Origin: a virus
Strand: one strand, 5' to 3'
Virus record (IMG/VR): IMGVR_UViG_3300021141_000015
Coordinates: 1-48,689 of that record
DNA length: 48,689 bases
This document shows positions 1-48,689 of this stretch, piece after piece. The notes beneath the pieces were generated by a model. It ran no database searches. It saw only the letters and a program-made list of their open reading frames with translations, and was not told the DNA's origin. Made by a program: the position numbers and the translations under genes. Every line of letters starts with the position of its first letter. Positions within the stretch are counted from its first letter, which is position 1.

Positions 1-116
1 GTATTTTGCCAGATATTAAGCTCGACATTCCTACAGATATTAAGCTCGACATTCCTACAGATATTATCCCCGACATTACGCCAGACATTATCCCAAATCT
101 GCTCTTCGATATTCAT
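1..116 (-). CDS. Tetrapeptide-repeat small protein, 3' part cut by window edge
   Basis: The reading frame starts at 116 (MNIEEQIWDNVW) and runs off the left edge, so at least 38 residues are present. It shares the N-terminal signature MNIEEQIW with the next genes and continues as a four-residue repeat with V or I at every fourth position (DNVW, RNVG, DNIC, RNVE). Its start overlaps the stop of the gene at 113-301 in an ATGA arrangement, so it is the last visible member of a translationally coupled array. A 24-base direct repeat lies inside it. Function unknown. Confidence 0.7.
   Translation of the reverse strand, partial: MNIEEQIWDNVWRNVGDNICRNVELNICRNVELNIWQN
11..66. repeat. 24-bp direct tandem repeat inside repeat-protein gene
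   Basis: Two perfect adjacent copies of a 24-base unit occupy 11-34 and 35-58, and an incomplete third copy begins at 59. The unit length is a multiple of 12 bases, so each copy adds two four-residue protein repeats without shifting frame. This looks like a recent expansion of the tetrapeptide repeat. Confidence 0.9.
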
Positions 117-301
117 TTGAAACTTTTGTATTGATGCCTAACTTTATCCGCTACATTGCGACAGACATTCTGCCTGACATTGCGTAAGACATTATCCCCG
201 ACATTACATCTAACAGCATAACTGATATTAATAAAGTTTTTACACCAAATTTTTTGACTGATAATAAAGACATTACTCCAAATCTGTTCCTCTATATTCA
301 T
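113..301 (-). CDS. Tetrapeptide-repeat small protein, array member
   Basis: A 62-residue protein starting MNIEEQIWSNV, a signature shared with several neighbours. The C-terminal half follows a four-residue period (CNVG, DNVL, RNVR, QNVC, RNVA, DKVR). It overlaps both neighbours by four bases (ATGA), pointing to coupled translation within one operon. The repeat places a hydrophobic side chain at every fourth position, compatible with an amphipathic helix or a tightly turned beta structure. I know of no described family that it clearly matches. Confidence 0.75.
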   Translation of the reverse strand: MNIEEQIWSNVFIISQKIWCKNFINISYAVRCNVGDNVLRNVRQNVCRNVADKVRHQYKSFK

Positions 302-501
302 TTGATACTTTTGTATTGACGCTTAATATTGTCTCTAACATTATCTCGAACATTGTCTTGAGTATTAATCCAGACATTATTTAATACATTACCCCAGACT
401 TTATCTGAGACATTATCTGAGACTTCATCACTGACAATATTTGAAACATTATTTAATGTGCCATCCAAAACATTATTATAGATTTGCTCTTCTAAAGTCA
501 T
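298..501 (-). CDS. Tetrapeptide-repeat small protein, array member
   Basis: A 67-residue protein beginning MTLEEQIYNNV. The repeat is very regular from about residue 18: SNIV, SDEV, SDNV, SDKV, WGNV, LNNV, then RDNV twice. It ends IKRQYKSIK, close to the ends of its neighbours (QYKSFK, RQSKSIK), so paralogy extends over the whole length. ATGA overlaps on both sides. Function unknown. Confidence 0.75.
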   Translation of the reverse strand: MTLEEQIYNNVLDGTLNNVSNIVSDEVSDNVSDKVWGNVLNNVWINTQDNVRDNVRDNIKRQYKSIK

Positions 502-698
502 TTGATGCTTTTAGATTGACGCTTAACATTTTGCCAGACATTACGCTTGACACTATCCCAGGCAATCATTGATACATTATCTCTGATTTTATCTCGGACA
601 CTACCCCAGACATTATCAACGTAAATACTTTCGAGCTCACGCCAGATTTTTTCAGTGCCATTAACAACATTATCCCAAATCCGCTCATCAATATTCAT
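498..698 (-). CDS. Tetrapeptide-repeat small protein, array member
   Basis: I place the start at 698 (MNIDERIWDNV) because it matches the family signature and overlaps the upstream gene by only 11 bases; an upstream in-frame start would overlap it far more. The 66-residue product ends with RNVWQNVKRQSKSIK. A spacer of about 25 residues (NGTEKIWRELESIYV) is less regular than the rest. Same coupled operon. Confidence 0.7.
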   Translation of the reverse strand: MNIDERIWDNVVNGTEKIWRELESIYVDNVWGSVRDKIRDNVSMIAWDSVKRNVWQNVKRQSKSIK

Positions 699-891
699 AC
701 TCTTGGATGCGTTTGTATACACTTCTAATGTTATTGTATGTATTGTCCCATACATTATGTTCGACGCTGTACCGTACACTATACAGGATATTATTGTCTA
801 TATTGGTCCAAATATCGCTTAAGATACTATACTTGATATCTCCCCAAGCATTACTTCTGATATTATTCCAGATGTGCTCTCTGTTATTCAT
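688..891 (-). CDS. Tetrapeptide-repeat small protein, array member (diverged)
   Basis: The start is set at 891 (MNNREHIWNNI) by family similarity. The 67-residue product keeps the four-residue rhythm (SDIW, TNID, NNIL, YSVR, YSVE, HNVW, DNTY, NNIR) but is richer in Tyr and Ile than its neighbours and ends QEYEY. It overlaps the gene upstream by 8 bases and the one downstream by 11. Function unknown. Confidence 0.65.
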   Translation of the reverse strand: MNNREHIWNNIRSNAWGDIKYSILSDIWTNIDNNILYSVRYSVEHNVWDNTYNNIRSVYKRIQEYEY

Positions 892-1090
892 ATATGTCTT
901 CTGCTGATGTATATTGATACAACTCAACATTACGGCCGACATTGCGTCCGACCCTATCTCTAATATCACGCAAGGCCTTATCTCTGACCTCGCGGAAGGT
1001 ATTATTTGCTACACTATACCAGAGATTGTCCCAGACCCTACATCTGACCATATATATCGTGTCGTCTTCAATAAGTTCTTTAGTAGTCAT
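884..1090 (-). CDS. Tetrapeptide-repeat small protein, array member (variant N-terminus)
   Basis: A 68-residue protein beginning MTTKELIEDDTIYMV, without the MNIxxQ signature, but with the repeat in the middle (CRVW, DNLW, YSVA, then DKAL, RDIR, DRVG, RNVG, RNVE). The acidic tail TSAEDIYE is unlike the basic tails of its neighbours. It sits between array members at the same spacing. Confidence 0.65.
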   Translation of the reverse strand: MTTKELIEDDTIYMVRCRVWDNLWYSVANNTFREVRDKALRDIRDRVGRNVGRNVELYQYTSAEDIYE

Positions 1091-1093
1091 AAA

Positions 1094-1291
1094 TCAAAAA
1101 CTCTGGACTTTCGAATCAAAAATCCTGATAGCACTCCAGATATTATCCCAGACCTTGTCTCCGACATTACATCTGACATTGCGCCAGACATTAGTATTAA
1201 CATCATTATCGACCTTATCGCGAATCTTATCTCTAAGATTTTCGTAGACGATATGCCGGAGATCAGTTCCAATCTGCTTTCTAATATTCAT
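1094..1291 (-). CDS. Tetrapeptide-repeat small protein, most regular member
   Basis: A 65-residue protein starting MNIRKQIGTDL. From about residue 20 it is an almost perfect run of eight four-residue units, KIRD, KVDN, DVNT, NVWR, NVRC, NVGD, KVWD, NIWS, with V or I always second. It is the clearest view of the repeat rule. There is a three-base gap to the downstream gene and a four-base overlap with the upstream one. Confidence 0.75.
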   Translation of the reverse strand: MNIRKQIGTDLRHIVYENLRDKIRDKVDNDVNTNVWRNVRCNVGDKVWDNIWSAIRIFDSKVQSF

Positions 1292-1494
1292 ACTTTGCTA
1301 TTTTTCGTATTAAACTTTACTACATTATGAACATTAAATCGGGTAATAATCTTTACCTTGCTATGGACATTATTCCAGACATTATCACTAACGCTCGTCC
1401 AGGCTTTTTCGCAAATGCCGTCCCAGACATTGCGCCAGACATTATCGTAGACTTTTTGGTATACATCATCCCAAGCCTGCTTTTCAATATTCAT
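1288..1494 (-). CDS. Tetrapeptide-repeat small protein, array member
   Basis: A 68-residue protein starting MNIEKQAWDDVYQKV. The family signature and the repeat (DNVW, RNVW, DGIC, EKAW, TSVS, DNVW, NNVH) are clear. The last 20 residues lose the period. ATGA overlaps on both sides. Confidence 0.75.
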   Translation of the reverse strand: MNIEKQAWDDVYQKVYDNVWRNVWDGICEKAWTSVSDNVWNNVHSKVKIITRFNVHNVVKFNTKNSKV

Positions 1495-1697
1495 ACTCTG
1501 TTTCTTCGAGCGTTAAGTTTAACATTGAGTCCAATACTGCTCCAGATATTATTGCTAACTGTCTCAGTGAGATTGGCAAGGACTTTAAGCCGGACTCTCT
1601 CGGCGATACTATCTCTGACATTGTTGGCAGTTTGTCTGTTCACAATATTTTGAGTTTGCAAACAGACACTATATTGAATCTGTTTATTAATGCTCAT
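1491..1697 (-). CDS. Tetrapeptide-repeat small protein, array member
   Basis: A 68-residue protein starting MSINKQIQYSV. The repeat is looser (NNVR, DSIA, ERVR, LKVL, ANLT, ETVS, NNIW, SSIG, LNVK). It overlaps the first gene of the operon by four bases. It is probably the second gene translated from the promoter at 1883. Confidence 0.7.
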   Translation of the reverse strand: MSINKQIQYSVCLQTQNIVNRQTANNVRDSIAERVRLKVLANLTETVSNNIWSSIGLNVKLNARRNRV

Positions 1698-1882
1698 AGA
1701 CTACGATAGCGCATTTCTTGGTCAACAGCAGCCTCCAGCCTATCATATAGACCTCGGGCAGCGGCCGCTCGCTCCATAGCAGTAAGGCGCTCACTCGTTA
1801 GAGCATGAAGCCTCATCAAAATATCGTCTGACGCGTCTTGCAAGATTTCTTCAAAGATGTCGTAAAAGTTTTCTTCTTTCAT
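1694..1882 (-). CDS. Small helical protein, first gene of the repeat-protein operon
   Basis: A 62-residue protein (MKEENFYDIFEEIL...) directly behind an early box, with its ATG six bases after TATAAT. It is acidic, Ala/Glu/Arg-rich and predicted helical, and lacks the tetrapeptide repeat. Its stop overlaps the first repeat gene (ATGA), so it heads the operon running to the left edge. Function unknown. Confidence 0.7.
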   Translation of the reverse strand: MKEENFYDIFEEILQDASDDILMRLHALTSERLTAMERAAAARGLYDRLEAAVDQEMRYRSL

Positions 1883-1905
1883 ATTATTATTATATCAGAG
1901 TTCCC
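1883..1905 (-). promoter_or_regulatory. Early box, leaderless type, heading the repeat-gene operon
   Basis: On the minus strand it reads GGGAACTCTGA, then TATAAT, then six bases, then ATG of the 1694-1882 gene. The TGA in the box is the stop codon of the gene upstream. Confidence 0.7.
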
Positions 1906-2152
1906 GTGCGGGAGTTATAGTTTGTTCTTGATAAGAAACGACAATACCTTTTACATTGCCTCTAATATTGGACCACACTCTTGCTCTATTAAACATAACT
2001 CTTTCATAGATATGGTCGCCGATATTATCTACAACAATGCTCATAAGTTTTTTTCTGACATTGCGTCCTACTCCAAAATATATATCAGTATGAGCGACTT
2101 GAATAATCTTCTCTGAAAGCCTAATAGGCCTCTTTGCGGCTTCTTTATTCAT
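1895..2152 (-). CDS. Hypothetical small protein with remote repeat-family similarity
   Basis: The start at 2152 (MNKEAAKRPIRL) is preferred over an upstream one at 2170 because the latter would run into the gene at 2161-2400. The product has 85 residues. The segment RVWSNIRGNVKGIVV resembles the tetrapeptide repeat. Its last codons and TGA stop (AREL-stop) lie inside the early box of the next gene. Confidence 0.6.
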   Translation of the reverse strand: MNKEAAKRPIRLSEKIIQVAHTDIYFGVGRNVRKKLMSIVVDNIGDHIYERVMFNRARVWSNIRGNVKGIVVSYQEQTITPAREL

Positions 2153-2160
2153 AATATACT

Positions 2161-2400
2161 TCACAGCCAATCATTCTCGCGCTCCTGACCTTCTTTAAGG
2201 AGGTTAAGACGTATTTTAGCATCTCCGAGCAAAAAGTTATCTCTCATAGTAAACTGATAACCCATCGCGGTAGCCTGCTCGCCAGCGCTAACAAACGCTT
2301 CCAGAATGTCGATTGGGGTCTCTTTGAAAAGACTATAAGATTGTCCCATTGTCTCGCACTCTTGAAGTCTCTCAGTAAATACAGTTGAAGTCATTTTCAT
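2161..2400 (-). CDS. Hypothetical phage protein
   Basis: A 79-residue soluble protein (MKMTSTVFTERLQECETMG...) with its ATG exactly six bases after TATAAT of an early box. No recognised motif and no membrane segment. Downstream it is followed after eight bases by the 1895-2152 gene. Confidence 0.6.
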   Translation of the reverse strand: MKMTSTVFTERLQECETMGQSYSLFKETPIDILEAFVSAGEQATAMGYQFTMRDNFLLGDAKIRLNLLKEGQERENDWL

Positions 2401-2422
2401 ATTATTATTATATCAGAGTTCC
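2401..2422 (-). promoter_or_regulatory. Early box, leaderless type
   Basis: CGGAACTCTGA then TATAAT, six bases, ATG of 2161-2400. Here the upstream gene ends about 20 bases earlier, so the TGA in the box terminates nothing visible; the box is kept anyway, which argues that it is a signal and not just a gene end. Confidence 0.65.
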
Positions 2423-2442
2423 GTTCCGGCGCCAATATATAC

Positions 2443-2637
2443 TTACTGTATCTTTTTACGTTTTATAGCGCCGCCAACGTTCCGTAAAACAATATTTCCG
2501 GGAGCGCGAAGACTAAATGAAACCATTAGGGCTGCCTGCTCGGAAGCATTATTGTCAATAGCATTTTCCAATCGCGCGATAATGTTGTCTGACGCCTTAT
2601 CCCAGACATTCCAAAAAGTTAAGTCAAACAGTTTCAT
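2443..2637 (-). CDS. Hypothetical small protein, repeat-family relative
   Basis: A 64-residue protein starting MKLFDLTFWNVWDKASDNIIARL; the WNVWDKASDNI segment resembles the tetrapeptide repeat family. It ends in a basic tail (KRKKIQ). It overlaps 2634-2819 by four bases. Confidence 0.55.
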   Translation of the reverse strand: MKLFDLTFWNVWDKASDNIIARLENAIDNNASEQAALMVSFSLRAPGNIVLRNVGGAIKRKKIQ

Positions 2638-2819
2638 ATGTATGATTTTATTGTTCTGAGCACTCTGTTAGGGGTAAATAAAAGACTTTTATTCCAAATC
2701 TCCCAAAGCAGAATAGGCTCTACTTTATCATGGCAACTGCTGTACAACTGTCTCGCTACAGTAGTCTTTGCGTCGACGAATATCTGGTCAGCGATAGATG
2801 ATGTATTATTATTTTTCAT
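2634..2819 (-). CDS. Hypothetical small protein
   Basis: A 61-residue protein (MKNNNTSSIADQIFVDAKTTV). It is coupled to 2443-2637 by an ATGA overlap. Its N-terminal layout (helix starting with an acidic/Gln stretch, then V every few residues) is weakly like the repeat family. Function unknown. Confidence 0.5.
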   Translation of the reverse strand: MKNNNTSSIADQIFVDAKTTVARQLYSSCHDKVEPILLWEIWNKSLLFTPNRVLRTIKSYI

Positions 2820-2892
2820 TCAACTCTGTTAAAATAAAAATAAAAAGCAATAGCAGACTAAGAACGACACTTGAAAATACAATCTCAAACAT
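2809..2892 (-). CDS. Candidate 27-residue membrane peptide
   Basis: A frame starting at 2892 (MFEIVFSSVVLSL) has one hydrophobic segment of about 18 residues followed by LTELNEK. It overlaps the next gene by 11 bases, an overlap length seen elsewhere here. It lies just downstream of the GC-rich DUF1501 gene. Support is only composition and position. Confidence 0.4.
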   Translation of the reverse strand: MFEIVFSSVVLSLLLLFIFILTELNEK

Positions 2893-2932
2893 AAAGCACT
2901 AATATTGTAATGTGCGGATCGACACCCTGCTC

Positions 2933-4252
2933 TCAGGAGAACAGAGGCATGATTGGGTGCCCTTCGGTGACAATCTGATCCGTTTTCGGATCGCGAGTAT
3001 GACCTGCCACGAGGAACGGGCGGCCGGACGGCGCGTAAATCACCTTGTTGAGGTCAAGTCCCATCGCGTAGGCGATGGTGGCATTGAAGTCCTTGGCTTC
3101 GACTGGATTCTCCTTCACCGCGATACCCTTCTCGTCGGAAGATCCGTAGACTTGGCCACCGGTAATGCCACCGCCAGCGAACATGGTCGAGAACACGCGT
3201 GGGTGGTGGTCTCGGCCGCCGTTGACGTTGATCACCGGGGTCCGGCCAAACTCCGTCCCGACGCAGATAAGGGTCTTCTCGAAGAGTCCGTCAGCTTTGA
3301 GATCATCGATGAGCGAGGCGAGGGCTTGGTCGAGCTGACCACCGGTCTGCGGGATCGCATTCCAGAGGTCGTTGTGCATGTCCCAACCGCCGGAGACGAC
3401 TTCGACGAAACGAACGCCGGAGCTGACAAGGCGCTTGGCAAGCATCGCGCCCTTGCCGACGCGGGTGTTGCCGTAGCGTTGCACCTTTTGGTCGTAGTCC
3501 TTCTCCTTCATGAGATCGAAGGTTTCGAGGTCTTCGCTCTTCATGAGCTTGAGGGTTTCCTCGTAAAACTGGGTGTAGGCCTTCACCTCGTCCGTCTGGA
3601 ACTTGCGACGGAACGCTTCGTCGAAGGTGTTCATGAGATCGAGACGCTTGTCGAAGAGGTCTTCACCCACGCCATCGAAGGGACGCGCGTTTTGCACCCC
3701 TTTATCCGGATCACCGATCGGGAGGGGGGCGAGAGCGGGACCAAAGAAGCCGGCGCCCGGGTGCTCGCCGCCGCCGCCGATGACGACGGAGTCGGGGAGG
3801 GTGTCGTGTTTCTTGCCAAGGAGAGTCTGCGCCCAAGGACCCATGGAGGGGTGGATGATGGTGGCACGGGGCTCGTAGCTGGTGCGCATCCAGTAGGCAC
3901 CACCGCGGTGGTCGCCCGTCTTCTGCGTCATCGAGCGGATCACGGCGATGTCCTTGAAGCGCTTGGCGAGTTCGGGCATGAACTCGGCGAGTTGGACGCC
4001 TGCGACACCGGTGTCGATTCCCTTCGTCGCCCCACCGGTTTCAGTGCCGGGCTTGGGATCGAAGGTCTCCATGTGGGTCATACCGCCCGACATGTAGAAG
4101 AAGATGACGTGCTCAGCCTTGCCTCCACCGGCAGCGCGAAGGGGCTTCGCGGCGCCAATGGGCAGGACGCTCACCCCGAGGGCGGTTTTGGCTGCGCGCG
4201 CCACAAATTGGCGGCGGCTCAGTTGGTCGAGTCGGTTCAGTGCGTCTTTCAT
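2933..4252 (-). CDS. DUF1501 family protein with Tat signal (horizontally acquired)
   Basis: A 439-residue protein. It begins with a twin-arginine signal (LSRRQFVARAA near residues 11-21, then a hydrophobic stretch and an Ala-Ala-Gly-Gly cleavage region). The body has the DUF1501 pattern: an early FFYMSGGMTHMETFDPKP segment, MRTSYEPRA, SGGWDMHNDLW, and GTEFGRTP with GGRDHHPR. DUF1501 belongs to the alkaline-phosphatase-like/sulfatase fold and is abundant in Planctomycetota and Verrucomicrobiota; its exact reaction is not established. The start at 4252 is preferred because the Tat signal begins there. The coding region is far richer in GC than all flanking DNA, a sign of recent transfer. Length suggests a complete gene. 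Confidence 0.9.
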   Translation of the reverse strand: MKDALNRLDQLSRRQFVARAAKTALGVSVLPIGAAKPLRAAGGGKAEHVIFFYMSGGMTHMETFDPKPGTETGGATKGIDTGVAGVQLAEFMPELAKRFKDIAVIRSMTQKTGDHRGGAYWMRTSYEPRATIIHPSMGPWAQTLLGKKHDTLPDSVVIGGGGEHPGAGFFGPALAPLPIGDPDKGVQNARPFDGVGEDLFDKRLDLMNTFDEAFRRKFQTDEVKAYTQFYEETLKLMKSEDLETFDLMKEKDYDQKVQRYGNTRVGKGAMLAKRLVSSGVRFVEVVSGGWDMHNDLWNAIPQTGGQLDQALASLIDDLKADGLFEKTLICVGTEFGRTPVINVNGGRDHHPRVFSTMFAGGGITGGQVYGSSDEKGIAVKENPVEAKDFNATIAYAMGLDLNKVIYAPSGRPFLVAGHTRDPKTDQIVTEGHPIMPLFS

Positions 4253-4271
4253 TATTGTATTGTAGTTAGTA

Positions 4272-4613
4272 TTAGTCTCGAACATTACGAAGAGCCTCGC
4301 TGAAGTAATCATACTCCTGCTGGAAGCCGAACTCGTAAGATCCGGGAGCGATATCGATCGAGGTATGACGATCGGCTTTGACACATCGAATCTGAGTCGG
4401 AATCGAGTTCTTCATAAAGAGCTTCCCGCCGGGAGACTCGAAGAACTGAACCCCTTCAAAGAGGTCGACGACGTGATGATTGCCAGTCACCTCGGAATCA
4501 GCGACGATCATATACCCTTGAGTCGTATTAGGACTCTTAAGCACAGCATCGTTAGGGATTTTACCAGGGGTGACAATACACTCACCGTGAAGAATACATT
4601 CGTTGTTTTTCAT
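4272..4613 (-). CDS. DUF6745-associated small protein
   Basis: A 113-residue protein. The pattern VTGNHHVVDL in the middle and PGSYEFGFQQEYDY near the end match a short bacterial family, as I remember it, commonly found beside DUF6745 genes (VTGHxH and QxEY motifs). The DUF6745 gene lies directly upstream in the same direction, supporting a functional pair. Role unknown. An early box sits before the start with about eight bases of extra leader. Confidence 0.65.
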   Translation of the reverse strand: MKNNECILHGECIVTPGKIPNDAVLKSPNTTQGYMIVADSEVTGNHHVVDLFEGVQFFESPGGKLFMKNSIPTQIRCVKADRHTSIDIAPGSYEFGFQQEYDYFSEALRNVRD

Positions 4614-4621
4614 ATCTATAC

Positions 4622-4643
4622 TTATATTATAATCTAGTTCCTT
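4622..4643 (-). promoter_or_regulatory. Early box with short leader
   Basis: AAGGAACTAGAT then TATAAT on the minus strand. The start codon at 4613 is farther than six bases away, so this transcript would have a leader of several bases. Confidence 0.55.
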
Positions 4644-4666
4644 ATCTTTTCTACTTTTGTTTTTTA

Positions 4667-5632
4667 TTACGCAATACCAGCAATCTTCAGTTCACGTCCG
4701 CCAAGTCGCTCCTTAACAGCATCGGCCAGCGTTCGACATTGCGGAGAGACCGCCTCAACGTGAAAAACTCCCGTGGTCAAGTTTGTCATACGAAGATGCG
4801 GAGCATATCGAACACCCTGAAACAAGCAAGCCATATCCCACAGTTCATACTCAGACTTACTCCACCACACATCGTCATACTTCTCGTAGGAGTCAACCTT
4901 CTTGCCAAGCTCGAGCATTCGCTCGACCCCGAACTTGCGAACAAACTCAGTCTTTTGATCAGCATTCTTGATAGTATTATAATGCTTCAAGTCAAGCTGC
5001 TCACCCGGAGTAACCGCAAGATACTCATCGACCATAACTCCGTTAAGAGAATAAATCTTGAACGGCCCATGACCCTCATACTCAAGCGCAGGAGCGCCAT
5101 CGCAATGAAGTTGATTCTCTTCGTTAAGTTTAATAACGCTCGGCTTCTCAGAGACGATACAGACATTTTCGAGCGGATAAATCAGACCAAGCTTAGTCGT
5201 CTCTTCCCACATATCGTAGAGATTACGCAGATCGTTCGGGATCTCAATCTTCAGCTCGTTAAACATAAAGTCATAGAACGAGAAGACAGAGACAAAGAAC
5301 GAACCTTCTTGATACGGAAAGACCGGATCACCAACTTCGATATCTCGCTCACCCTTCGGCGTATTGAAGTAGTTATCAACACGCGCTTGAAGGTCATCAG
5401 GCGCAACTCCATTAGCGGCATAGTTGCAAGCAACCCAGCACTCGTTAGGATTCTTAAGAATCACGACAGGGGTCGTCGGACGCTCCAGAATATGCTTCTG
5501 GAAGTTATGAACGATACGCTCCGTCTCCTTCGGATCAAGGCGATCAGTATTAAGACCAATCTTGGTCCATTTAGCTACGTACTCAGGAAACTTAGCCTCC
5601 TGCTCAGCAGTCAGTTTTTCAATCTTACTCAT
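4667..5632 (-). CDS. DUF6745 domain protein
   Basis: A 321-residue protein. From about residue 175 the order of motifs fits DUF6745: LHCDGAPALEYEGHGPFKIY, a YSLNGVMVDE segment, NADQKTEFVRKFGVERML, then a C-terminal MACLFQGVRYAPHLRMTN, STGVxHVE-like TTGVFHVEAV and QCRTLADAV. DUF6745 proteins are found in cyanobacteria, actinobacteria and planctomycetes and have no assigned reaction. Base composition is higher in GC than the surrounding small phage genes, though less than the DUF1501 gene. It forms a cassette with 4272-4613. The start at 5632 lies about 40 bases after an early box. Confidence 0.75.
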   Translation of the reverse strand: MSKIEKLTAEQEAKFPEYVAKWTKIGLNTDRLDPKETERIVHNFQKHILERPTTPVVILKNPNECWVACNYAANGVAPDDLQARVDNYFNTPKGERDIEVGDPVFPYQEGSFFVSVFSFYDFMFNELKIEIPNDLRNLYDMWEETTKLGLIYPLENVCIVSEKPSVIKLNEENQLHCDGAPALEYEGHGPFKIYSLNGVMVDEYLAVTPGEQLDLKHYNTIKNADQKTEFVRKFGVERMLELGKKVDSYEKYDDVWWSKSEYELWDMACLFQGVRYAPHLRMTNLTTGVFHVEAVSPQCRTLADAVKERLGGRELKIAGIA

Positions 5633-5675
5633 ATTTATTTTAGTTTAGTTTAGTTTAAGTTTTGCTCTTCTCTTT

Positions 5676-5695
5676 TATTATATTAAAGTTCCTTA
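5676..5695 (-). promoter_or_regulatory. Early box with longer leader
   Basis: AAGGAACTTTAA then TATAAT; the TAA is the stop of 5683-6141. About 40 bases with repeated CTAAA units separate it from the DUF6745 start at 5632, so this copy must act at transcription and not as a ribosome signal. Confidence 0.6.
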
Positions 5696-6141
5696 TTACC
5701 TTCTTCCGCTTTTTCAATAACAGCCAGCGGCTCTTCTGAAGTCCTGTACGGTTCGTCATAGTTAACTCCCGTCATCTCACTCCAGTTGCGAGGGGAATCT
5801 TTCGACTCAACATAACCTTCCTCAATAGCATAGCCCCAAGAAAGTTCATGCCGGAAAGTCTGATGAAGGTCCCAAGCAATCTTAGAGATAGAGGGAGTAC
5901 AATCATGCTTAATGCCGAGCGAACTACCCCAACCATTTACATTGTTGTGAGTATACTTTGAAATAATCTTACCAATAGCATCCAGATCATCGTTATAGTC
6001 TGAATAGTTTAAGTTCGGGCGGAGCGGTAGTTGATCAAAAGCATTACGCCATTGACCCATACCGAGCCGAGCAATAACCTCAGTCGCAACAGAAAGGGTC
6101 GATAGTTGTCTCTCAGTTAGTTCTACTTTGTATTTCTTCAT
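5683..6141 (-). CDS. Conserved hypothetical phage protein
   Basis: A 152-residue soluble protein (MKKYKVELTERQLSTLSVATEVIARLG). The N-terminal helix (ELTERQLxxLSxATExIARLGMGQW) and the later WDLHQTFRHELSWG segment look like a conserved phage family of unknown role. ATG is six bases after TATAAT. It ends NKEL with its TAA inside the next early box. Confidence 0.65.
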   Translation of the reverse strand: MKKYKVELTERQLSTLSVATEVIARLGMGQWRNAFDQLPLRPNLNYSDYNDDLDAIGKIISKYTHNNVNGWGSSLGIKHDCTPSISKIAWDLHQTFRHELSWGYAIEEGYVESKDSPRNWSEMTGVNYDEPYRTSEEPLAVIEKAEEGNKEL

Positions 6142-6165
6142 ACTATTATTATATCAGAGTTCCCT
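6142..6165 (-). promoter_or_regulatory. Early box, leaderless type
   Basis: AAGGGAACTCTGA-TATAAT-six bases-ATG of 5683-6141. The TGA ends the 6154-6351 gene (EREL-stop). Confidence 0.7.
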
Positions 6166-6351
6166 TTCGGCAAAGAGTTTTACATTTTGAAAAATATTAT
6201 TATTACGCGTCATGTTGTTGGTGTTGCTATGGACATGGTCCCAGACATCTTCGTTAACAACATGCCTGACCCTTTTATAGACTTTAAGCCATACCTTGTC
6301 GCTAACTGGAGTATAAACTTTACAACGGACAGATTGTTTAATATTTCTCAC
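6154..6351 (-). CDS. Repeat-family small protein with GTG start
   Basis: A 65-residue protein (MRNIKQSVRCKVYTPV). VSDKVWLKVYKRV and VNEDVWDHVHSNT carry the tetrapeptide repeat, so it is a dispersed relative of the 1-1697 array. The start codon is GTG at 6351; an ATG two bases upstream is out of frame and reaches a stop at once. GTG sits exactly six bases after TATAAT, the same spacing as the ATG starts, which supports it. Confidence 0.6.
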   Translation of the reverse strand: MRNIKQSVRCKVYTPVSDKVWLKVYKRVRHVVNEDVWDHVHSNTNNMTRNNNIFQNVKLFAEREL

Positions 6352-6375
6352 ATCATTATTATATCAGAGTTCCTT
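6352..6375 (-). promoter_or_regulatory. Early box before a GTG start
   Basis: AAAGGAACTCTGA-TATAAT-six bases-GTG. The spacing to the first base of GTG equals that of the ATG cases. Confidence 0.65.
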
Positions 6376-6770
6376 TAAAACATTAATGTTTTAAAGGAAC
6401 GTATCTTCGAAACATTCTCCCACCCCTCACCGTTCCAAAGGTAATGATACTGAGTATCCTCTTCAGACAGAACTTGTTCCAGAGATTTATACTCTCTCGC
6501 GCTCGTGCCCGACTCGCCGCGATCACGGCCATACGCTACAGTAATATTCCTCTGAGGCTCTTCAAAGGTATGAATACACCCCGCTGGGATATCTACCTCT
6601 TCCGCTACACTAGACACATCTCCGAGAGCAACAAGCTTCTGAGTTTTGTTCTCGTCTTGATAGTTCTCTTGAAGCGTCTTGAGAAGGCCGTCAGGGTACC
6701 CGTCCCAGTGATTATAGATAGCATGATAGCTATCTCCCTTCTTAGCAATGATTGTGGCTGTTGTTCCCAT
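6375..6770 (-). CDS. Conserved hypothetical phage protein (YNHWDGYP motif)
   Basis: A 131-residue protein (MGTTATIIAKKGDSYHAIYNHWDGYPDG). The YxHWDGYPxGL segment followed by a Lys/Leu-rich helix is typical of a phage and bacterial family of unknown function. Later parts: HTFEEPQRNITVAYGRDRG and WNGEGWENVSK. Its TAA stop lies just before the AAGGAAC of the next box. Confidence 0.7.
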   Translation of the reverse strand: MGTTATIIAKKGDSYHAIYNHWDGYPDGLLKTLQENYQDENKTQKLVALGDVSSVAEEVDIPAGCIHTFEEPQRNITVAYGRDRGESGTSAREYKSLEQVLSEEDTQYHYLWNGEGWENVSKIRSFKTLMF

Positions 6771-6780
6771 ATTAAAAATA

Positions 6781-7083
6781 TTAAAAGTTAATGTCGCTTC
6801 CGTTTACTACTGCCCAGAGTTTATCTTTCTTATAGACCGTAATAATAAACTCTTGATTACTCATCGCAAGCCGCTCAACCACATCAAAGTGAGGCAGAAT
6901 ACAAGCAGAAAATCCGTCTTGCAAGCGCCTAGTAAAAGCGCTGGGAGAGGATAGAGACTCGAAAAGCGTAAAGCCGTCCCCAAAGTCTTCACATTCGTCA
7001 TGAACATAAATATCGTAAAACGAACTACTAATGTAGTCGTAGATTTCTTTAACAGTGTATGTAATATTAGTTGTTTGTTTCAT
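6781..7083 (-). CDS. Hypothetical phage protein
   Basis: A 100-residue protein (MKQTTNITYTVKEIYDYISSSFYDIYVHD). No known motif; acidic and soluble. Ten bases separate it from the downstream gene and eight from the upstream gene, consistent with co-transcription. Confidence 0.6.
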   Translation of the reverse strand: MKQTTNITYTVKEIYDYISSSFYDIYVHDECEDFGDGFTLFESLSSPSAFTRRLQDGFSACILPHFDVVERLAMSNQEFIITVYKKDKLWAVVNGSDINF

Positions 7084-7091
7084 TTTCTTTA

Positions 7092-7322
7092 TTAGTTATT
7101 AGTTTGAGGAGAGTTATGATATCGGTCTTCTGTAGGCGTCATTCGCTTGCGGAGCGCTCGGACGGCATCATCAGCCGCCATGTCGGGCGTATTACTCTCT
7201 TCTTCACCCCACTGGAAAGTATCGCAACTAACAGCAGGGGTTTCAGTTCGCATCGCAGTCTGATAAATGCCCATCCAGAAAGACATTTCAGTTTCACTTT
7301 GAAATAAAATACGTTTTTTCAT
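7092..7322 (-). CDS. Hypothetical phage protein
   Basis: A 76-residue protein (MKKRILFQSETEMSFWMGIYQTAM). No recognised domain. The ATG is nine bases after TATAAT of an early box, slightly longer than the usual six. Confidence 0.55.
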   Translation of the reverse strand: MKKRILFQSETEMSFWMGIYQTAMRTETPAVSCDTFQWGEEESNTPDMAADDAVRALRKRMTPTEDRYHNSPQTNN

Positions 7323-7330
7323 TGTAAGTA

Positions 7331-7349
7331 TATTATATTAGAGTTCCTT
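7331..7349 (-). promoter_or_regulatory. Early box after tRNA-Val
   Basis: AAGGAACTCTAA-TATAAT lies 11 bases past the 3' end of tRNA-Val, before 7092-7322. Spacing to the ATG is nine bases. Confidence 0.6.
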
Positions 7350-7359
7350 TTTATAAAAA

Positions 7360-7432
7360 TGCCTAAGGCGGGACTCGAACCCGCGATAGCCTGCGTGTAA
7401 AGCAGGTGCTTTGGCCACTAAGCTACTCAGGC
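7360..7432 (-). tRNA. tRNA-Val (anticodon UAC)
   Basis: A full cloverleaf: seven-pair acceptor GCCTGAG/CTTAGGC, anticodon stem CCTGC/GCAGG with loop TTTACAC, T arm GCGGG-TTCGAGT-CCCGC and discriminator A. CCA is not encoded. It reads GUA, a codon favoured by an AT-rich genome. The gene upstream ends inside its 5' end. Confidence 0.95.
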
Positions 7433-7617
7433 GTATTAATATTATTACTCGCATGCTCAGCATAAATCTCTGAGCAAAGGTTCCATGTCATTCCCATCGC
7501 AGTCATCGCGATGATTCGCTCGCTACCGCTGTAGTTTTCGCACCAGCTCATTAGCTCGTCTACATTTTTGGGAGTGTAAAACATTCCATTAATACTAAAG
7601 ATATTTTCTTCTTTCAT
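7423..7617 (-). CDS. Hypothetical phage protein ending inside tRNA-Val
   Basis: A 64-residue protein (MKEENIFSINGMFYTPKNVDEL). The N-terminus MKEENI resembles that of 1694-1882. Its TAG stop is made by bases of the tRNA-Val acceptor stem and position 8, so gene and tRNA share ten bases. ATG is six bases after TATAAT. Confidence 0.6.
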   Translation of the reverse strand: MKEENIFSINGMFYTPKNVDELMSWCENYSGSERIIAMTAMGMTWNLCSEIYAEHASNNINTPE

Positions 7618-7641
7618 ACTATTATTATATCAGGGTTCCTT
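7618..7641 (-). promoter_or_regulatory. Early box, leaderless type
   Basis: AAGGAACCCTGA-TATAAT-six bases-ATG of 7423-7617. One base differs from the usual ACTCTGA, turning the last residue of the upstream protein from Leu to Pro. Confidence 0.7.
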
Positions 7642-7815
7642 TTTCTTATAATGTTCAAAAACAGATGCTTTTACATTCAACGCCGCGGGCACTTGAAGGT
7701 TGCCCATAGTATCTCGCCAAGTCTTCCATACAACAGCTTCATCAATACCGTCCCATACACGAGACCATACATTATTCCATATAGCATTTCTTACGTGGGA
7801 TTTAATCCTGTTCAT
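7630..7815 (-). CDS. Repeat-family small protein
   Basis: Start set at 7815 (MNRIKSHVRNAIWNNV), giving 61 residues and a 14-base overlap with the gene upstream; longer in-frame starts would overlap more. HVRNAIWNNVWSRVWDGIDEAV is the tetrapeptide repeat. It ends KKKEP with its TGA in the next early box. Confidence 0.6.
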   Translation of the reverse strand: MNRIKSHVRNAIWNNVWSRVWDGIDEAVVWKTWRDTMGNLQVPAALNVKASVFEHYKKKEP

Positions 7816-7999
7816 TTTTACGAGAGCCATGCTCTGCCAGCCAATCGTTAGAGCAATCAAGATGAACATCTACCATCTTAGATACATCCTCAGAAAAATT
7901 TGTGAGTAGCATACCTTCAAGATACGATACAACACTGGTATCGGCATATCTTCGTCGAAGATTTTCAATAAGTTTTTTTACTTTTTCAGAATGAGTCAT
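7802..7999 (-). CDS. Hypothetical phage protein
   Basis: A 65-residue protein starting MTHSEKVKKLIENLRRR. An in-frame start at 8047 would overlap the upstream gene by 62 bases; 7999 gives 14, the same as the next junction. It is predicted helical and charged. Function unknown. Confidence 0.5.
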   Translation of the reverse strand: MTHSEKVKKLIENLRRRYADTSVVSYLEGMLLTNFSEDVSKMVDVHLDCSNDWLAEHGSRKNEQD

Positions 8000-8198
8000 T
8001 TTCAGGATTTGAGTTAGGGTTAGACCATCGATAGGTGGATTCGCCATAGCTGTTTAGGCTAATAACTTCAATATGCTCTACATCTTTATCTTCCTTGAGA
8101 TTATTAACAGTCATAAAGACATCGTCAATATCAAAAATCTCTTCGAAGGTCTTACTACTATCCCCTCGCCATGCCAACGCAATATATCTATCTTCCAT
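7986..8198 (-). CDS. Hypothetical phage protein
   Basis: A 70-residue protein (MEDRYIALAWRGDSSKTFEEIF). The start at 8198 lies six bases after TATAAT. Acidic and soluble; no known motif. Confidence 0.6.
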   Translation of the reverse strand: MEDRYIALAWRGDSSKTFEEIFDIDDVFMTVNNLKEDKDVEHIEVISLNSYGESTYRWSNPNSNPENDSF

Positions 8199-8222
8199 AT
8201 TTGTATTATACAAAAGTTCCTT
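8199..8222 (-). promoter_or_regulatory. Early box, leaderless type
   Basis: AAGGAACTTTTG-TATAAT-six bases-ATG of 7986-8198. There is no stop codon in this copy. Confidence 0.7.
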
Positions 8223-8478
8223 AAACCTCTGAGCGGCCCATCACTCGATGAACCCCAGAGCCGCGACCAGTATTACGACCATAAGGGTTATAGCGACGAT
8301 GCTCAGAAAACTGCTGAGGAGATAACACTTGAAGGTCGCCGCCCGTTTTATGCGAAAAGACATTTACGCCACGAACTTGCGGCACACGCTCAGCGCATAC
8401 CCGGCAGTAGTTATAGCCCGCTTCAACACGAGCCTCAGACACCTTATTAAAGCAATGAACACATTCCATATTAGTCAA
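8221..8478 (-). CDS. Small zinc-ribbon-like phage protein
   Basis: An 85-residue protein with two CxxC pairs, MECVHCFNKV at the N-terminus and YNYCRVCAER around residues 23-32, the layout of a small zinc ribbon. The rest (SHKTGGDLQVLSPQQFSEHR) is basic and could bind nucleic acid. The start is 8478 or, in frame, 8469. It overlaps the upstream gene by eight bases. Confidence 0.6.
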   Translation of the reverse strand: MTNMECVHCFNKVSEARVEAGYNYCRVCAERVPQVRGVNVFSHKTGGDLQVLSPQQFSEHRRYNPYGRNTGRGSGVHRVMGRSEV

Positions 8479-8689
8479 GACAATGAATAGTCAACGCATA
8501 GCAAACGGCTTCCTTAAACACATTCTCAGGGATACAGCGAATAATCTCAGTAGCAACAGCATCCCCAAACTCAGTCCGCACACTCTCAAAGAGAGGAACA
8601 GAACATCCGGAATAAGTTTCAAGACCATGCTTCTCAAGAAGACGGTCAAAATCAGTTATATTGAACATAGTAGTTGTTTCGATTTTCAT
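8471..8689 (-). CDS. Hypothetical phage protein
   Basis: A 72-residue protein (MKIETTTMFNITDFDRLLEKHG). No known motif. ATG is six bases after TATAAT of an early box. Confidence 0.6.
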   Translation of the reverse strand: MKIETTTMFNITDFDRLLEKHGLETYSGCSVPLFESVRTEFGDAVATEIIRCIPENVFKEAVCYALTIHCLD

Positions 8690-8713
8690 ATTATTATTAT
8701 ATTAGGGTTCCTT
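8690..8713 (-). promoter_or_regulatory. Early box, leaderless type
   Basis: AAGGAACCCTAA-TATAAT-six bases-ATG of 8471-8689. The TAA ends 8702-8899 (KKEP-stop). Confidence 0.7.
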
Positions 8714-8899
8714 TTTAAAAATATTTCTGCTATAAGTTTTCAATGGAGCAGGAGTTTCTTTTAAGATACTATTATCGCAGTTTCTTGCTATCATATCCCA
8801 TACTTCATATCCAAGCTGATAATGGCTTGCGGCATAGATTGGCTCAATAAGTTTATCTTCAAGAGACGATATAACTTTGTAATATATTTCCGATAGCAT
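8702..8899 (-). CDS. Hypothetical small protein
   Basis: A 65-residue protein (MLSEIYYKVISSLEDKLIEPIY). YEVWDMIARNCDNSI is weakly like the tetrapeptide family. It ends FKKEP, the same tail as 7630-7815, because both share the early-box sequence. Confidence 0.55.
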   Translation of the reverse strand: MLSEIYYKVISSLEDKLIEPIYAASHYQLGYEVWDMIARNCDNSILKETPAPLKTYSRNIFKKEP

Positions 8900-8907
8900 T
8901 CCTCAAC

Positions 8908-9114
8908 TTACTTTACAGCCTCTTTACTTTTTCTACAAAAAGTAAGCACATTACCCCTCACCGCGATGACGCCACTGACCTCTACAGACTGTAAAAGATT
9001 TAAGGCACTGCTCCAGACTGGCTCTTCTATACCGTCCCAAGTCTTCCTCCAGCATTTAGAACGGACATTATCCCAAACCTTATCCTCTATATCCTTATCT
9101 ATAACATTATACAT
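8908..9114 (-). CDS. Repeat-family small protein
   Basis: A 68-residue protein starting MYNVIDKDIEDKVWDNVRS; KDIEDKVWDNVRSKCWRKTW shows the four-residue period. The second half does not. It shares one base with the upstream gene. Confidence 0.6.
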   Translation of the reverse strand: MYNVIDKDIEDKVWDNVRSKCWRKTWDGIEEPVWSSALNLLQSVEVSGVIAVRGNVLTFCRKSKEAVK

Positions 9115-9440
9115 TAGAAAGAGATGAGAGCTAAATCACTCGCGGCATCACTCGCATTCCGGTCCATACACACATACCCTTGAGCAGGATGCCATTTTAC
9201 TCGAGCAGTCTTCCATCCAACTACTTCGGCCGAGGCCTCTCGAAAGGAGACAAAGCTACCTTTCTTTCCGAGCCCTCCTTCACCAATAGCGTTAATAGTA
9301 ATATTTTTATCTAGTAGATGAATATATTTCAGAGCCATATCATTACAAGAGAGATTAACACAGAGATTAGCAGCACCCCGATAGTGCCACCGAGTAGCAT
9401 AAGGAAAAACCTTTCGACATCCTCTCTCATGATACGTCAA
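9114..9440 (-). CDS. Hypothetical phage protein
   Basis: A 108-residue protein (MTYHERGCRKVFPYATRWHYRG) containing a Gly-rich GEGGLGKKGSF segment and several Cys. No family recognised. It overlaps the upstream gene by 14 bases. Confidence 0.55.
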   Translation of the reverse strand: MTYHERGCRKVFPYATRWHYRGAANLCVNLSCNDMALKYIHLLDKNITINAIGEGGLGKKGSFVSFREASAEVVGWKTARVKWHPAQGYVCMDRNASDAASDLALISF

Positions 9441-9612
9441 AGTGCTTCATCATCACGCAAAGGAGGTTATTATAATCACCCGACATTGCTTCCTTAAGCA
9501 GGTCATCAATTTCAGGTTTACCCCAGCCAGCTTTCTTTGCGGCTTGTCTTGCTTTACCCATGATAGCAAACGCGTTGCCATCTTGGCCAGTTAGTTTCAG
9601 TTTAGGCTTCAT
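9427..9612 (-). CDS. Conserved small phage protein (KLTGQDGNAFAI)
   Basis: A 61-residue protein starting MKPKLKLTGQDGNAFAIMG, with KARQAAKKAGW and an SGDYNNLL segment near the end. This is a short family that I recall from several large phages; function unknown. Start at 9612 is chosen over 9627 because the family begins there. Confidence 0.7.
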   Translation of the reverse strand: MKPKLKLTGQDGNAFAIMGKARQAAKKAGWGKPEIDDLLKEAMSGDYNNLLCVMMKHFDVS

Positions 9613-9844
9613 TAAAAATCTCTTCAATAGTCAGTTCTTCTTCTCCAAAAGGAATACAATACATATCCCACCCAGTCGATTGATCAAAGTTATCTCTCGT
9701 AGCAAGGACCGTTCCTCCATCCCTCCACGATGAACCATCGCTCTCACCGCGAGCAATATTCACCGCTTCTTCTGTAGACTCGGCCATTACATATACGATA
9801 TCCTCGATTGCTACTTTATATAGTTTTTTTAGATTATCATTCAT
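9602..9844 (-). CDS. Hypothetical phage protein
   Basis: An 80-residue acidic protein (MNDNLKKLYKVAIEDIVYVMAEST). YKVxxEDIxYVxAESxEEA resembles a short ferredoxin-like fold common in phage hypotheticals. ATGA overlap with the metallophosphoesterase gene. Confidence 0.6.
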   Translation of the reverse strand: MNDNLKKLYKVAIEDIVYVMAESTEEAVNIARGESDGSSWRDGGTVLATRDNFDQSTGWDMYCIPFGEEELTIEEIFNEA

Positions 9845-10512
9845 ACAGTTATTAGTTCATCAATATCCAAGCACTGAAAGTTTACACCATCATACTCCAT
9901 TTTAGAAGAGGTATGAAAATGTCCAAAATACCATGCTTTAATATTATTCGTTTCTTTAATAAGATTATATGTAAGTTCCATATCCTTTCCTTCTTTCAGC
10001 AAATCTTCTGAAAGGGATCGGTCTACATTAATAAACTGTTCGATGAAGATGTTCTTGATACTGCTCAATGGTTTCGCAAACATAGGGCATGTATGAGATA
10101 CCACATAATCGCATCCCTCGACACTCTTAAGAAAGTTTTCGTTGTATGAATATTCTTCTCCATACCACCAATCTTCATTAGGCTCTCTGTAATATCTATC
10201 AACAGATACAGCGCCGCCGAGAAAGAGAAACTTTTTGCCTTCAATCATACGCGTAGTATCGCAAAGAAACTCCACACCCCCGACCTTTGTATCAAACAAA
10301 GAAGGTTTATCATGATTGCCTCTAATGACTAAAAGTTTACAGTTCTTTTCTTCAAACCTATAAGCAAGATGTTTAATCTTTTCTGAGTGAATAAACCCCG
10401 CGCCAAAGTCTCCTACTTGAATAAGAGTATCGCCTGGTTCGGCGAACTTATCGAGCCAGTCAATAAGCAATTTCGTATGACCGTGAATATCTCCTAGAAT
10501 AAAAACACTCAT
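9841..10512 (-). CDS. Calcineurin-like metallophosphoesterase
   Basis: A 223-residue protein with the ordered metal-binding motifs of the family: GDIHGH (residues 7-12), GDFGAG (about 34-39), RGNHD (about 64-68), a VVSHTCP segment and GHFHTS near residue 200. These bind two metals and hydrolyse phosphate esters; the substrate cannot be read from sequence. Phage versions include PP2A-like phosphatases and nucleotidases. A complete gene, co-transcribed with 9602-9844 by an ATGA overlap. Confidence 0.9.
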   Translation of the reverse strand: MSVFILGDIHGHTKLLIDWLDKFAEPGDTLIQVGDFGAGFIHSEKIKHLAYRFEEKNCKLLVIRGNHDKPSLFDTKVGGVEFLCDTTRMIEGKKFLFLGGAVSVDRYYREPNEDWWYGEEYSYNENFLKSVEGCDYVVSHTCPMFAKPLSSIKNIFIEQFINVDRSLSEDLLKEGKDMELTYNLIKETNNIKAWYFGHFHTSSKMEYDGVNFQCLDIDELITV

Positions 10513-10535
10513 TCTGTATTAGAGTATAGTAAAAA

Positions 10536-10611
10536 TGGTACGCCAGGTTGGATTTGAACCAACGACCAAGGGATTATGAGTCCCCTGCTCTTACCACTGA
10601 GCTACTAGCGC
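10536..10611 (-). tRNA. tRNA(CAU), very likely tRNA-Ile2
   Basis: A full cloverleaf with encoded CCA. The anticodon loop is CTCATAA in stem GGGGA/TCCCT. The segments TAGCTCAGTGGTAAGAGCAG and CATAATCCCTTGGTCG closely follow bacterial tRNA-Ile2, whose C34 is changed to lysidine so that it reads AUA. Elongator tRNA-Met is a poorer match. The acceptor has a G1-U72 wobble. A TilS-like gene lies at 16426-17106, which fits this identity. Confidence 0.85.
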
Positions 10612-10665
10612 TTTGTAAAAAATTCTTTCTTATTTAAATATAAGATATAATATCTCTTATTCAAC

Positions 10666-10685
10666 TATTATATTAGAGTTCCTTT
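10666..10685 (-). promoter_or_regulatory. Early box in front of tRNA-Ile2
   Basis: AAGGAACTCTAA-TATAAT with no start codon nearby; the next feature is tRNA-Ile2, about 55 bases on. This shows that the box is a promoter and not a translation signal. The TAA ends 10673-10888. Confidence 0.7.
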
Positions 10686-10888
10686 TCGGAAATATTTTCC
10701 TTAAACCCTAGCTCTTCTGCGATCTCATCTCTCGTCATATCGCACTCAAGATCTTCAATAAGCATCTTGACAAGCCCGCAAGTAAAGTGGCAACATCCCT
10801 GATAAGCATCAATTGCTTTAATCAGCTTTCTAGCTTCGGATGAATCTAACCCTCTTGCGAGTGTATCTTCGTTGATTGTGATTTCCAT
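10673..10888 (-). CDS. Hypothetical phage protein
   Basis: A 71-residue acidic protein (MEITINEDTLARGLDSSEARKL). The two helices MTRDEIAEELGF and SSEARKLIKAID look like a small helical bundle. Contains GCCHFTCG. Ends SEKEL with the stop in the early box. Confidence 0.6.
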   Translation of the reverse strand: MEITINEDTLARGLDSSEARKLIKAIDAYQGCCHFTCGLVKMLIEDLECDMTRDEIAEELGFKENISEKEL

Positions 10889-10912
10889 ATTTGTATTATA
10901 ACAGAGTTCCTT
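10889..10912 (-). promoter_or_regulatory. Early box, leaderless type
   Basis: AAGGAACTCTGT-TATAAT-six bases-ATG of 10673-10888, immediately after the second CAU tRNA. Confidence 0.7.
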
Positions 10913-10926
10913 TTATAAAATATAAG

Positions 10927-10997
10927 TTGCGGGTGAAGGAATTGAACCTTCGGCTATGGATTATGAGCCCATAATGTTACCACTACACCAACCCGCG
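10927..10997 (-). tRNA. tRNA(CAU) with C1-A72 mismatch, initiator-like
   Basis: A cloverleaf with acceptor CGCGGGT/ACCCGCA, whose first pair is the C1 x A72 mismatch typical of bacterial initiator tRNA. The anticodon arm is ATGGG-CTCATAA-TCCAT, with the GGG run also found in initiators. The D stem GTGT/ACAT, however, has a pyrimidine-11/purine-24 pair as in elongators. CCA is not encoded. So it may be an initiator, an elongator tRNA-Met, or one with a drifted first pair. Confidence 0.85.
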
Positions 10998-11000
10998 ATT

Positions 11001-11165
11001 TTAAATTTGCTCAATAATGTCTTTAATGATTTGCTCGTAATCCTTCCTGACCTTTTCGCCGTGGACATAGTCCATAAAATCGTTCTCATACCACTCTGCG
11101 AATGATTGACTCATGAGCAGAGTGTAAATCTTTAGAGCATCTTCGCGCTTGTTATCATTTTCCAT
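11001..11165 (-). CDS. Small hypothetical protein (54 residues)
   Basis: Starts at 11165 (MENDNKREDALKIYTLLMSQ), ATG six bases after TATAAT of an early box, and ends at 11001, three bases before tRNA(CAU). Acidic, with FAEWYENDFMDYVHGEKV in the middle. The box and the tight fit with the tRNA support it as real. Confidence 0.65.
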   Translation of the reverse strand: MENDNKREDALKIYTLLMSQSFAEWYENDFMDYVHGEKVRKDYEQIIKDIIEQI

Positions 11166-11190
11166 ACTATTATTATAATATAGTTCCTTA
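11166..11190 (-). promoter_or_regulatory. Early box, leaderless type
   Basis: AAGGAACTATAT-TATAAT-six bases-ATG of 11001-11165. It follows directly on a terminator, so it starts a new transcription unit. Confidence 0.7.
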
Positions 11191-11191
11191 T

Positions 11192-11225
11192 AAAAAAGAG
11201 CAGCTATTAGCTGCTCTTTTTTTGT
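11192..11225. terminator. Bidirectional rho-independent terminator
   Basis: An inverted repeat AGAGCAGC/GCTGCTCT with a short TATTA-type loop is flanked by A runs on one side and T runs on the other. On the minus strand it ends the 11264-11998 transcript just before the next early box. Confidence 0.85.
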
Positions 11226-11263
11226 TATTAATAGATATTATATCTTTTATTATCGTGCAATTT

Positions 11264-11998
11264 TTAAAAAAGAAACTCGTCTGGAGCATCTAAAGCAGTT
11301 TCAATAGCATTCGAAATATAATGCTGCACAAGTCTTATTAGTCTATTAGCTCTACCACCTTCGTAACCTATATCTGCAAGATCGTCGGCAATATGCTCGC
11401 TATGAGCTACTAGATCAGTATCAGGATCTTCGCGGAACTGTTCTGGATCATCCAAAACAGTTTCAATAGCATTTGAAATATAATGCTGCACAAGCTCAAT
11501 TAACTTATCATCTGCGTGCCCTAACTCGTCAAGATCGTCTGCAATTTGGCCGCTATCAGCAACCAAATCTGTATTTATTTTTGCAGGTGGGTTATAATTA
11601 TCTGGAGTAAAATGAGCAATAATATCGCTCATTTTTTTATTAGTTGGGGGCGTTGGTCTAGTGCTTGCAGAAGTACCTTTAGATCCTCTATTCCCCATTT
11701 TACTAGATGCATTGTTATATTTACTAACTTTGCCATCTTGCACATCTAAATCTACCCCTAATATGCTAGATACCTTCATAACAATAGCACCGTCACTCAT
11801 ACCGCTTATATTAGTAATTGACCCTGCTAAGTCTTTAAACTCATCTATATCTATAGATCCGAGTTCGAGCTTGTTTAAGAGTTCATCCTCTGATCCCCCA
11901 ATATCATCTAGCCCCTCAACTAAAGTTGTAGGTAGTACTAGCTGTTCATAAATCTTAGAAAGCACGTTATCGAAATTAGTCTGTGGTAATTGTTTCAT
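11264..11998 (-). CDS. Unknown protein with internal duplication, late-type promoter
   Basis: A 244-residue protein. The C-terminal part holds two copies, about 50 residues each, of a unit that starts DTDLVA-S-IADDL and ends LVQHYISNAIET-LD-P (about residues 143-195 and 196-243). The N-terminal 90 residues are helical and acidic; a Ser/Gly/Thr/Pro linker (residues 95-120) joins them. The promoter is of late type (CTAAATA, five bases, ATG), so a virion or assembly protein is plausible. No family recognised. Confidence 0.65.
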   Translation of the reverse strand: MKQLPQTNFDNVLSKIYEQLVLPTTLVEGLDDIGGSEDELLNKLELGSIDIDEFKDLAGSITNISGMSDGAIVMKVSSILGVDLDVQDGKVSKYNNASSKMGNRGSKGTSASTRPTPPTNKKMSDIIAHFTPDNYNPPAKINTDLVADSGQIADDLDELGHADDKLIELVQHYISNAIETVLDDPEQFREDPDTDLVAHSEHIADDLADIGYEGGRANRLIRLVQHYISNAIETALDAPDEFLF

Positions 11999-12003
11999 GT
12001 AAA

Positions 12004-12010
12004 TATTTAG
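12004..12010 (-). promoter_or_regulatory. Late promoter, leaderless type
   Basis: CTAAATA, then five bases (TTTAC), then ATG of 11264-11998. With T4-late numbering this puts ATG at +1. Confidence 0.65.
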
Positions 12011-12057
12011 TCAAATAGTAAAAGCTCAAAACGTTCCCGCGTATAAAAAAATGTGGA

Positions 12058-12135
12058 TGGCACACCAGGCAGGACTCGAACCTGCATTGATCCGTTACGG
12101 TGCTACGCATTAGAAGTGCGTTCCGATACTGGTGC
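12058..12135 (-). tRNA. Unusual tRNA-Arg (anticodon UCU) lacking a normal D arm
   Basis: The acceptor GCACCAG/CTGGTGT, T arm GCAGG-TTCGAGT-CCTGC and encoded CCA are normal, and the anticodon arm ACGCA-CTTCTAA-TGCGT gives UCU. Between acceptor and anticodon stem there are only seven bases (TATCGGA), too few for a D arm. On the other side 19 bases replace the usual variable loop and can form a CCG-TAA-CGG hairpin. It may be a D-armless tRNA, a rearranged one or a decayed copy. Confidence 0.7.
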
Positions 12136-12143
12136 GTTAAATG

Positions 12144-12563
12144 TTATTTACTAGTATGCTCGATAATCTCAACCTGAAGTTCCAGGTCTGCGATTTTCAA
12201 ATAATCGTTAAGAGGCTTCAGCTCAGCGTCGTCAGCCTCAATATTGACCCAGATACCCTTTCCGTTCTTGTTAGTATTGTAAACATTATATCCAGGAGAG
12301 CAAGGGCATGAGCAGCCGCAGTAGACAGAGTAAACAACATCTTTTGCATTACACTCTAGCAGACTGCTAATAGCGTCTCGGTTAATCTTGTTAACAAGAC
12401 GGCCCAACTTTGACCAGGTCTTGCTCTTAAATTCTACAGACCATAGTTTGTTCCTATTAAACCAATCATCAGCAATACTGGTAGCATTACTCTCCGTAAA
12501 GACGCGAGCCCGCTTTACCGGTCGACCAGAATAATCTCGAATATTTTTAATACTGGCATTCAT
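12144..12563 (-). CDS. Conserved phage protein with Cys motif (CGCSCPCSPGY)
   Basis: Start at 12563 (MNASIKNIRDYSGRPVKRA), giving 139 residues. The CGCSCPCSPGYNVY cluster near residues 82-95 looks like a metal-binding loop, and this layout is known to me from uncharacterised phage proteins. The C-terminal part is a mixed alpha/beta region. Its start overlaps the small upstream gene by 17 bases and follows a variant early box. Confidence 0.65.
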   Translation of the reverse strand: MNASIKNIRDYSGRPVKRARVFTESNATSIADDWFNRNKLWSVEFKSKTWSKLGRLVNKINRDAISSLLECNAKDVVYSVYCGCSCPCSPGYNVYNTNKNGKGIWVNIEADDAELKPLNDYLKIADLELQVEIIEHTSK

Positions 12564-12711
12564 TACAGATATTATAGTAGAGTTCCCTTTCGGCTTCTTG
12601 TTCTTTTTGTTCGACCCACTCGTTATACTCCTTCTCAAACATGTTATATTCAGCGGGCGTTAGACCATAAACATAACTGATTTGTTCATCATATGAAATG
12701 TTTTCGTTCAT
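12547..12711 (-). CDS. Small hypothetical protein running through an early box
   Basis: A 54-residue acidic protein (MNENISYDEQISYVYGLTPA). ATG is six bases after TATAAT. At its end the box of the next gene is present (AGGGAACTCTAC-TATAAT) but the usual stop is changed to TAC, so the frame reads on through the box (EREL then YYNICNECQY) and stops inside the next gene. Confidence 0.65.
   Translation of the reverse strand: MNENISYDEQISYVYGLTPAEYNMFEKEYNEWVEQKEQEAERELYYNICNECQY
12564..12590 (-). promoter_or_regulatory. Early box variant without stop codon
   Basis: AAAGGGAACTCTAC-TATAAT-seven bases-ATG of 12144-12563. TGA has become TAC and the spacing is one base longer than usual. Confidence 0.6.
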
Positions 12712-12735
12712 ACGATTATTATATCAGAGTTCCCC
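12712..12735 (-). promoter_or_regulatory. Early box, leaderless type
   Basis: GGGGAACTCTGA-TATAAT-six bases-ATG of 12547-12711. Directly preceded by a terminator. Confidence 0.7.
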
Positions 12736-12772
12736 AAAAAAAGAGCGGCTATTTTTAGTAGCCGCTCCTCTT
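12736..12772 (-). terminator. Rho-independent terminator
   Basis: A nine-pair stem GAGCGGCTA/TAGCCGCTC followed on the minus strand by seven T. It ends the 12793-14955 unit just before the next early box. Confidence 0.9.
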
Positions 12773-12792
12773 CGTGAGTATTTTATACAAGT

Positions 12793-13128
12793 TTAATTTC
12801 TTGAAAAAGGTCGCATATCAGGATTTGGACCGTATCGACCGGGCGATTTTACAGGCCTTGGTCCTCTGTCATAATAATAATCTAAATCAGCCTGGAGCTC
12901 TTCTATATCAGGCTCATGTTCAATGAGCAGTTGATTGAGGACATAATCAATATCTTCATTGTCCTTAATAGCATAATTAAAGTGATATTCAATAAGCGTT
13001 TGCTTTTCGTCGTCGCTAAGGCTCGCTATATAACGATTAAGTTCCGGGTCCAAAAAGTTTTCATTGCCAGCTCTACTATATGATTCTCTATACAGATTGT
13101 ATATGTTGTTAGTGTCTTTGCTTTCCAT
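12793..13128 (-). CDS. Hypothetical phage protein
   Basis: A 111-residue acidic protein (MESKDTNNIYNLYRESYSRAG) with a basic, Pro-rich end (RGPRPVKSPGRYGPNP). Four bases downstream of rmlA and probably co-transcribed. No domain recognised. Confidence 0.6.
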   Translation of the reverse strand: MESKDTNNIYNLYRESYSRAGNENFLDPELNRYIASLSDDEKQTLIEYHFNYAIKDNEDIDYVLNQLLIEHEPDIEELQADLDYYYDRGPRPVKSPGRYGPNPDMRPFSRN

Positions 13129-13132
13129 ATCG

Positions 13133-14062
13133 TTATTTATTCAAAAATGTTCTAATATACTGGTAATATGAACTATTGCCCTTGCTTTTTATATACTCAA
13201 GCATATCATCTTTCCTTACCCACTTCTTATCAAGAGCAATCTTCTCCACACATGCTATTTTATACCCGTGTCTCTCCTCAACAATCTTGACATATTGCGC
13301 AGCATCGAGAAGACCCTCGTGGGTTCCAGTATCGAGCCATGCGACACTCTCAAGGGTATCATATACATACAGGGCTCTTCGCGCTACGGGCCACTCAGAA
13401 TCAATAAAATATTCGATATCCAAGAACTCTCTACAAAGCGATATAATCTCTAACTCTCCTCTGCTGGACGGGGTAAGTTTCTTAGCCTTCTCAGGAGCAG
13501 TCTCATCAAAGAAGTATATTCCTGGTATAGCATACTCGCTCTTAGGGTTAAGAGGCTTCTCTTCAAGAGAGCGAATACACCCTGCTTGATGTTTATCCTC
13601 CATATCCATCTCTACAACACCATACTGCTGCGGATTAGCGACCTTCTTAGCAAATATACAGTTATGAGAAGAAGGATGACAAGCACTCTCAAGTATCTTT
13701 ACAAATCTTAAATCACCATGAAAGAAGTTATCCCCGAGTATCATCACGCTGGGATGGCCATTGAGAAACTCCTCCGCAATAATATATGCTTCAGCAAGAC
13801 CATTTGGTTTATCTTGAGTAGCATAAGATATTTTAATGCCAAGATGAGAACCGTCCCCTAAGAGTCTTTCAAAGAGTTCTTTATCTTGCGGGGTAGTAAT
13901 AATCAATATGTCTTTAATATCGCCCAGCATCAATGTAGCCAACGGGTAGTATATAGTCGGCTTATCATAGATGGGCATCAGCTGCTTCGATACCGATATA
14001 GTTAATGGATAGAGTCTCGTTCCAGACCCGCCTGCTAATATGATTCCTTTGCGTGGTTTCAT
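13133..14062 (-). CDS. rmlA: Glucose-1-phosphate thymidylyltransferase (RmlA)
   Basis: A 309-residue protein. It transfers dTMP from dTTP to glucose-1-phosphate to make dTDP-glucose, the first step to dTDP-sugars. The nucleotide-binding motif GIILAGGSGTRLYPLT lies at residues 6-21, with SKQLMPIYDKPTIYYPL after it, YATQDKPNGLAEAY and LGDNFFHGD following, and EEKPLNPKSEYAIPGIYFFD later. Length is typical and the gene looks complete. ATGA overlap with the upstream rmlD-like gene. A partner dehydratase (rmlB) sits far away at 35702-36679. Confidence 0.95.
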   Translation of the reverse strand: MKPRKGIILAGGSGTRLYPLTISVSKQLMPIYDKPTIYYPLATLMLGDIKDILIITTPQDKELFERLLGDGSHLGIKISYATQDKPNGLAEAYIIAEEFLNGHPSVMILGDNFFHGDLRFVKILESACHPSSHNCIFAKKVANPQQYGVVEMDMEDKHQAGCIRSLEEKPLNPKSEYAIPGIYFFDETAPEKAKKLTPSSRGELEIISLCREFLDIEYFIDSEWPVARRALYVYDTLESVAWLDTGTHEGLLDAAQYVKIVEERHGYKIACVEKIALDKKWVRKDDMLEYIKSKGNSSYYQYIRTFLNK

Positions 14063-14955
14063 TTGTTATTACGATATTGTATAATGGCATTCTCCAGCGA
14101 CTCTCTCACCGGGGTTAAAGTAAAAGGGGTATCAGGTCGCTCACTACAGGACTTCAACACGCAGTTGGACCGAGGCGCTCTAACTGTCTTAAGAAACTCT
14201 TCATAAGAAGGAAAGAAGTCTTTATCCTCTATGATATTATATTTCTTCAGAAGTTCAACTACATCTTCTGTAGTTACATATCCAGGCTGGGTTAGGTTAT
14301 AGAACTTCGCGCCTGGAATAAGCTTTGCTGTAAGCATAAACTCCGAAATCTTATAGCAAGCATTTACGAACTCGTCTAAGTTAGAAAGAGAGTTAGTAGC
14401 ATTGACAAGTTTAGGATAGTTTATTACTTTGTAGAGATAGTTGCGATGACTTACCTCTCCATTGAATGGTATTCTCAATCTACAAATAGAAGTATTGCTG
14501 AAGGGCTTTAATAGCTTCTCGCCTAAGTCTTTTGTGCCGCTATAGAATGACCTATACTCCTGGTCAAATGTAAAGTTAGGTATATCGCGATTTGTAAACT
14601 CTATTGAAGGAGATAGACCTTGCTCGCAAGCCTCGTCAAAGAATATACATCCAGACGAAATAAAAATATGAGGTATGAAGAACGAAGAGGCTGCCTCCGC
14701 TACCTGTCTGGGCAACAATCCATTACCGAATAAGCATTCAGTTTGATTATCCTCGCAGCTATCTACATTAGGATACCCAACATACCCAGAGCAGTTTATT
14801 ATCGACTTGATATTATTATCCTTTAGAAACTCTTTGAACTCTTTAACGTCAAAAGGGTATCTGATGCTCTTGGTAATAAAATCAATCTCCTTGTCCGCAA
14901 AGTATTTTCTAAATGCGGACCCAACATAGCCTGATGAACCTAATAGTAATATCAC
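14059..14955 (-). CDS. RmlD-like NAD(P)-dependent sugar reductase/epimerase
   Basis: A 298-residue extended short-chain dehydrogenase. The cofactor motif GSSGYVGS is at residues 6-13, followed by an NCSGYVGYPNVDSCED segment, an SSGCIFFD stretch and the catalytic YSGTK. This is closest to dTDP-4-dehydrorhamnose reductases, though the substrate could be another dTDP-4-keto sugar. Coupled to rmlA (ATGA). It follows a strong terminator, so the promoter must lie in the 14956-15010 gap, where I see no clear box. Confidence 0.8.
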   Translation of the reverse strand: MILLLGSSGYVGSAFRKYFADKEIDFITKSIRYPFDVKEFKEFLKDNNIKSIINCSGYVGYPNVDSCEDNQTECLFGNGLLPRQVAEAASSFFIPHIFISSGCIFFDEACEQGLSPSIEFTNRDIPNFTFDQEYRSFYSGTKDLGEKLLKPFSNTSICRLRIPFNGEVSHRNYLYKVINYPKLVNATNSLSNLDEFVNACYKISEFMLTAKLIPGAKFYNLTQPGYVTTEDVVELLKKYNIIEDKDFFPSYEEFLKTVRAPRSNCVLKSCSERPDTPFTLTPVRESLENAIIQYRNNK

Positions 14956-15010
14956 ATAATGATTTATTACGCTTCATGGCTATTTCAATAGAGGGCTAAT
15001 ATTTAAAACA

Positions 15011-15045
15011 AAAAAGCCCCTCTGGATTAATCCAGAGGGGCTCTT
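15011..15045 (-). terminator. Rho-independent terminator
   Basis: A twelve-pair perfect stem AGCCCCTCTGGA/TCCAGAGGGGCT with a TTAA loop; on the minus strand it is followed by a T run. It ends the 15070-15276 transcript. Confidence 0.9.
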
Positions 15046-15069
15046 ACTACTAGTTATACCTTACGAATA

Positions 15070-15276
15070 TTATTCGCAGATACCGAGCTTGTTGATCTCA
15101 CGAGCAAGGTCGCGAGTATTAACCTTCACCCATTTCTGAGTTCGGCGATCAAGCATAGCGCTCTCACCACCCACAGTATGGAACTGGCCATTGTTATCAC
15201 GAACAAGGGTCATGTTGAACACTTTAGGGTTTTTAGTTGCGTTGCGGTTATTCAGGTAGTTTCGATCACGTTTCAT
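15070..15276 (-). CDS. Small basic hypothetical protein
   Basis: A 68-residue basic protein (MKRDRNYLNNRNATKNPKVFN), with LVRDNNGQFHTVGGES and RTQKWVKVNTRDLAREINKLG. A nucleic-acid-binding role is possible by charge only. The leader of about 50 bases is strongly A-rich (AAAACAAAAC units), and an early box precedes it. It is a single-gene unit closed by a terminator, so possibly abundant. Confidence 0.65.
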   Translation of the reverse strand: MKRDRNYLNNRNATKNPKVFNMTLVRDNNGQFHTVGGESAMLDRRTQKWVKVNTRDLAREINKLGICE

Positions 15277-15330
15277 ATGTTTTGTTTTTTGTTTTGTTTT
15301 CTTGTTAGTATAGAATTTCTTCTATAAAAA

Positions 15331-15350
15331 TATTATATTAAAGTTCCTTT
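15331..15350 (-). promoter_or_regulatory. Early box with long A-rich leader
   Basis: AAAGGAACTTTAA-TATAAT about 50 bases before the ATG of 15070-15276. The leader is nearly free of G. Confidence 0.6.
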
Positions 15351-15375
15351 TGAATTTTTCTTACCATTTTTAAAA

Positions 15376-15461
15376 TGGTACCTAGGACGGGACTCGAACC
15401 CGTACGAGATTGCTCCCAGCGGATTTTAAGTCCGCTGCGTCTACCGTTCCGCCACCCAGGC
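15376..15461 (-). tRNA. tRNA-Leu (anticodon UAA)
   Basis: A class II tRNA with a long variable arm (TGGGAGCAATCTCGTA region), anticodon arm GCGGA-CTTAAAA-TCCGC, T arm ACGGG-TTCGAGT-CCCGT and encoded CCA. Acceptor GCCTGGG/CCTAGGT has a G1-U72 wobble. It reads UUA, frequent in AT-rich genes. Confidence 0.95.
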
Positions 15462-15469
15462 TTTACACT

Positions 15470-15538
15470 TTATTCTTCAGCACCGGTTATCATATAATAA
15501 ACGGTTAGCAAAAATGTCATTATAATAATCCCAATCAT
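15470..15538 (-). CDS. Candidate 22-residue membrane peptide
   Basis: MIGIIIMTFLLTVYYMITGAEE, starting in an ATGA overlap with the membrane protein upstream and ending nine bases before tRNA-Leu. Nearly all of it is one hydrophobic segment. Coupling to another membrane protein supports it, but size makes it uncertain. Confidence 0.4.
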   Translation of the reverse strand: MIGIIIMTFLLTVYYMITGAEE

Positions 15539-15711
15539 TCTCCTGCTTTGTAAAAGTTATCAATGTAAAGTAAAAGTAATCCCAATAGGCCGATGTCTAT
15601 AGAAAGACATACAGTTGCTACAAACGTTCCGAAGAACGCTAGAATGAATGAATAGAAGAGGATTTCAAAAAAGAAAATCCCTAGTACTATTTTGGCGCTC
15701 GCTGATTCCAT
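15535..15711 (-). CDS. Small two-segment membrane protein
   Basis: A 58-residue protein starting MESASAKIVLGIFFFEILFY. Two hydrophobic segments (about residues 8-32 and 37-50) are joined by a short turn (SIDIG) and the tail is YIDNFYKAGE. Its start lies inside the end of the Lar-like gene (25-base overlap). Small size and two segments would fit a holin-like role, but nothing proves it. Confidence 0.6.
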   Translation of the reverse strand: MESASAKIVLGIFFFEILFYSFILAFFGTFVATVCLSIDIGLLGLLLLYIDNFYKAGE

Positions 15712-15878
15712 TTTTTTGCTGCTTGTTGTCTGCTATTGTTAAACTTAGAGTCTCTTACATCGGCTCCGCATTCGTTATTCTTACACGATACGCCGAACCC
15801 CCAAGGGTTATCATAAATCTTACCTTTACTGCCACAAAATGGGCAAGGTAAAAGTTCAGGTTCTTTTATTTCTTTCAC
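15687..15878 (-). CDS. Lar-like restriction-alleviation zinc protein
   Basis: A 63-residue protein. The order LLPCPFCGSKGKIY, GVSCKNNECGADV, then AAKKWNQRAPK follows the Lar family (two Cys pairs, then an A-A-x-x-W-N-R tail). Rac-prophage Lar modulates type I restriction/modification; many phages carry relatives of unproven function. GTG start, six bases after TATAAT. Confidence 0.8.
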   Translation of the reverse strand: MKEIKEPELLPCPFCGSKGKIYDNPWGFGVSCKNNECGADVRDSKFNNSRQQAAKKWNQRAPK

Positions 15879-15901
15879 AATCTTATTATATCAAAGTTCC
15901 C
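15879..15901 (-). promoter_or_regulatory. Early box before a GTG start
   Basis: GGGAACTTTGA-TATAAT-six bases-GTG of the Lar-like gene. The TGA ends the HAD phosphatase gene. Confidence 0.7.
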
Positions 15902-16406
15902 TATGAACAGAATTAAGAAATTCAATACAATCTTGCTTGAAGGAGTCATCTGGAAAATCGACCCCATAGTAGTCTTCAATATTGAGATACCTGTCGCGCT
16001 CGATACCGATTACTTTAAGCTTATCTCGATTATTATACACAGGCAGATTATCAATCAATACATTATTTTCATTTCTATACTTTGACTCTTGCTGTCTGAC
16101 AAAATGTTTAATCTGCTCGCGAGAAATAATCTGCTCGCGATTGAATCCGAAGTCTGCCTTATTACAAATATCAAAGGCATATTCGTATGTAGCAGCAGTT
16201 AGGATGAGAACATTCCTATGACCAACCAGCTTACGCGAGTAGTCAATAACATCCTTACTATCCCGCCTTACCTTAACATAGTAAGTATCCGTAGTCGACC
16301 ATGCCCCGCTATCAAGATGGATGGAGAAATCATAATCCCCATTTTTTGATTCTGTCATAGAATGAATAAGGGTCTCGTCGAGGTCCCAAAACACACAGTT
16401 AATCAT
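15891..16406 (-). CDS. HAD-superfamily (FCP1/NIF-like) phosphatase
   Basis: A 171-residue protein. Motif I is DLDETLIHS (residues 8-16), motif II NVLILTAATYEY (about 65-76), and the later acidic motif NNVLIDNLP around residue 115. The DLDETL signature followed by a Tyr/Arg-rich stretch is like FCP1/NIF phosphatases. Substrate unknown; a protein or small phosphate ester is possible. It ends HREL with the stop in an early box. Confidence 0.8.
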   Translation of the reverse strand: MINCVFWDLDETLIHSMTESKNGDYDFSIHLDSGAWSTTDTYYVKVRRDSKDVIDYSRKLVGHRNVLILTAATYEYAFDICNKADFGFNREQIISREQIKHFVRQQESKYRNENNVLIDNLPVYNNRDKLKVIGIERDRYLNIEDYYGVDFPDDSFKQDCIEFLNSVHREL

Positions 16407-16425
16407 AATACACTATAATCTCAAT

Positions 16426-17106
16426 TTATACAAGTTCAACTCTTTTTCTAACAATAGTTTCAAGCCCCTTATAGTTGCTTTCAATCTCGGGAATGACCCT
16501 ATGTCGCAGCCAGTTACGTCTGCTATAAACAATATCCGAGTTAGAGGGATCGCTCTCAATCCAATCCCATAGATTGTTATCGTTGAGATATTTCACAATA
16601 GACTTCTTTGGGGTAGTAATGAATGGTCTAACAATCTTACAGTTATCACCTCGCATAGTAGAGAGAGGAATAGGCATATACTCTGGCACACCATTGAAGC
16701 AGTTCATCAAATAAGACTCAACACAATCCCCAAGATGATGGCATACTACTACCTCATTTACTTTACCCAAGCCATTTTCATTTACTGCTTCAGTAATAAG
16801 ATTGTATCTAATATCTCTCAGTTCAGACTCAGACATACCTTTGGTGTATGAAGCATTGCTCTTTACAATACCGGTAATAGGATATTTAGATTTACGGACG
16901 GAGCTAAGCCAAGGGACATAGCGCTCAAAACGTCTCTGCGCTTTAGCAGCATACTCGGTACCATGATTGATATGAATCAAACAAACCTTTCTATACCCTT
17001 GCGAGAGGTAATGAGACATAGCAATACTATCCTCGCCCATAGATACAGCGCAGAAAAGAGTATCAGTCTTGTTAGTCTCAATAAGTTTCTTATTTAACTT
17101 CATCAT
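16426..17106 (-). CDS. TilS-like tRNA(Ile)-lysidine synthetase
   Basis: A 226-residue PP-loop ATPase. The ATP loop AVSMGEDS is at residues 20-27 (family SGGxDS), LIHINHG follows, then VVCHHLGDCVESYLM (family HHxxDxxET), and RPFITTPKKSIVKYL with SNxxxxYSRNWLRHRVIPEI-type ending. This order is that of the TilS catalytic domain, which attaches lysine to C34 of tRNA-Ile2(CAU). The C-terminal tRNA-binding domains of long TilS are absent, as in short TilS forms. A tRNA-Ile2 is encoded in the same window. The start is 17106 or the next ATG at 17103. Confidence 0.85.
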   Translation of the reverse strand: MMKLNKKLIETNKTDTLFCAVSMGEDSIAMSHYLSQGYRKVCLIHINHGTEYAAKAQRRFERYVPWLSSVRKSKYPITGIVKSNASYTKGMSESELRDIRYNLITEAVNENGLGKVNEVVVCHHLGDCVESYLMNCFNGVPEYMPIPLSTMRGDNCKIVRPFITTPKKSIVKYLNDNNLWDWIESDPSNSDIVYSRRNWLRHRVIPEIESNYKGLETIVRKRVELV

Positions 17107-17111
17107 TTTCT

Positions 17112-17137
17112 TTATTATATTATAATAAAGTTCCTTT
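17112..17137 (-). promoter_or_regulatory. Early box before tilS-like gene
   Basis: AAAGGAACTTTAT-TATAAT with a further ATAATAAAG tail before ATG, so spacing is longer than six. Confidence 0.6.
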
Positions 17138-17154
17138 TAAATAAATCGCGATAT

Positions 17155-17703
17155 TTATGCTATGGAGAACTTTGTAAGTTCTATACTACCTGACCCAGAT
17201 AAGGTTCTTACCCCATGGCCATAGAAGCAGCCTCCCCCGATAGCGACTCCTAAATATATTGGCTCCTGCTTACATTTATTAAAAAACTCTACAGTCTTCT
17301 TATCTGTATCACCCTTCTTACCATAAACAGACACCCAGTCGCTAGGCTGGAGGGGCACTTTAATAGAGAACGTTCCAGGAGCTATAGTTATTTTGTCAAG
17401 GGGCCACCATCTGTTAAACTGCCCATACATACTGCGAATGAGTATTGGTCTTATCGATGCCGGCACATTACAAACATTTGATTCCTCAGTCTTATAATCA
17501 ATAGCACAATCAGGGGTCAGATTAAATGTTGCAGAAAAAGTTACCTCCTTCTTGCCAATATCAAACTGCTTAACTGTTCTAATAAAACTAATAGCGCCAG
17601 GGTAGGGAGGTATGTTTACTTTCCAGCCCGTCTTTGTTAGAGCGAGTTTGGAGGGCTCTCCTTTAGCATACTCAATAATCCATTTTTCTGTGCCATAGTT
17701 CAT
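17155..17703 (-). CDS. Beta-rich protein, possible virion or adhesin component
   Basis: A 182-residue protein (MNYGTEKWIIEYAKGEPSKLAL) with alternating strand patterns and a C-terminal GVAIGGGCFYGHGVRTLSG segment that recalls small beta-sandwich domains of phage and bacterial surface proteins. The promoter is of late type (TTAAATA, five bases, ATG). Function uncertain. Confidence 0.6.
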   Translation of the reverse strand: MNYGTEKWIIEYAKGEPSKLALTKTGWKVNIPPYPGAISFIRTVKQFDIGKKEVTFSATFNLTPDCAIDYKTEESNVCNVPASIRPILIRSMYGQFNRWWPLDKITIAPGTFSIKVPLQPSDWVSVYGKKGDTDKKTVEFFNKCKQEPIYLGVAIGGGCFYGHGVRTLSGSGSIELTKFSIA

Positions 17704-17708
17704 CGATA

Positions 17709-17715
17709 TATTTAA
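17709..17715 (-). promoter_or_regulatory. Late promoter, leaderless type
   Basis: TTAAATA, five bases (TATCG), ATG of 17155-17703. Confidence 0.6.
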
Positions 17716-18077
17716 GAACCCGCTACAATATATACATCATTATCTTTGCGGTAGAGCCCTTCGAGAAAGACATGGCGACCATGAGGGGCATTATCGAAGA
17801 AAGCAATAATATCTCTCCAAGTAGGATTAGATACTTTTTCAATAGCAGTATCCTCCCACCCCTCATACACAAGACTAACATCTCCCTCTACTACAGGCTC
17901 TTCAGATAGGATGTCCGGATGAGAGACTAACCAGCCATTCTTCTTAGTAGACTTGTGCTCTGCGTCCTTAAAGACAGAAAAGATTGTGCGAGGAGACTTG
18001 CCAATAAGTTCTTTTACTGCTTGCTGAAGATCCTCTTCCTCGCTTACCTTGTTGTATTCTATTTTGATTTTAGTCAT
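17712..18077 (-). CDS. Hypothetical phage protein
   Basis: A 121-residue acidic protein (MTKIKIEYNKVSEEEDLQQAV). PTWRDIIAFFDNAPHGRHVFLE near the end is distinctive but I cannot assign it. It starts 13 bases after the 3' end of tRNA-Thr. Confidence 0.6.
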   Translation of the reverse strand: MTKIKIEYNKVSEEEDLQQAVKELIGKSPRTIFSVFKDAEHKSTKKNGWLVSHPDILSEEPVVEGDVSLVYEGWEDTAIEKVSNPTWRDIIAFFDNAPHGRHVFLEGLYRKDNDVYIVAGS

Positions 18078-18089
18078 GATTTAAAATGA

Positions 18090-18162
18090 AGGCCTGTCGA
18101 GGATTTGAACCCCGCTTTCAGCTTTACAAGAGCCGCACATCCACCATCTATGCTTACAGGCC
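18090..18162 (-). tRNA. tRNA-Thr (anticodon UGU)
   Basis: Acceptor GGCCTGT/ACAGGCC is perfectly paired. Anticodon arm CGGCT-CTTGTAA-AGCTG gives UGU for ACA codons. T arm CGGGG-TTCAAAT-CCTCG. CCA is not encoded. Confidence 0.95.
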
Positions 18163-18163
18163 G

Positions 18164-18370
18164 TTAATATTGAATAAAAAACTCGTATTCGTAAAATATT
18201 CTATCTAAGTTCCCTTTATCAAGAAGAGCAACAAACCCCTCCCAATCATTACAGGATTCATTCCACCCTTTTAGCGCCATTGCTTTTAAAATAGCTTGAG
18301 TGGACGCTTTAGATTTTACCATCTTATTTAGAAAATCGATAACCTCATTTGTTATATTGATTTCTCTCAT
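18164..18370 (-). CDS. Hypothetical phage protein
   Basis: A 68-residue helical protein (MREINITNEVIDFLNKMVKSK). The stop lies one base before the tRNA-Thr gene. A late-type element precedes it with a longer spacing. Confidence 0.55.
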   Translation of the reverse strand: MREINITNEVIDFLNKMVKSKASTQAILKAMALKGWNESCNDWEGFVALLDKGNLDRIFYEYEFFIQY

Positions 18371-18379
18371 ACTAATCTG

Positions 18380-18386
18380 TATTTAG
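18380..18386 (-). promoter_or_regulatory. Possible late promoter
   Basis: CTAAATA nine bases before the ATG of 18164-18370. Confidence 0.45.
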
Positions 18387-18431
18387 TTTAAGATGCTATC
18401 AATAGATCAAGTGTCCCTTGAACTATTCAGA

Positions 18432-18632
18432 TTATTTTAAACGCCTGAAAGTATCTGTTTGTTCAGTCAATGCTTCTTTCTCTGCCTGCTTTGCTCTTAC
18501 CTGCTTATCTACCCAACTGTTGAATAGAATAAAAAATAAAAGCAAGGCGCTAAGAACGCATACACTAATAAGACCAGAGCGACCTTCATCGCTCTTCCTA
18601 ACTACTTTTACGCTACTAATAAACGGTGTCAT
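18432..18632 (-). CDS. Small single-pass membrane protein
   Basis: A 66-residue protein. A basic N-terminus (VKVVRKSDEGRSG) is followed by a hydrophobic segment (residues 20-38) and a charged helical tail (VDKQVRAKQAEKEALTEQ) that could form a coiled coil. This layout is like inner-membrane spanins (i-spanin) but a partner is not adjacent. ATGA overlap with the upstream gene. Confidence 0.65.
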   Translation of the reverse strand: MTPFISSVKVVRKSDEGRSGLISVCVLSALLLFFILFNSWVDKQVRAKQAEKEALTEQTDTFRRLK

Positions 18633-19213
18633 TTTATATAATTTTTAATTTTTTCGATTGTTCCAAAGTCATTAAAGCAATAGTCGAAGAGTCTATCTTC
18701 AGCATCGCTTTTTTTGAGATTATGTCTCTTGAGAAAACTTTCAAAGTAATGGTCTTGAGCGGTCGCAAGAGCTTTAATCAAGTCTCGAGTCTTGTTAAGG
18801 TCTTCATCGAAAGGGAGGTTATTCGCGTCCCCCTCTTTACAATCTTTAAAATCCTCAATAGACAATACAACGCCACTCACAATATGGGCTCTGTACTCAA
18901 GCCATAAATCTTCTCCCTCATCATTCTTAACAGATGCGTAGAATACAATATAACCTGTAACGGGGGCGAGACTCCATTCAGACGACTCTCGCTCCATTAG
19001 AGGGAATCTACTCAGCCAGTCGCCCTCCTTTTCAATCGGCTCTCGCTCTACTTGTTTATATTTAACCCGCTCGAGGTAGAGCTTATTATCTTCTCTAATC
19101 TCGTAGTCAAGCATCAAGCATTCAAGGTCTTTAGTCTGAAAGACAGGCTCTTTATCTGCGGGCCATGACTTAGGCATTTTAGCCTTCACGGCGATGGTAT
19201 CAAACATTCCCAT
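18629..19213 (-). CDS. Conserved phage protein (MGMFDTI family)
   Basis: A 194-residue protein starting MGMFDTIAVKAKMPKSWP, with FQTKDLECLMLDYEI. The MGMFDTI start and a following TKDL segment are typical of a widespread phage family of unknown function. Complete by length. Confidence 0.7.
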   Translation of the reverse strand: MGMFDTIAVKAKMPKSWPADKEPVFQTKDLECLMLDYEIREDNKLYLERVKYKQVEREPIEKEGDWLSRFPLMERESSEWSLAPVTGYIVFYASVKNDEGEDLWLEYRAHIVSGVVLSIEDFKDCKEGDANNLPFDEDLNKTRDLIKALATAQDHYFESFLKRHNLKKSDAEDRLFDYCFNDFGTIEKIKNYIK

Positions 19214-19214
19214 A

Positions 19215-19397
19215 TTATTCTCCTTTTAGTTCTTCAAAAATAAAGTATTCGTTAATCTCTTGCATGATAGCATCATCGATTCTATCGAAGACGACAGTTT
19301 CTTCTGGCTTATCGGTATGCTTATGAGCACGATTCCAGCCAGTCCGAATGCCATTCTCGATACACTCTCGGATAAGTTTATAGGTATTGACTTTCAT
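19215..19397 (-). CDS. Conserved small phage protein
   Basis: A 60-residue protein (MKVNTYKLIRECIENGIRTGW). The NGIRTGWNRAHKHT segment is reminiscent of a small phage family that I cannot name. One base from the 18629-19213 start and tightly packed with 19400-19720. Confidence 0.6.
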   Translation of the reverse strand: MKVNTYKLIRECIENGIRTGWNRAHKHTDKPEETVVFDRIDDAIMQEINEYFIFEELKGE

Positions 19398-19399
19398 TA

Positions 19400-19720
19400 T
19401 TACCTATAATTTTCATCCTGTAGCTTGTCTTCTACCTCGTCAATAAGGCGAGAAATCTTCGAAGACTCTTCACTATTAACTTCATTTACAAAGTCATAAT
19501 ACACTCTGAGGCTGCCGAACTTGGTTTTAATCTGCGTAAACTCGATAGCATCAGGATTGACATTATTGATATTCTCGCAGAGGGTTTCAATTTCGTCGTA
19601 CCACTCCTCTGGGATCTCAAGACCCCAGCACATACATGTTTGCTCCATCGGCAAGCTTACTTGCCTAAACAGCTTAGGATACTTCTCGAAAATAATCTTC
19701 TCTCTTTCGTCGAAATTCAT
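19400..19720 (-). CDS. Conserved hypothetical protein (KFGSLRVYY motif)
   Basis: A 106-residue protein. MCWGLEIPEEWYDEIETL and QIKTKFGSLRVYYDF fit a small bacterial and phage family (consensus W-G-xxxxxGWY, K-F-G-x-L-R-x-Y-Y) of unknown function. ATGA overlap with the lipoprotein gene that follows upstream. Confidence 0.65.
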   Translation of the reverse strand: MNFDEREKIIFEKYPKLFRQVSLPMEQTCMCWGLEIPEEWYDEIETLCENINNVNPDAIEFTQIKTKFGSLRVYYDFVNEVNSEESSKISRLIDEVEDKLQDENYR

Positions 19721-19905
19721 CGTAGAATCAGTTCCAAAAAAAATTTTACATCCCTATTGGTAACATAGGTAGTATTCATATCAGATACATAAGTCTGAGA
19801 ATTTACCCTTCGCAGATCTTCTCGTCTCATTAGTTCTGACCAATCACTCTTCGTAGATGCGCAGCTAGTAATCAAGCAAGTAGCGCTCAGTAGTATATAT
19901 TTCAT
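19717..19905 (-). CDS. Small lipoprotein
   Basis: A 62-residue protein starting MKYILLSATCLITSC. The lipobox LITSC puts the lipidated Cys at residue 15, leaving a 48-residue mature part with charged residues. The start at 19905 is chosen because it begins the signal peptide; an upstream in-frame ATG would not. It could be an outer-membrane spanin-type or surface-exclusion lipoprotein; that is inference. Confidence 0.7.
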   Translation of the reverse strand: MKYILLSATCLITSCASTKSDWSELMRREDLRRVNSQTYVSDMNTTYVTNRDVKFFLELILR

Positions 19906-19912
19906 ATTATAA

Positions 19913-20179
19913 TTAAAGCTGAAAAGGCATTTTATCAAGGGCTCGACCCAAGGCAATTCTCACGCCCTTCTTCCTGTCATAGTTTTCTTTATCCGAGCAT
20001 ACCGCATTACCAGTAGTCACCCAGCTGCCCGAGTCATTAAAGATTTGAACTTCTGTGGACCCGCCTCTTTCATTAAACCGACGCGTGGTAATTTCATCTT
20101 CTTCACTCTCTACAACAAGTCGAGTATGAAATACTCTAACCTTATAGCCTTTTTGCCTTAGCGATTTTACTGTCTCCAT
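19913..20179 (-). CDS. Conserved hypothetical phage protein
   Basis: An 88-residue protein (METVKSLRQKGYKVRVFHTRL). GGSTEVQIFNDSG and KKGVRIALGRAL suggest a small alpha/beta fold; similar short proteins occur in many phages. ATG is six bases after TATAAT. Confidence 0.6.
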   Translation of the reverse strand: METVKSLRQKGYKVRVFHTRLVVESEEDEITTRRFNERGGSTEVQIFNDSGSWVTTGNAVCSDKENYDRKKGVRIALGRALDKMPFQL

Positions 20180-20202
20180 ATTTATATTATATCAAAGTTC
20201 CC
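20180..20202 (-). promoter_or_regulatory. Early box, leaderless type
   Basis: AAGGGAACTTTGA-TATAAT-six bases-ATG of 19913-20179. Confidence 0.7.
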
Positions 20203-20370
20203 TTAACTCATTTTCTGGATACAAAATCCAATCTCATTACATGCTTCTGCATTACAACATTTTTCGCGTGAGCATTGATACTGCTTCAATTTACGAAAAA
20301 TCTTTTCGTAGTTCGCGGCATACTTTTTCGGGTCTACCGCCCTCGGTTTATCTCCTTTTCCTGCGCTCAT
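20203..20370 (-). CDS. Small phage protein (SAGKGDKPR family) with Cys-rich end
   Basis: The start at 20370 (MSAGKGDKPRAVDPKKYAAN) matches a common short phage family with MSxGKGDxPR at the N-terminus; 55 residues. The C-terminal CSREKCCNAEACNEIGFC has five Cys, suggesting metal binding or disulfides. Function unknown. Confidence 0.65.
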   Translation of the reverse strand: MSAGKGDKPRAVDPKKYAANYEKIFRKLKQYQCSREKCCNAEACNEIGFCIQKMS

Positions 20371-20371
20371 A

Positions 20372-20614
20372 TTACCATTGAAAGTTTTTGCTAAATTCAG
20401 GTCCTCCAAGACCTCCTTCAATTTGTTCGTGAAGCTCTTTCACAGTAGGGCTCCACGAAAACACTCTAAGTGCGTGATCTACTTCAAGCCATGATACTCC
20501 CAGAGCATTACCCAAGGCATGAAGAATACCGGCCCAAATAAAGTTACCAACTAACCAGGCAAAAAAGAGTGCAGAGGTAAATGTCCCCCATGCCTCACTA
20601 AGTAAGCTATTCAT
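20372..20614 (-). CDS. Small membrane protein
   Basis: An 80-residue protein (MNSLLSEAWGTFTSALFFAWL). A hydrophobic segment covers about residues 12-38, possibly as a hairpin, followed by a soluble tail rich in Glu and Gly. It has two bases to the downstream gene. Confidence 0.55.
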   Translation of the reverse strand: MNSLLSEAWGTFTSALFFAWLVGNFIWAGILHALGNALGVSWLEVDHALRVFSWSPTVKELHEQIEGGLGGPEFSKNFQW

Positions 20615-20616
20615 AA

Positions 20617-20727
20617 TTAAAAATTAATACACGTATAAAAAAACCAAGACGCAAACTTATTAACAATCCAAGTATACACTAACAACGCTGGAATAACCAG
20701 CAAACATCCCATACATCCATTTTTCAT
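20617..20727 (-). CDS. Small membrane protein (36 residues)
   Basis: Starts at 20727 (MKNGCMGCLLVIPALLVYTW) in an ATGA overlap with the upstream gene and ends two bases before the next start. One hydrophobic segment, then a Trp/Phe-rich tail. The perfect fit between neighbours supports it. Confidence 0.55.
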   Translation of the reverse strand: MKNGCMGCLLVIPALLVYTWIVNKFASWFFYTCINF

Positions 20728-20933
20728 TTTTTAATCTGTTTTGTAATTCTGTCTACCATATATGCGGGTAGAATTTCATTTGATTCTTCTGTAAACGTTT
20801 GAACCACCAAGTCTTCATCATTTATTAAAATGCGTCTAACAAATCCTGAATCGACTAAGCTAGCGATAATAGGTTTAATAGTCTCGCGATCCTTCGCGTT
20901 ACTCTCTTTAGTCAATCCGATAATTATACTCAT
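20724..20933 (-). CDS. Hypothetical phage protein
   Basis: A 69-residue protein (MSIIIGLTKESNAKDRETIKP). No recognised domain. ATGA overlaps at both ends. Confidence 0.55.
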   Translation of the reverse strand: MSIIIGLTKESNAKDRETIKPIIASLVDSGFVRRILINDEDLVVQTFTEESNEILPAYMVDRITKQIKK

Positions 20934-21379
20934 TTGTGTATTGATTTACTATAATCTAAAAGGTTGTATATTTCAAATATTTTTTCCCCAATTTCTTCCC
21001 ACGCTTCAGCTTCATTCTCAGCGTCATCCTGATCCCACTTATTAGATTTTTTTGTCACCATACTTCCAGCTGTTCGTTTATCAATCTTAAATTGAATCCA
21101 ATGCCTAATCTCATGGAATATAGTCTTAATAAACTCTTCAAAGGTTTCGTTGTATTTAAGATTGATATAAATAGAACTGCCGTAGTAATACCAACCTGCA
21201 AGACCGTCTTCTTCTTTTATTTTTAAATAGATATTTCTAGTCTTATTGGAACGGTTTGGACGTACCCAGTTGTATGCGGTCGTAGTACTATACGATAAAA
21301 GATTCCAATCTAGATGCCTATTATACTTTTCGTATATCTTACATATATCGCTGTCACTCAGCTTTAACTGTATTTTCAT
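20930..21379 (-). CDS. Putative zinc metalloprotease (HEIRH)
   Basis: Start at 21379 (MKIQLKLSDSDICKIYEKY), 149 residues. FHEIRHWIQF carries the zincin HExxH at residues 89-93, and the DDAENEAEAWEE stretch about 27 residues later could give the third metal ligand. Such short phage zincins are seen next to DNA or host-takeover genes; substrate unknown. It overlaps the RadA-like gene by 26 bases. Confidence 0.65.
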   Translation of the reverse strand: MKIQLKLSDSDICKIYEKYNRHLDWNLLSYSTTTAYNWVRPNRSNKTRNIYLKIKEEDGLAGWYYYGSSIYINLKYNETFEEFIKTIFHEIRHWIQFKIDKRTAGSMVTKKSNKWDQDDAENEAEAWEEIGEKIFEIYNLLDYSKSIHK

Positions 21380-22277
21380 ATGCGTGTTTCCAAATAGCGG
21401 TATCGCCGCGGCCGTATTTAGCAAGAGCGCCCTCCGATGTTAGCGCTCGTAGCAGATACCCCGCGCGAGTAGCATCTACCTTTAGTTCTTTACAGACTCG
21501 CTGAACAGTAATGCCCGGGGGCTCCTTCATCGTTCGAATCGCATCAAGCTCTTCGTCCTTCCGCGCGGCCTTAGGCTTGGCAGCACTCTTAGGAGCAACC
21601 TCCTTACTAAAGTCAAACCCAGTACTTCCGAAATACATACCTACCTCAGCTAAAGAGCCGTAGCGATTCTTAGTCGTGCTTACATATCTAAAAGCAGAAT
21701 CGTCTTCGTCGATATTGATCTCCATGTTAATATCTACAGCATGAGGAATAGTCGTCGAGCCTTTATATCCTCCAGACTTAGTAATATGAAGAATCAAACA
21801 CAAAGCAGTTTCAAATCGCTTACACGCACTAACAAGCTTTCCGATAGCTCCTTCTTGACCAGGTCGATTGAGGCGCTGACCATTTTCCGTAATACACGGA
21901 AACGAATCAAACACAACAAAGTCCATATGCTCTAACGTTTCGATAATCTTATCGATATCTACCTCGCAGCCGACATGGAGATTATTCAAACCGAGTCGAC
22001 GACAAGTATAAGCAATCATCTCAATAGATTCTTCTCCGGTAATATAAGCAGCCTTGTAGCCACTCTTCGTTAGACTTTCACATAGCTGAAGCAGCAATGT
22101 AGTTTTACCACTACCAGGGGCAGCAGCAATAGTTGATACAGATCCAGGCAAAATACCTTCGCCTCCGAAAATTGTATTAAGCTGACTTACTCCAGTTGAA
22201 ATTCTAGAGTAAAACGACTTAGGGATAACAACATCGCTAATCTTTTGAACGTTTGTTGATTTGTGATTAATAATCAT
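21354..22277 (-). CDS. RadA/Sms-like RecA-fold ATPase with C-terminal winged helix
   Basis: A 307-residue protein. Residues 28-60 are STGVSQLNTIFGG and SVSTIAAAPGSGKTT (Walker A); FVVFDSFPCI is the Walker B strand (about 120-129); TTKNRYGS (residues 201-208) equals the KNRFG motif that distinguishes RadA from RecA and DnaB. RadA helps branch migration and can act as a helicase. The N-terminal zinc finger and the Lon-like C-terminal domain of bacterial RadA are missing; instead an Ala/Lys linker leads to a small winged helix (TVQRVCKELKVDATRAGYLL). It may serve recombination-linked replication. Confidence 0.75.
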   Translation of the reverse strand: MIINHKSTNVQKISDVVIPKSFYSRISTGVSQLNTIFGGEGILPGSVSTIAAAPGSGKTTLLLQLCESLTKSGYKAAYITGEESIEMIAYTCRRLGLNNLHVGCEVDIDKIIETLEHMDFVVFDSFPCITENGQRLNRPGQEGAIGKLVSACKRFETALCLILHITKSGGYKGSTTIPHAVDINMEINIDEDDSAFRYVSTTKNRYGSLAEVGMYFGSTGFDFSKEVAPKSAAKPKAARKDEELDAIRTMKEPPGITVQRVCKELKVDATRAGYLLRALTSEGALAKYGRGDTAIWKHAYENTVKAE

Positions 22278-22299
22278 TTTTAATATGTTTTATTGTTTA

Positions 22300-22321
22300 T
22301 ATTATTATATCAAAGTTCCCC
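22300..22321 (-). promoter_or_regulatory. Early box before the RadA-like gene
   Basis: GGGGAACTTTGA-TATAAT, then about 22 AT-rich bases before ATG. The TGA ends the 24-residue frame at 22310-22384. Confidence 0.65.
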
Positions 22322-22384
22322 TGAAGCATTTCTCTTATTGGAAGAGAGTAACCGAGCAGGGCGAAATATTACTTCACCTATCAT
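22310..22384 (-). CDS. Candidate 24-residue microprotein
   Basis: MIGEVIFRPARLLSSNKRNA then SGEL and TGA inside the early box. It begins just after a TATAATA-like run. Ending in the same GEL/KEL-stop fusion with the box as true genes is the main support. Basic, no known function. Confidence 0.35.
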   Translation of the reverse strand: MIGEVIFRPARLLSSNKRNASGEL

Positions 22385-22421
22385 TATTATACAAATAAGT
22401 ATAGAAAACTTTGCCTATACC

Positions 22422-22441
22422 TTATTATAATATAGTTCCTT
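22422..22441 (-). promoter_or_regulatory. Early box after the endolysin gene
   Basis: AAGGAACTATAT-TATAAT directly after the endolysin stop. It precedes the microprotein candidate, with a leader of about 40 bases. Confidence 0.6.
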
Positions 22442-23216
22442 ATTTAAAAGTTTCAAGCGCTTCTTTTAGCTCGGATACAGGAGCCATTGTTTGCTGCTTC
22501 ACCACATCATAGTGAGCCAGCTCAAGCCAATGATTATTATACAGATATAGACTGCCTTGCTTCTTAAGCGGCTTTACTGCTTCATTATAACCGACCTTGC
22601 GCTCGCGCATCATAAAATCTGCTACTGATTCGAACGTATCATTAGCAGGAATAGGAGGAACGGGAATAGGAACTATCGGTTCATTTTGATCAGCTTTAGA
22701 TACTAAATCTAAAAACCAGTCCTTTTTAACTTTTGTTCCCGGGCATGACTTGGTAGTCTTTCTATCATCTCTATGAAAGAGCACAGTACTCGCGCTAGGA
22801 GCGACCCCCATCCAGTTAAGTAGAGCGGATGTAGTGCTAGCCGCTAGCTTCCAGCACTCGATACCTCGCCCGTCTAACGGACTCTCCACGTCATAGTATC
22901 CCAATACCTCGATGCCAATAGAGTAGGAGTTAAAAGATACAGCGTGAATGCCTGTTAAAGTGAGGGGAGTCATTCCGAATATTTCATCCTCGTCTGTAAA
23001 TAGATGAGGGCCTTTTTTCCAGCCTAACTTCTGACTATAATAACTCTTTATATTTTCGATATGCTGTATCGTAAATCCAGTGGGTCTCTGAGCCAGGGAA
23101 GGCGCTGCTGTATGATGTAATGTAACAGCTCTTGCCCAAGATGGTTTCTTTACCGTTTTGAGATATTCGTTAAAGGACGAACTGCTCCAGACTTTTCCTA
23201 CATTTGCAAATGACAT
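22440..23216 (-). CDS. N-acetylmuramoyl-L-alanine amidase (endolysin)
   Basis: A 258-residue Amidase_2/PGRP-fold enzyme that cuts the bond between N-acetylmuramic acid and L-alanine in peptidoglycan. Zinc ligands: H34/H35 in TLHHTAAP, H148 in LFHRDD and C158 in SCPGTK; GPHLFTDEDEIFGMTP and HAVSFNSYSIGIEVLG are the intervening family motifs. After a Pro-rich linker (PIVPIPVPPIP, near 180) a C-terminal module of about 65 residues may bind the wall. No signal peptide, so it needs a holin or pinholin. Late promoter with ATG at the predicted +1. Confidence 0.9.
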   Translation of the reverse strand: MSFANVGKVWSSSSFNEYLKTVKKPSWARAVTLHHTAAPSLAQRPTGFTIQHIENIKSYYSQKLGWKKGPHLFTDEDEIFGMTPLTLTGIHAVSFNSYSIGIEVLGYYDVESPLDGRGIECWKLAASTTSALLNWMGVAPSASTVLFHRDDRKTTKSCPGTKVKKDWFLDLVSKADQNEPIVPIPVPPIPANDTFESVADFMMRERKVGYNEAVKPLKKQGSLYLYNNHWLELAHYDVVKQQTMAPVSELKEALETFK

Positions 23217-23221
23217 AAAAA

Positions 23222-23228
23222 TATTTAG
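23222..23228 (-). promoter_or_regulatory. Late promoter, leaderless type
   Basis: CTAAATA, five bases (TTTTT), ATG of the endolysin gene. A second ATTTAGACTAAATA arrangement makes the site nearly palindromic. Confidence 0.65.
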
Positions 23229-23243
23229 TCTAAATATTTTCTT

Positions 23244-24077
23244 TTATGCTGCTTTCAAATAATCAAGAGCCTTAACAGACATAGTAGGCATAGTAAGAGT
23301 GCGAATAAACTTTGTCGCAGAAGTCTTTTGATGAGATTCGAACTCAGTTAATGCGTTAAAGGCATCCCATCTGGTCTGACCTTCATTCGCTAACCCATGG
23401 CCGAACTTCATCAAGATTTTCTCACGCTTCTTTTCAGTGCGGTCGCTCTCACCTTTTTGCCTAGGGATAAGATTCTCAATAAGTTTAACCATTTCATCGC
23501 GACTGAACTTCTTAGATTGAAGACTCTCAGCAAGAGAAGTAAAACTCTTAGCAGCTTTGACACTATTAATGATATTATCTTTGAACACTTCAACGCGCTC
23601 ATCAAACCTCATGTTATGTCGCAGCGAAGGAAGATCAGAGTCGCGATTTTCATCCTTTACCAGGTGAAAACTATTCATACAACTGATTCGAATAGTAGAA
23701 GGCACAATGCGATTGGAGGACTTGCCTCGATGATCAATAATAGTATAGAAGTAACCATCAATCGGGTCTTTATCTAGGCCAAGGTCGCCAATCTCGCTTC
23801 GAATAACTAGTTGCGATCCGGTAGCGTTTTCAGTAAAGCCCGTATGCCTGATATCTCCATTGACTCGCTTACATGCTTCGCTGATAGTATCAATCATCTC
23901 ATCGAGTTGGATAGGACGATACTTATCTGTACAGATACCGATATGCTGCTCCGAATCATCTCTTGTTAGAGACCAAAGATTAGGAAGTTGAAGACCTGCT
24001 TTGTTAAACAGCGGTTGTTTGCTCACATTGAAATCAGGGATATCAGCGAGCCCGTTTATTTGTTTGAATACTTTCAT
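23244..24077 (-). CDS. DUF932 family phage/plasmid-like protein
   Basis: A 277-residue protein. Segments GICTDKYRPIQLDEM, RIVPSTIRISCMNS and LRHNMRFDERVE follow the DUF932 (phage/plasmid-like) layout. Members occur in phages and plasmids near replication and recombination genes; function unknown. Length is near normal for the family. Confidence 0.8.
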   Translation of the reverse strand: MKVFKQINGLADIPDFNVSKQPLFNKAGLQLPNLWSLTRDDSEQHIGICTDKYRPIQLDEMIDTISEACKRVNGDIRHTGFTENATGSQLVIRSEIGDLGLDKDPIDGYFYTIIDHRGKSSNRIVPSTIRISCMNSFHLVKDENRDSDLPSLRHNMRFDERVEVFKDNIINSVKAAKSFTSLAESLQSKKFSRDEMVKLIENLIPRQKGESDRTEKKREKILMKFGHGLANEGQTRWDAFNALTEFESHQKTSATKFIRTLTMPTMSVKALDYLKAA

Positions 24078-24090
24078 ATTTGTTTATTCT

Positions 24091-24109
24091 ATTTTATAAT
24101 AGTTCCTTG
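24091..24109 (-). promoter_or_regulatory. Degenerate early box
   Basis: AAGGAACTAT-TATAAA before the DUF932 gene, with a 13-base spacer to ATG. One mismatch to TATAAT. Confidence 0.45.
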
Positions 24110-24276
24110 TTTACATTTTTACACTTTAAAGAAATAATTTCTATAATATTTTTCTCAGTCAATCCATACTCCGTCAGTTTAGCATATATGCCTTTTAGAG
24201 AGTAGTCTTTATCTTCAAACATAAAGACTCTGCCACTGGTAGTATCAATCGCATGTAGAGATAAAAAATCAATCAT
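24094..24276 (-). CDS. Hypothetical phage protein
   Basis: A 60-residue protein (MIDFLSLHAIDTTSGRVFMFE). The C-terminal helix ENIIEIISLKCKNVNKELL ends NKELL at an early box. It overlaps 24269-24832 by eight bases. Confidence 0.5.
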   Translation of the reverse strand: MIDFLSLHAIDTTSGRVFMFEDKDYSLKGIYAKLTEYGLTEKNIIEIISLKCKNVNKELL

Positions 24277-24832
24277 CTTCAGGCATATTTAGCTTAGAAT
24301 AGTTTACCTCTCCGTTAGTTAACCTAAAATGATAATACTTTTGAATACTTTCATACATCGCCTTCTGAAGCTTTTTTGTGGGAAAAGGCTTGCGCTTTTT
24401 AGATTCACTCACAAAGTTTCTCAAATGGCACTTACAAATAAGAGCATATGGACACTCAATACACCCAGTTGCTGATCTTACTAAATCCGTCCGATGGCAA
24501 GTATCCTTTACTAGGTCCTCGTAGAATGCTATTTGAGAGTTATAAGGCAGCTCGACAAAAGGCGTCTTAGGCGTCAGAGAGAAGTTAGAAACATATTGAA
24601 TAAGCTCCTGTAGTTTCTCCGTACGCGACGTCTTACGTCTCTTCTCAGGCGGTTCAATGCCTAACTTGATAAGAGTATTGCGCCCAATGCCTTTGATCTT
24701 TAGCAAATCTTTAGCAGTATTTATCTGATACTTAGACCTGTATAGTATAATACGGTTACCTGTTCCCTTGCCGATACCCGGCAGCTTCACAAGAGACTTT
24801 AAATCTAACGTATTAAAATCTTTAATGTTCAT
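24269..24832 (-). CDS. Helix-hairpin-helix protein with Cys-rich domain
   Basis: Start at 24832 (MNIKDFNTLDLKSLVKLPGI), 187 residues. Two HhH motifs lie at about 13-60: LVKLPGIGKGTGNRI and LLKIKGIGRNTLIKLG, as in ComEA-type or RuvA-type non-specific DNA binders. Further on is a Cys cluster (DTCHRTD, then GCIECPYALICKCH, about 112-140) that could bind zinc or an Fe-S cluster. I do not know a family with both. A DNA repair or recombination role is plausible. Confidence 0.65.
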   Translation of the reverse strand: MNIKDFNTLDLKSLVKLPGIGKGTGNRIILYRSKYQINTAKDLLKIKGIGRNTLIKLGIEPPEKRRKTSRTEKLQELIQYVSNFSLTPKTPFVELPYNSQIAFYEDLVKDTCHRTDLVRSATGCIECPYALICKCHLRNFVSESKKRKPFPTKKLQKAMYESIQKYYHFRLTNGEVNYSKLNMPEDD

Positions 24833-25034
24833 TTTTGAATTGTAGTATATTAGATGGAGTTCTTTTGATAGACTCATCAATAAGATTTAAGATAGAGTAT
24901 ATCTCTTCTATAGAAGGAGTGCCTTCTATGATATTATATATCATAGCTTTCTCCTGTAGCGTAAGCGAATAGTTCTCTCTAACGAAATCGAATATACATT
25001 GAGAGAGCTGAAAAGTAAATTCCTCGATAATCAT
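24822..25034 (-). CDS. Hypothetical phage protein
   Basis: A 70-residue helical protein; the start at 25034 (MIIEEFTFQLSQCIFDFV) overlaps the upstream stop by one base (TGATG). No known motif. Confidence 0.55.
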   Translation of the reverse strand: MIIEEFTFQLSQCIFDFVRENYSLTLQEKAMIYNIIEGTPSIEEIYSILNLIDESIKRTPSNILQFKNEH

Positions 25035-25426
25035 CAATACCAATAGTCGTCATCATCAGGAACCATCAAAAGAAAGATGTCTTCAAGATCATTATAATTT
25101 TGAGACTCAATTAGCTTAATATACTTCTCAGGCTCTTGAGAAATTTCAATATAGCCATCATGACCCTTCTCTCCAATAATGTTAGAACAAAATGCCTTTG
25201 CTTCAAAAAACTTATTAAAATTGTGATTAACAGAAAGCTGCTCTGCAAAAGTCTCACAAATATAGTTAAGAATCCTTTTATACTTTGTTGATTGCGATGG
25301 AGAGAGATCCTTTAAAAGTCTCGCCTTACAATTAGTCCCTGGGACCCACTTTAGGGACTCAACAAGCTGCCAAAAAGAAGCAATTTCTTTTTCGTCAAAT
25401 GTATTTACACACTCAGTTAATTTCAT
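25034..25426 (-). CDS. Hypothetical phage protein
   Basis: A 130-residue protein (MKLTECVNTFDEKEIASFWQL), ending in a very acidic tail (VPDDDDYWY). It heads a unit with the next two genes, after an A-rich leader and an early box. Confidence 0.6.
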   Translation of the reverse strand: MKLTECVNTFDEKEIASFWQLVESLKWVPGTNCKARLLKDLSPSQSTKYKRILNYICETFAEQLSVNHNFNKFFEAKAFCSNIIGEKGHDGYIEISQEPEKYIKLIESQNYNDLEDIFLLMVPDDDDYWY

Positions 25427-25458
25427 TATTTATTTGTTTGTTTTTTCATTTTGTTCTT

Positions 25459-25478
25459 TTATTATACAAAAGTTCCTT
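25459..25478 (-). promoter_or_regulatory. Early box with A-rich leader
   Basis: AAGGAACTTTTG-TATAAT, then about 35 bases of A-rich leader before ATG of 25034-25426. Confidence 0.6.
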
Positions 25479-26190
25479 ATTCAAAATAATTATTTATTTT
25501 TTGTTGTTCTAAAATTTCTAAAATATCTCTTTTAAGATACGGCAAATAATATTCCTTTACTTCTGCAGAAGCACTCGGGTCGCTATTCAAATAAATTATT
25601 TTAAGCTCTACGCATTTCTTGCCGGTAAGTTGCTCCTTCATATAAGCATACATACTCAGCTGTAAGCAATAGTTGCTATATTCACAGTTTGGTAAATGGT
25701 CTACAGGAGACAGTAAGAATGTATCGCTCTTATAACTATTTGTAAATCTAAATTTCTTATTAGTCTTTAGATCCCATATTTTAAAATGGTCTTTATTCTC
25801 AATAATAATATCCGCAGTTCCAGCGACCTTATGAACATCATTATACATTCTCTCTTCCGCTATGACTTTATACTGGGAGTGCTCTTTAAGTTGGCCTTTG
25901 AAGTAATCAATAAGCAAGCTATGGTCTTTATTCTCTTCTCCAGTCTTTAGGAATGTTTCTAAGATAGCATGTATAGCAGTCCCTCTTGTTGTAGATATTC
26001 TATTTAAATCTTCCCAGTGCTTTTTAACATCTTCAACGAGAAGCCCTTCTTTAGCAGCGAAGCGAGCAGCTTGCTCATCGACATTAAACTTTGGCTTATA
26101 TTTACCAAGAAGGGTTGTTACAGATATATAATTCTCACCTGTTTGAGTATTAGTATATCTATGATTTTTCTCATCAAAAACTATAGCCAT
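25477..26190 (-). CDS. PD-(D/E)XK nuclease (RecB/Cas4-like)
   Basis: A 237-residue protein. The order of catalytic residues fits the superfamily: H74 in RGTAIHAILE, VAGTADIII with D127, and KIWDLKTNK with D140 and K142, followed by the QLSMYAYM helix (family QxxxY). A RecB-like exonuclease, likely used in recombination or host DNA degradation. Complete. The start is at 26190. Confidence 0.85.
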   Translation of the reverse strand: MAIVFDEKNHRYTNTQTGENYISVTTLLGKYKPKFNVDEQAARFAAKEGLLVEDVKKHWEDLNRISTTRGTAIHAILETFLKTGEENKDHSLLIDYFKGQLKEHSQYKVIAEERMYNDVHKVAGTADIIIENKDHFKIWDLKTNKKFRFTNSYKSDTFLLSPVDHLPNCEYSNYCLQLSMYAYMKEQLTGKKCVELKIIYLNSDPSASAEVKEYYLPYLKRDILEILEQQKINNYFE

Positions 26191-26226
26191 AAATAACTAT
26201 ATATTATCTTAAAACGAAATCAACTA

Positions 26227-27015
26227 CTAATCGTATCCGCCGTAGGGGGAAGTATCATTTACATCCATATCAAATATATCTGTTTTACTATAAGTGTCAA
26301 TATCAAATGTGTATGATTTATTTTCCGTCTTGGGAGTATCGCCTCCTGAAAGTCTGCCTGAGAAAGCATTATCGTAAATAAGATTATTTGCACCCTCAGC
26401 AGAAAGACCAGGCTGATAAGAGAACTCAAATCGTCTCGCTCTTATTCTCCAAACATAATGGCCTCCCAATGGGTTTATTTTGCCCATATCAGACTCCATA
26501 CGCTCTGTTATAATAAACTGTTTGCCAGAACGCCCGTTAGGTCTTGTATTGCCATACTCTTCAAGTTCAAACACGTCATCTGCTTTAGGCTCGATATACT
26601 GACCCTTCGTACTATGTATAGAGTCTCCAATAAATGCCTCGGCAAAAGAAGATATGTGAACATAAGCAGTTACATTATCGTCCGCTCTTAATCCAAATCT
26701 GGAGAACTGTATAGCGTCTTCTTCAAGCTCAATATACATCAATATAGTCTTGGGGGTGTGATATACTGCTTGAGGCTGCTCACCGTATATAGCGTCTGCT
26801 CCAGACAATGTAGAGGTGTTTACATAATAAAGCACCGGTATGCCATAAAGATTGATAGCATCTTTTATTATTTCAGAGATAGTTCCCGAGTCAGGATTAC
26901 AAGCTTTATTTGAAAACCTAGTAGTGCAATCATCATTGCCATTTTGTGCCCCTGTGAAGAAGCAGCTATCGCTGGATTGGGATAGTTGATAATAGTTGCC
27001 GCAGGATTCACTCAT
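26227..27015 (-). CDS. Neck protein (T4 gp14-like)
   Basis: A 262-residue protein. Segments GIPVLYYVNTSTLSGADAIYGE (about 56), FGLRADDNVTAYVHI, EPKADDVFELEEYG and GHYVWRIRARRFEFSYQPG run in the same order as in T4 gp14 (YYVPR...IFGED, FGMQVQDEVTLSI, PKEGDLIYF, KITAGKFIYSGE). gp14 is part of the neck that closes the filled head and joins the tail. Located near the terminase gene as expected for a late block. Confidence 0.8.
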   Translation of the reverse strand: MSESCGNYYQLSQSSDSCFFTGAQNGNDDCTTRFSNKACNPDSGTISEIIKDAINLYGIPVLYYVNTSTLSGADAIYGEQPQAVYHTPKTILMYIELEEDAIQFSRFGLRADDNVTAYVHISSFAEAFIGDSIHSTKGQYIEPKADDVFELEEYGNTRPNGRSGKQFIITERMESDMGKINPLGGHYVWRIRARRFEFSYQPGLSAEGANNLIYDNAFSGRLSGGDTPKTENKSYTFDIDTYSKTDIFDMDVNDTSPYGGYD

Positions 27016-27361
27016 TTTTTATTAAAATAAAACATTGACGCTGAGGTTCAAACCTAATAGTTATAGGCATATTGGATAGTTTCTTGGGATGATCTCTATC
27101 TAAATCCGTTATGCCGTACATTGAACATATTTGCTTTACATCAGCATCGGTAAGCATCTCCAGGGTCTTAACACCAGTTCTTAAATGCTCTACCTTCGGA
27201 TGGCAACTCGCATCATGCTGTCTACTTTTTGCAATACCTTTAATATCTGATATGCCTTCGCCGGAACGAAGGTCACCTGCTGTATTGAACGGGTTGTGTA
27301 ATGGAGACATTTCTCTCTGCGCTGTGGAGAGTTTAGAGCCAAAGTATTCTAAGAAAGTCAT
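27008..27361 (-). CDS. Hypothetical late protein
   Basis: A 117-residue basic protein (MTFLEYFGSKLSTAQREMSP). The promoter is of late type (CTAAATA); a GTG directly before the ATG could also start it. It overlaps the neck gene by eight bases, so a head or neck assembly role is possible. No domain recognised. Confidence 0.6.
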   Translation of the reverse strand: MTFLEYFGSKLSTAQREMSPLHNPFNTAGDLRSGEGISDIKGIAKSRQHDASCHPKVEHLRTGVKTLEMLTDADVKQICSMYGITDLDRDHPKKLSNMPITIRFEPQRQCFILIKNE

Positions 27362-27369
27362 CACACTAT

Positions 27370-27376
27370 TATTTAG
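27370..27376 (-). promoter_or_regulatory. Late promoter
   Basis: CTAAATA, five bases (ATAGT), GTG then ATG of 27008-27361. The in-frame GTG is at the five-base spacing, so it may be the real start. Confidence 0.6.
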
Positions 27377-27384
27377 GGGGGAAT

Positions 27385-27423
27385 ATAAAAAAAGGCCGGG
27401 TCTATTAAACCCGACCTTTTATT
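27385..27423 (-). terminator. Rho-independent terminator
   Basis: A stem AAGGTCGGGT/ACCCGGCCTT (one G-T pair) followed by seven T on the minus strand. It closes the 27441-28235 unit. Confidence 0.85.
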
Positions 27424-27440
27424 AGGTTTTTGTGTTTATA

Positions 27441-28235
27441 TTAGTTACCAAATGCGTGGGAACCAGGAGCACCAGGGCGTCTTGCTTTGACTTTCATATT
27501 GCCTTGATCGGATTTACCGCCATGGCCTTTCTTAGGATTAACGAGAGCGTGTCCGTAATCTCCGTCTTCGCCAACTTCATCGGTGTATTTGCCATCACCG
27601 CCGCCAGAACTAGTAGGAAGATTGCCGACTTTTTGACTGCCTTTATTGGTAAGTTTAGAGACACCATCAGGGGCTTTTTGGAACTCAACGCCTTCAGGGA
27701 AGGGGGACTTCATGCCCTCATCTTCTCCCATATCTTCGCCTTCTCCCGTATCTTCTTCGCCACCGAGCATTCCCTCGAGGGCATCGTAAAGTTGTTGAGC
27801 AATATCGCGAGGTAACGTAAGAGTAACTTCATCGCCTTCGCCGCCCATATCAGCGCCTTCAGCGTCAAAGTCTTCTCCGGTCTCGAGGCCGAGAGCGGCG
27901 TTATCGTCATCCATTACTTCTTCATAGAGCCTATCAAATAAGTTATTTCTCATACCTGTATTTATGCTTTCTTTTGCCATTTTAACGGTTTTTTTAGCAT
28001 TTTTTACATTTTTAACGCTTTTAGACTTCTGTTTGGGCTCTTCCATAGGTTTTTCAATCCCCTTTACCTTATCAGGACCTTTTTCCTTTTTGCCGAGACC
28101 AGTAAAGCCCCCTTTGGCGCTTTTCTTGCCACCTTTTGCACCTGGGAGGCTCTGATCTCCTGGGCCCTTTTTGGCCTCAGTTAAGAAAGTGCTTTGAAAT
28201 GCTTTATAAATACCTGCGATATCGTTATGATTCAT
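27441..28235 (-). CDS. Low-complexity acidic/Gly/Lys-rich late protein
   Basis: Start at 28235 (MNHNDIAGIYKAFQSTFLTE), 264 residues. The first third is Lys/Gly-rich (KGGKKSAKGGFTGLGKKEK), the middle has a short helical region (LFDRLYEEVMDDDNAA, LPRDIAQQLYDALEGMLGG), and the rest is Gly/Asp/Glu-rich. Late promoter with ATG at the predicted +1. The composition could suit a disordered head-interior or scaffold protein; not recognised. Confidence 0.65.
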   Translation of the reverse strand: MNHNDIAGIYKAFQSTFLTEAKKGPGDQSLPGAKGGKKSAKGGFTGLGKKEKGPDKVKGIEKPMEEPKQKSKSVKNVKNAKKTVKMAKESINTGMRNNLFDRLYEEVMDDDNAALGLETGEDFDAEGADMGGEGDEVTLTLPRDIAQQLYDALEGMLGGEEDTGEGEDMGEDEGMKSPFPEGVEFQKAPDGVSKLTNKGSQKVGNLPTSSGGGDGKYTDEVGEDGDYGHALVNPKKGHGGKSDQGNMKVKARRPGAPGSHAFGN

Positions 28236-28240
28236 ATTTT

Positions 28241-28247
28241 TATTTAT
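28241..28247 (-). promoter_or_regulatory. Late promoter, leaderless type
   Basis: ATAAATA, five bases (AAAAT), ATG of 27441-28235. It diverges from the plus-strand late promoter at 28288. Confidence 0.65.
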
Positions 28248-28287
28248 GATAGTTGCGCTATTTTCCAATAAAAAATAAAAAAACAAC

Positions 28288-28294
28288 ATAAATA
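28288..28294 (+). promoter_or_regulatory. Late promoter, leaderless type
   Basis: ATAAATA, five bases (ATAGC), ATG of 28300-28674. Confidence 0.65.
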
Positions 28295-28299
28295 ATAGC

Positions 28300-28674
28300 A
28301 TGGCAACATTTACAAACAACTCTCTCAACGTTACTCTTCCGGAACCGGACTTACTTTTAACCGAACTTGCAACTCACGTGGATTTTGTCAGCGCTGGGAC
28401 AGTCGAAGGTAAAAACGTTCTCGGTGTAGCGTATAATAAACTTAACACTCTCGACGGAACAATGGTATCCCTAAGCGCCTCAAGTGGTGTAAAATTTCGC
28501 GTCGACCGGGCATACAATACTCGGGAGATGGGAATCATACTTGAAGATAGAAGTTTATGCTTATTCAACGCTGCTACTGCAAGAGGCGAAACAAGCCGTC
28601 AAAGCCTTACTGCTAGCTCTTTCGAACATAGCTATGAAGAGCTTCGCCGTCTTAAAACGCTTGGATATATCTAA
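28300..28674 (+). CDS. Hypothetical late protein
   Basis: A 124-residue protein (MATFTNNSLNVTLPEPDLLL). Beta-rich first half, Arg-rich second half (SFEHSYEELRRLKTLGYI). First plus-strand gene, converging on the terminase gene with a four-base overlap. A virion role is inferred from promoter type. Confidence 0.6.
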   Translation: MATFTNNSLNVTLPEPDLLLTELATHVDFVSAGTVEGKNVLGVAYNKLNTLDGTMVSLSASSGVKFRVDRAYNTREMGIILEDRSLCLFNAATARGETSRQSLTASSFEHSYEELRRLKTLGYI

Positions 28675-30350
28675 GCTCCGAGTAGCGACCAACCCATAGA
28701 TTCGAGATCACTCATATCAGTTTCCTCGATACTATCATTGAAAACAACGGGCATGCCAATATGCTCGTTGTTTTTGTCTGATAAGGTGTATATCGAGTTC
28801 GGGTTGGAAAAATATTTTAAACCATATTCTAATGGCTTTATAACCCTTGGCTTACCATTCAAATCACTCTCTACTATTTCAAAGTATTTGATAACTATAT
28901 CGTTATGAAGTATCATAAGAGCCCATGACATGGACATAACTCTATCATCATGATGACCAGACTCAGCAGCCCAACTCTTATTAGGCTTTCGAACGAAATG
29001 CTTAAACTCGCTTAAGCAATCCTTACTGTATATTCTCAATGAATCCAAATCATTCATCCAATATCTCATGTTAGTGATAGCTTGATACTTGGTGTTAGTA
29101 TGCGAAATCATTCCGAGTTGCTCTCTGGATCTATTTGCTTTTCCCGCTCCATAAGATACTATATTTTCGTAGTGCTCTTCATTTACGAGTTTATCAATGA
29201 TTTGAGCTCCAGGGCCATTTCTTTCTATAAGCGCGAGCGGATTGCCATAATGAGATAGAACCTCTTTCACTTTAGTTATAAAGTTATAAGGAGATACATC
29301 GTTAGCAGCATACTCAGCTACTTGTTCAATACTTTGTAAATCTGTAATATCAATAACTTGTATAACAGAAAAATCCTGGCCAATGCCTTCTGCGATATCA
29401 ATACCCGCAACATACACCCGCTCAGGGTCTGGAGACTTATAGACTTTATATGCTCCGTCATCAAGAACTAAATCTGGATCACATAGGCGCATTTTAAACT
29501 GCTCGAACTGTTCATAGTTAATAGCAGACTGACCCGCAGAGTGGAACTGAAGTTCAAACTCTTGTGCCCATAAGTCTTCACTCTCAAGGGACGCTTTAGT
29601 TATTCTCGCCCACTCGGCATCTCTACCAGGTATCTCTGACCAATGTATTCTCAATGGCGCCCATCCATTCTCTCCTTTCTCTGCTCCAGACCATAACTGA
29701 TAGAATAAGTTATCAGTACCGTTAGGTGTTGATGCTATAAGGATTTTAGACTTCTTAGACGCAGAGATAATAGGGTAAACAGCGGCCCAGAACTCCTTCA
29801 TAAGGTGAGCTTCGATGTGCGCAAGCTCATCCAGGATTAGCAAATCGCAAGAACTACCTCGACCAGCAGAACTCGTTGTAGTTGTAATACCTATTCGAGA
29901 ACCATTCTCGAACTCGGCAGATGTTTTACCGTATTCCTTTACAGCAGGCTTTAGCCAGTTTGGAAGCTCTTCATACGCTAATCGGATTCTTCTAAATATT
30001 TCTATAGCAGTAGCCTCTTTGTTAGCGACGAGTAGTATTCTCTGATCCTGCTTAAAGCAAGCAATCCATAGAGCAAATATAGTCATTAAGGTCGATTTAC
30101 CAACCTGCCTAGATGCGCATGTTATTGTAAATCTATTAGCCTCAAAGAGTCTCAACGCTTTTTTTTGGCACTCGTGTAGTTTAATCTTGCGCCTTCCCTC
30201 CCCTGGCTCGATAATAAAGAAGAAGTTCTCAGCAAAGTATACTATATTCTTACTGGCTTTTTTAAGAGCGGCTATTTGCTCCGGAGTATACTCGAACTTG
30301 GCCCCTCGCCTCGGAAGGTTGGGGTTGTTCATGTAGAACTGATCTTCCAT
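28671..30350 (-). CDS. Terminase large subunit (T4 gp17-like)
   Basis: A 559-residue packaging motor ATPase-nuclease. Walker A SRQVGKST at 80-87, Walker B LLILDE at 170-175, followed by a coupling segment (IASTPNGTDN). The nuclease domain shows GIDIAEGIGQDFSV near residue 318 and a late HHDDRVMSMSWAL. These match T4 gp17 and phage terminases that package DNA into the prohead. Complete by length. It is on the minus strand in the middle of plus-strand tail genes. Confidence 0.95.
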   Translation of the reverse strand: MEDQFYMNNPNLPRRGAKFEYTPEQIAALKKASKNIVYFAENFFFIIEPGEGRRKIKLHECQKKALRLFEANRFTITCASRQVGKSTLMTIFALWIACFKQDQRILLVANKEATAIEIFRRIRLAYEELPNWLKPAVKEYGKTSAEFENGSRIGITTTTSSAGRGSSCDLLILDELAHIEAHLMKEFWAAVYPIISASKKSKILIASTPNGTDNLFYQLWSGAEKGENGWAPLRIHWSEIPGRDAEWARITKASLESEDLWAQEFELQFHSAGQSAINYEQFEQFKMRLCDPDLVLDDGAYKVYKSPDPERVYVAGIDIAEGIGQDFSVIQVIDITDLQSIEQVAEYAANDVSPYNFITKVKEVLSHYGNPLALIERNGPGAQIIDKLVNEEHYENIVSYGAGKANRSREQLGMISHTNTKYQAITNMRYWMNDLDSLRIYSKDCLSEFKHFVRKPNKSWAAESGHHDDRVMSMSWALMILHNDIVIKYFEIVESDLNGKPRVIKPLEYGLKYFSNPNSIYTLSDKNNEHIGMPVVFNDSIEETDMSDLESMGWSLLGA

Positions 30351-30357
30351 ATTTTTT

Positions 30358-30364
30358 TATTTAC
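30358..30364 (-). promoter_or_regulatory. Late promoter
   Basis: GTAAATA, seven bases, ATG of the large terminase. The spacing is two bases longer than the common five. Confidence 0.55.
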
Positions 30365-31734
30365 ACTCTATCCTTTATACTCTCAATTCCGAAATCAGTA
30401 TATTTTTTGTATTTATATACCTCTTCTCGCGGAACCATCTTCGCTTGTGATTCTGCGTTTATAAATGTAGATAACTTAGCAAAGTAATTTTTATCCCCTT
30501 TTTCAGGTCTTTCAGATTCTGGCACATCTTTAAAGGTATTAAAATAAGCTAAATTATAAAAAGTGTAATTTACGTCATTACTGTAATCGATGCTGTCTCC
30601 GTATTGATCTGTAATACCTATTTGCTCTATTTTACTGTCTCTGTATGTTATCCAATACATGCGTCTAATATCTGCGTTTTGTAATATATACATTTTACGT
30701 TTAAATGACGGGGTATCAGAATAGCGAATCTTTATAAGAGGACCATAGGGATTTTCCTCCATGAAAGTGTTTGTGTTTATTATAGACTTTACAAATCCTT
30801 TCTCGCCCTCTTCCCGGCTTGTGACAAATATATGATCACTATCGACCTCAATAATATCAGAATGCGCGCGGAATCGGTCAATCTCCTCGAGAGTCTCATT
30901 ACTTAAATACTTTTCGTATTCTGTATTTTTTACAGCCTTATACAGTATATAGTTTAAATAGTAAAATTTAGCATCTTCATTCAACCCGACATCATTTTTG
31001 TCCATAAACTGACCGGATTTATAGTGAAACTGATATTTCTCTTCTGGGTCATTTTTATTAATAAAAATAATAAGCTGGTCTTGTTCGGCGTAGTTTTGAT
31101 AGTAGTCGAGGCCCGGGGCAGCGGTACACCAATCAGTGCCCTTGCCAAGAGCGCAAGCAGCTCCTTGGGTTTGCGGGAGGTAAATTTCCCACGTATTATT
31201 ATCATAAACCTTTAACTGACCTTCTCCTTTGGTAGATTTTTCTGTTTTTTGTGCGAGATATTCTCTATAGCTCGGAGCTATCTCTTCTATAGATTTTACA
31301 AATTCTTCAAAACTACCATATTGCTCAATTGCTTTTTTTGGAAGTAATCTATCCATCTTTTGTTGTTTAATCTGATAAAAAAGTTCGAGTTGTTTTTTTA
31401 ACATATCAGCGCCGCGGCCTTCCCGGCCCCAATAGTCGGAAGGTTTTCTAATAAAAGAGCGATTTTCAGGGTAGTCTGGATTATCCTTTACAATCCGAGT
31501 TATTATCCAGTTTAATGCGTTTGCTTTATCCTTCTCTGGAATATCGCCCGGCACACTTTTTATAATAGTAGATTTAAGCGACGTGTAGGAGGCCTTCTTA
31601 AGGGGAGACATATCTTCAATTGATTCTTTACCAGTAATCAATCTCATAAATTTGGAATCATCCATGCGCTTTAGAGTTTCATCATATGAAAGCTCTAAAA
31701 GTAGGAATTTATATGTTTCATAGAACGTCTCCAT
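30361..31734 (-). CDS. Conserved phage protein with WCTA motif, unknown function
   Basis: Start at 31734 (METFYETYKFLLLELSYDET), 457 residues. The centre (about 205-250) has GACALGKGTDWCTAAPG, QLIIFINKNDPEEKYQF and SGQFMDKNDVG, a pattern I have seen in proteins of large phages, without known function. The N-terminal third is helical, the C-terminal part beta-rich with repeated strand segments. It sits between terminase and tail-tube-like genes, so a late or virion role is plausible. Confidence 0.65.
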   Translation of the reverse strand: METFYETYKFLLLELSYDETLKRMDDSKFMRLITGKESIEDMSPLKKASYTSLKSTIIKSVPGDIPEKDKANALNWIITRIVKDNPDYPENRSFIRKPSDYWGREGRGADMLKKQLELFYQIKQQKMDRLLPKKAIEQYGSFEEFVKSIEEIAPSYREYLAQKTEKSTKGEGQLKVYDNNTWEIYLPQTQGAACALGKGTDWCTAAPGLDYYQNYAEQDQLIIFINKNDPEEKYQFHYKSGQFMDKNDVGLNEDAKFYYLNYILYKAVKNTEYEKYLSNETLEEIDRFRAHSDIIEVDSDHIFVTSREEGEKGFVKSIINTNTFMEENPYGPLIKIRYSDTPSFKRKMYILQNADIRRMYWITYRDSKIEQIGITDQYGDSIDYSNDVNYTFYNLAYFNTFKDVPESERPEKGDKNYFAKLSTFINAESQAKMVPREEVYKYKKYTDFGIESIKDRV

Positions 31735-31743
31735 ATTTTTCAA

Positions 31744-31750
31744 ATAAATA
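31744..31750 (+). promoter_or_regulatory. Late promoter, leaderless type
   Basis: ATAAATA, five bases (TATTT), ATG of 31756-32355. The opposite strand carries ATAAATATATTTAT as well, facing the 30361-31734 gene. Confidence 0.6.
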
Positions 31751-31755
31751 TATTT

Positions 31756-32355
31756 ATGGCAATTAATCCAAATAACCAAGATTATATATCTTCACCCCTC
31801 AATAAGTCCCTTGCAGATAAGTTTTTAATGGTATTAAAATTGCCTGAAGCTTTAAAGCCTATCAATGAAAAGTTTAGACGTGATAATAAGTCTATACAAC
31901 TTGATACCCTGCAATTCTCCATTTGGGGGGCTGTAGTGCCTAAGATAAGTGTTCCTGCTGTAGATTTAAGATATATGGGCTCTAACTTTGTTATATCTTC
32001 CCATTCTTCTCCAATATGGGACCCTATAACAATTAAGTTTGAAGTAGACAACTTATGGTCTAACTACTGGGTAATATACCAATGGCTCAACCTAATGCGC
32101 AATGATAAAGCTGGTGTTATGGGAGGTATATCTGATAAGCAAAATTTAATCGATGGGGCCTCTCCTGTTAGAACCTATTCCTCTGATATGACAGTCTACG
32201 CTCTGGATGAGTATGAAGAGCCGCGCATAAAATGGACATACACTTATGCATTTCCTACAAATCTTGGAGAAATTACTTTTTCTGAAAGAGAAACTAAGCA
32301 AATTGAATGTAATTTTACGTTTCAATTCTCTCAATTATTCTGTGAACTTATATAA
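31756..32355 (+). CDS. Tail-tube-fold protein (gp19-like)
   Basis: A 199-residue protein. VPKISVPAVDLRYMGSNFVI, WDPITIKFEVDNLWSNYWVI and the end WTYTYAFPTNLGEITFSE followed by CNFTFQFSQL follow T4 gp19 (PVGFMNRKINVAG, DDWTVTVMNDE, LWPTNVGELQLDW, TFEVTLALDYW). Thus a tail tube subunit or a tube-related baseplate protein. Two other tube-like genes are at 36998 and 37615; which makes the main tube is open. Confidence 0.7.
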   Translation: MAINPNNQDYISSPLNKSLADKFLMVLKLPEALKPINEKFRRDNKSIQLDTLQFSIWGAVVPKISVPAVDLRYMGSNFVISSHSSPIWDPITIKFEVDNLWSNYWVIYQWLNLMRNDKAGVMGGISDKQNLIDGASPVRTYSSDMTVYALDEYEEPRIKWTYTYAFPTNLGEITFSERETKQIECNFTFQFSQLFCELI

Positions 32356-32414
32356 AGAAACTCGATTGATACAATAAATATACATTTTTTTTTTAAAAAA
32401 AATGCTTGAGTTCT

Positions 32415-32422
32415 TATAAATA
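32415..32422 (+). promoter_or_regulatory. Late promoter, full TATAAATA
   Basis: TATAAATA, six bases (GAATAT), ATG of the tail sheath gene. It equals the T4 late consensus. Confidence 0.75.
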
Positions 32423-32428
32423 GAATAT

Positions 32429-34783
32429 ATGAGAACAATACAATCCCCCGGAGTAGAGATCCGAGAATTTGATTTGACTAGTCGCTTGGCAACTTTCGCC
32501 GGCACCGATGTATTCGTCACTGGCTTTGCCGATAAAGGCCCTACCGACGAAGTCATTCGCCCTTCTAGTTTGAGAGAATTCGAGGCTATCTACGGCGTCC
32601 CTAAAACTGCTGCTGAACGATATTTTTATTATAGTGTTGACCCGCTTATAAGAGCTGGCGCGAACGTTTATGTTTCAAGAATGCCTTACGGGGCTAGCAC
32701 CGGCGAGGGGTTTGGCTCTTATTATGGTGCGCTTGTTTATCCGGTTGTTGCGGTTACTCAAGACAATACCGCTCTCTCTACAAACTTAAATCAAACTTCA
32801 GGCACTTACGTTCTCGGCCAGCCGAAAGCGTTCAGCCTTACAAAGAGCCAGTATCTTGCATGCTTAGATGGGACTGGATTTACCTGGAACGCGACCGGGC
32901 TAAGCGGCGTCGGGGAAAGTGTAATTATTAATGCTAGCAGCACCACGCTTAGCTCGAGCGTGAGCTTTAACAGTGTTAGCTCATTTGGTTGCGCTGGCCT
33001 TGTTATCCTCAATAAAGGCCAAACAACCGTTAATCCGAGATTTGAAGGATATTATGTTGGTATTGCTGATAATACCAACTTTAATCCTGCAACACCATAT
33101 AATTCTATTAGAAGCGTAAAAGTATTAACTACTTCTGCTGATAATACCGGCACATCTCTTAGCACTAATTTACCGGCTAATAGAATTAACTTTGCCCTTA
33201 GTGGCTCTAATACTTCTAGCGGAACGGTATCGGAAGTTATGGAGGGATTAGCTGGATTTGATATTTCTGATTCTAACTATAGCGATATACTTAACGTTGG
33301 AGTATTTAAATTGCGCCAATCAATATTTACCCCCGACACAATTAAGCTTGACTATGTTCTTGAAGATTCTGCTGCAGGATCTATAAGCTATGGACGACAA
33401 ATTGGCGATCCTAATGGCGGTTCCCCGCTTCCGTTCTTTATTGAAGATAGAATTAATCCAATATCGAGAAACGTTACAGTACTCGTGAATGATTATATCA
33501 ATAATAGAACTACTGGTAACACGGAAGGTCTTAATTCAAGCGGTATACCCTTAAAGAAAATACGGGTGTATAACAATAGTCTCGTCGAGACGTTAACTCC
33601 TTCCACGAGCGCATCCTTCGGTATTAACTCGGCATTGAAGAACAGCCTGTCCGGTCTTGGAGTTGCGGATAACTTAAACCCCATTGGTGCCTACTCGGAC
33701 GAGACATTTACCAACAAGGATCTCGGATCTATTCCGTTGAAACTTGATCGTATTCTCGACCTCGTTCGCAATGATGAGATATATAATATAGACGTTTCTG
33801 TTGAAGCTGGTCTTGGCACCATATATGCTGCTTCTAAAGCACTTGGAACTTCCACGTTTGATGATACTGCTACTGGGACTGGGCTCGCGGCCGGGCTCGC
33901 CGCTCTTCAAACTACCGGGACGTATTCTGCTCCAGCAGATCCTTCTGACCTTAGAGGAAGCTACAATACAATATTCTCCAAGTTTCAGACATTCGCCGAG
34001 CTTGAGCGTAAGGATCACCTCTTTATTGCTGACCCGCTTCGTCACATATTCGTAACTGGTAATAACAATAAAACTATTAAAGACTCTAGCAAGAACTGGT
34101 CGCAGCATATATTTAGCGCTCTCAGACATCAGTTCAGCCTCGCTAATAGCTCTTATGCTACTACCTATGCTAACTGGGCAAGAGTGAACGATAAGTTCTC
34201 TGGTAGAGATATCTGGGTGCCGTTCTCTGGCATCGCAGCCTCTATTATGACTACTACCGATACTAATAACGATCCCTGGTGGGCCCCGGCCGGATTTACT
34301 AGAGGCCGGGTATTCGGTGTTAACGATATTGCTGTTGAGCCTAATCAAAAGCAAAGAGATGATCTTTATAAGTTCTCTCTTAACCCGATTACAGCGTTCA
34401 GAGAAGGTATTACCGTATTCGGTCAAAAGACCCTACAAAAAATGCCCGGCGCGTTTGATAGAATCAATGTACGTAGATTGTTCTTGTATCTTGAAAAGGT
34501 TACAAAAGCTACTTGTCGTTATTACGTCTTCGAACCCAACTCCATCTTTACTCGCACCCGTGTTAAGGATGATCTTAGACCTCTATTTGAGAGAGCTAAG
34601 AACAACGAAGGTGTTTACGATTATATCATTGTATGTGATGAAAGAAATAACACTCCTGATGTTATTGATCAAAACGAACTTATTATCGATATATATCTCA
34701 AGCCAGTTAGAGCTGCTGAGTTCATCTTAGTGAACTTCTACGCGAGCAGAACTGGAGCCGACTTCCAAGAGTTAATTGGGTAA
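32429..34783 (+). CDS. Tail sheath protein (T4 gp18-like)
   Basis: A 784-residue protein that forms the contractile sheath. The N-terminus SPGVEIREFDLT is the family signature, followed by VTGFADKGPTDEVIRPSS and EAIYGVPKTAAERYFY. The C-terminal domain has NPITAFREGITVFGQKTLQK, then VRRLFLYLEKVTKA, typical of the conserved sheath core. The central 450 residues are a Ser/Thr/Asn-rich insertion that is likely surface exposed. Longer than T4 gp18. Ends at a strong terminator. Confidence 0.95.
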   Translation: MRTIQSPGVEIREFDLTSRLATFAGTDVFVTGFADKGPTDEVIRPSSLREFEAIYGVPKTAAERYFYYSVDPLIRAGANVYVSRMPYGASTGEGFGSYYGALVYPVVAVTQDNTALSTNLNQTSGTYVLGQPKAFSLTKSQYLACLDGTGFTWNATGLSGVGESVIINASSTTLSSSVSFNSVSSFGCAGLVILNKGQTTVNPRFEGYYVGIADNTNFNPATPYNSIRSVKVLTTSADNTGTSLSTNLPANRINFALSGSNTSSGTVSEVMEGLAGFDISDSNYSDILNVGVFKLRQSIFTPDTIKLDYVLEDSAAGSISYGRQIGDPNGGSPLPFFIEDRINPISRNVTVLVNDYINNRTTGNTEGLNSSGIPLKKIRVYNNSLVETLTPSTSASFGINSALKNSLSGLGVADNLNPIGAYSDETFTNKDLGSIPLKLDRILDLVRNDEIYNIDVSVEAGLGTIYAASKALGTSTFDDTATGTGLAAGLAALQTTGTYSAPADPSDLRGSYNTIFSKFQTFAELERKDHLFIADPLRHIFVTGNNNKTIKDSSKNWSQHIFSALRHQFSLANSSYATTYANWARVNDKFSGRDIWVPFSGIAASIMTTTDTNNDPWWAPAGFTRGRVFGVNDIAVEPNQKQRDDLYKFSLNPITAFREGITVFGQKTLQKMPGAFDRINVRRLFLYLEKVTKATCRYYVFEPNSIFTRTRVKDDLRPLFERAKNNEGVYDYIIVCDERNNTPDVIDQNELIIDIYLKPVRAAEFILVNFYASRTGADFQELIG

Positions 34784-34793
34784 GCTCTCAACT

Positions 34794-34827
34794 AAAAAGC
34801 CGGCTAAGTTCGCTTAGCCGGCTTTTT
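34794..34827. terminator. Bidirectional terminator between sheath and rlpA-like genes
   Basis: A perfect stem AAGCCGGCTAAG/CTTAGCCGGCTT with loop TTCG (a stable tetraloop) and A/T runs on both sides. It separates converging transcripts. Confidence 0.95.
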
Positions 34828-34853
34828 TATGTTTAAAGCTAAAGTATAATATA

Positions 34854-35222
34854 TTATTCTATAATCTCAATATTACACTTGGCAATGCCGCGCCCGATAA
34901 TTTGCAAGTCTCTCGCAGCGGCCTGAGATACATCTAATACTCTTCCAGCAATATAAGGCCCTCTATCAGTAATAACTACTGTAGTTTGTAGATCTGGATT
35001 ATCTGCTCGAGAAACTTTTACTTTTGTATTAAAAGGTAAAGTCTTATGAGCAGCAGTTCTTAGAGAGTCATTCAGAGGTATGCCCGATGCTGTTGTTGTA
35101 GAGTTCGTTCTGGTTGAATAGTGCGAAACAATCCCGCTCTGATATAGAGTAGTTTTTACTTGCTCAGTCTGAACGCAGCTCGTGAGAGTTGCGAGGATTA
35201 GTGTGTATATTATCGTTTTCAT
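34854..35222 (-). CDS. RlpA-like lipoprotein (double-psi beta-barrel)
   Basis: A 122-residue protein. Signal peptide MKTIIYTLILATLTSC with lipobox Cys16. The mature part shows the RlpA pattern: SGIVSHYS, TTTASGIPLNDS, TAAHKTLPFNTKVKV, VVITDRGPYIAGRVLDVS and AAARDLQI. RlpA is an outer-membrane lipoprotein; in Pseudomonas it is a lytic transglycosylase acting on naked glycan strands. The SPOR domain of cellular RlpA is missing. Sits nine bases after the tmRNA 3' end. A wall-cutting or lysis role is inferred. Confidence 0.85.
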   Translation of the reverse strand: MKTIIYTLILATLTSCVQTEQVKTTLYQSGIVSHYSTRTNSTTTASGIPLNDSLRTAAHKTLPFNTKVKVSRADNPDLQTTVVITDRGPYIAGRVLDVSQAAARDLQIIGRGIAKCNIEIIE

Positions 35223-35230
35223 ATTTAAAA

Positions 35231-35674
35231 TGGTGGAGGTGAGGGGAGTCGAACCCCTGTCCAGTACAATTTAACAAAATAACTTTCTCCATACTTATCT
35301 AAATTCTGGGTTTCAATGACAACAGGTCCCAGCGGCTTTAGAAGCCTATGTTTTTATGTCTACCTCCCGCGGAAAAGGTCCGCGAGAACCTCACTTCTAT
35401 TTTATTATTGATATTCAGTGTGTCAATCATACTCATTGCTATACCCAAATACTTTAATGAGAATCCGTATTTGTTTTTTCACGCGGCAAGAAGAGCATCT
35501 TCTTCAACGTCAACGAGAAACTCGTCAGCATTGTTAAAGATATATTCAGCTTGCGCGAGAAGGTCTCCGTAATCTTCGTCGGCTGTTATTGTTTTTTAAT
35601 CACTTTTACGAGTTAGATCATTCTCGGTATGCTTATTATTCTCTCAATCTACTGTCGAAACCAAATACACCCCC
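35231..35674 (-). ncRNA. ssrA: tmRNA (ssrA) with long tag sequence
   Basis: The 5' end GGGGGTGTATTTGGTTTCGA and the 3' end AGGGGTTCGACTCCCCT, then CACCTCC-ACCA, are diagnostic of tmRNA; GGGGGTG pairs with CACCTCC (one G-U). CCA is encoded. A reading frame in the loop begins with likely resume codon GCC at 35583 (ADEDYGDLLAQ...) and ends ...VEEDALLAA-TGA at 35479, 34 residues, versus 10 in E. coli. The LAA end is the protease signal. Downstream lie stems such as CGCGGACC/TTTTCCGCGG. With SmpB it would free stalled ribosomes; no smpB is in the window. Confidence 0.93.
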
Positions 35675-35701
35675 CTTTCTATAGAAGTATATAGTATCTT
35701 T

Positions 35702-36679
35702 TTACTTATTCAAGTACCATTTTACAGTATTTTTTATTCCTTCTTTAAAACTATATAGAGGCTTCCATCCTAATTCTCGCTCTATCTTAGAAGTATCAAT
35801 AGCATATCGTAAATCATGCCCAGGGCGATCTTTAACATATGTTATTAGTTCTCGTCTATTTCTAAGATTTGTCTCTTGTTCAATAATTTCAAGTATTGTT
35901 TGAATGACTTCAATATTCTGCTTCTCCTCATTGCCTCCGATACAATATGTTTCACCGGATTTACCCTCATTGAAAACTTTATATAAGGCGCTGGCGTGGT
36001 CCTCAACATAGAGCCAGTCTCTAATCTGCTTTCCATCCCCATATACAGGCAATGGCTCGTTATTCAAAGCCTTATTAATAATACAAGGTATTAGTTTTTC
36101 ACTATGCTGTCTAGGCCCATAGTTGTTTGAACAGTTAGTAATGACTGTATCTAGATCATATGTTCTATGATATGCTCTAACAAGATGGTCAGACGCTGCT
36201 TTAGAAGCAGAATAAGGTGAAGATGGATTATACCTTGTATCTTCGCTAAATTTATCGTCTGTAAGCTCTAAGTCCCCAAAAACCTCATCAGTGCTGACGT
36301 GATGAAATCTTACATCATTGCCGGTTTCGTTTTTATAACTTCTTATTGCTTCGAGCAGCTCGAATGTACCAATAATATTATTCTCAATAAAGGGTCGCGG
36401 AGAGTTTATTGAGCGGTCAACGTGAGACTCAGCAGCGAGATGAATGACGCCTATAGGATTACGCGTGTGTAAGAGGTATCTAAGATAATATCTATTCTGT
36501 ATACACTCCTCGACTAACTCAACGCGAGAGGAGGTTTTAGAGAGATTAGATACATAGTCATTACTAGCGTATGTAAGTTTATCGATGACGATAATATGAT
36601 AGTCGGTATTCTCGAGGAAGTACTCTACCACAGCGCTACCTATAAAACCGGCCCCGCCGGTTACTATAATGTTTTCCAT
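35702..36679 (-). CDS. rmlB: dTDP-glucose 4,6-dehydratase (RmlB)
   Basis: A 325-residue extended short-chain dehydrogenase. NAD motif TGGAGFIGS (7-15), LTYAS, HLAAESHVDRSI, HVSTDEVFGD, catalytic YSASKAASDH, NCSNNYGPRQ and PVYGDGKQIRDWLYVEDH, all in family order. It turns dTDP-glucose into dTDP-4-keto-6-deoxyglucose, the step after RmlA. Complete. It lies 20 kb from rmlA, next to the tmRNA, so the pathway is split. Confidence 0.95.
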   Translation of the reverse strand: MENIIVTGGAGFIGSAVVEYFLENTDYHIIVIDKLTYASNDYVSNLSKTSSRVELVEECIQNRYYLRYLLHTRNPIGVIHLAAESHVDRSINSPRPFIENNIIGTFELLEAIRSYKNETGNDVRFHHVSTDEVFGDLELTDDKFSEDTRYNPSSPYSASKAASDHLVRAYHRTYDLDTVITNCSNNYGPRQHSEKLIPCIINKALNNEPLPVYGDGKQIRDWLYVEDHASALYKVFNEGKSGETYCIGGNEEKQNIEVIQTILEIIEQETNLRNRRELITYVKDRPGHDLRYAIDTSKIERELGWKPLYSFKEGIKNTVKWYLNK

Positions 36680-36751
36680 AGTTGTTTTGTTATGGGGGCT
36701 TTTTTCTCACCCACCACAACGTAATTTACTTCCAGATAATCCTAAATCAAC

Positions 36752-36931
36752 TCAGATTATTTCCTCGTCCTCGAATTCAGCAATTATATCGTTGAGCTTC
36801 TCCGCGCAGCCCCATAGAGCATCCTCTGTCGCTGAGCACCACTCATCGGTCTCTTGATTCTCGCTACATTCAAAGTTTTCCCACTCCTCAACTAAGGTTT
36901 TAAGTTTATCAATAATAGTGCTAGTATCCAT
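36752..36931 (-). CDS. Small acidic late protein (59 residues)
   Basis: Starts at 36931 (MDTSTIIDKLKTLVEEWENF) and ends at 36752. Very acidic, with four Cys (FECSENQ, EWCSATEDALWGC). CTAAATA lies six bases before the ATG. Predicted helical. Function unknown. Confidence 0.65.
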   Translation of the reverse strand: MDTSTIIDKLKTLVEEWENFECSENQETDEWCSATEDALWGCAEKLNDIIAEFEDEEII

Positions 36932-36937
36932 ATAGGA

Positions 36938-36944
36938 TATTTAG
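36938..36944 (-). promoter_or_regulatory. Late promoter
   Basis: CTAAATA, six bases (TCCTAT), ATG of 36752-36931. Confidence 0.6.
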
Positions 36945-36985
36945 CTATTTTATCAACTATTTTTTATAAAAAAGAAGCAAATTGA

Positions 36986-36992
36986 ATAAATA
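36986..36992 (+). promoter_or_regulatory. Late promoter, leaderless type
   Basis: ATAAATA, five bases (ATAGT), ATG of the tail tube gene. Confidence 0.65.
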
Positions 36993-36997
36993 ATAGT

Positions 36998-37588
36998 ATG
37001 GCACAGACTATACAAACTTTCTTCCAAGAGGCTATCCAGAGAGACTTTTCCCGGGACTTTCTTTTTAGAGTTCAAAACGTAAATTTCGGGCCCGGGGGAC
37101 CCGTTTTGGCGGACAATGATTTGGTATATGCTAGAACAGCAGCTTTGCCCGAGAGAACAATAGGAGATGTCGGGGTTAAGTACCGCGGTCTCGAGTTTCA
37201 CGTCCCTGGATCGGTTACATATGGCAGCGCCAATGGGTTTACGCTTGATTTTTATTGCGACGCAGATATTAGATTAAGAGAAATACTTCTAGCTGAATCG
37301 CGTCGGGTGTTTAACGATCAAACTACGACTGGCGACTATCGCATTGCCGGGGCAGGAGCGTCTATTACTCTTCAGCAAATAAATAAAGCACTACAGCCTA
37401 TAATGGAGTACAAATTAATAGGTTGCTCCATCCGGCAGGTAGGGCCTGTAGCATACGACATGGCCGGGGGCAGTGGTCAGGTCGCGACCTTTACCACTAC
37501 GATGGCTTATCACTACTTCACAGAAGAGCGGGTAGGTACGGCCGAGCTTCCCATTATAGGTGGCGCAGCCGCGATACCTACTCGATAA
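36998..37588 (+). CDS. Tail tube protein (gp19-like)
   Basis: A 196-residue protein. SRDFLFRVQNVNFGPGGPVL, LVYARTAALPERTIGDVGV, YRGLEFHVPGSVTYGSANGF and ITLQQINKALQPIMEYKLIG follow phage tail tube subunits: beta-barrel with an A-x-x-L-P-x-R-T loop. It has its own late promoter, consistent with high production. First gene of the plus-strand baseplate block. Confidence 0.8.
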   Translation: MAQTIQTFFQEAIQRDFSRDFLFRVQNVNFGPGGPVLADNDLVYARTAALPERTIGDVGVKYRGLEFHVPGSVTYGSANGFTLDFYCDADIRLREILLAESRRVFNDQTTTGDYRIAGAGASITLQQINKALQPIMEYKLIGCSIRQVGPVAYDMAGGSGQVATFTTTMAYHYFTEERVGTAELPIIGGAAAIPTR

Positions 37589-37602
37589 AGTAGATATACA
37601 TA

Positions 37603-37609
37603 TTAAATA
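37603..37609 (+). promoter_or_regulatory. Late promoter, leaderless type
   Basis: TTAAATA, five bases (TATGT), ATG of 37615-38283. An ATG inside the spacer is out of frame. Confidence 0.6.
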
Positions 37610-37614
37610 TATGT

Positions 37615-38283
37615 ATGTCGAATGCTATTTCCCATTTTGTTGATTTATTAGATAACTGGAGTTATCATTATCCGCTACCCTCTCAGTGGGCGGTGGAAAT
37701 ACCTCTACCTAGCGGAATTAGCCAATCTCTTGAGGGTGATATACAAGAACTTGAACATCCGGAATGGGAAATAAATACCGCTCTGTCGGAGCTTACTAAG
37801 TATGAAGTACTTAAAAAGGATAATATACATTGCTTTTTTGTTGACAGCGTTCAACTTCAACCAGAGAACGCAGGAGCAACGTCGACATCCATTGGCGACG
37901 GGGGCAATATAAATGGGGGGATAATACCGGGGCTATATTCTACAGGCAGAGCGGATTTCGCTAGCAGGGCACTAACAATTACATTTAGAGAGACTGCCCA
38001 TTCTTTCGCAGATTTCGTTATAAGGCCTTGGATTATTTTAGCCGCCCATTTAGGGAGAATAGCGGATAGAAACAATGAAATAAAAACAAATATAACTGTT
38101 TACAGTTATGGTAAATCAAAAGAATCAAGCCAAACTACTCCCCCTATAAGAAAGATTCATAGATATTATGGCTGTATACCTGCCAAGGTTGCCGCTCTCG
38201 ATTTGAAATATGACGATGGATTGATGACATATTCAACGGAGTGGTATTTTGATAGATACTCGATTTCTTCAAGCGGTTCTTAA
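37615..38283 (+). CDS. Tail-tube-like or baseplate tube-initiator protein
   Basis: A 222-residue protein (MSNAISHFVDLLDNWSYHYP). ALTITFRETAHSFADFVIRP and the final KVAALDLKYDDGLMTYSTEW resemble the strand patterns of tube and tube-initiator (gp54-like) proteins. Located between the tube gene and hub genes. The specific role is inferred from position. Confidence 0.6.
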   Translation: MSNAISHFVDLLDNWSYHYPLPSQWAVEIPLPSGISQSLEGDIQELEHPEWEINTALSELTKYEVLKKDNIHCFFVDSVQLQPENAGATSTSIGDGGNINGGIIPGLYSTGRADFASRALTITFRETAHSFADFVIRPWIILAAHLGRIADRNNEIKTNITVYSYGKSKESSQTTPPIRKIHRYYGCIPAKVAALDLKYDDGLMTYSTEWYFDRYSISSSGS

Positions 38284-38289
38284 ATCAGT

Positions 38290-39123
38290 ATGTTTTATAT
38301 ATCTACATATTTACCGCGTATTGGTAAAACAGCTAAATTAAAAGAGTTTACAAATAGGGATTATTTTTCCCTATCTAAATTCTATCATAACAAGGATACT
38401 AAGGGTATAGTAGACTTTTTTAATAATAAATTACAGGATTTAATTATTAATAAAGAGCTATATTGCGAACTTACTTGTGTTGAAAAATTTAATATCTGGC
38501 TCGATTTATATTACAATTGCTTACACGAAAATATATCGCTTTTCTCAAAATCTATAAATGACCACATTAATATAAAGATTACTGAATTAATTAATAATGT
38601 TAATAATTTATATCAAGTTGAAGAAAGGGATATTACGGTAGGTAATATTGTCATTACGCTAAATACACCTTTTTCATTATATATTGATAATACTGACGAT
38701 ATTTTTTCTAATATAATTTATTCAATAAAATCGGATGACAAGGTTTATTATTTTCAAAACTTTACCCAAGAGGAAAAAAATTTATTTTTATCGTCATTGC
38801 CTGTAGATTTATTCGATACAATAATAAATTATTACAAATCTCTAAATAAGGAAACCTTCGATATTTTGCCGCAATCTGAAAGAATATCATTTGATCCTAT
38901 TGAGCTGTCAGCAACAAACGGAGCGATGTTTGCCTTTTTAAAATCTATATTTGATACAGAATTAAGAACTCACTATAGCAATGCTCTATTTTTTACAAAA
39001 CAGCTTAATGGTAATCTCGATTCTTACTATGATATGACTTATAAAGACTTTATTGCCTTATATAAAATTTTTGAGAGTAATATGAAGGCAGAAAGAAAAG
39101 ACTTGAATATGCCTGCCGAGTAA
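38290..39123 (+). CDS. Baseplate-region protein, gp51-like candidate
   Basis: A 277-residue, very AT-rich gene (MFYISTYLPRIGKTAKLKEF). Mostly helical, with a Phe/Tyr/Asn-rich composition. Position before the gp26-like gene and the layout YLPRxGK-x-KEFTNRDYFSLSK suggest the hub assembly protein gp51 of T4-like phages, but similarity is faint. Confidence 0.5.
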   Translation: MFYISTYLPRIGKTAKLKEFTNRDYFSLSKFYHNKDTKGIVDFFNNKLQDLIINKELYCELTCVEKFNIWLDLYYNCLHENISLFSKSINDHINIKITELINNVNNLYQVEERDITVGNIVITLNTPFSLYIDNTDDIFSNIIYSIKSDDKVYYFQNFTQEEKNLFLSSLPVDLFDTIINYYKSLNKETFDILPQSERISFDPIELSATNGAMFAFLKSIFDTELRTHYSNALFFTKQLNGNLDSYYDMTYKDFIALYKIFESNMKAERKDLNMPAE

Positions 39124-39126
39124 ATA
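39120..39126 (+). promoter_or_regulatory. Possible late promoter
   Basis: GTAAATA, eleven bases, ATG of 39138-39890. It overlaps the stop codon of the previous gene. Confidence 0.4.
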
Positions 39127-39137
39127 AGTAAAACTAT

Positions 39138-39890
39138 ATGAATAGCCCCTCTTCCTTGCTCGAAAAACTTTCTAAGATAAGCAACGAAAATACTATAAGC
39201 GTTTTCGTTCCGAGCGCAAATAGAGATATTAAATTTAAAGCCTTAAATATTAAGCAGCAAAAAGACTTAATTAAAACAGCACTTGATGGTGCTGCTGCGG
39301 GAGCTACCTTAAATCAGGTTTTAAATGACATCATTATATCTAATTCAACCGAGCAATTTGAATTTAAGGTTTATGATAGATATGCTATCATAATGGCATT
39401 ACGTAGCGCATCCATTGGAGATAGCTTTATCCATAAGAGCGAGGATGTAAGGCTATCAAAAATACTTAAACAATGTATTAAGGCCTATAAACAGAAGGAA
39501 TTTGAAGAGAGTAAATTAATTGATTATCATGTTATTAAAGCTCAGCTCGAATTACCTACTATATCGAGAGATTCTAAAATTAATGAAAGGTTTATTAAGT
39601 TCGCAAAATCTCGAGACAATAGCGAGAACTACGGAGAGGCGGTCGGAAACCTATATGTATATGAGATTATTAAATTTATTAAATCCATACAGATTGAAGG
39701 AGAAGAGGATGTTTATGAGTTTGAAAACATATCTGTGAAGGATTGCGCTGCTGTTGTTGAGAGCTTGCCAGCGTCTCTTAATACAAAAATTATTGAATAT
39801 ATTGAAAGCGTTCGATCTATTGAGAATGGATTTATTGAAACAGAAAATGGTCAGCTCGAAATTAACGCTGCTTTCTTTACTAAGGCATAA
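39138..39890 (+). CDS. Baseplate hub protein (gp26-like)
   Basis: A 250-residue protein. ISVFVPSANRDIKFKALNIK, QQKDLIKTALDG and YDRYAIIMALRSASIGD correspond to the N-terminal region of T4 gp26-type baseplate hub proteins. The rest is helical. It is followed by the tape measure candidate, in keeping with hub genes. Confidence 0.6.
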   Translation: MNSPSSLLEKLSKISNENTISVFVPSANRDIKFKALNIKQQKDLIKTALDGAAAGATLNQVLNDIIISNSTEQFEFKVYDRYAIIMALRSASIGDSFIHKSEDVRLSKILKQCIKAYKQKEFEESKLIDYHVIKAQLELPTISRDSKINERFIKFAKSRDNSENYGEAVGNLYVYEIIKFIKSIQIEGEEDVYEFENISVKDCAAVVESLPASLNTKIIEYIESVRSIENGFIETENGQLEINAAFFTKA

Positions 39891-39893
39891 ATA
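39887..39893 (+). promoter_or_regulatory. Late promoter before a GTG start
   Basis: ATAAATA, five bases (TATAT), GTG of 39899-41959. The ATG two bases before GTG is out of frame. Confidence 0.6.
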
Positions 39894-39898
39894 TATAT

Positions 39899-41959
39899 GT
39901 GCCACCAGAAGTAAGTAAATTAATAGCTGCTGTAACCACTCTCGTATCTGCTCTAAACGAGAGTGCTGGCGTTGTTACGCCTGGAGTGGCCTCTGCGGGG
40001 GTAGATGATCGGGTAAATAGTAAAAAAGAGAAGGTAGCTTCTGCCCCTGGTCTTCTTGTTAGATTTAACGAGCCTCAAGCAAACGATAGAGCGTGGGGTA
40101 GTATAGCAAAGATTTTTGCTAAAAACTTTATAGAGGCGACGAAAAAGCCAGATTATGGAGATGAATCTACTGCGGCTGTGCCTGCTATAATCCAACAGAC
40201 TGCTGTTGTTCAAGAGAAAACGCAAGAGGGGTTTTTCAGTAAATTAATGAAATTTCTACTACCGGTGCTCGCACTCGTGGGCGGTATTGGTCTTTCTATC
40301 GCTGCGCTGTTTCAAGGGCCAGGCGTATTAGGGAACACTCTCAATCTAGTGGGTAAGTTGTTCGCTACTATAGGGCAGAATTACATAACAAAAATAGGTA
40401 ATAAGTTATTATCCTTAGGAGACGATTTTATTAAAGGATTATCTAATCTCGCTGAAGGGGGATTAAAATTGCTCGGAATTGGAGGAACTGGATCGCTTGG
40501 TAAAATGTTCGGGGGGATTGCTGCTAAGGTAGGAGGATTTCTTTTGAAGGCGGCAAAGTTTATTCCTTTTTTAGGAGCCGCTGTTTCATTCTATTTTGCA
40601 TATCAAAGATTTCAATCAGGAGACTATGTGGGGATGGGCTTGGAGATAGCGTCCGGTATACTCAACCTTATCCCTGGATTCGGATGGATTGCCTCGGCAA
40701 TCGTTGATGTTATAAATATTACCAGGGATTTTACCACAACTGAAGAGGAAAGGGCTGCGGGAGGAACGGGAATATTTAGCAAATTATTCGGAGGAATTAA
40801 AGAGTGGTTTAAGGCAAATGGAATGACGATTCTTAAATCTTTACCCGTTGTAGGGTCAATATTGTATTTCCAAGAAGCATATAACGCCGGATTTACCACT
40901 CCAGAGGGTATCAAGAAAACAATGATTGCGTTCGCAAGTATATTAGGAGCCGGCCCTCTTATGGAAAAGGCTATTAATGGTTTGTTTTCTCTCTTCGGTG
41001 AGAAAGAGGGCGAACAGTTAGAGCCAGCAGCGCCCTCCGCTGGCGGTAAATCTTTTTTTCAAATTGCTAAAGAGTTTGTTATTAAATCGATTAATAAGCT
41101 GCCATATTTTCTTAGAAAGCCTTTAGAGTGGCTCGGTATAATTCAGTCAGCAGAATCTGAATCTGAGGAAAGCTGGATGTCTCAAGGCATTGATAAATCC
41201 AAAGAGGCTGGTAAGCAGGTATTAGAAAAAATGTCTGAGTTCGGGTCGGGAATTAAAGACTGGTTTTCATCTGGACTATCGAGAGCGAAAGAAACAGGTA
41301 ATCAAGTATTAGAAAAAATGTCCGAGTTTAGCTCAGGGGTTAATTCTTGGTTTGCGGAAAAATTAACCGAAAGTAGAGAGAAGGCTCAAAAAATAATTTC
41401 CAATATTTCTAAAGTAGGGGAAACGATATTGGCCGCCGCGAAAGAATCTATTAATACTATAAAAAATGGGATTAATACTGCAATACAGCAATTAGAAACT
41501 TTTTTAATGCCTGTATTTATTGAAATAAAAGAAATAGCTGATAGACTTTTCGGATGGATAAAGGGTATTTTTACTTTTATAAAAAACAAATGGAATGGGA
41601 TAGAGGACAGGAAACCAGAGGAACCGGAGGAGGGCGGCACTCCACCCTCACCGACCCCAGAGCCGAACCCAACCTCGGCCTCTCCTGTTCCAGCTACCCT
41701 AACTACGGTAATAAATTTTCCAGAAATAATAAATATTAAAAACGACGATTTAAAACTTATTAGTAGTAGTTCTTTGCTGCAAGTAGAGTTATTAAGATCA
41801 CTAGTAACTAAGCTGGATAATATATCAATTCCGGCTGCAGCATCAACGGCGGCGCCGTCAGCTCCAGCGACCCCAACTGCAAGTAATGGAGGGTCTTTAA
41901 ACAGAGGGTTTATAGGATCTTCTCTTCTAACACAGGGCACAATAGGAAGTATTGCATAA
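39899..41959 (+). CDS. Tail tape-measure protein (gp29 analogue)
   Basis: A 686-residue protein with GTG start. Hydrophobic Gly/Ala-rich segments (FLLPVLALVGGIGLSIAALF near 115-135, AAKFIPFLGAAVSFYFAY near 215, IASGILNLIPGFGWIASAI near 250) alternate with amphipathic helices. A tandem repeat, GKQVLEKMSEFGSGIKDWF and GNQVLEKMSEFSSGVNSWF, lies at about 440-490. A Pro-rich linker (about 577-602) precedes the C-terminus. This is typical of tape measures, and the place between hub and tube-cap genes fits. Alternative: other hub protein. Confidence 0.75.
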   Translation: MPPEVSKLIAAVTTLVSALNESAGVVTPGVASAGVDDRVNSKKEKVASAPGLLVRFNEPQANDRAWGSIAKIFAKNFIEATKKPDYGDESTAAVPAIIQQTAVVQEKTQEGFFSKLMKFLLPVLALVGGIGLSIAALFQGPGVLGNTLNLVGKLFATIGQNYITKIGNKLLSLGDDFIKGLSNLAEGGLKLLGIGGTGSLGKMFGGIAAKVGGFLLKAAKFIPFLGAAVSFYFAYQRFQSGDYVGMGLEIASGILNLIPGFGWIASAIVDVINITRDFTTTEEERAAGGTGIFSKLFGGIKEWFKANGMTILKSLPVVGSILYFQEAYNAGFTTPEGIKKTMIAFASILGAGPLMEKAINGLFSLFGEKEGEQLEPAAPSAGGKSFFQIAKEFVIKSINKLPYFLRKPLEWLGIIQSAESESEESWMSQGIDKSKEAGKQVLEKMSEFGSGIKDWFSSGLSRAKETGNQVLEKMSEFSSGVNSWFAEKLTESREKAQKIISNISKVGETILAAAKESINTIKNGINTAIQQLETFLMPVFIEIKEIADRLFGWIKGIFTFIKNKWNGIEDRKPEEPEEGGTPPSPTPEPNPTSASPVPATLTTVINFPEIINIKNDDLKLISSSSLLQVELLRSLVTKLDNISIPAAASTAAPSAPATPTASNGGSLNRGFIGSSLLTQGTIGSIA

Positions 41960-41960
41960 T

Positions 41961-43355
41961 ATGGCTCTATTTGAAAAAGTTGAATTACCGGTACAAAAAA
42001 ATATGATATCCTCTGGTATTATATTGAAGCCAGGCACTATAAAATCCTCCTCGCAAGCCTCATATACTCAACCGACAAGTGGGCCATCAATATCTAGTAA
42101 ATCCCAGCAACCTGTTGACGCAGAGAGCGCCACTACCAATATACCAGCCAAGAATATTAATTTTGTAGAGAACTATAAAAATTGGTGTGTTTCTCCGGTT
42201 TTAAATGATATTTATAAGCAGGATATAAAACTACCGATAATACACTTTAAGGAATATAGACTATTAAGTAGTACTCTATGGGAGCAATTAAAGTATTTTT
42301 CCTTTTTAGCGATCACTGCTCCCGATCAGGCGGCGGTTGATCTTGCGAGGTTTTTAAAAAAAGATCCGAGCGTCGTGGATAAAGGTGCGGCGGCTGAGCA
42401 GAATAGCGTCGAAGAGCTGGATCCAGACGATGAGAATTTTATAATACACAGTCTAAAAGCCACTCAAGGTGTTATTAATGATACTTTTTCTGCTGTAGGG
42501 CAGATTCTTAATAAACTTAAAATTGATACACCTGATATGTCAAGAGCGAACGCGGATGATCCGTATGAGGGACTATATAGCCCGGAGGAGACTAAATTTA
42601 ATTATACCTTTCCGTATTATACGTCGCTTTTAAAGAGCAAAGACTCGAGCTTTTCAGAAGGATACTCGGGAGACGGTAAGGGAGCATTGCCTACATTTTT
42701 AGATAATTTATCTAACAAATATAAAGCGAGAGATCCTAAAAAAGGGGCGAGGGCGCTTGTAGAGCCGGGGATGTACATCGAAAAGACTCAATTTTATAAT
42801 TTTGGCAAAAATGAAGAAAGCATAAGTTTTTCCTTCCCCCTGCTTAATACTATATCTCAAGAGCAAATAAATGAAAACTATCAATTTTTATTTTTGCTTA
42901 TATACCAGAACACAATGTATAGAAAAGATAGATCAGCCTTTATACCCCCTTGCATATACGAGGTATTAGTTCCGGGCACTAGATATATAAAATGGGCTTA
43001 TATATCTAGATTAAGCGTCAGCTTTCTCGGGACCCGGAGAATGGTAGAAGTAGATTCAGGTATCGGGGTGTTTAAAACTATTGTTCCTGAGGCATATAAT
43101 GTAAACATAACAGTAACGGGTCTTCATGAAGAAGCAGGTAATTTCTTAATAAGATCTGCGGCAAATAACTTTAGCGATATTAAAATACGAGATATAACTT
43201 CTTCGCAGAGTTTGATACCACCGCCTGACGAAGCGATCCCGCAAAGCGAGCCCGTACCAGCCATCTCTGATAGAATCCCTCTCCAGCCCGCGACGTCGCC
43301 GCCGCCCCCGGAGCCGATACGTCCAATACCGAACATCCTACCACCACTTACCTAA
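41961..43355 (+). CDS. Baseplate tail-tube-cap protein, gp48-like paralogue A
   Basis: Start at 41961 (MALFEKVELPVQKNMISSGI), 464 residues. Shared with the next gene: NYKNWCVSPVLND, HFKEYRLLSSTLWEQL, YTFPYYTSLLKS, DSSFSEGYSGD, EPGMYIEKTQFYNFG, FPLLNTISQEQINENY, PPCIYEVLVPGTRYIKWAYI and PEAYNVNITVTGL. The C-terminal beta-barrel part fits gp48, which caps the baseplate and begins tube growth. It has a Pro-rich tail of about 60 residues that the paralogue lacks. Confidence 0.7.
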   Translation: MALFEKVELPVQKNMISSGIILKPGTIKSSSQASYTQPTSGPSISSKSQQPVDAESATTNIPAKNINFVENYKNWCVSPVLNDIYKQDIKLPIIHFKEYRLLSSTLWEQLKYFSFLAITAPDQAAVDLARFLKKDPSVVDKGAAAEQNSVEELDPDDENFIIHSLKATQGVINDTFSAVGQILNKLKIDTPDMSRANADDPYEGLYSPEETKFNYTFPYYTSLLKSKDSSFSEGYSGDGKGALPTFLDNLSNKYKARDPKKGARALVEPGMYIEKTQFYNFGKNEESISFSFPLLNTISQEQINENYQFLFLLIYQNTMYRKDRSAFIPPCIYEVLVPGTRYIKWAYISRLSVSFLGTRRMVEVDSGIGVFKTIVPEAYNVNITVTGLHEEAGNFLIRSAANNFSDIKIRDITSSQSLIPPPDEAIPQSEPVPAISDRIPLQPATSPPPPEPIRPIPNILPPLT

Positions 43356-44506
43356 TGGCTAATTATAAAATAGTTAAAGACGAGAAGCTACAAATACCGG
43401 TAGCTGTGCCTTCTTACGCAGGAGGCGAGTCAATAACTGATGTATTTAATAATAGATCTAAAGCGCCTACTACCGGTATAACAGCGCCTGCTCCTGTAGC
43501 GACGGAAAAAACAGCCGTTGAGGTAAAAATGTCTGTAATAGATGTCGTTAAAAATTATGATTGGAAAGTTTCGCCAAATAGCGATATTGTAGAACACCCC
43601 TATATTATACTTAAAGAATATAGAATACACAAGTCCCCGCTTCTTGCTCAACTATCATATACTGTAAAGGCGGGTGCTGAAAATTTAGCGGGGGGCATTA
43701 AGGCTGTTACTAGTCTTGTTGGCGATGGCGAGAAAAAGTCGGATGCGTTGTCTATTGAGGGGATACTAAATTTACTAGGCGAGGGAGCTGAATTTTTAGG
43801 GAAGGGTGTGGAAGTGGTATTGGGTGCGATCGAGGATGAAGTCGGCGCGGTGGAGATCGAAGAGCTTGAAGGAGTTTTAAAACCTTTTCAAGGACTATAT
43901 TACCTAAAACAAACAAATTTTACTTATAAGCTACCGTATTTTTCAGGAAAGATGATTGAGCGGGGTAGTAGTTGGGGCGAGAGTTACTCAGGCGACAGCG
44001 CAGCGGGCTTCGAGTCATTAGTGCAGGAAGGCGTGAATTTTGTCGCGAAGTATGGAGCGGGCGTCCCAGCTTTAGGAGCATACGCAGAGCCCGGGTTATA
44101 TATCGAGAGAGCCAAGTATTTTCAGCCTGTGCCTGGTCAGGACCCTATAACAGTTAAATTTCCTCTTTTAAATACTCTTAATTCGGAGAGTATTCAGAAA
44201 AATTTTAATCTAATTTGGTTATTATGTTTTCAAAATAGTTCTATGAGGCGAAATAAAACAGATGTTTTTCCTCCGTGTATATATAGAGTATTAATACCTG
44301 GGGTTAGATTCTTATTATACGCCTCTATTCAAAATGTAACCATTGAATATGTCGGAACAAGAAGGCGTATGCCGATCGTTCATCCTGCAACTGGAGAAAC
44401 TATCGATATCGCTATACCGGAAGCATATAATGTTGAGATAACTATAAATAGTTTAACTACTGAGTGTGGCAATTTCTTACTTAAGTCCTTAACCAATAAT
44501 TTATAA
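43355..44506 (+). CDS. Baseplate tail-tube-cap protein, gp48-like paralogue B
   Basis: A 383-residue protein. Equivalent segments: VKNYDWKVSPNSD, ILKEYRIHKSPLLAQL, YKLPYFSGKMIERGSSWGES, EPGLYIERAKYFQPV, FPLLNTLNSESIQKNF, FPPCIYRVLIPGVRFLLYAS and PEAYNVEITINSLTTECGNF. So it is a tandem duplicate of the previous gene, joined by a TAATG overlap. The middle 60 residues (Gly/Glu-rich) are specific. Confidence 0.7.
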   Translation: MANYKIVKDEKLQIPVAVPSYAGGESITDVFNNRSKAPTTGITAPAPVATEKTAVEVKMSVIDVVKNYDWKVSPNSDIVEHPYIILKEYRIHKSPLLAQLSYTVKAGAENLAGGIKAVTSLVGDGEKKSDALSIEGILNLLGEGAEFLGKGVEVVLGAIEDEVGAVEIEELEGVLKPFQGLYYLKQTNFTYKLPYFSGKMIERGSSWGESYSGDSAAGFESLVQEGVNFVAKYGAGVPALGAYAEPGLYIERAKYFQPVPGQDPITVKFPLLNTLNSESIQKNFNLIWLLCFQNSSMRRNKTDVFPPCIYRVLIPGVRFLLYASIQNVTIEYVGTRRRMPIVHPATGETIDIAIPEAYNVEITINSLTTECGNFLLKSLTNNL

Positions 44507-44512
44507 TAAATA
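44506..44512 (+). promoter_or_regulatory. Late promoter, leaderless type
   Basis: ATAAATA, five bases (TTATT), ATG of the gp53-like gene. Confidence 0.65.
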
Positions 44513-44517
44513 TTATT

Positions 44518-44886
44518 ATGATCAATCAATTGAATCAAAATGATATTTCTTTATTGACCCCTCTATCGCGGGACAGATATGAAAATATCTTTAAGGTATA
44601 TCAGCAAGAAAAAGATTCATCTAAATATTACTTTTATAATATTTTAACTAAGGTAACTATTGATACCGAGAACATCGCACCTGAGGTATTTAAATATATT
44701 AAGGTAGAAAGAAGACTTCCGTGGACATCTATTAGTTATCAGGAATATAAAACCCAGTATCTGTGGTGGCTTATTTTATTAACTAACGGTATAACCAATC
44801 CTATAATTTTGCCAAAAATAGGAGATGTTTTGCGTATAGTGAGGCGAGAGTATGTTAGTGAAATATTAGGCCAAATTAACGCTTAA
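44518..44886 (+). CDS. Baseplate wedge protein (gp53-like)
   Basis: A 122-residue protein. The C-terminal half YQEYKTQYLWWLILLTNGIT, NPIILPKIGDVLRIV resembles the LysM-like end of T4-type gp53 (a tyrosine, LWWLI, N-x-I-x-NP, iGxxL-I). gp53 joins wedges into the baseplate. TAATG overlap with the next gene. Confidence 0.7.
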   Translation: MINQLNQNDISLLTPLSRDRYENIFKVYQQEKDSSKYYFYNILTKVTIDTENIAPEVFKYIKVERRLPWTSISYQEYKTQYLWWLILLTNGITNPIILPKIGDVLRIVRREYVSEILGQINA

Positions 44887-46340
44887 TGAACGATTTATAT
44901 CAAAAAGTAACTCTTGACGGGGATAGAGCGTTTGAATTTGCTTTTAGCATTCAAACGAGTAATAGATTAGTACAGATATCACAAAGTACCATAATTTACC
45001 TAGAGATACAGGAATCTATCTTTAACGGGTTCCCGGAAGGTATAGCTGTCTTAGATAATAATACTGGCGCTCTAGATAACGTATTTACCTTTAGTGGGGA
45101 TAATACTACGGATTTAATTTTGTTTTCTATCATTCCCGAAAATCAGGGATCGAAGGAAAATTATATGATTAAAGAATTATTTTCTATATATAAAATAGAA
45201 GATGTGCCGGTAGGGGAATCTCCTCAAGGGGCTAAAAAATTATATTTTAGAAACGCGCTCGCAAATGAATTACACACTAAAAAGAACTCATTAACAGTGG
45301 CAGATTTTTTTGATGGAGATGTATTCAATCTCTCGGACAATGAGCGAGCGGTAAAGACAGGAGACATCTTAAAGAAACTTTTAGGTAAGGATAATAGACC
45401 GGAAGTACCGAGAACGGCTGATTTTAAAATTGATGATCAAAATTGGGATGAAGGTAAATACTCTATATATCCCAATTGGTGCCCGGGAACAGAAACGTTA
45501 TTTGATTCAATTCAAAAGGTTTATAAAAAGCATGTAAGCTCTGAGGCCCCTTTCGATAAATGTTATTTAAGATATGATAGATTTAAAAGAGAGTTATCTT
45601 TAATGTCGATGAGTAAGTTACTTATGCTTAACAAGGACGACCCTACTAATTTTTTTATTGAAAACCTTGTAATGGGGACCTTGGGTGATGCGCCGATGCC
45701 CGATAGCAGCTCAAAGGACGAGCCGGTAGAAATAGAGTCCGCGGCTCCTATGCCAGAAGTTTCTACCGGCGATACTCTGTTAGATATTTCCAATATTAGA
45801 TCGTTCAAATTTAACGATCTTTGCGCAGACGTACTAGAAAAGGACTTCATTATAACTATACCTACAGTCGTAGGATTTGATAATACCACAAGACTTAACT
45901 TGGGCGAAGAAGATATAAAAAAAGAGATTTTTAAGGATTACGAAAAGTATTATGTACAAGATCCTTTTAAGGATAAAGTAGATAATAAAAAACCTCTACC
46001 CCCTATACTGTGGCACTCGTTTAGAAAAAAAATAACAACCCAATATAACAAAGTGTTAGTAACACCATATAAGTCTTGGGATCATGCTTATGATGTAGAG
46101 GTAAGAGCTAATATACTAAGCTTACTGTTATTTAAAGGTCTGACCAGCACTATATCTCTAAGAGGCGCTACCCACAGGACAGTAGGCAAATTTGTAGATA
46201 TTGAATTAAAAGATACTTTTGTAACTAACAAATTTACTAAAATACCTGGTAGGTGGTTAGTTACTGAATGTTCTCATATATTTACAAGAGATAAATACTG
46301 GAACAGCTTAAACTGCGTTAAAACATATAGAAACTTCTAA
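44886..46340 (+). CDS. Baseplate hub protein (gp27/gpD-like)
   Basis: A 484-residue protein. The end, FVDIELKDTFVTNKFTKIPG, GRWLVTECSHIFTRDKYWNS, LNCVKTY, is the usual closing beta-domain of hub proteins (G-x-W/Y-L-V-x-x-x-x-H). An acidic linker (SSSKDEPVEIESAAPMPE) separates the N-terminal domain. It probably forms the hub ring at the tail tip. Identity with gp27 is by motif and position only. Confidence 0.65.
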   Translation: MNDLYQKVTLDGDRAFEFAFSIQTSNRLVQISQSTIIYLEIQESIFNGFPEGIAVLDNNTGALDNVFTFSGDNTTDLILFSIIPENQGSKENYMIKELFSIYKIEDVPVGESPQGAKKLYFRNALANELHTKKNSLTVADFFDGDVFNLSDNERAVKTGDILKKLLGKDNRPEVPRTADFKIDDQNWDEGKYSIYPNWCPGTETLFDSIQKVYKKHVSSEAPFDKCYLRYDRFKRELSLMSMSKLLMLNKDDPTNFFIENLVMGTLGDAPMPDSSSKDEPVEIESAAPMPEVSTGDTLLDISNIRSFKFNDLCADVLEKDFIITIPTVVGFDNTTRLNLGEEDIKKEIFKDYEKYYVQDPFKDKVDNKKPLPPILWHSFRKKITTQYNKVLVTPYKSWDHAYDVEVRANILSLLLFKGLTSTISLRGATHRTVGKFVDIELKDTFVTNKFTKIPGRWLVTECSHIFTRDKYWNSLNCVKTYRNF

Positions 46341-47356
46341 TGGAAGAATATAAAACAAATCAGCATTATAATTTCTCAATAGGTCTCCCTATTGAGTATT
46401 ATGATGAGCATATTACAAATAGTAGAGATCCTAATGACACTACGCTGATAACTTTATCCAGGCTATTTAGAAGTATTGTAGGGGCAGAGGACCCATACGC
46501 GGAAGCGCTTAAATTCGCAAATTACTTAATTGAAAATGGTGTCAATCTATTTCCCTGTATAATACAATTTTACGTTGATAAATTTAAAAGCTTGCCGGTT
46601 AAGATTCAATCTTATGTTATAGACAATACCCCTACTACTAATAACTATTTTAGAGATGATAGCGGGTCTGATAAAATATCCTTTTTAGCCAATACAGAGG
46701 AGTATAGGACAATATCCTCCTGCGTAATGTCTGTTAGCAGTCAAGCACCGCAAACAACAATATCTAATCATATTAAAAATAAAATTTCACCCACAGTATT
46801 TTTAGAGACTGTTTCGCTGTCTATGATGGTCGAAAATATGGTTAAAAACTCCCAAGCCACTCCCGTGGATCAAACTACCTATAACACAATTTCTCAAAAC
46901 ACTCATAATAACTTTAGAACCATTACCCCCACAACTAATCATGTCGAAGCGGCCAAACAATCAAAGAGTACTATTGAAGCAGACTCCTACAAGAAATTTG
47001 ATGACTGCTATAGATTAAATAGAGAATATATTTTTAAATCTAATCCATATGATATATCGCATCGGCAAGATAATATAGCCGAATATATGGAGGATACAAA
47101 TAATGATATAGTAGGTAGCGATAAAACGGCAGTATATACAACAGCGGGAAATAGACCTCTCAGTAATACCTTAAAGGTTCAGGATCTTTACTCTGTAATG
47201 CCGACCGCTCGCGAGGAGTCGAATACTCTATCTAAAACGGAAAAAGAGGCGAAGTCGCCGATTGCTGGCGAATCAGGAACATATACGAGCAAACAAAATA
47301 ATGCAGCGGGTAAAGATCCTATAAAGACATATAGTATTGAAAAACTTAAGAAGTAG
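46340..47356 (+). CDS. Virion-associated hypothetical protein
   Basis: A 338-residue protein (MEEYKTNQHYNFSIGLPIEY) coupled to the hub gene by TAATG. The first 90 residues are structured; the rest is Asn/Thr/Ser-rich and probably extended (TTYNTISQNTHNNFRTITPT). Probably a tail or baseplate protein by context. No family recognised. Confidence 0.6.
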   Translation: MEEYKTNQHYNFSIGLPIEYYDEHITNSRDPNDTTLITLSRLFRSIVGAEDPYAEALKFANYLIENGVNLFPCIIQFYVDKFKSLPVKIQSYVIDNTPTTNNYFRDDSGSDKISFLANTEEYRTISSCVMSVSSQAPQTTISNHIKNKISPTVFLETVSLSMMVENMVKNSQATPVDQTTYNTISQNTHNNFRTITPTTNHVEAAKQSKSTIEADSYKKFDDCYRLNREYIFKSNPYDISHRQDNIAEYMEDTNNDIVGSDKTAVYTTAGNRPLSNTLKVQDLYSVMPTAREESNTLSKTEKEAKSPIAGESGTYTSKQNNAAGKDPIKTYSIEKLKK

Positions 47357-47357
47357 T

Positions 47358-47816
47358 TTAATCTTCTACGATTTTACTCTCCACCTCAATAGCTTTAGGG
47401 TTATCGGAGGACTCTATCAGAGCCTTGATTGCTTCTTCTCGCGATAATAATAGTCGCGCCCCTATCTCTTTATCTGTCTGTATCTGCTGACTCTCTATCT
47501 TCATTTTAGCAATCTCTTTTGAAGAGTTATTTTTTTCGCGAGAGGTCATTATGCGCTGAAGAATATCAATCGAAGATGTTGCGGACTTTATTAGAGAAGC
47601 CAATGCCTCAGTACTTTCCGCATCAGGCGCTGAGTCTATAAAATCCTTCATATTCTCGATAGACTCTACACTATCCTTTACAAGTTTCCCGGTATACTTT
47701 AAAAGAAACTCTTCCAAGTTTTCGCTTGAGAGTTCCAGCCCATCATCTCTCACTTTCTTTTCGCGAGGAAAATCGGAAAGCTGTTTTAATAAATCATCTA
47801 CAGAGTTATCGTCCAC
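47358..47816 (-). CDS. Terminase small subunit candidate (gp16-like)
   Basis: A 152-residue helical protein with a GTG start (MDDNSVDDLLKQLSDFPREK). The DxLLxxLSDFP start, an acidic linker, then a central coiled region (AESTEALASLIKSATSSIDI) and a basic/Gln-rich tail are like T4 gp16 (DINKLLDISDLPG, then helical oligomerisation core). It would choose DNA for packaging with gp17. TTAAATA stands six bases before GTG; an ATG two bases before it is out of frame. Confidence 0.6.
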   Translation of the reverse strand: MDDNSVDDLLKQLSDFPREKKVRDDGLELSSENLEEFLLKYTGKLVKDSVESIENMKDFIDSAPDAESTEALASLIKSATSSIDILQRIMTSREKNNSSKEIAKMKIESQQIQTDKEIGARLLLSREEAIKALIESSDNPKAIEVESKIVED

Positions 47817-47822
47817 ATTTTT

Positions 47823-47829
47823 TATTTAA
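47823..47829 (-). promoter_or_regulatory. Late promoter before a GTG start
   Basis: TTAAATA, six bases (AAAAAT), GTG of 47358-47816. Confidence 0.55.
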
Positions 47830-47870
47830 CAATATATTTGACTTTTACCACTACTATAGTATATTCTATT

Positions 47871-48344
47871 ATGAAGTTAGAACTTATTAAAACTCATGAG
47901 AATGCTATTTTACCCTCACAGAATAATACAGCGCAAGACGGAACCGGAGATACGGGATATGATTTATATGCTGTAGAGGATGTACTTATTCCTGGAATTC
48001 AGGTTGATACAAAGACTCAAGTAGGGGATATTAACAGCGCGGTTGTGCCTGTAGGTCTTGAGATAGGATATATAGAGCCGGGATATTGGCTGCGAATAGA
48101 AGGCAGGTCAGGCCTCGGATTTAAACACGGAATTCAACCTCATTTTGGTATTATTGATAATCAATATAGAGGAGGCCTTGGCGTGAAGCTTTATAATCTA
48201 ACGAGCAATGATTATCAGATCAAAGCAGGAGATAAGGTTGCGCAGATTGTAGGGTATAAGCTTATTGAAATGAATATTGAATTTACAGATACTAAATCTG
48301 ATTCTACGCGCGGAGAAAAGGGATTCGGTTCTTCGGGAAGATAA
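47871..48344 (+). CDS. dut: dUTP diphosphatase (dUTPase)
   Basis: A 157-residue trimeric-type dUTPase that hydrolyses dUTP to dUMP and keeps uracil out of phage DNA. Five motifs in order: DTGYDLYA (about 25), EGRSGLG (about 82), FGIIDNQYRGGLGV (about 95), KAGDKVAQIV and RGEKGFGSSGR at the end. Start at 47871 (MKLELIKTHENA), where the family begins; complete. Confidence 0.95.
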   Translation: MKLELIKTHENAILPSQNNTAQDGTGDTGYDLYAVEDVLIPGIQVDTKTQVGDINSAVVPVGLEIGYIEPGYWLRIEGRSGLGFKHGIQPHFGIIDNQYRGGLGVKLYNLTSNDYQIKAGDKVAQIVGYKLIEMNIEFTDTKSDSTRGEKGFGSSGR

Positions 48345-48345
48345 T

Positions 48346-48689
48346 ATGAAACTAAATGATATCTGGTGCGAGAAGTATCGCCCGCAAACTATTGATGAGG
48401 TGGTTCTTTGCGAAAGTGCGAGAAACCAACTTAACAGCATTGCTGATAATAAATCTATACCGCATCTACTCCTACAAGGACCTGCTGGTATTGGTAAAAC
48501 ATCTACAGCAAAGATTATTGTAAATGATATTCTTAAATGTCAATATATCTATATTAACGCGAGCGATGAAAGCGGTATTGATACTGTAAGAACTAAGATT
48601 GTTGGATTCTCTAAAACTAAGAGTATCGACGGTAATATCAAAGTTGTAATCCTTGATGAGGCTGATGGTATTTCAGGAGAGGGTCAGCG
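48346..48689 (+). CDS. Sliding-clamp loader large subunit (gp44-like), truncated by window
   Basis: Starts one base after the dUTPase stop region (MKLNDIWCEKYRPQTIDEVV) and runs off the right edge; 114 residues visible. WCEKYRPQTIDEVV, LLQGPAGIGKTS (Walker A, 44-53) and VVILDEADG (Walker B, 100-108) identify an RFC/gp44 AAA+ clamp loader subunit. It loads the processivity clamp for DNA replication. Confidence 0.9.
   Translation, partial: MKLNDIWCEKYRPQTIDEVVLCESARNQLNSIADNKSIPHLLLQGPAGIGKTSTAKIIVNDILKCQYIYINASDESGIDTVRTKIVGFSKTKSIDGNIKVVILDEADGISGEGQ

What the first reader, a model, noticed from the sequence alone, without database searches (positions are those of the whole stretch)
1..1697. 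Operon of at least nine tandem paralogous small genes built from a tetrapeptide repeat
Nine adjacent genes of about 65 residues share an N-terminal MNIxxQIW signature and a four-residue repeat with V/I at every fourth position and N/D/R/W/K around it. One member (1094-1291) has eight units in a row. Most junctions are four-base ATGA overlaps, so the set is translated as a chain. At DNA level the repeat has a 12-base period, and a 24-base perfect duplication (11-58) shows active expansion. I know no described family with this rule. Possible roles: multivalent binding scaffold, inhibitors diversified against host defences, or a self-assembling filament.
Basis: partly seen in the sequence, partly recalled or inferred. 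Interest (0 to 1): 0.9.

Follow-up and report, generated by a model that had tools for sequence, protein, structure and literature searches.

The report
Split phage tetrapeptide-repeat gene cluster
A phage carries at least nine small genes in a row built from a four-amino-acid repeat; in related phages the same repeat usually sits inside one larger protein of unknown function (DUF6745), so the cluster looks like a detached, duplicated and diversified version of that protein's variable part, possibly used against bacterial defences.

Summary
Nine minus-strand genes (3-1697; the one at the contig end is cut) carry four-residue units xx[N/S][V/I]. Eight of nine score p<=0.0006 against composition-preserving shuffles with a profile trained on other phages. 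The repeat is widespread in phages, usually as an array inside DUF6745 proteins. The window also encodes a DUF6745 protein (4667-5632), but without an array.

This 'split' state recurs: free-standing repeat genes flank 12 of 25 array-less DUF6745 clusters and 0 of 81 fused ones (Fisher 2e-9; 2e-7 without the three seed clusters). L252 repeats the layout: six tandem repeat genes joined by ATGA/GTGA overlaps behind an array-less DUF6745 gene. A cupin-like gene (window 4272-4613) accompanies DUF6745 in 124 of 160 loci.

Within other phages' arrays, variation is confined to two amino-acid-changing sites per unit, resembling mycobacteriophage Tweety gp54 (PMC2884959), a counter-defence protein retuned by changing its repeat number (PMC9262239). 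Best reading: detached, duplicated variable modules of a DUF6745 system, probably counter-defence. Architecture is well supported; function is inferred by analogy.

The parts
3..116 (-). tetrad-repeat gene, cut by the contig end; holds the 24-base duplication
   Evidence: profile p=0.0002
113..301 (-). tetrad-repeat gene
   Evidence: ATGA overlaps on both sides; p=0.0006
298..501 (-). tetrad-repeat gene, 11-unit run
   Evidence: p=0.0002
498..698 (-). tetrad-repeat gene
   Evidence: p=0.0002
688..891 (-). tetrad-repeat gene
   Evidence: p=0.0002
884..1090 (-). tetrad-repeat gene
   Evidence: p=0.0002
1094..1291 (-). tetrad-repeat gene, eight units in a row
   Evidence: p=0.0002
1288..1494 (-). 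tetrad-repeat gene, 9-unit run; predicted single helix 3-66
   Evidence: p=0.0002
1491..1697 (-). degenerate tetrad-repeat gene
   Evidence: ATGA overlaps; profile p=0.055
1694..1882 (-). first gene of the operon, no tetrad signal (p=0.40)
   Evidence: ATGA overlap with 1491-1697
1889..1904 (-). promoter-like element heading the operon
1895..2152 (-). further diverged tetrad gene
   Evidence: p=0.0014
4272..4613 (-). cupin-like partner gene (phrog_27831)
   Evidence: E=3e-21; E=2.9e-4
4667..5632 (-). DUF6745 protein without internal array
   Evidence: (Pfam E=3.2e-6, 27.0 bits, at the curated cut-off)
5677..5692 (-). promoter-like element ahead of DUF6745
7630..7869 (-). further diverged tetrad gene
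   Evidence: p=0.0014
8908..9114 (-). further diverged tetrad gene
   Evidence: p=0.0072

Best explanation
Shown by comparison: the tandem genes are free-standing counterparts of the hypervariable tetrapeptide array that most phage DUF6745 proteins carry between a short N-terminal domain and the C-terminal DUF6745 domain. In this phage, as in several others, the DUF6745 protein lacks the array and tetrad genes stand apart from it as a co-oriented, translation-coupled, diverged set. DUF6745 (4667-5632) and a conserved cupin-like gene (4272-4613) complete a probable three-part module. Inferred: the small proteins are rod-like helices that dock on or cooperate with the DUF6745 core and set its specificity or spacing. 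Fused systems vary by gain, loss and exchange of 12-base units; split systems also vary by gene duplication and divergence. Inferred by analogy with Tweety gp54: the module is an accessory counter-defence (host-takeover) system that must keep changing to match variable bacterial targets.
For: Tetrad profile trained on other phages' arrays recognises eight of nine genes. 77 of 80 DUF6745 loci fetched by the C-domain alone have an internal array. The window's DUF6745 gene has none. Free tetrad genes lie beside 12 of 25 array-less and 0 of 81 fused DUF6745 clusters, 45 of 51 co-directional. Independent look-alikes: L252, L060, L098, L281. Cupin-like partner in 124 of 160 loci. Two-site variability in arrays; near-identical proteins with different arrays; a single 12-base unit indel as the only difference over 8.4 kb. 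Tweety gp54: same 12-base layout and tested counter-defence, tuned by repeat number (PMC2884959, PMC9262239).
Against: No experiment on any DUF6745, cupin-like or free tetrad protein was found. Tweety gp54 has no DUF6745 and a different constant pair (AA). In the window a foreign-looking DUF1501 gene and about 3 kb separate DUF6745 from the operon. L114 has five tandem tetrad genes but no DUF6745 was found in its 150-kb contig, and the sister contig G001 has a tetrad gene but no DUF6745; both may be incomplete. 13 of 25 array-less clusters show no free tetrad gene in the flanks held. No PADLOC or PDB match. The direction of change (fused to split or the reverse) was not tested.
Confidence: 0.5

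Rival explanations
1. Self-contained small inhibitors: each free tetrad protein is an independent amphipathic helix that binds its own host target, with no functional link to DUF6745; proximity only reflects shared origin.
For: L114 and the sister contig L022/G001 have free tetrad genes without a detected DUF6745. Paralogues are very diverged. Degenerate members lie scattered through the window.
Against: Strong association with array-less DUF6745 and co-direction; ATGA coupling to DUF6745 itself in L060 and L098.
Confidence: 0.25
2. Structural scaffold or filament: the helices assemble with each other, or serve as a virion or tail part.
For: Long helical prediction with a regular hydrophobic position every four residues.
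Against: Array length and sequence differ between proteins with near-identical flanks, which fits poorly with a fixed structural part; the operon lies among small accessory genes, away from the structural genes at 27-47 kb.
Confidence: 0.1
3. Selfish or neutral DNA repeat: the 12-base repeat expands by slippage and the open frames are by-products.
For: Several other frames across the repeat are open too, on both strands; 12- and 24-base tandem copies.
Against: ATGA chaining, an upstream promoter-like element, conserved N-terminal starts, in-frame 12-base changes only, the codon pattern, and recurrence of the same protein rule with different codons in different phages.
Confidence: 0.05

Closest known systems
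DUF6745 proteins (Pfam PF20530) with internal tetrad array
   Same: Same four-residue rule with W/R/G, D/A, S/N, V; same 12-base unit; the window encodes a DUF6745 protein.
   Different: In the window the array is not inside DUF6745 but spread over at least nine separate, strongly diverged genes.
Mycobacteriophage Tweety gp54 / Che8 gp57 / PMC gp51 (PMC2884959, PMC9262239)
   Same: 12-base, four-residue tandem repeat with two constant and two variable residues, fixed third codon positions, variable copy number; tested counter-defence role for Tweety gp54.
   Different: Constant pair AA; unrelated flanks (no DUF6745); a single protein, not a gene set; constant residues differ from N/S-V.
TALE-type repeat arrays (own knowledge)
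   Same: Homogenised repeats with two adjacent variable residues per unit.
   Different: Unit of 4 rather than about 34 residues; no homology or DNA-binding evidence.
Pentapeptide-repeat proteins (own knowledge)
   Same: Very short tandem units with a repeating aliphatic residue.
   Different: Period 4, not 5; no Pfam match; helix, not beta-helix, predicted.

Membership tests
Phage tetrad ([WRG][DA][SN][VL]) array class | Period-4 units matching the array profile above shuffles | tested here: met
   Eight of nine genes p<=0.0006, one p=0.055
Phage tetrad ([WRG][DA][SN][VL]) array class | Variation confined to two nucleotide sites per unit, third positions fixed | tested here: not met
   Window units vary at third positions too (1.14-1.70 bits), unlike other phages' arrays; read as older, diverged copies
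DUF6745 module (core, array, cupin-like partner) | DUF6745 gene present | tested here: met
   Pfam E=3.2e-6 at the curated cut-off; phrog_31813 E=3e-7
DUF6745 module (core, array, cupin-like partner) | Array inside DUF6745 | tested here: not met
   No array in 4667-5632; filed as the split variant
DUF6745 module (core, array, cupin-like partner) | Adjacent co-directional cupin-like gene | tested here: met
   4272-4613, E=3.1e-21 with a model built from other loci but first seeded partly with the window protein; phrog_27831 E=2.9e-4 independently
Tweety gp54 family | Homologous N- and C-terminal flanks | tested here: not met
   Tweety gp54 has no DUF6745 match, and the window genes are free-standing
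Tweety gp54 family | Counter-defence activity dependent on repeat number | not testable with these tools
   Needs plating assays
Pentapeptide repeat | Five-residue period A(D/N)LXX | tested here: not met
   Period 4; no Pfam match
Diversity-generating retroelement target | Adenine-specific substitutions copied from a template repeat by a reverse transcriptase | tested here: inconclusive
   Variable base 1 is T/G/A/C and base 5 mostly A/C, which does not look like A-to-N; no search for a reverse transcriptase was made

The most novel reading that the evidence does not exclude
A widespread, undescribed three-part phage module (cupin-like protein, DUF6745 core, tetrad helices) in which very short two-site-variable units form a modular recognition string. 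Split members such as this window hold a repertoire of interchangeable strings that one DUF6745 core can use, and the system neutralises variable bacterial defences.
Probability: 0.25. Interest if true: 0.88.

Novelty: new variant of a known kind. Interest (0 to 1): 0.64.

Why it matters
It ties three unexplained things together: phage tetrapeptide arrays, the unknown domain DUF6745, and runs of tiny paralogous phage genes. In many phages two amino-acid-changing sites per unit vary, apparently at random, while synonymous sites stay fixed, which calls for a strong and unusual selective cause. The split systems make the question testable, because the variable part and the core can be expressed and swapped separately.

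Tried and rejected
Close relatives of the window genes: none in IMG/VR for 1288-1494 or 1694-1882 and only a chance-level match in named phages. Solved structures and curated families: no convincing match for the tetrad proteins; against PHROGs only 298-501 reached E=6e-4, to an uncharacterised family. DUF6745 fold: no PDB match; only other viral DUF6745 and uncharacterised phage proteins. PADLOC: no defence-system match. A positional code: the two variable residues show no consistent autocorrelation and almost no mutual information (0.015 bits), so unit order looks random. Literature: no paper on DUF6745 or on the repeat strings in the library held. First free-standing screen by lag-4 identity: dominated by low-complexity frames and replaced by a stricter rule. 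Three apparent free tetrad genes beside fused DUF6745 were low-complexity artefacts on inspection. A first codon-entropy table for the window was filtered on V/I and was replaced by a table of profile-picked runs.

Full report
Observation. The region is a minus-strand run of nine small genes, the last cut by the contig end. Five of eight internal junctions and the junction to the upstream gene 1694-1882 are ATGA overlaps; the rest are overlaps of 11 and 8 bases and a 3-base gap. The eight-unit run in 1094-1291 and the perfect 24-base duplication at 11-58 are as described. A tetrad profile trained only on arrays from other phages gives eight genes p<=0.0006 and the ninth p=0.055 against residue shuffles; three further window genes (1895-2152, 7630-7869, 8908-9114) also score. 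The contig end inside the repeat is probably an assembly break: many DUF6745 contigs also begin or end in or next to the array.

The family is widespread. Most arrays lie inside larger proteins: DUF6745 proteins; a second family ending '...LWExGLVPSFDGKTWRLHG'; and a DUF7666 protein. Arrays with both ends in view have 6-58 units, median 18. Free-standing arrays also occur, for example five tandem genes in L114.

Anatomy of the array. In 89 arrays of at least 12 units, mean within-array entropy over the 12-base unit is 1.48 .31 .13 | .24 .97 .13 | .02 .10 .07 | .11 0 .13 bits. Variation is concentrated at base 1 (an NGG codon, giving W/R/G) and base 5 (GAC/GCC, giving D/A), with synonymous positions nearly fixed within an array. 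Other flavours (QV, AT, AV, QL, SL, NL) behave alike, with base 2 also variable in AT and AV. The order of variants looks random. My inference is fast homogenisation by unequal exchange combined with selection that keeps two residues diverse. The window genes differ: third positions vary too, as expected for older copies that are no longer homogenised.

DUF6745 link. Window 4667-5632 is a DUF6745 protein with no array, where 77 of 80 relatives, fetched by the C-terminal domain alone, carry one; two of the other three are cut by contig ends. A second scan seeded with array-less members gave a larger table. Of 124 loci with both halves of DUF6745 in one frame, 86 were fused and 38 array-less. 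At 90% identity clusters, free-standing tetrad genes lay in the flanks of 12 of 25 array-less and 0 of 81 fused clusters (Fisher 2.4e-9), or 9 of 22 against 0 of 81 without the three seed clusters (2.0e-7). Forty-five of 51 such genes, counted over loci with some near-duplicates, are co-directional with DUF6745. The sample is similarity-ranked and flanks are limited, so the rates are not unbiased.

Closest anatomical parallels. L252 has six tandem genes (IDPG...LEEES) joined by ATGA/GTGA overlaps directly behind an array-less DUF6745 gene. L060 reads tetrad gene-ATGA-DUF6745-ATGA-tetrad gene. L098 has an ATGA-coupled tetrad gene and further copies. L281 has five diverged QV-type genes behind DUF6745; its near-twin L282 differs over 8.4 kb by a single 12-base indel, which one search places in one of them as one repeat unit.

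A third component. A cupin-like gene (window 4272-4613; phrog_27831) lies beside DUF6745 in 124 of 160 loci, always on the same strand and usually touching it. The cupin-like label rests on sequence appearance and a sub-threshold Pfam match. No function was found for it or for DUF6745.

Expression. The element GGAACTCTGATATAATAATAATATG occurs nine times with up to three mismatches (none expected), and the core GGAACnnnnATATAAT fifteen times, always on the minus strand and mostly just before start codons, including 1889-1904 ahead of the tetrad operon and 5677-5692 ahead of DUF6745. A similar element, GGAACACCGATATAAT, heads the tetrad operon of L114. The operon and DUF6745 are therefore probably in one regulon; this is inferred from sequence only.

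Structure. AlphaFold2 gives window 1288-1494 as one helix with pLDDT 86.5. A fused DUF6745 protein is well folded outside the array, while most of the array has pLDDT 29-57 and is mostly drawn as helix. The helical state is a prediction from shallow alignments.

Function. The nearest tested protein is Tweety gp54. Its array (AA plus G/W/Q and S/Y) has fixed third codon positions and was read in 2007 as consistent with selection for variation (PMC2884959; recomputed). A 2022 review reports that Tweety mutants that overcome the Phrann gp29/gp30 defence change the number of its tetrapeptide repeats (PMC9262239). gp54 lacks DUF6745, so this is an analogy of mechanism, not membership. On this basis I favour an accessory counter-defence module whose variable part is detached and multiplied in this phage, with about even confidence overall: high for the architecture, low for the role.

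Verdict. The claim of an isolated, unknown rule is not right. The strongest new points are the recurrent fused/split relation with DUF6745, the cupin-like partner, and the two-site hypervariability across flavours.

Noticed in passing
window 2933-4384 (-): DUF1501 gene (Pfam E=7e-104) with about 61% GC in a phage of about 40% GC, between the cupin-like gene and the tetrad operon; captured host gene or assembly artefact.
   Followed up: partly
window 1889-1904, 2407-2422, 5677-5692 and 12 further places, all minus strand: A recurring promoter-like element GGAACYYTRATATAAT with TATAAT only a few bases before many start codons, suggesting near-leaderless transcripts.
   Followed up: partly
L017 / L024 against window 4740-5692 and 15454-17116: A sister contig (94-97% identical) joins the DUF6745 gene directly to window 15454 in the opposite relative orientation: an inversion or rearrangement, or an assembly error.
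   Followed up: no
L022 10433-12170 (-): A sister phage has one clear tetrad gene (MTLEEQISYSV..., p=0.0005) and several small ATGA-chained genes, mostly without a detectable tetrad signal, near its metallophosphoesterase gene, a place where the window has none.
   Followed up: partly
L008 2005-2874, L026, L032, L053 and others; L121 2403-3308: The same tetrad arrays sit in two other protein families: one without a Pfam match ending '...LWExGLVPSFDGKTWRLHG', and a DUF7666 protein.
   Followed up: partly
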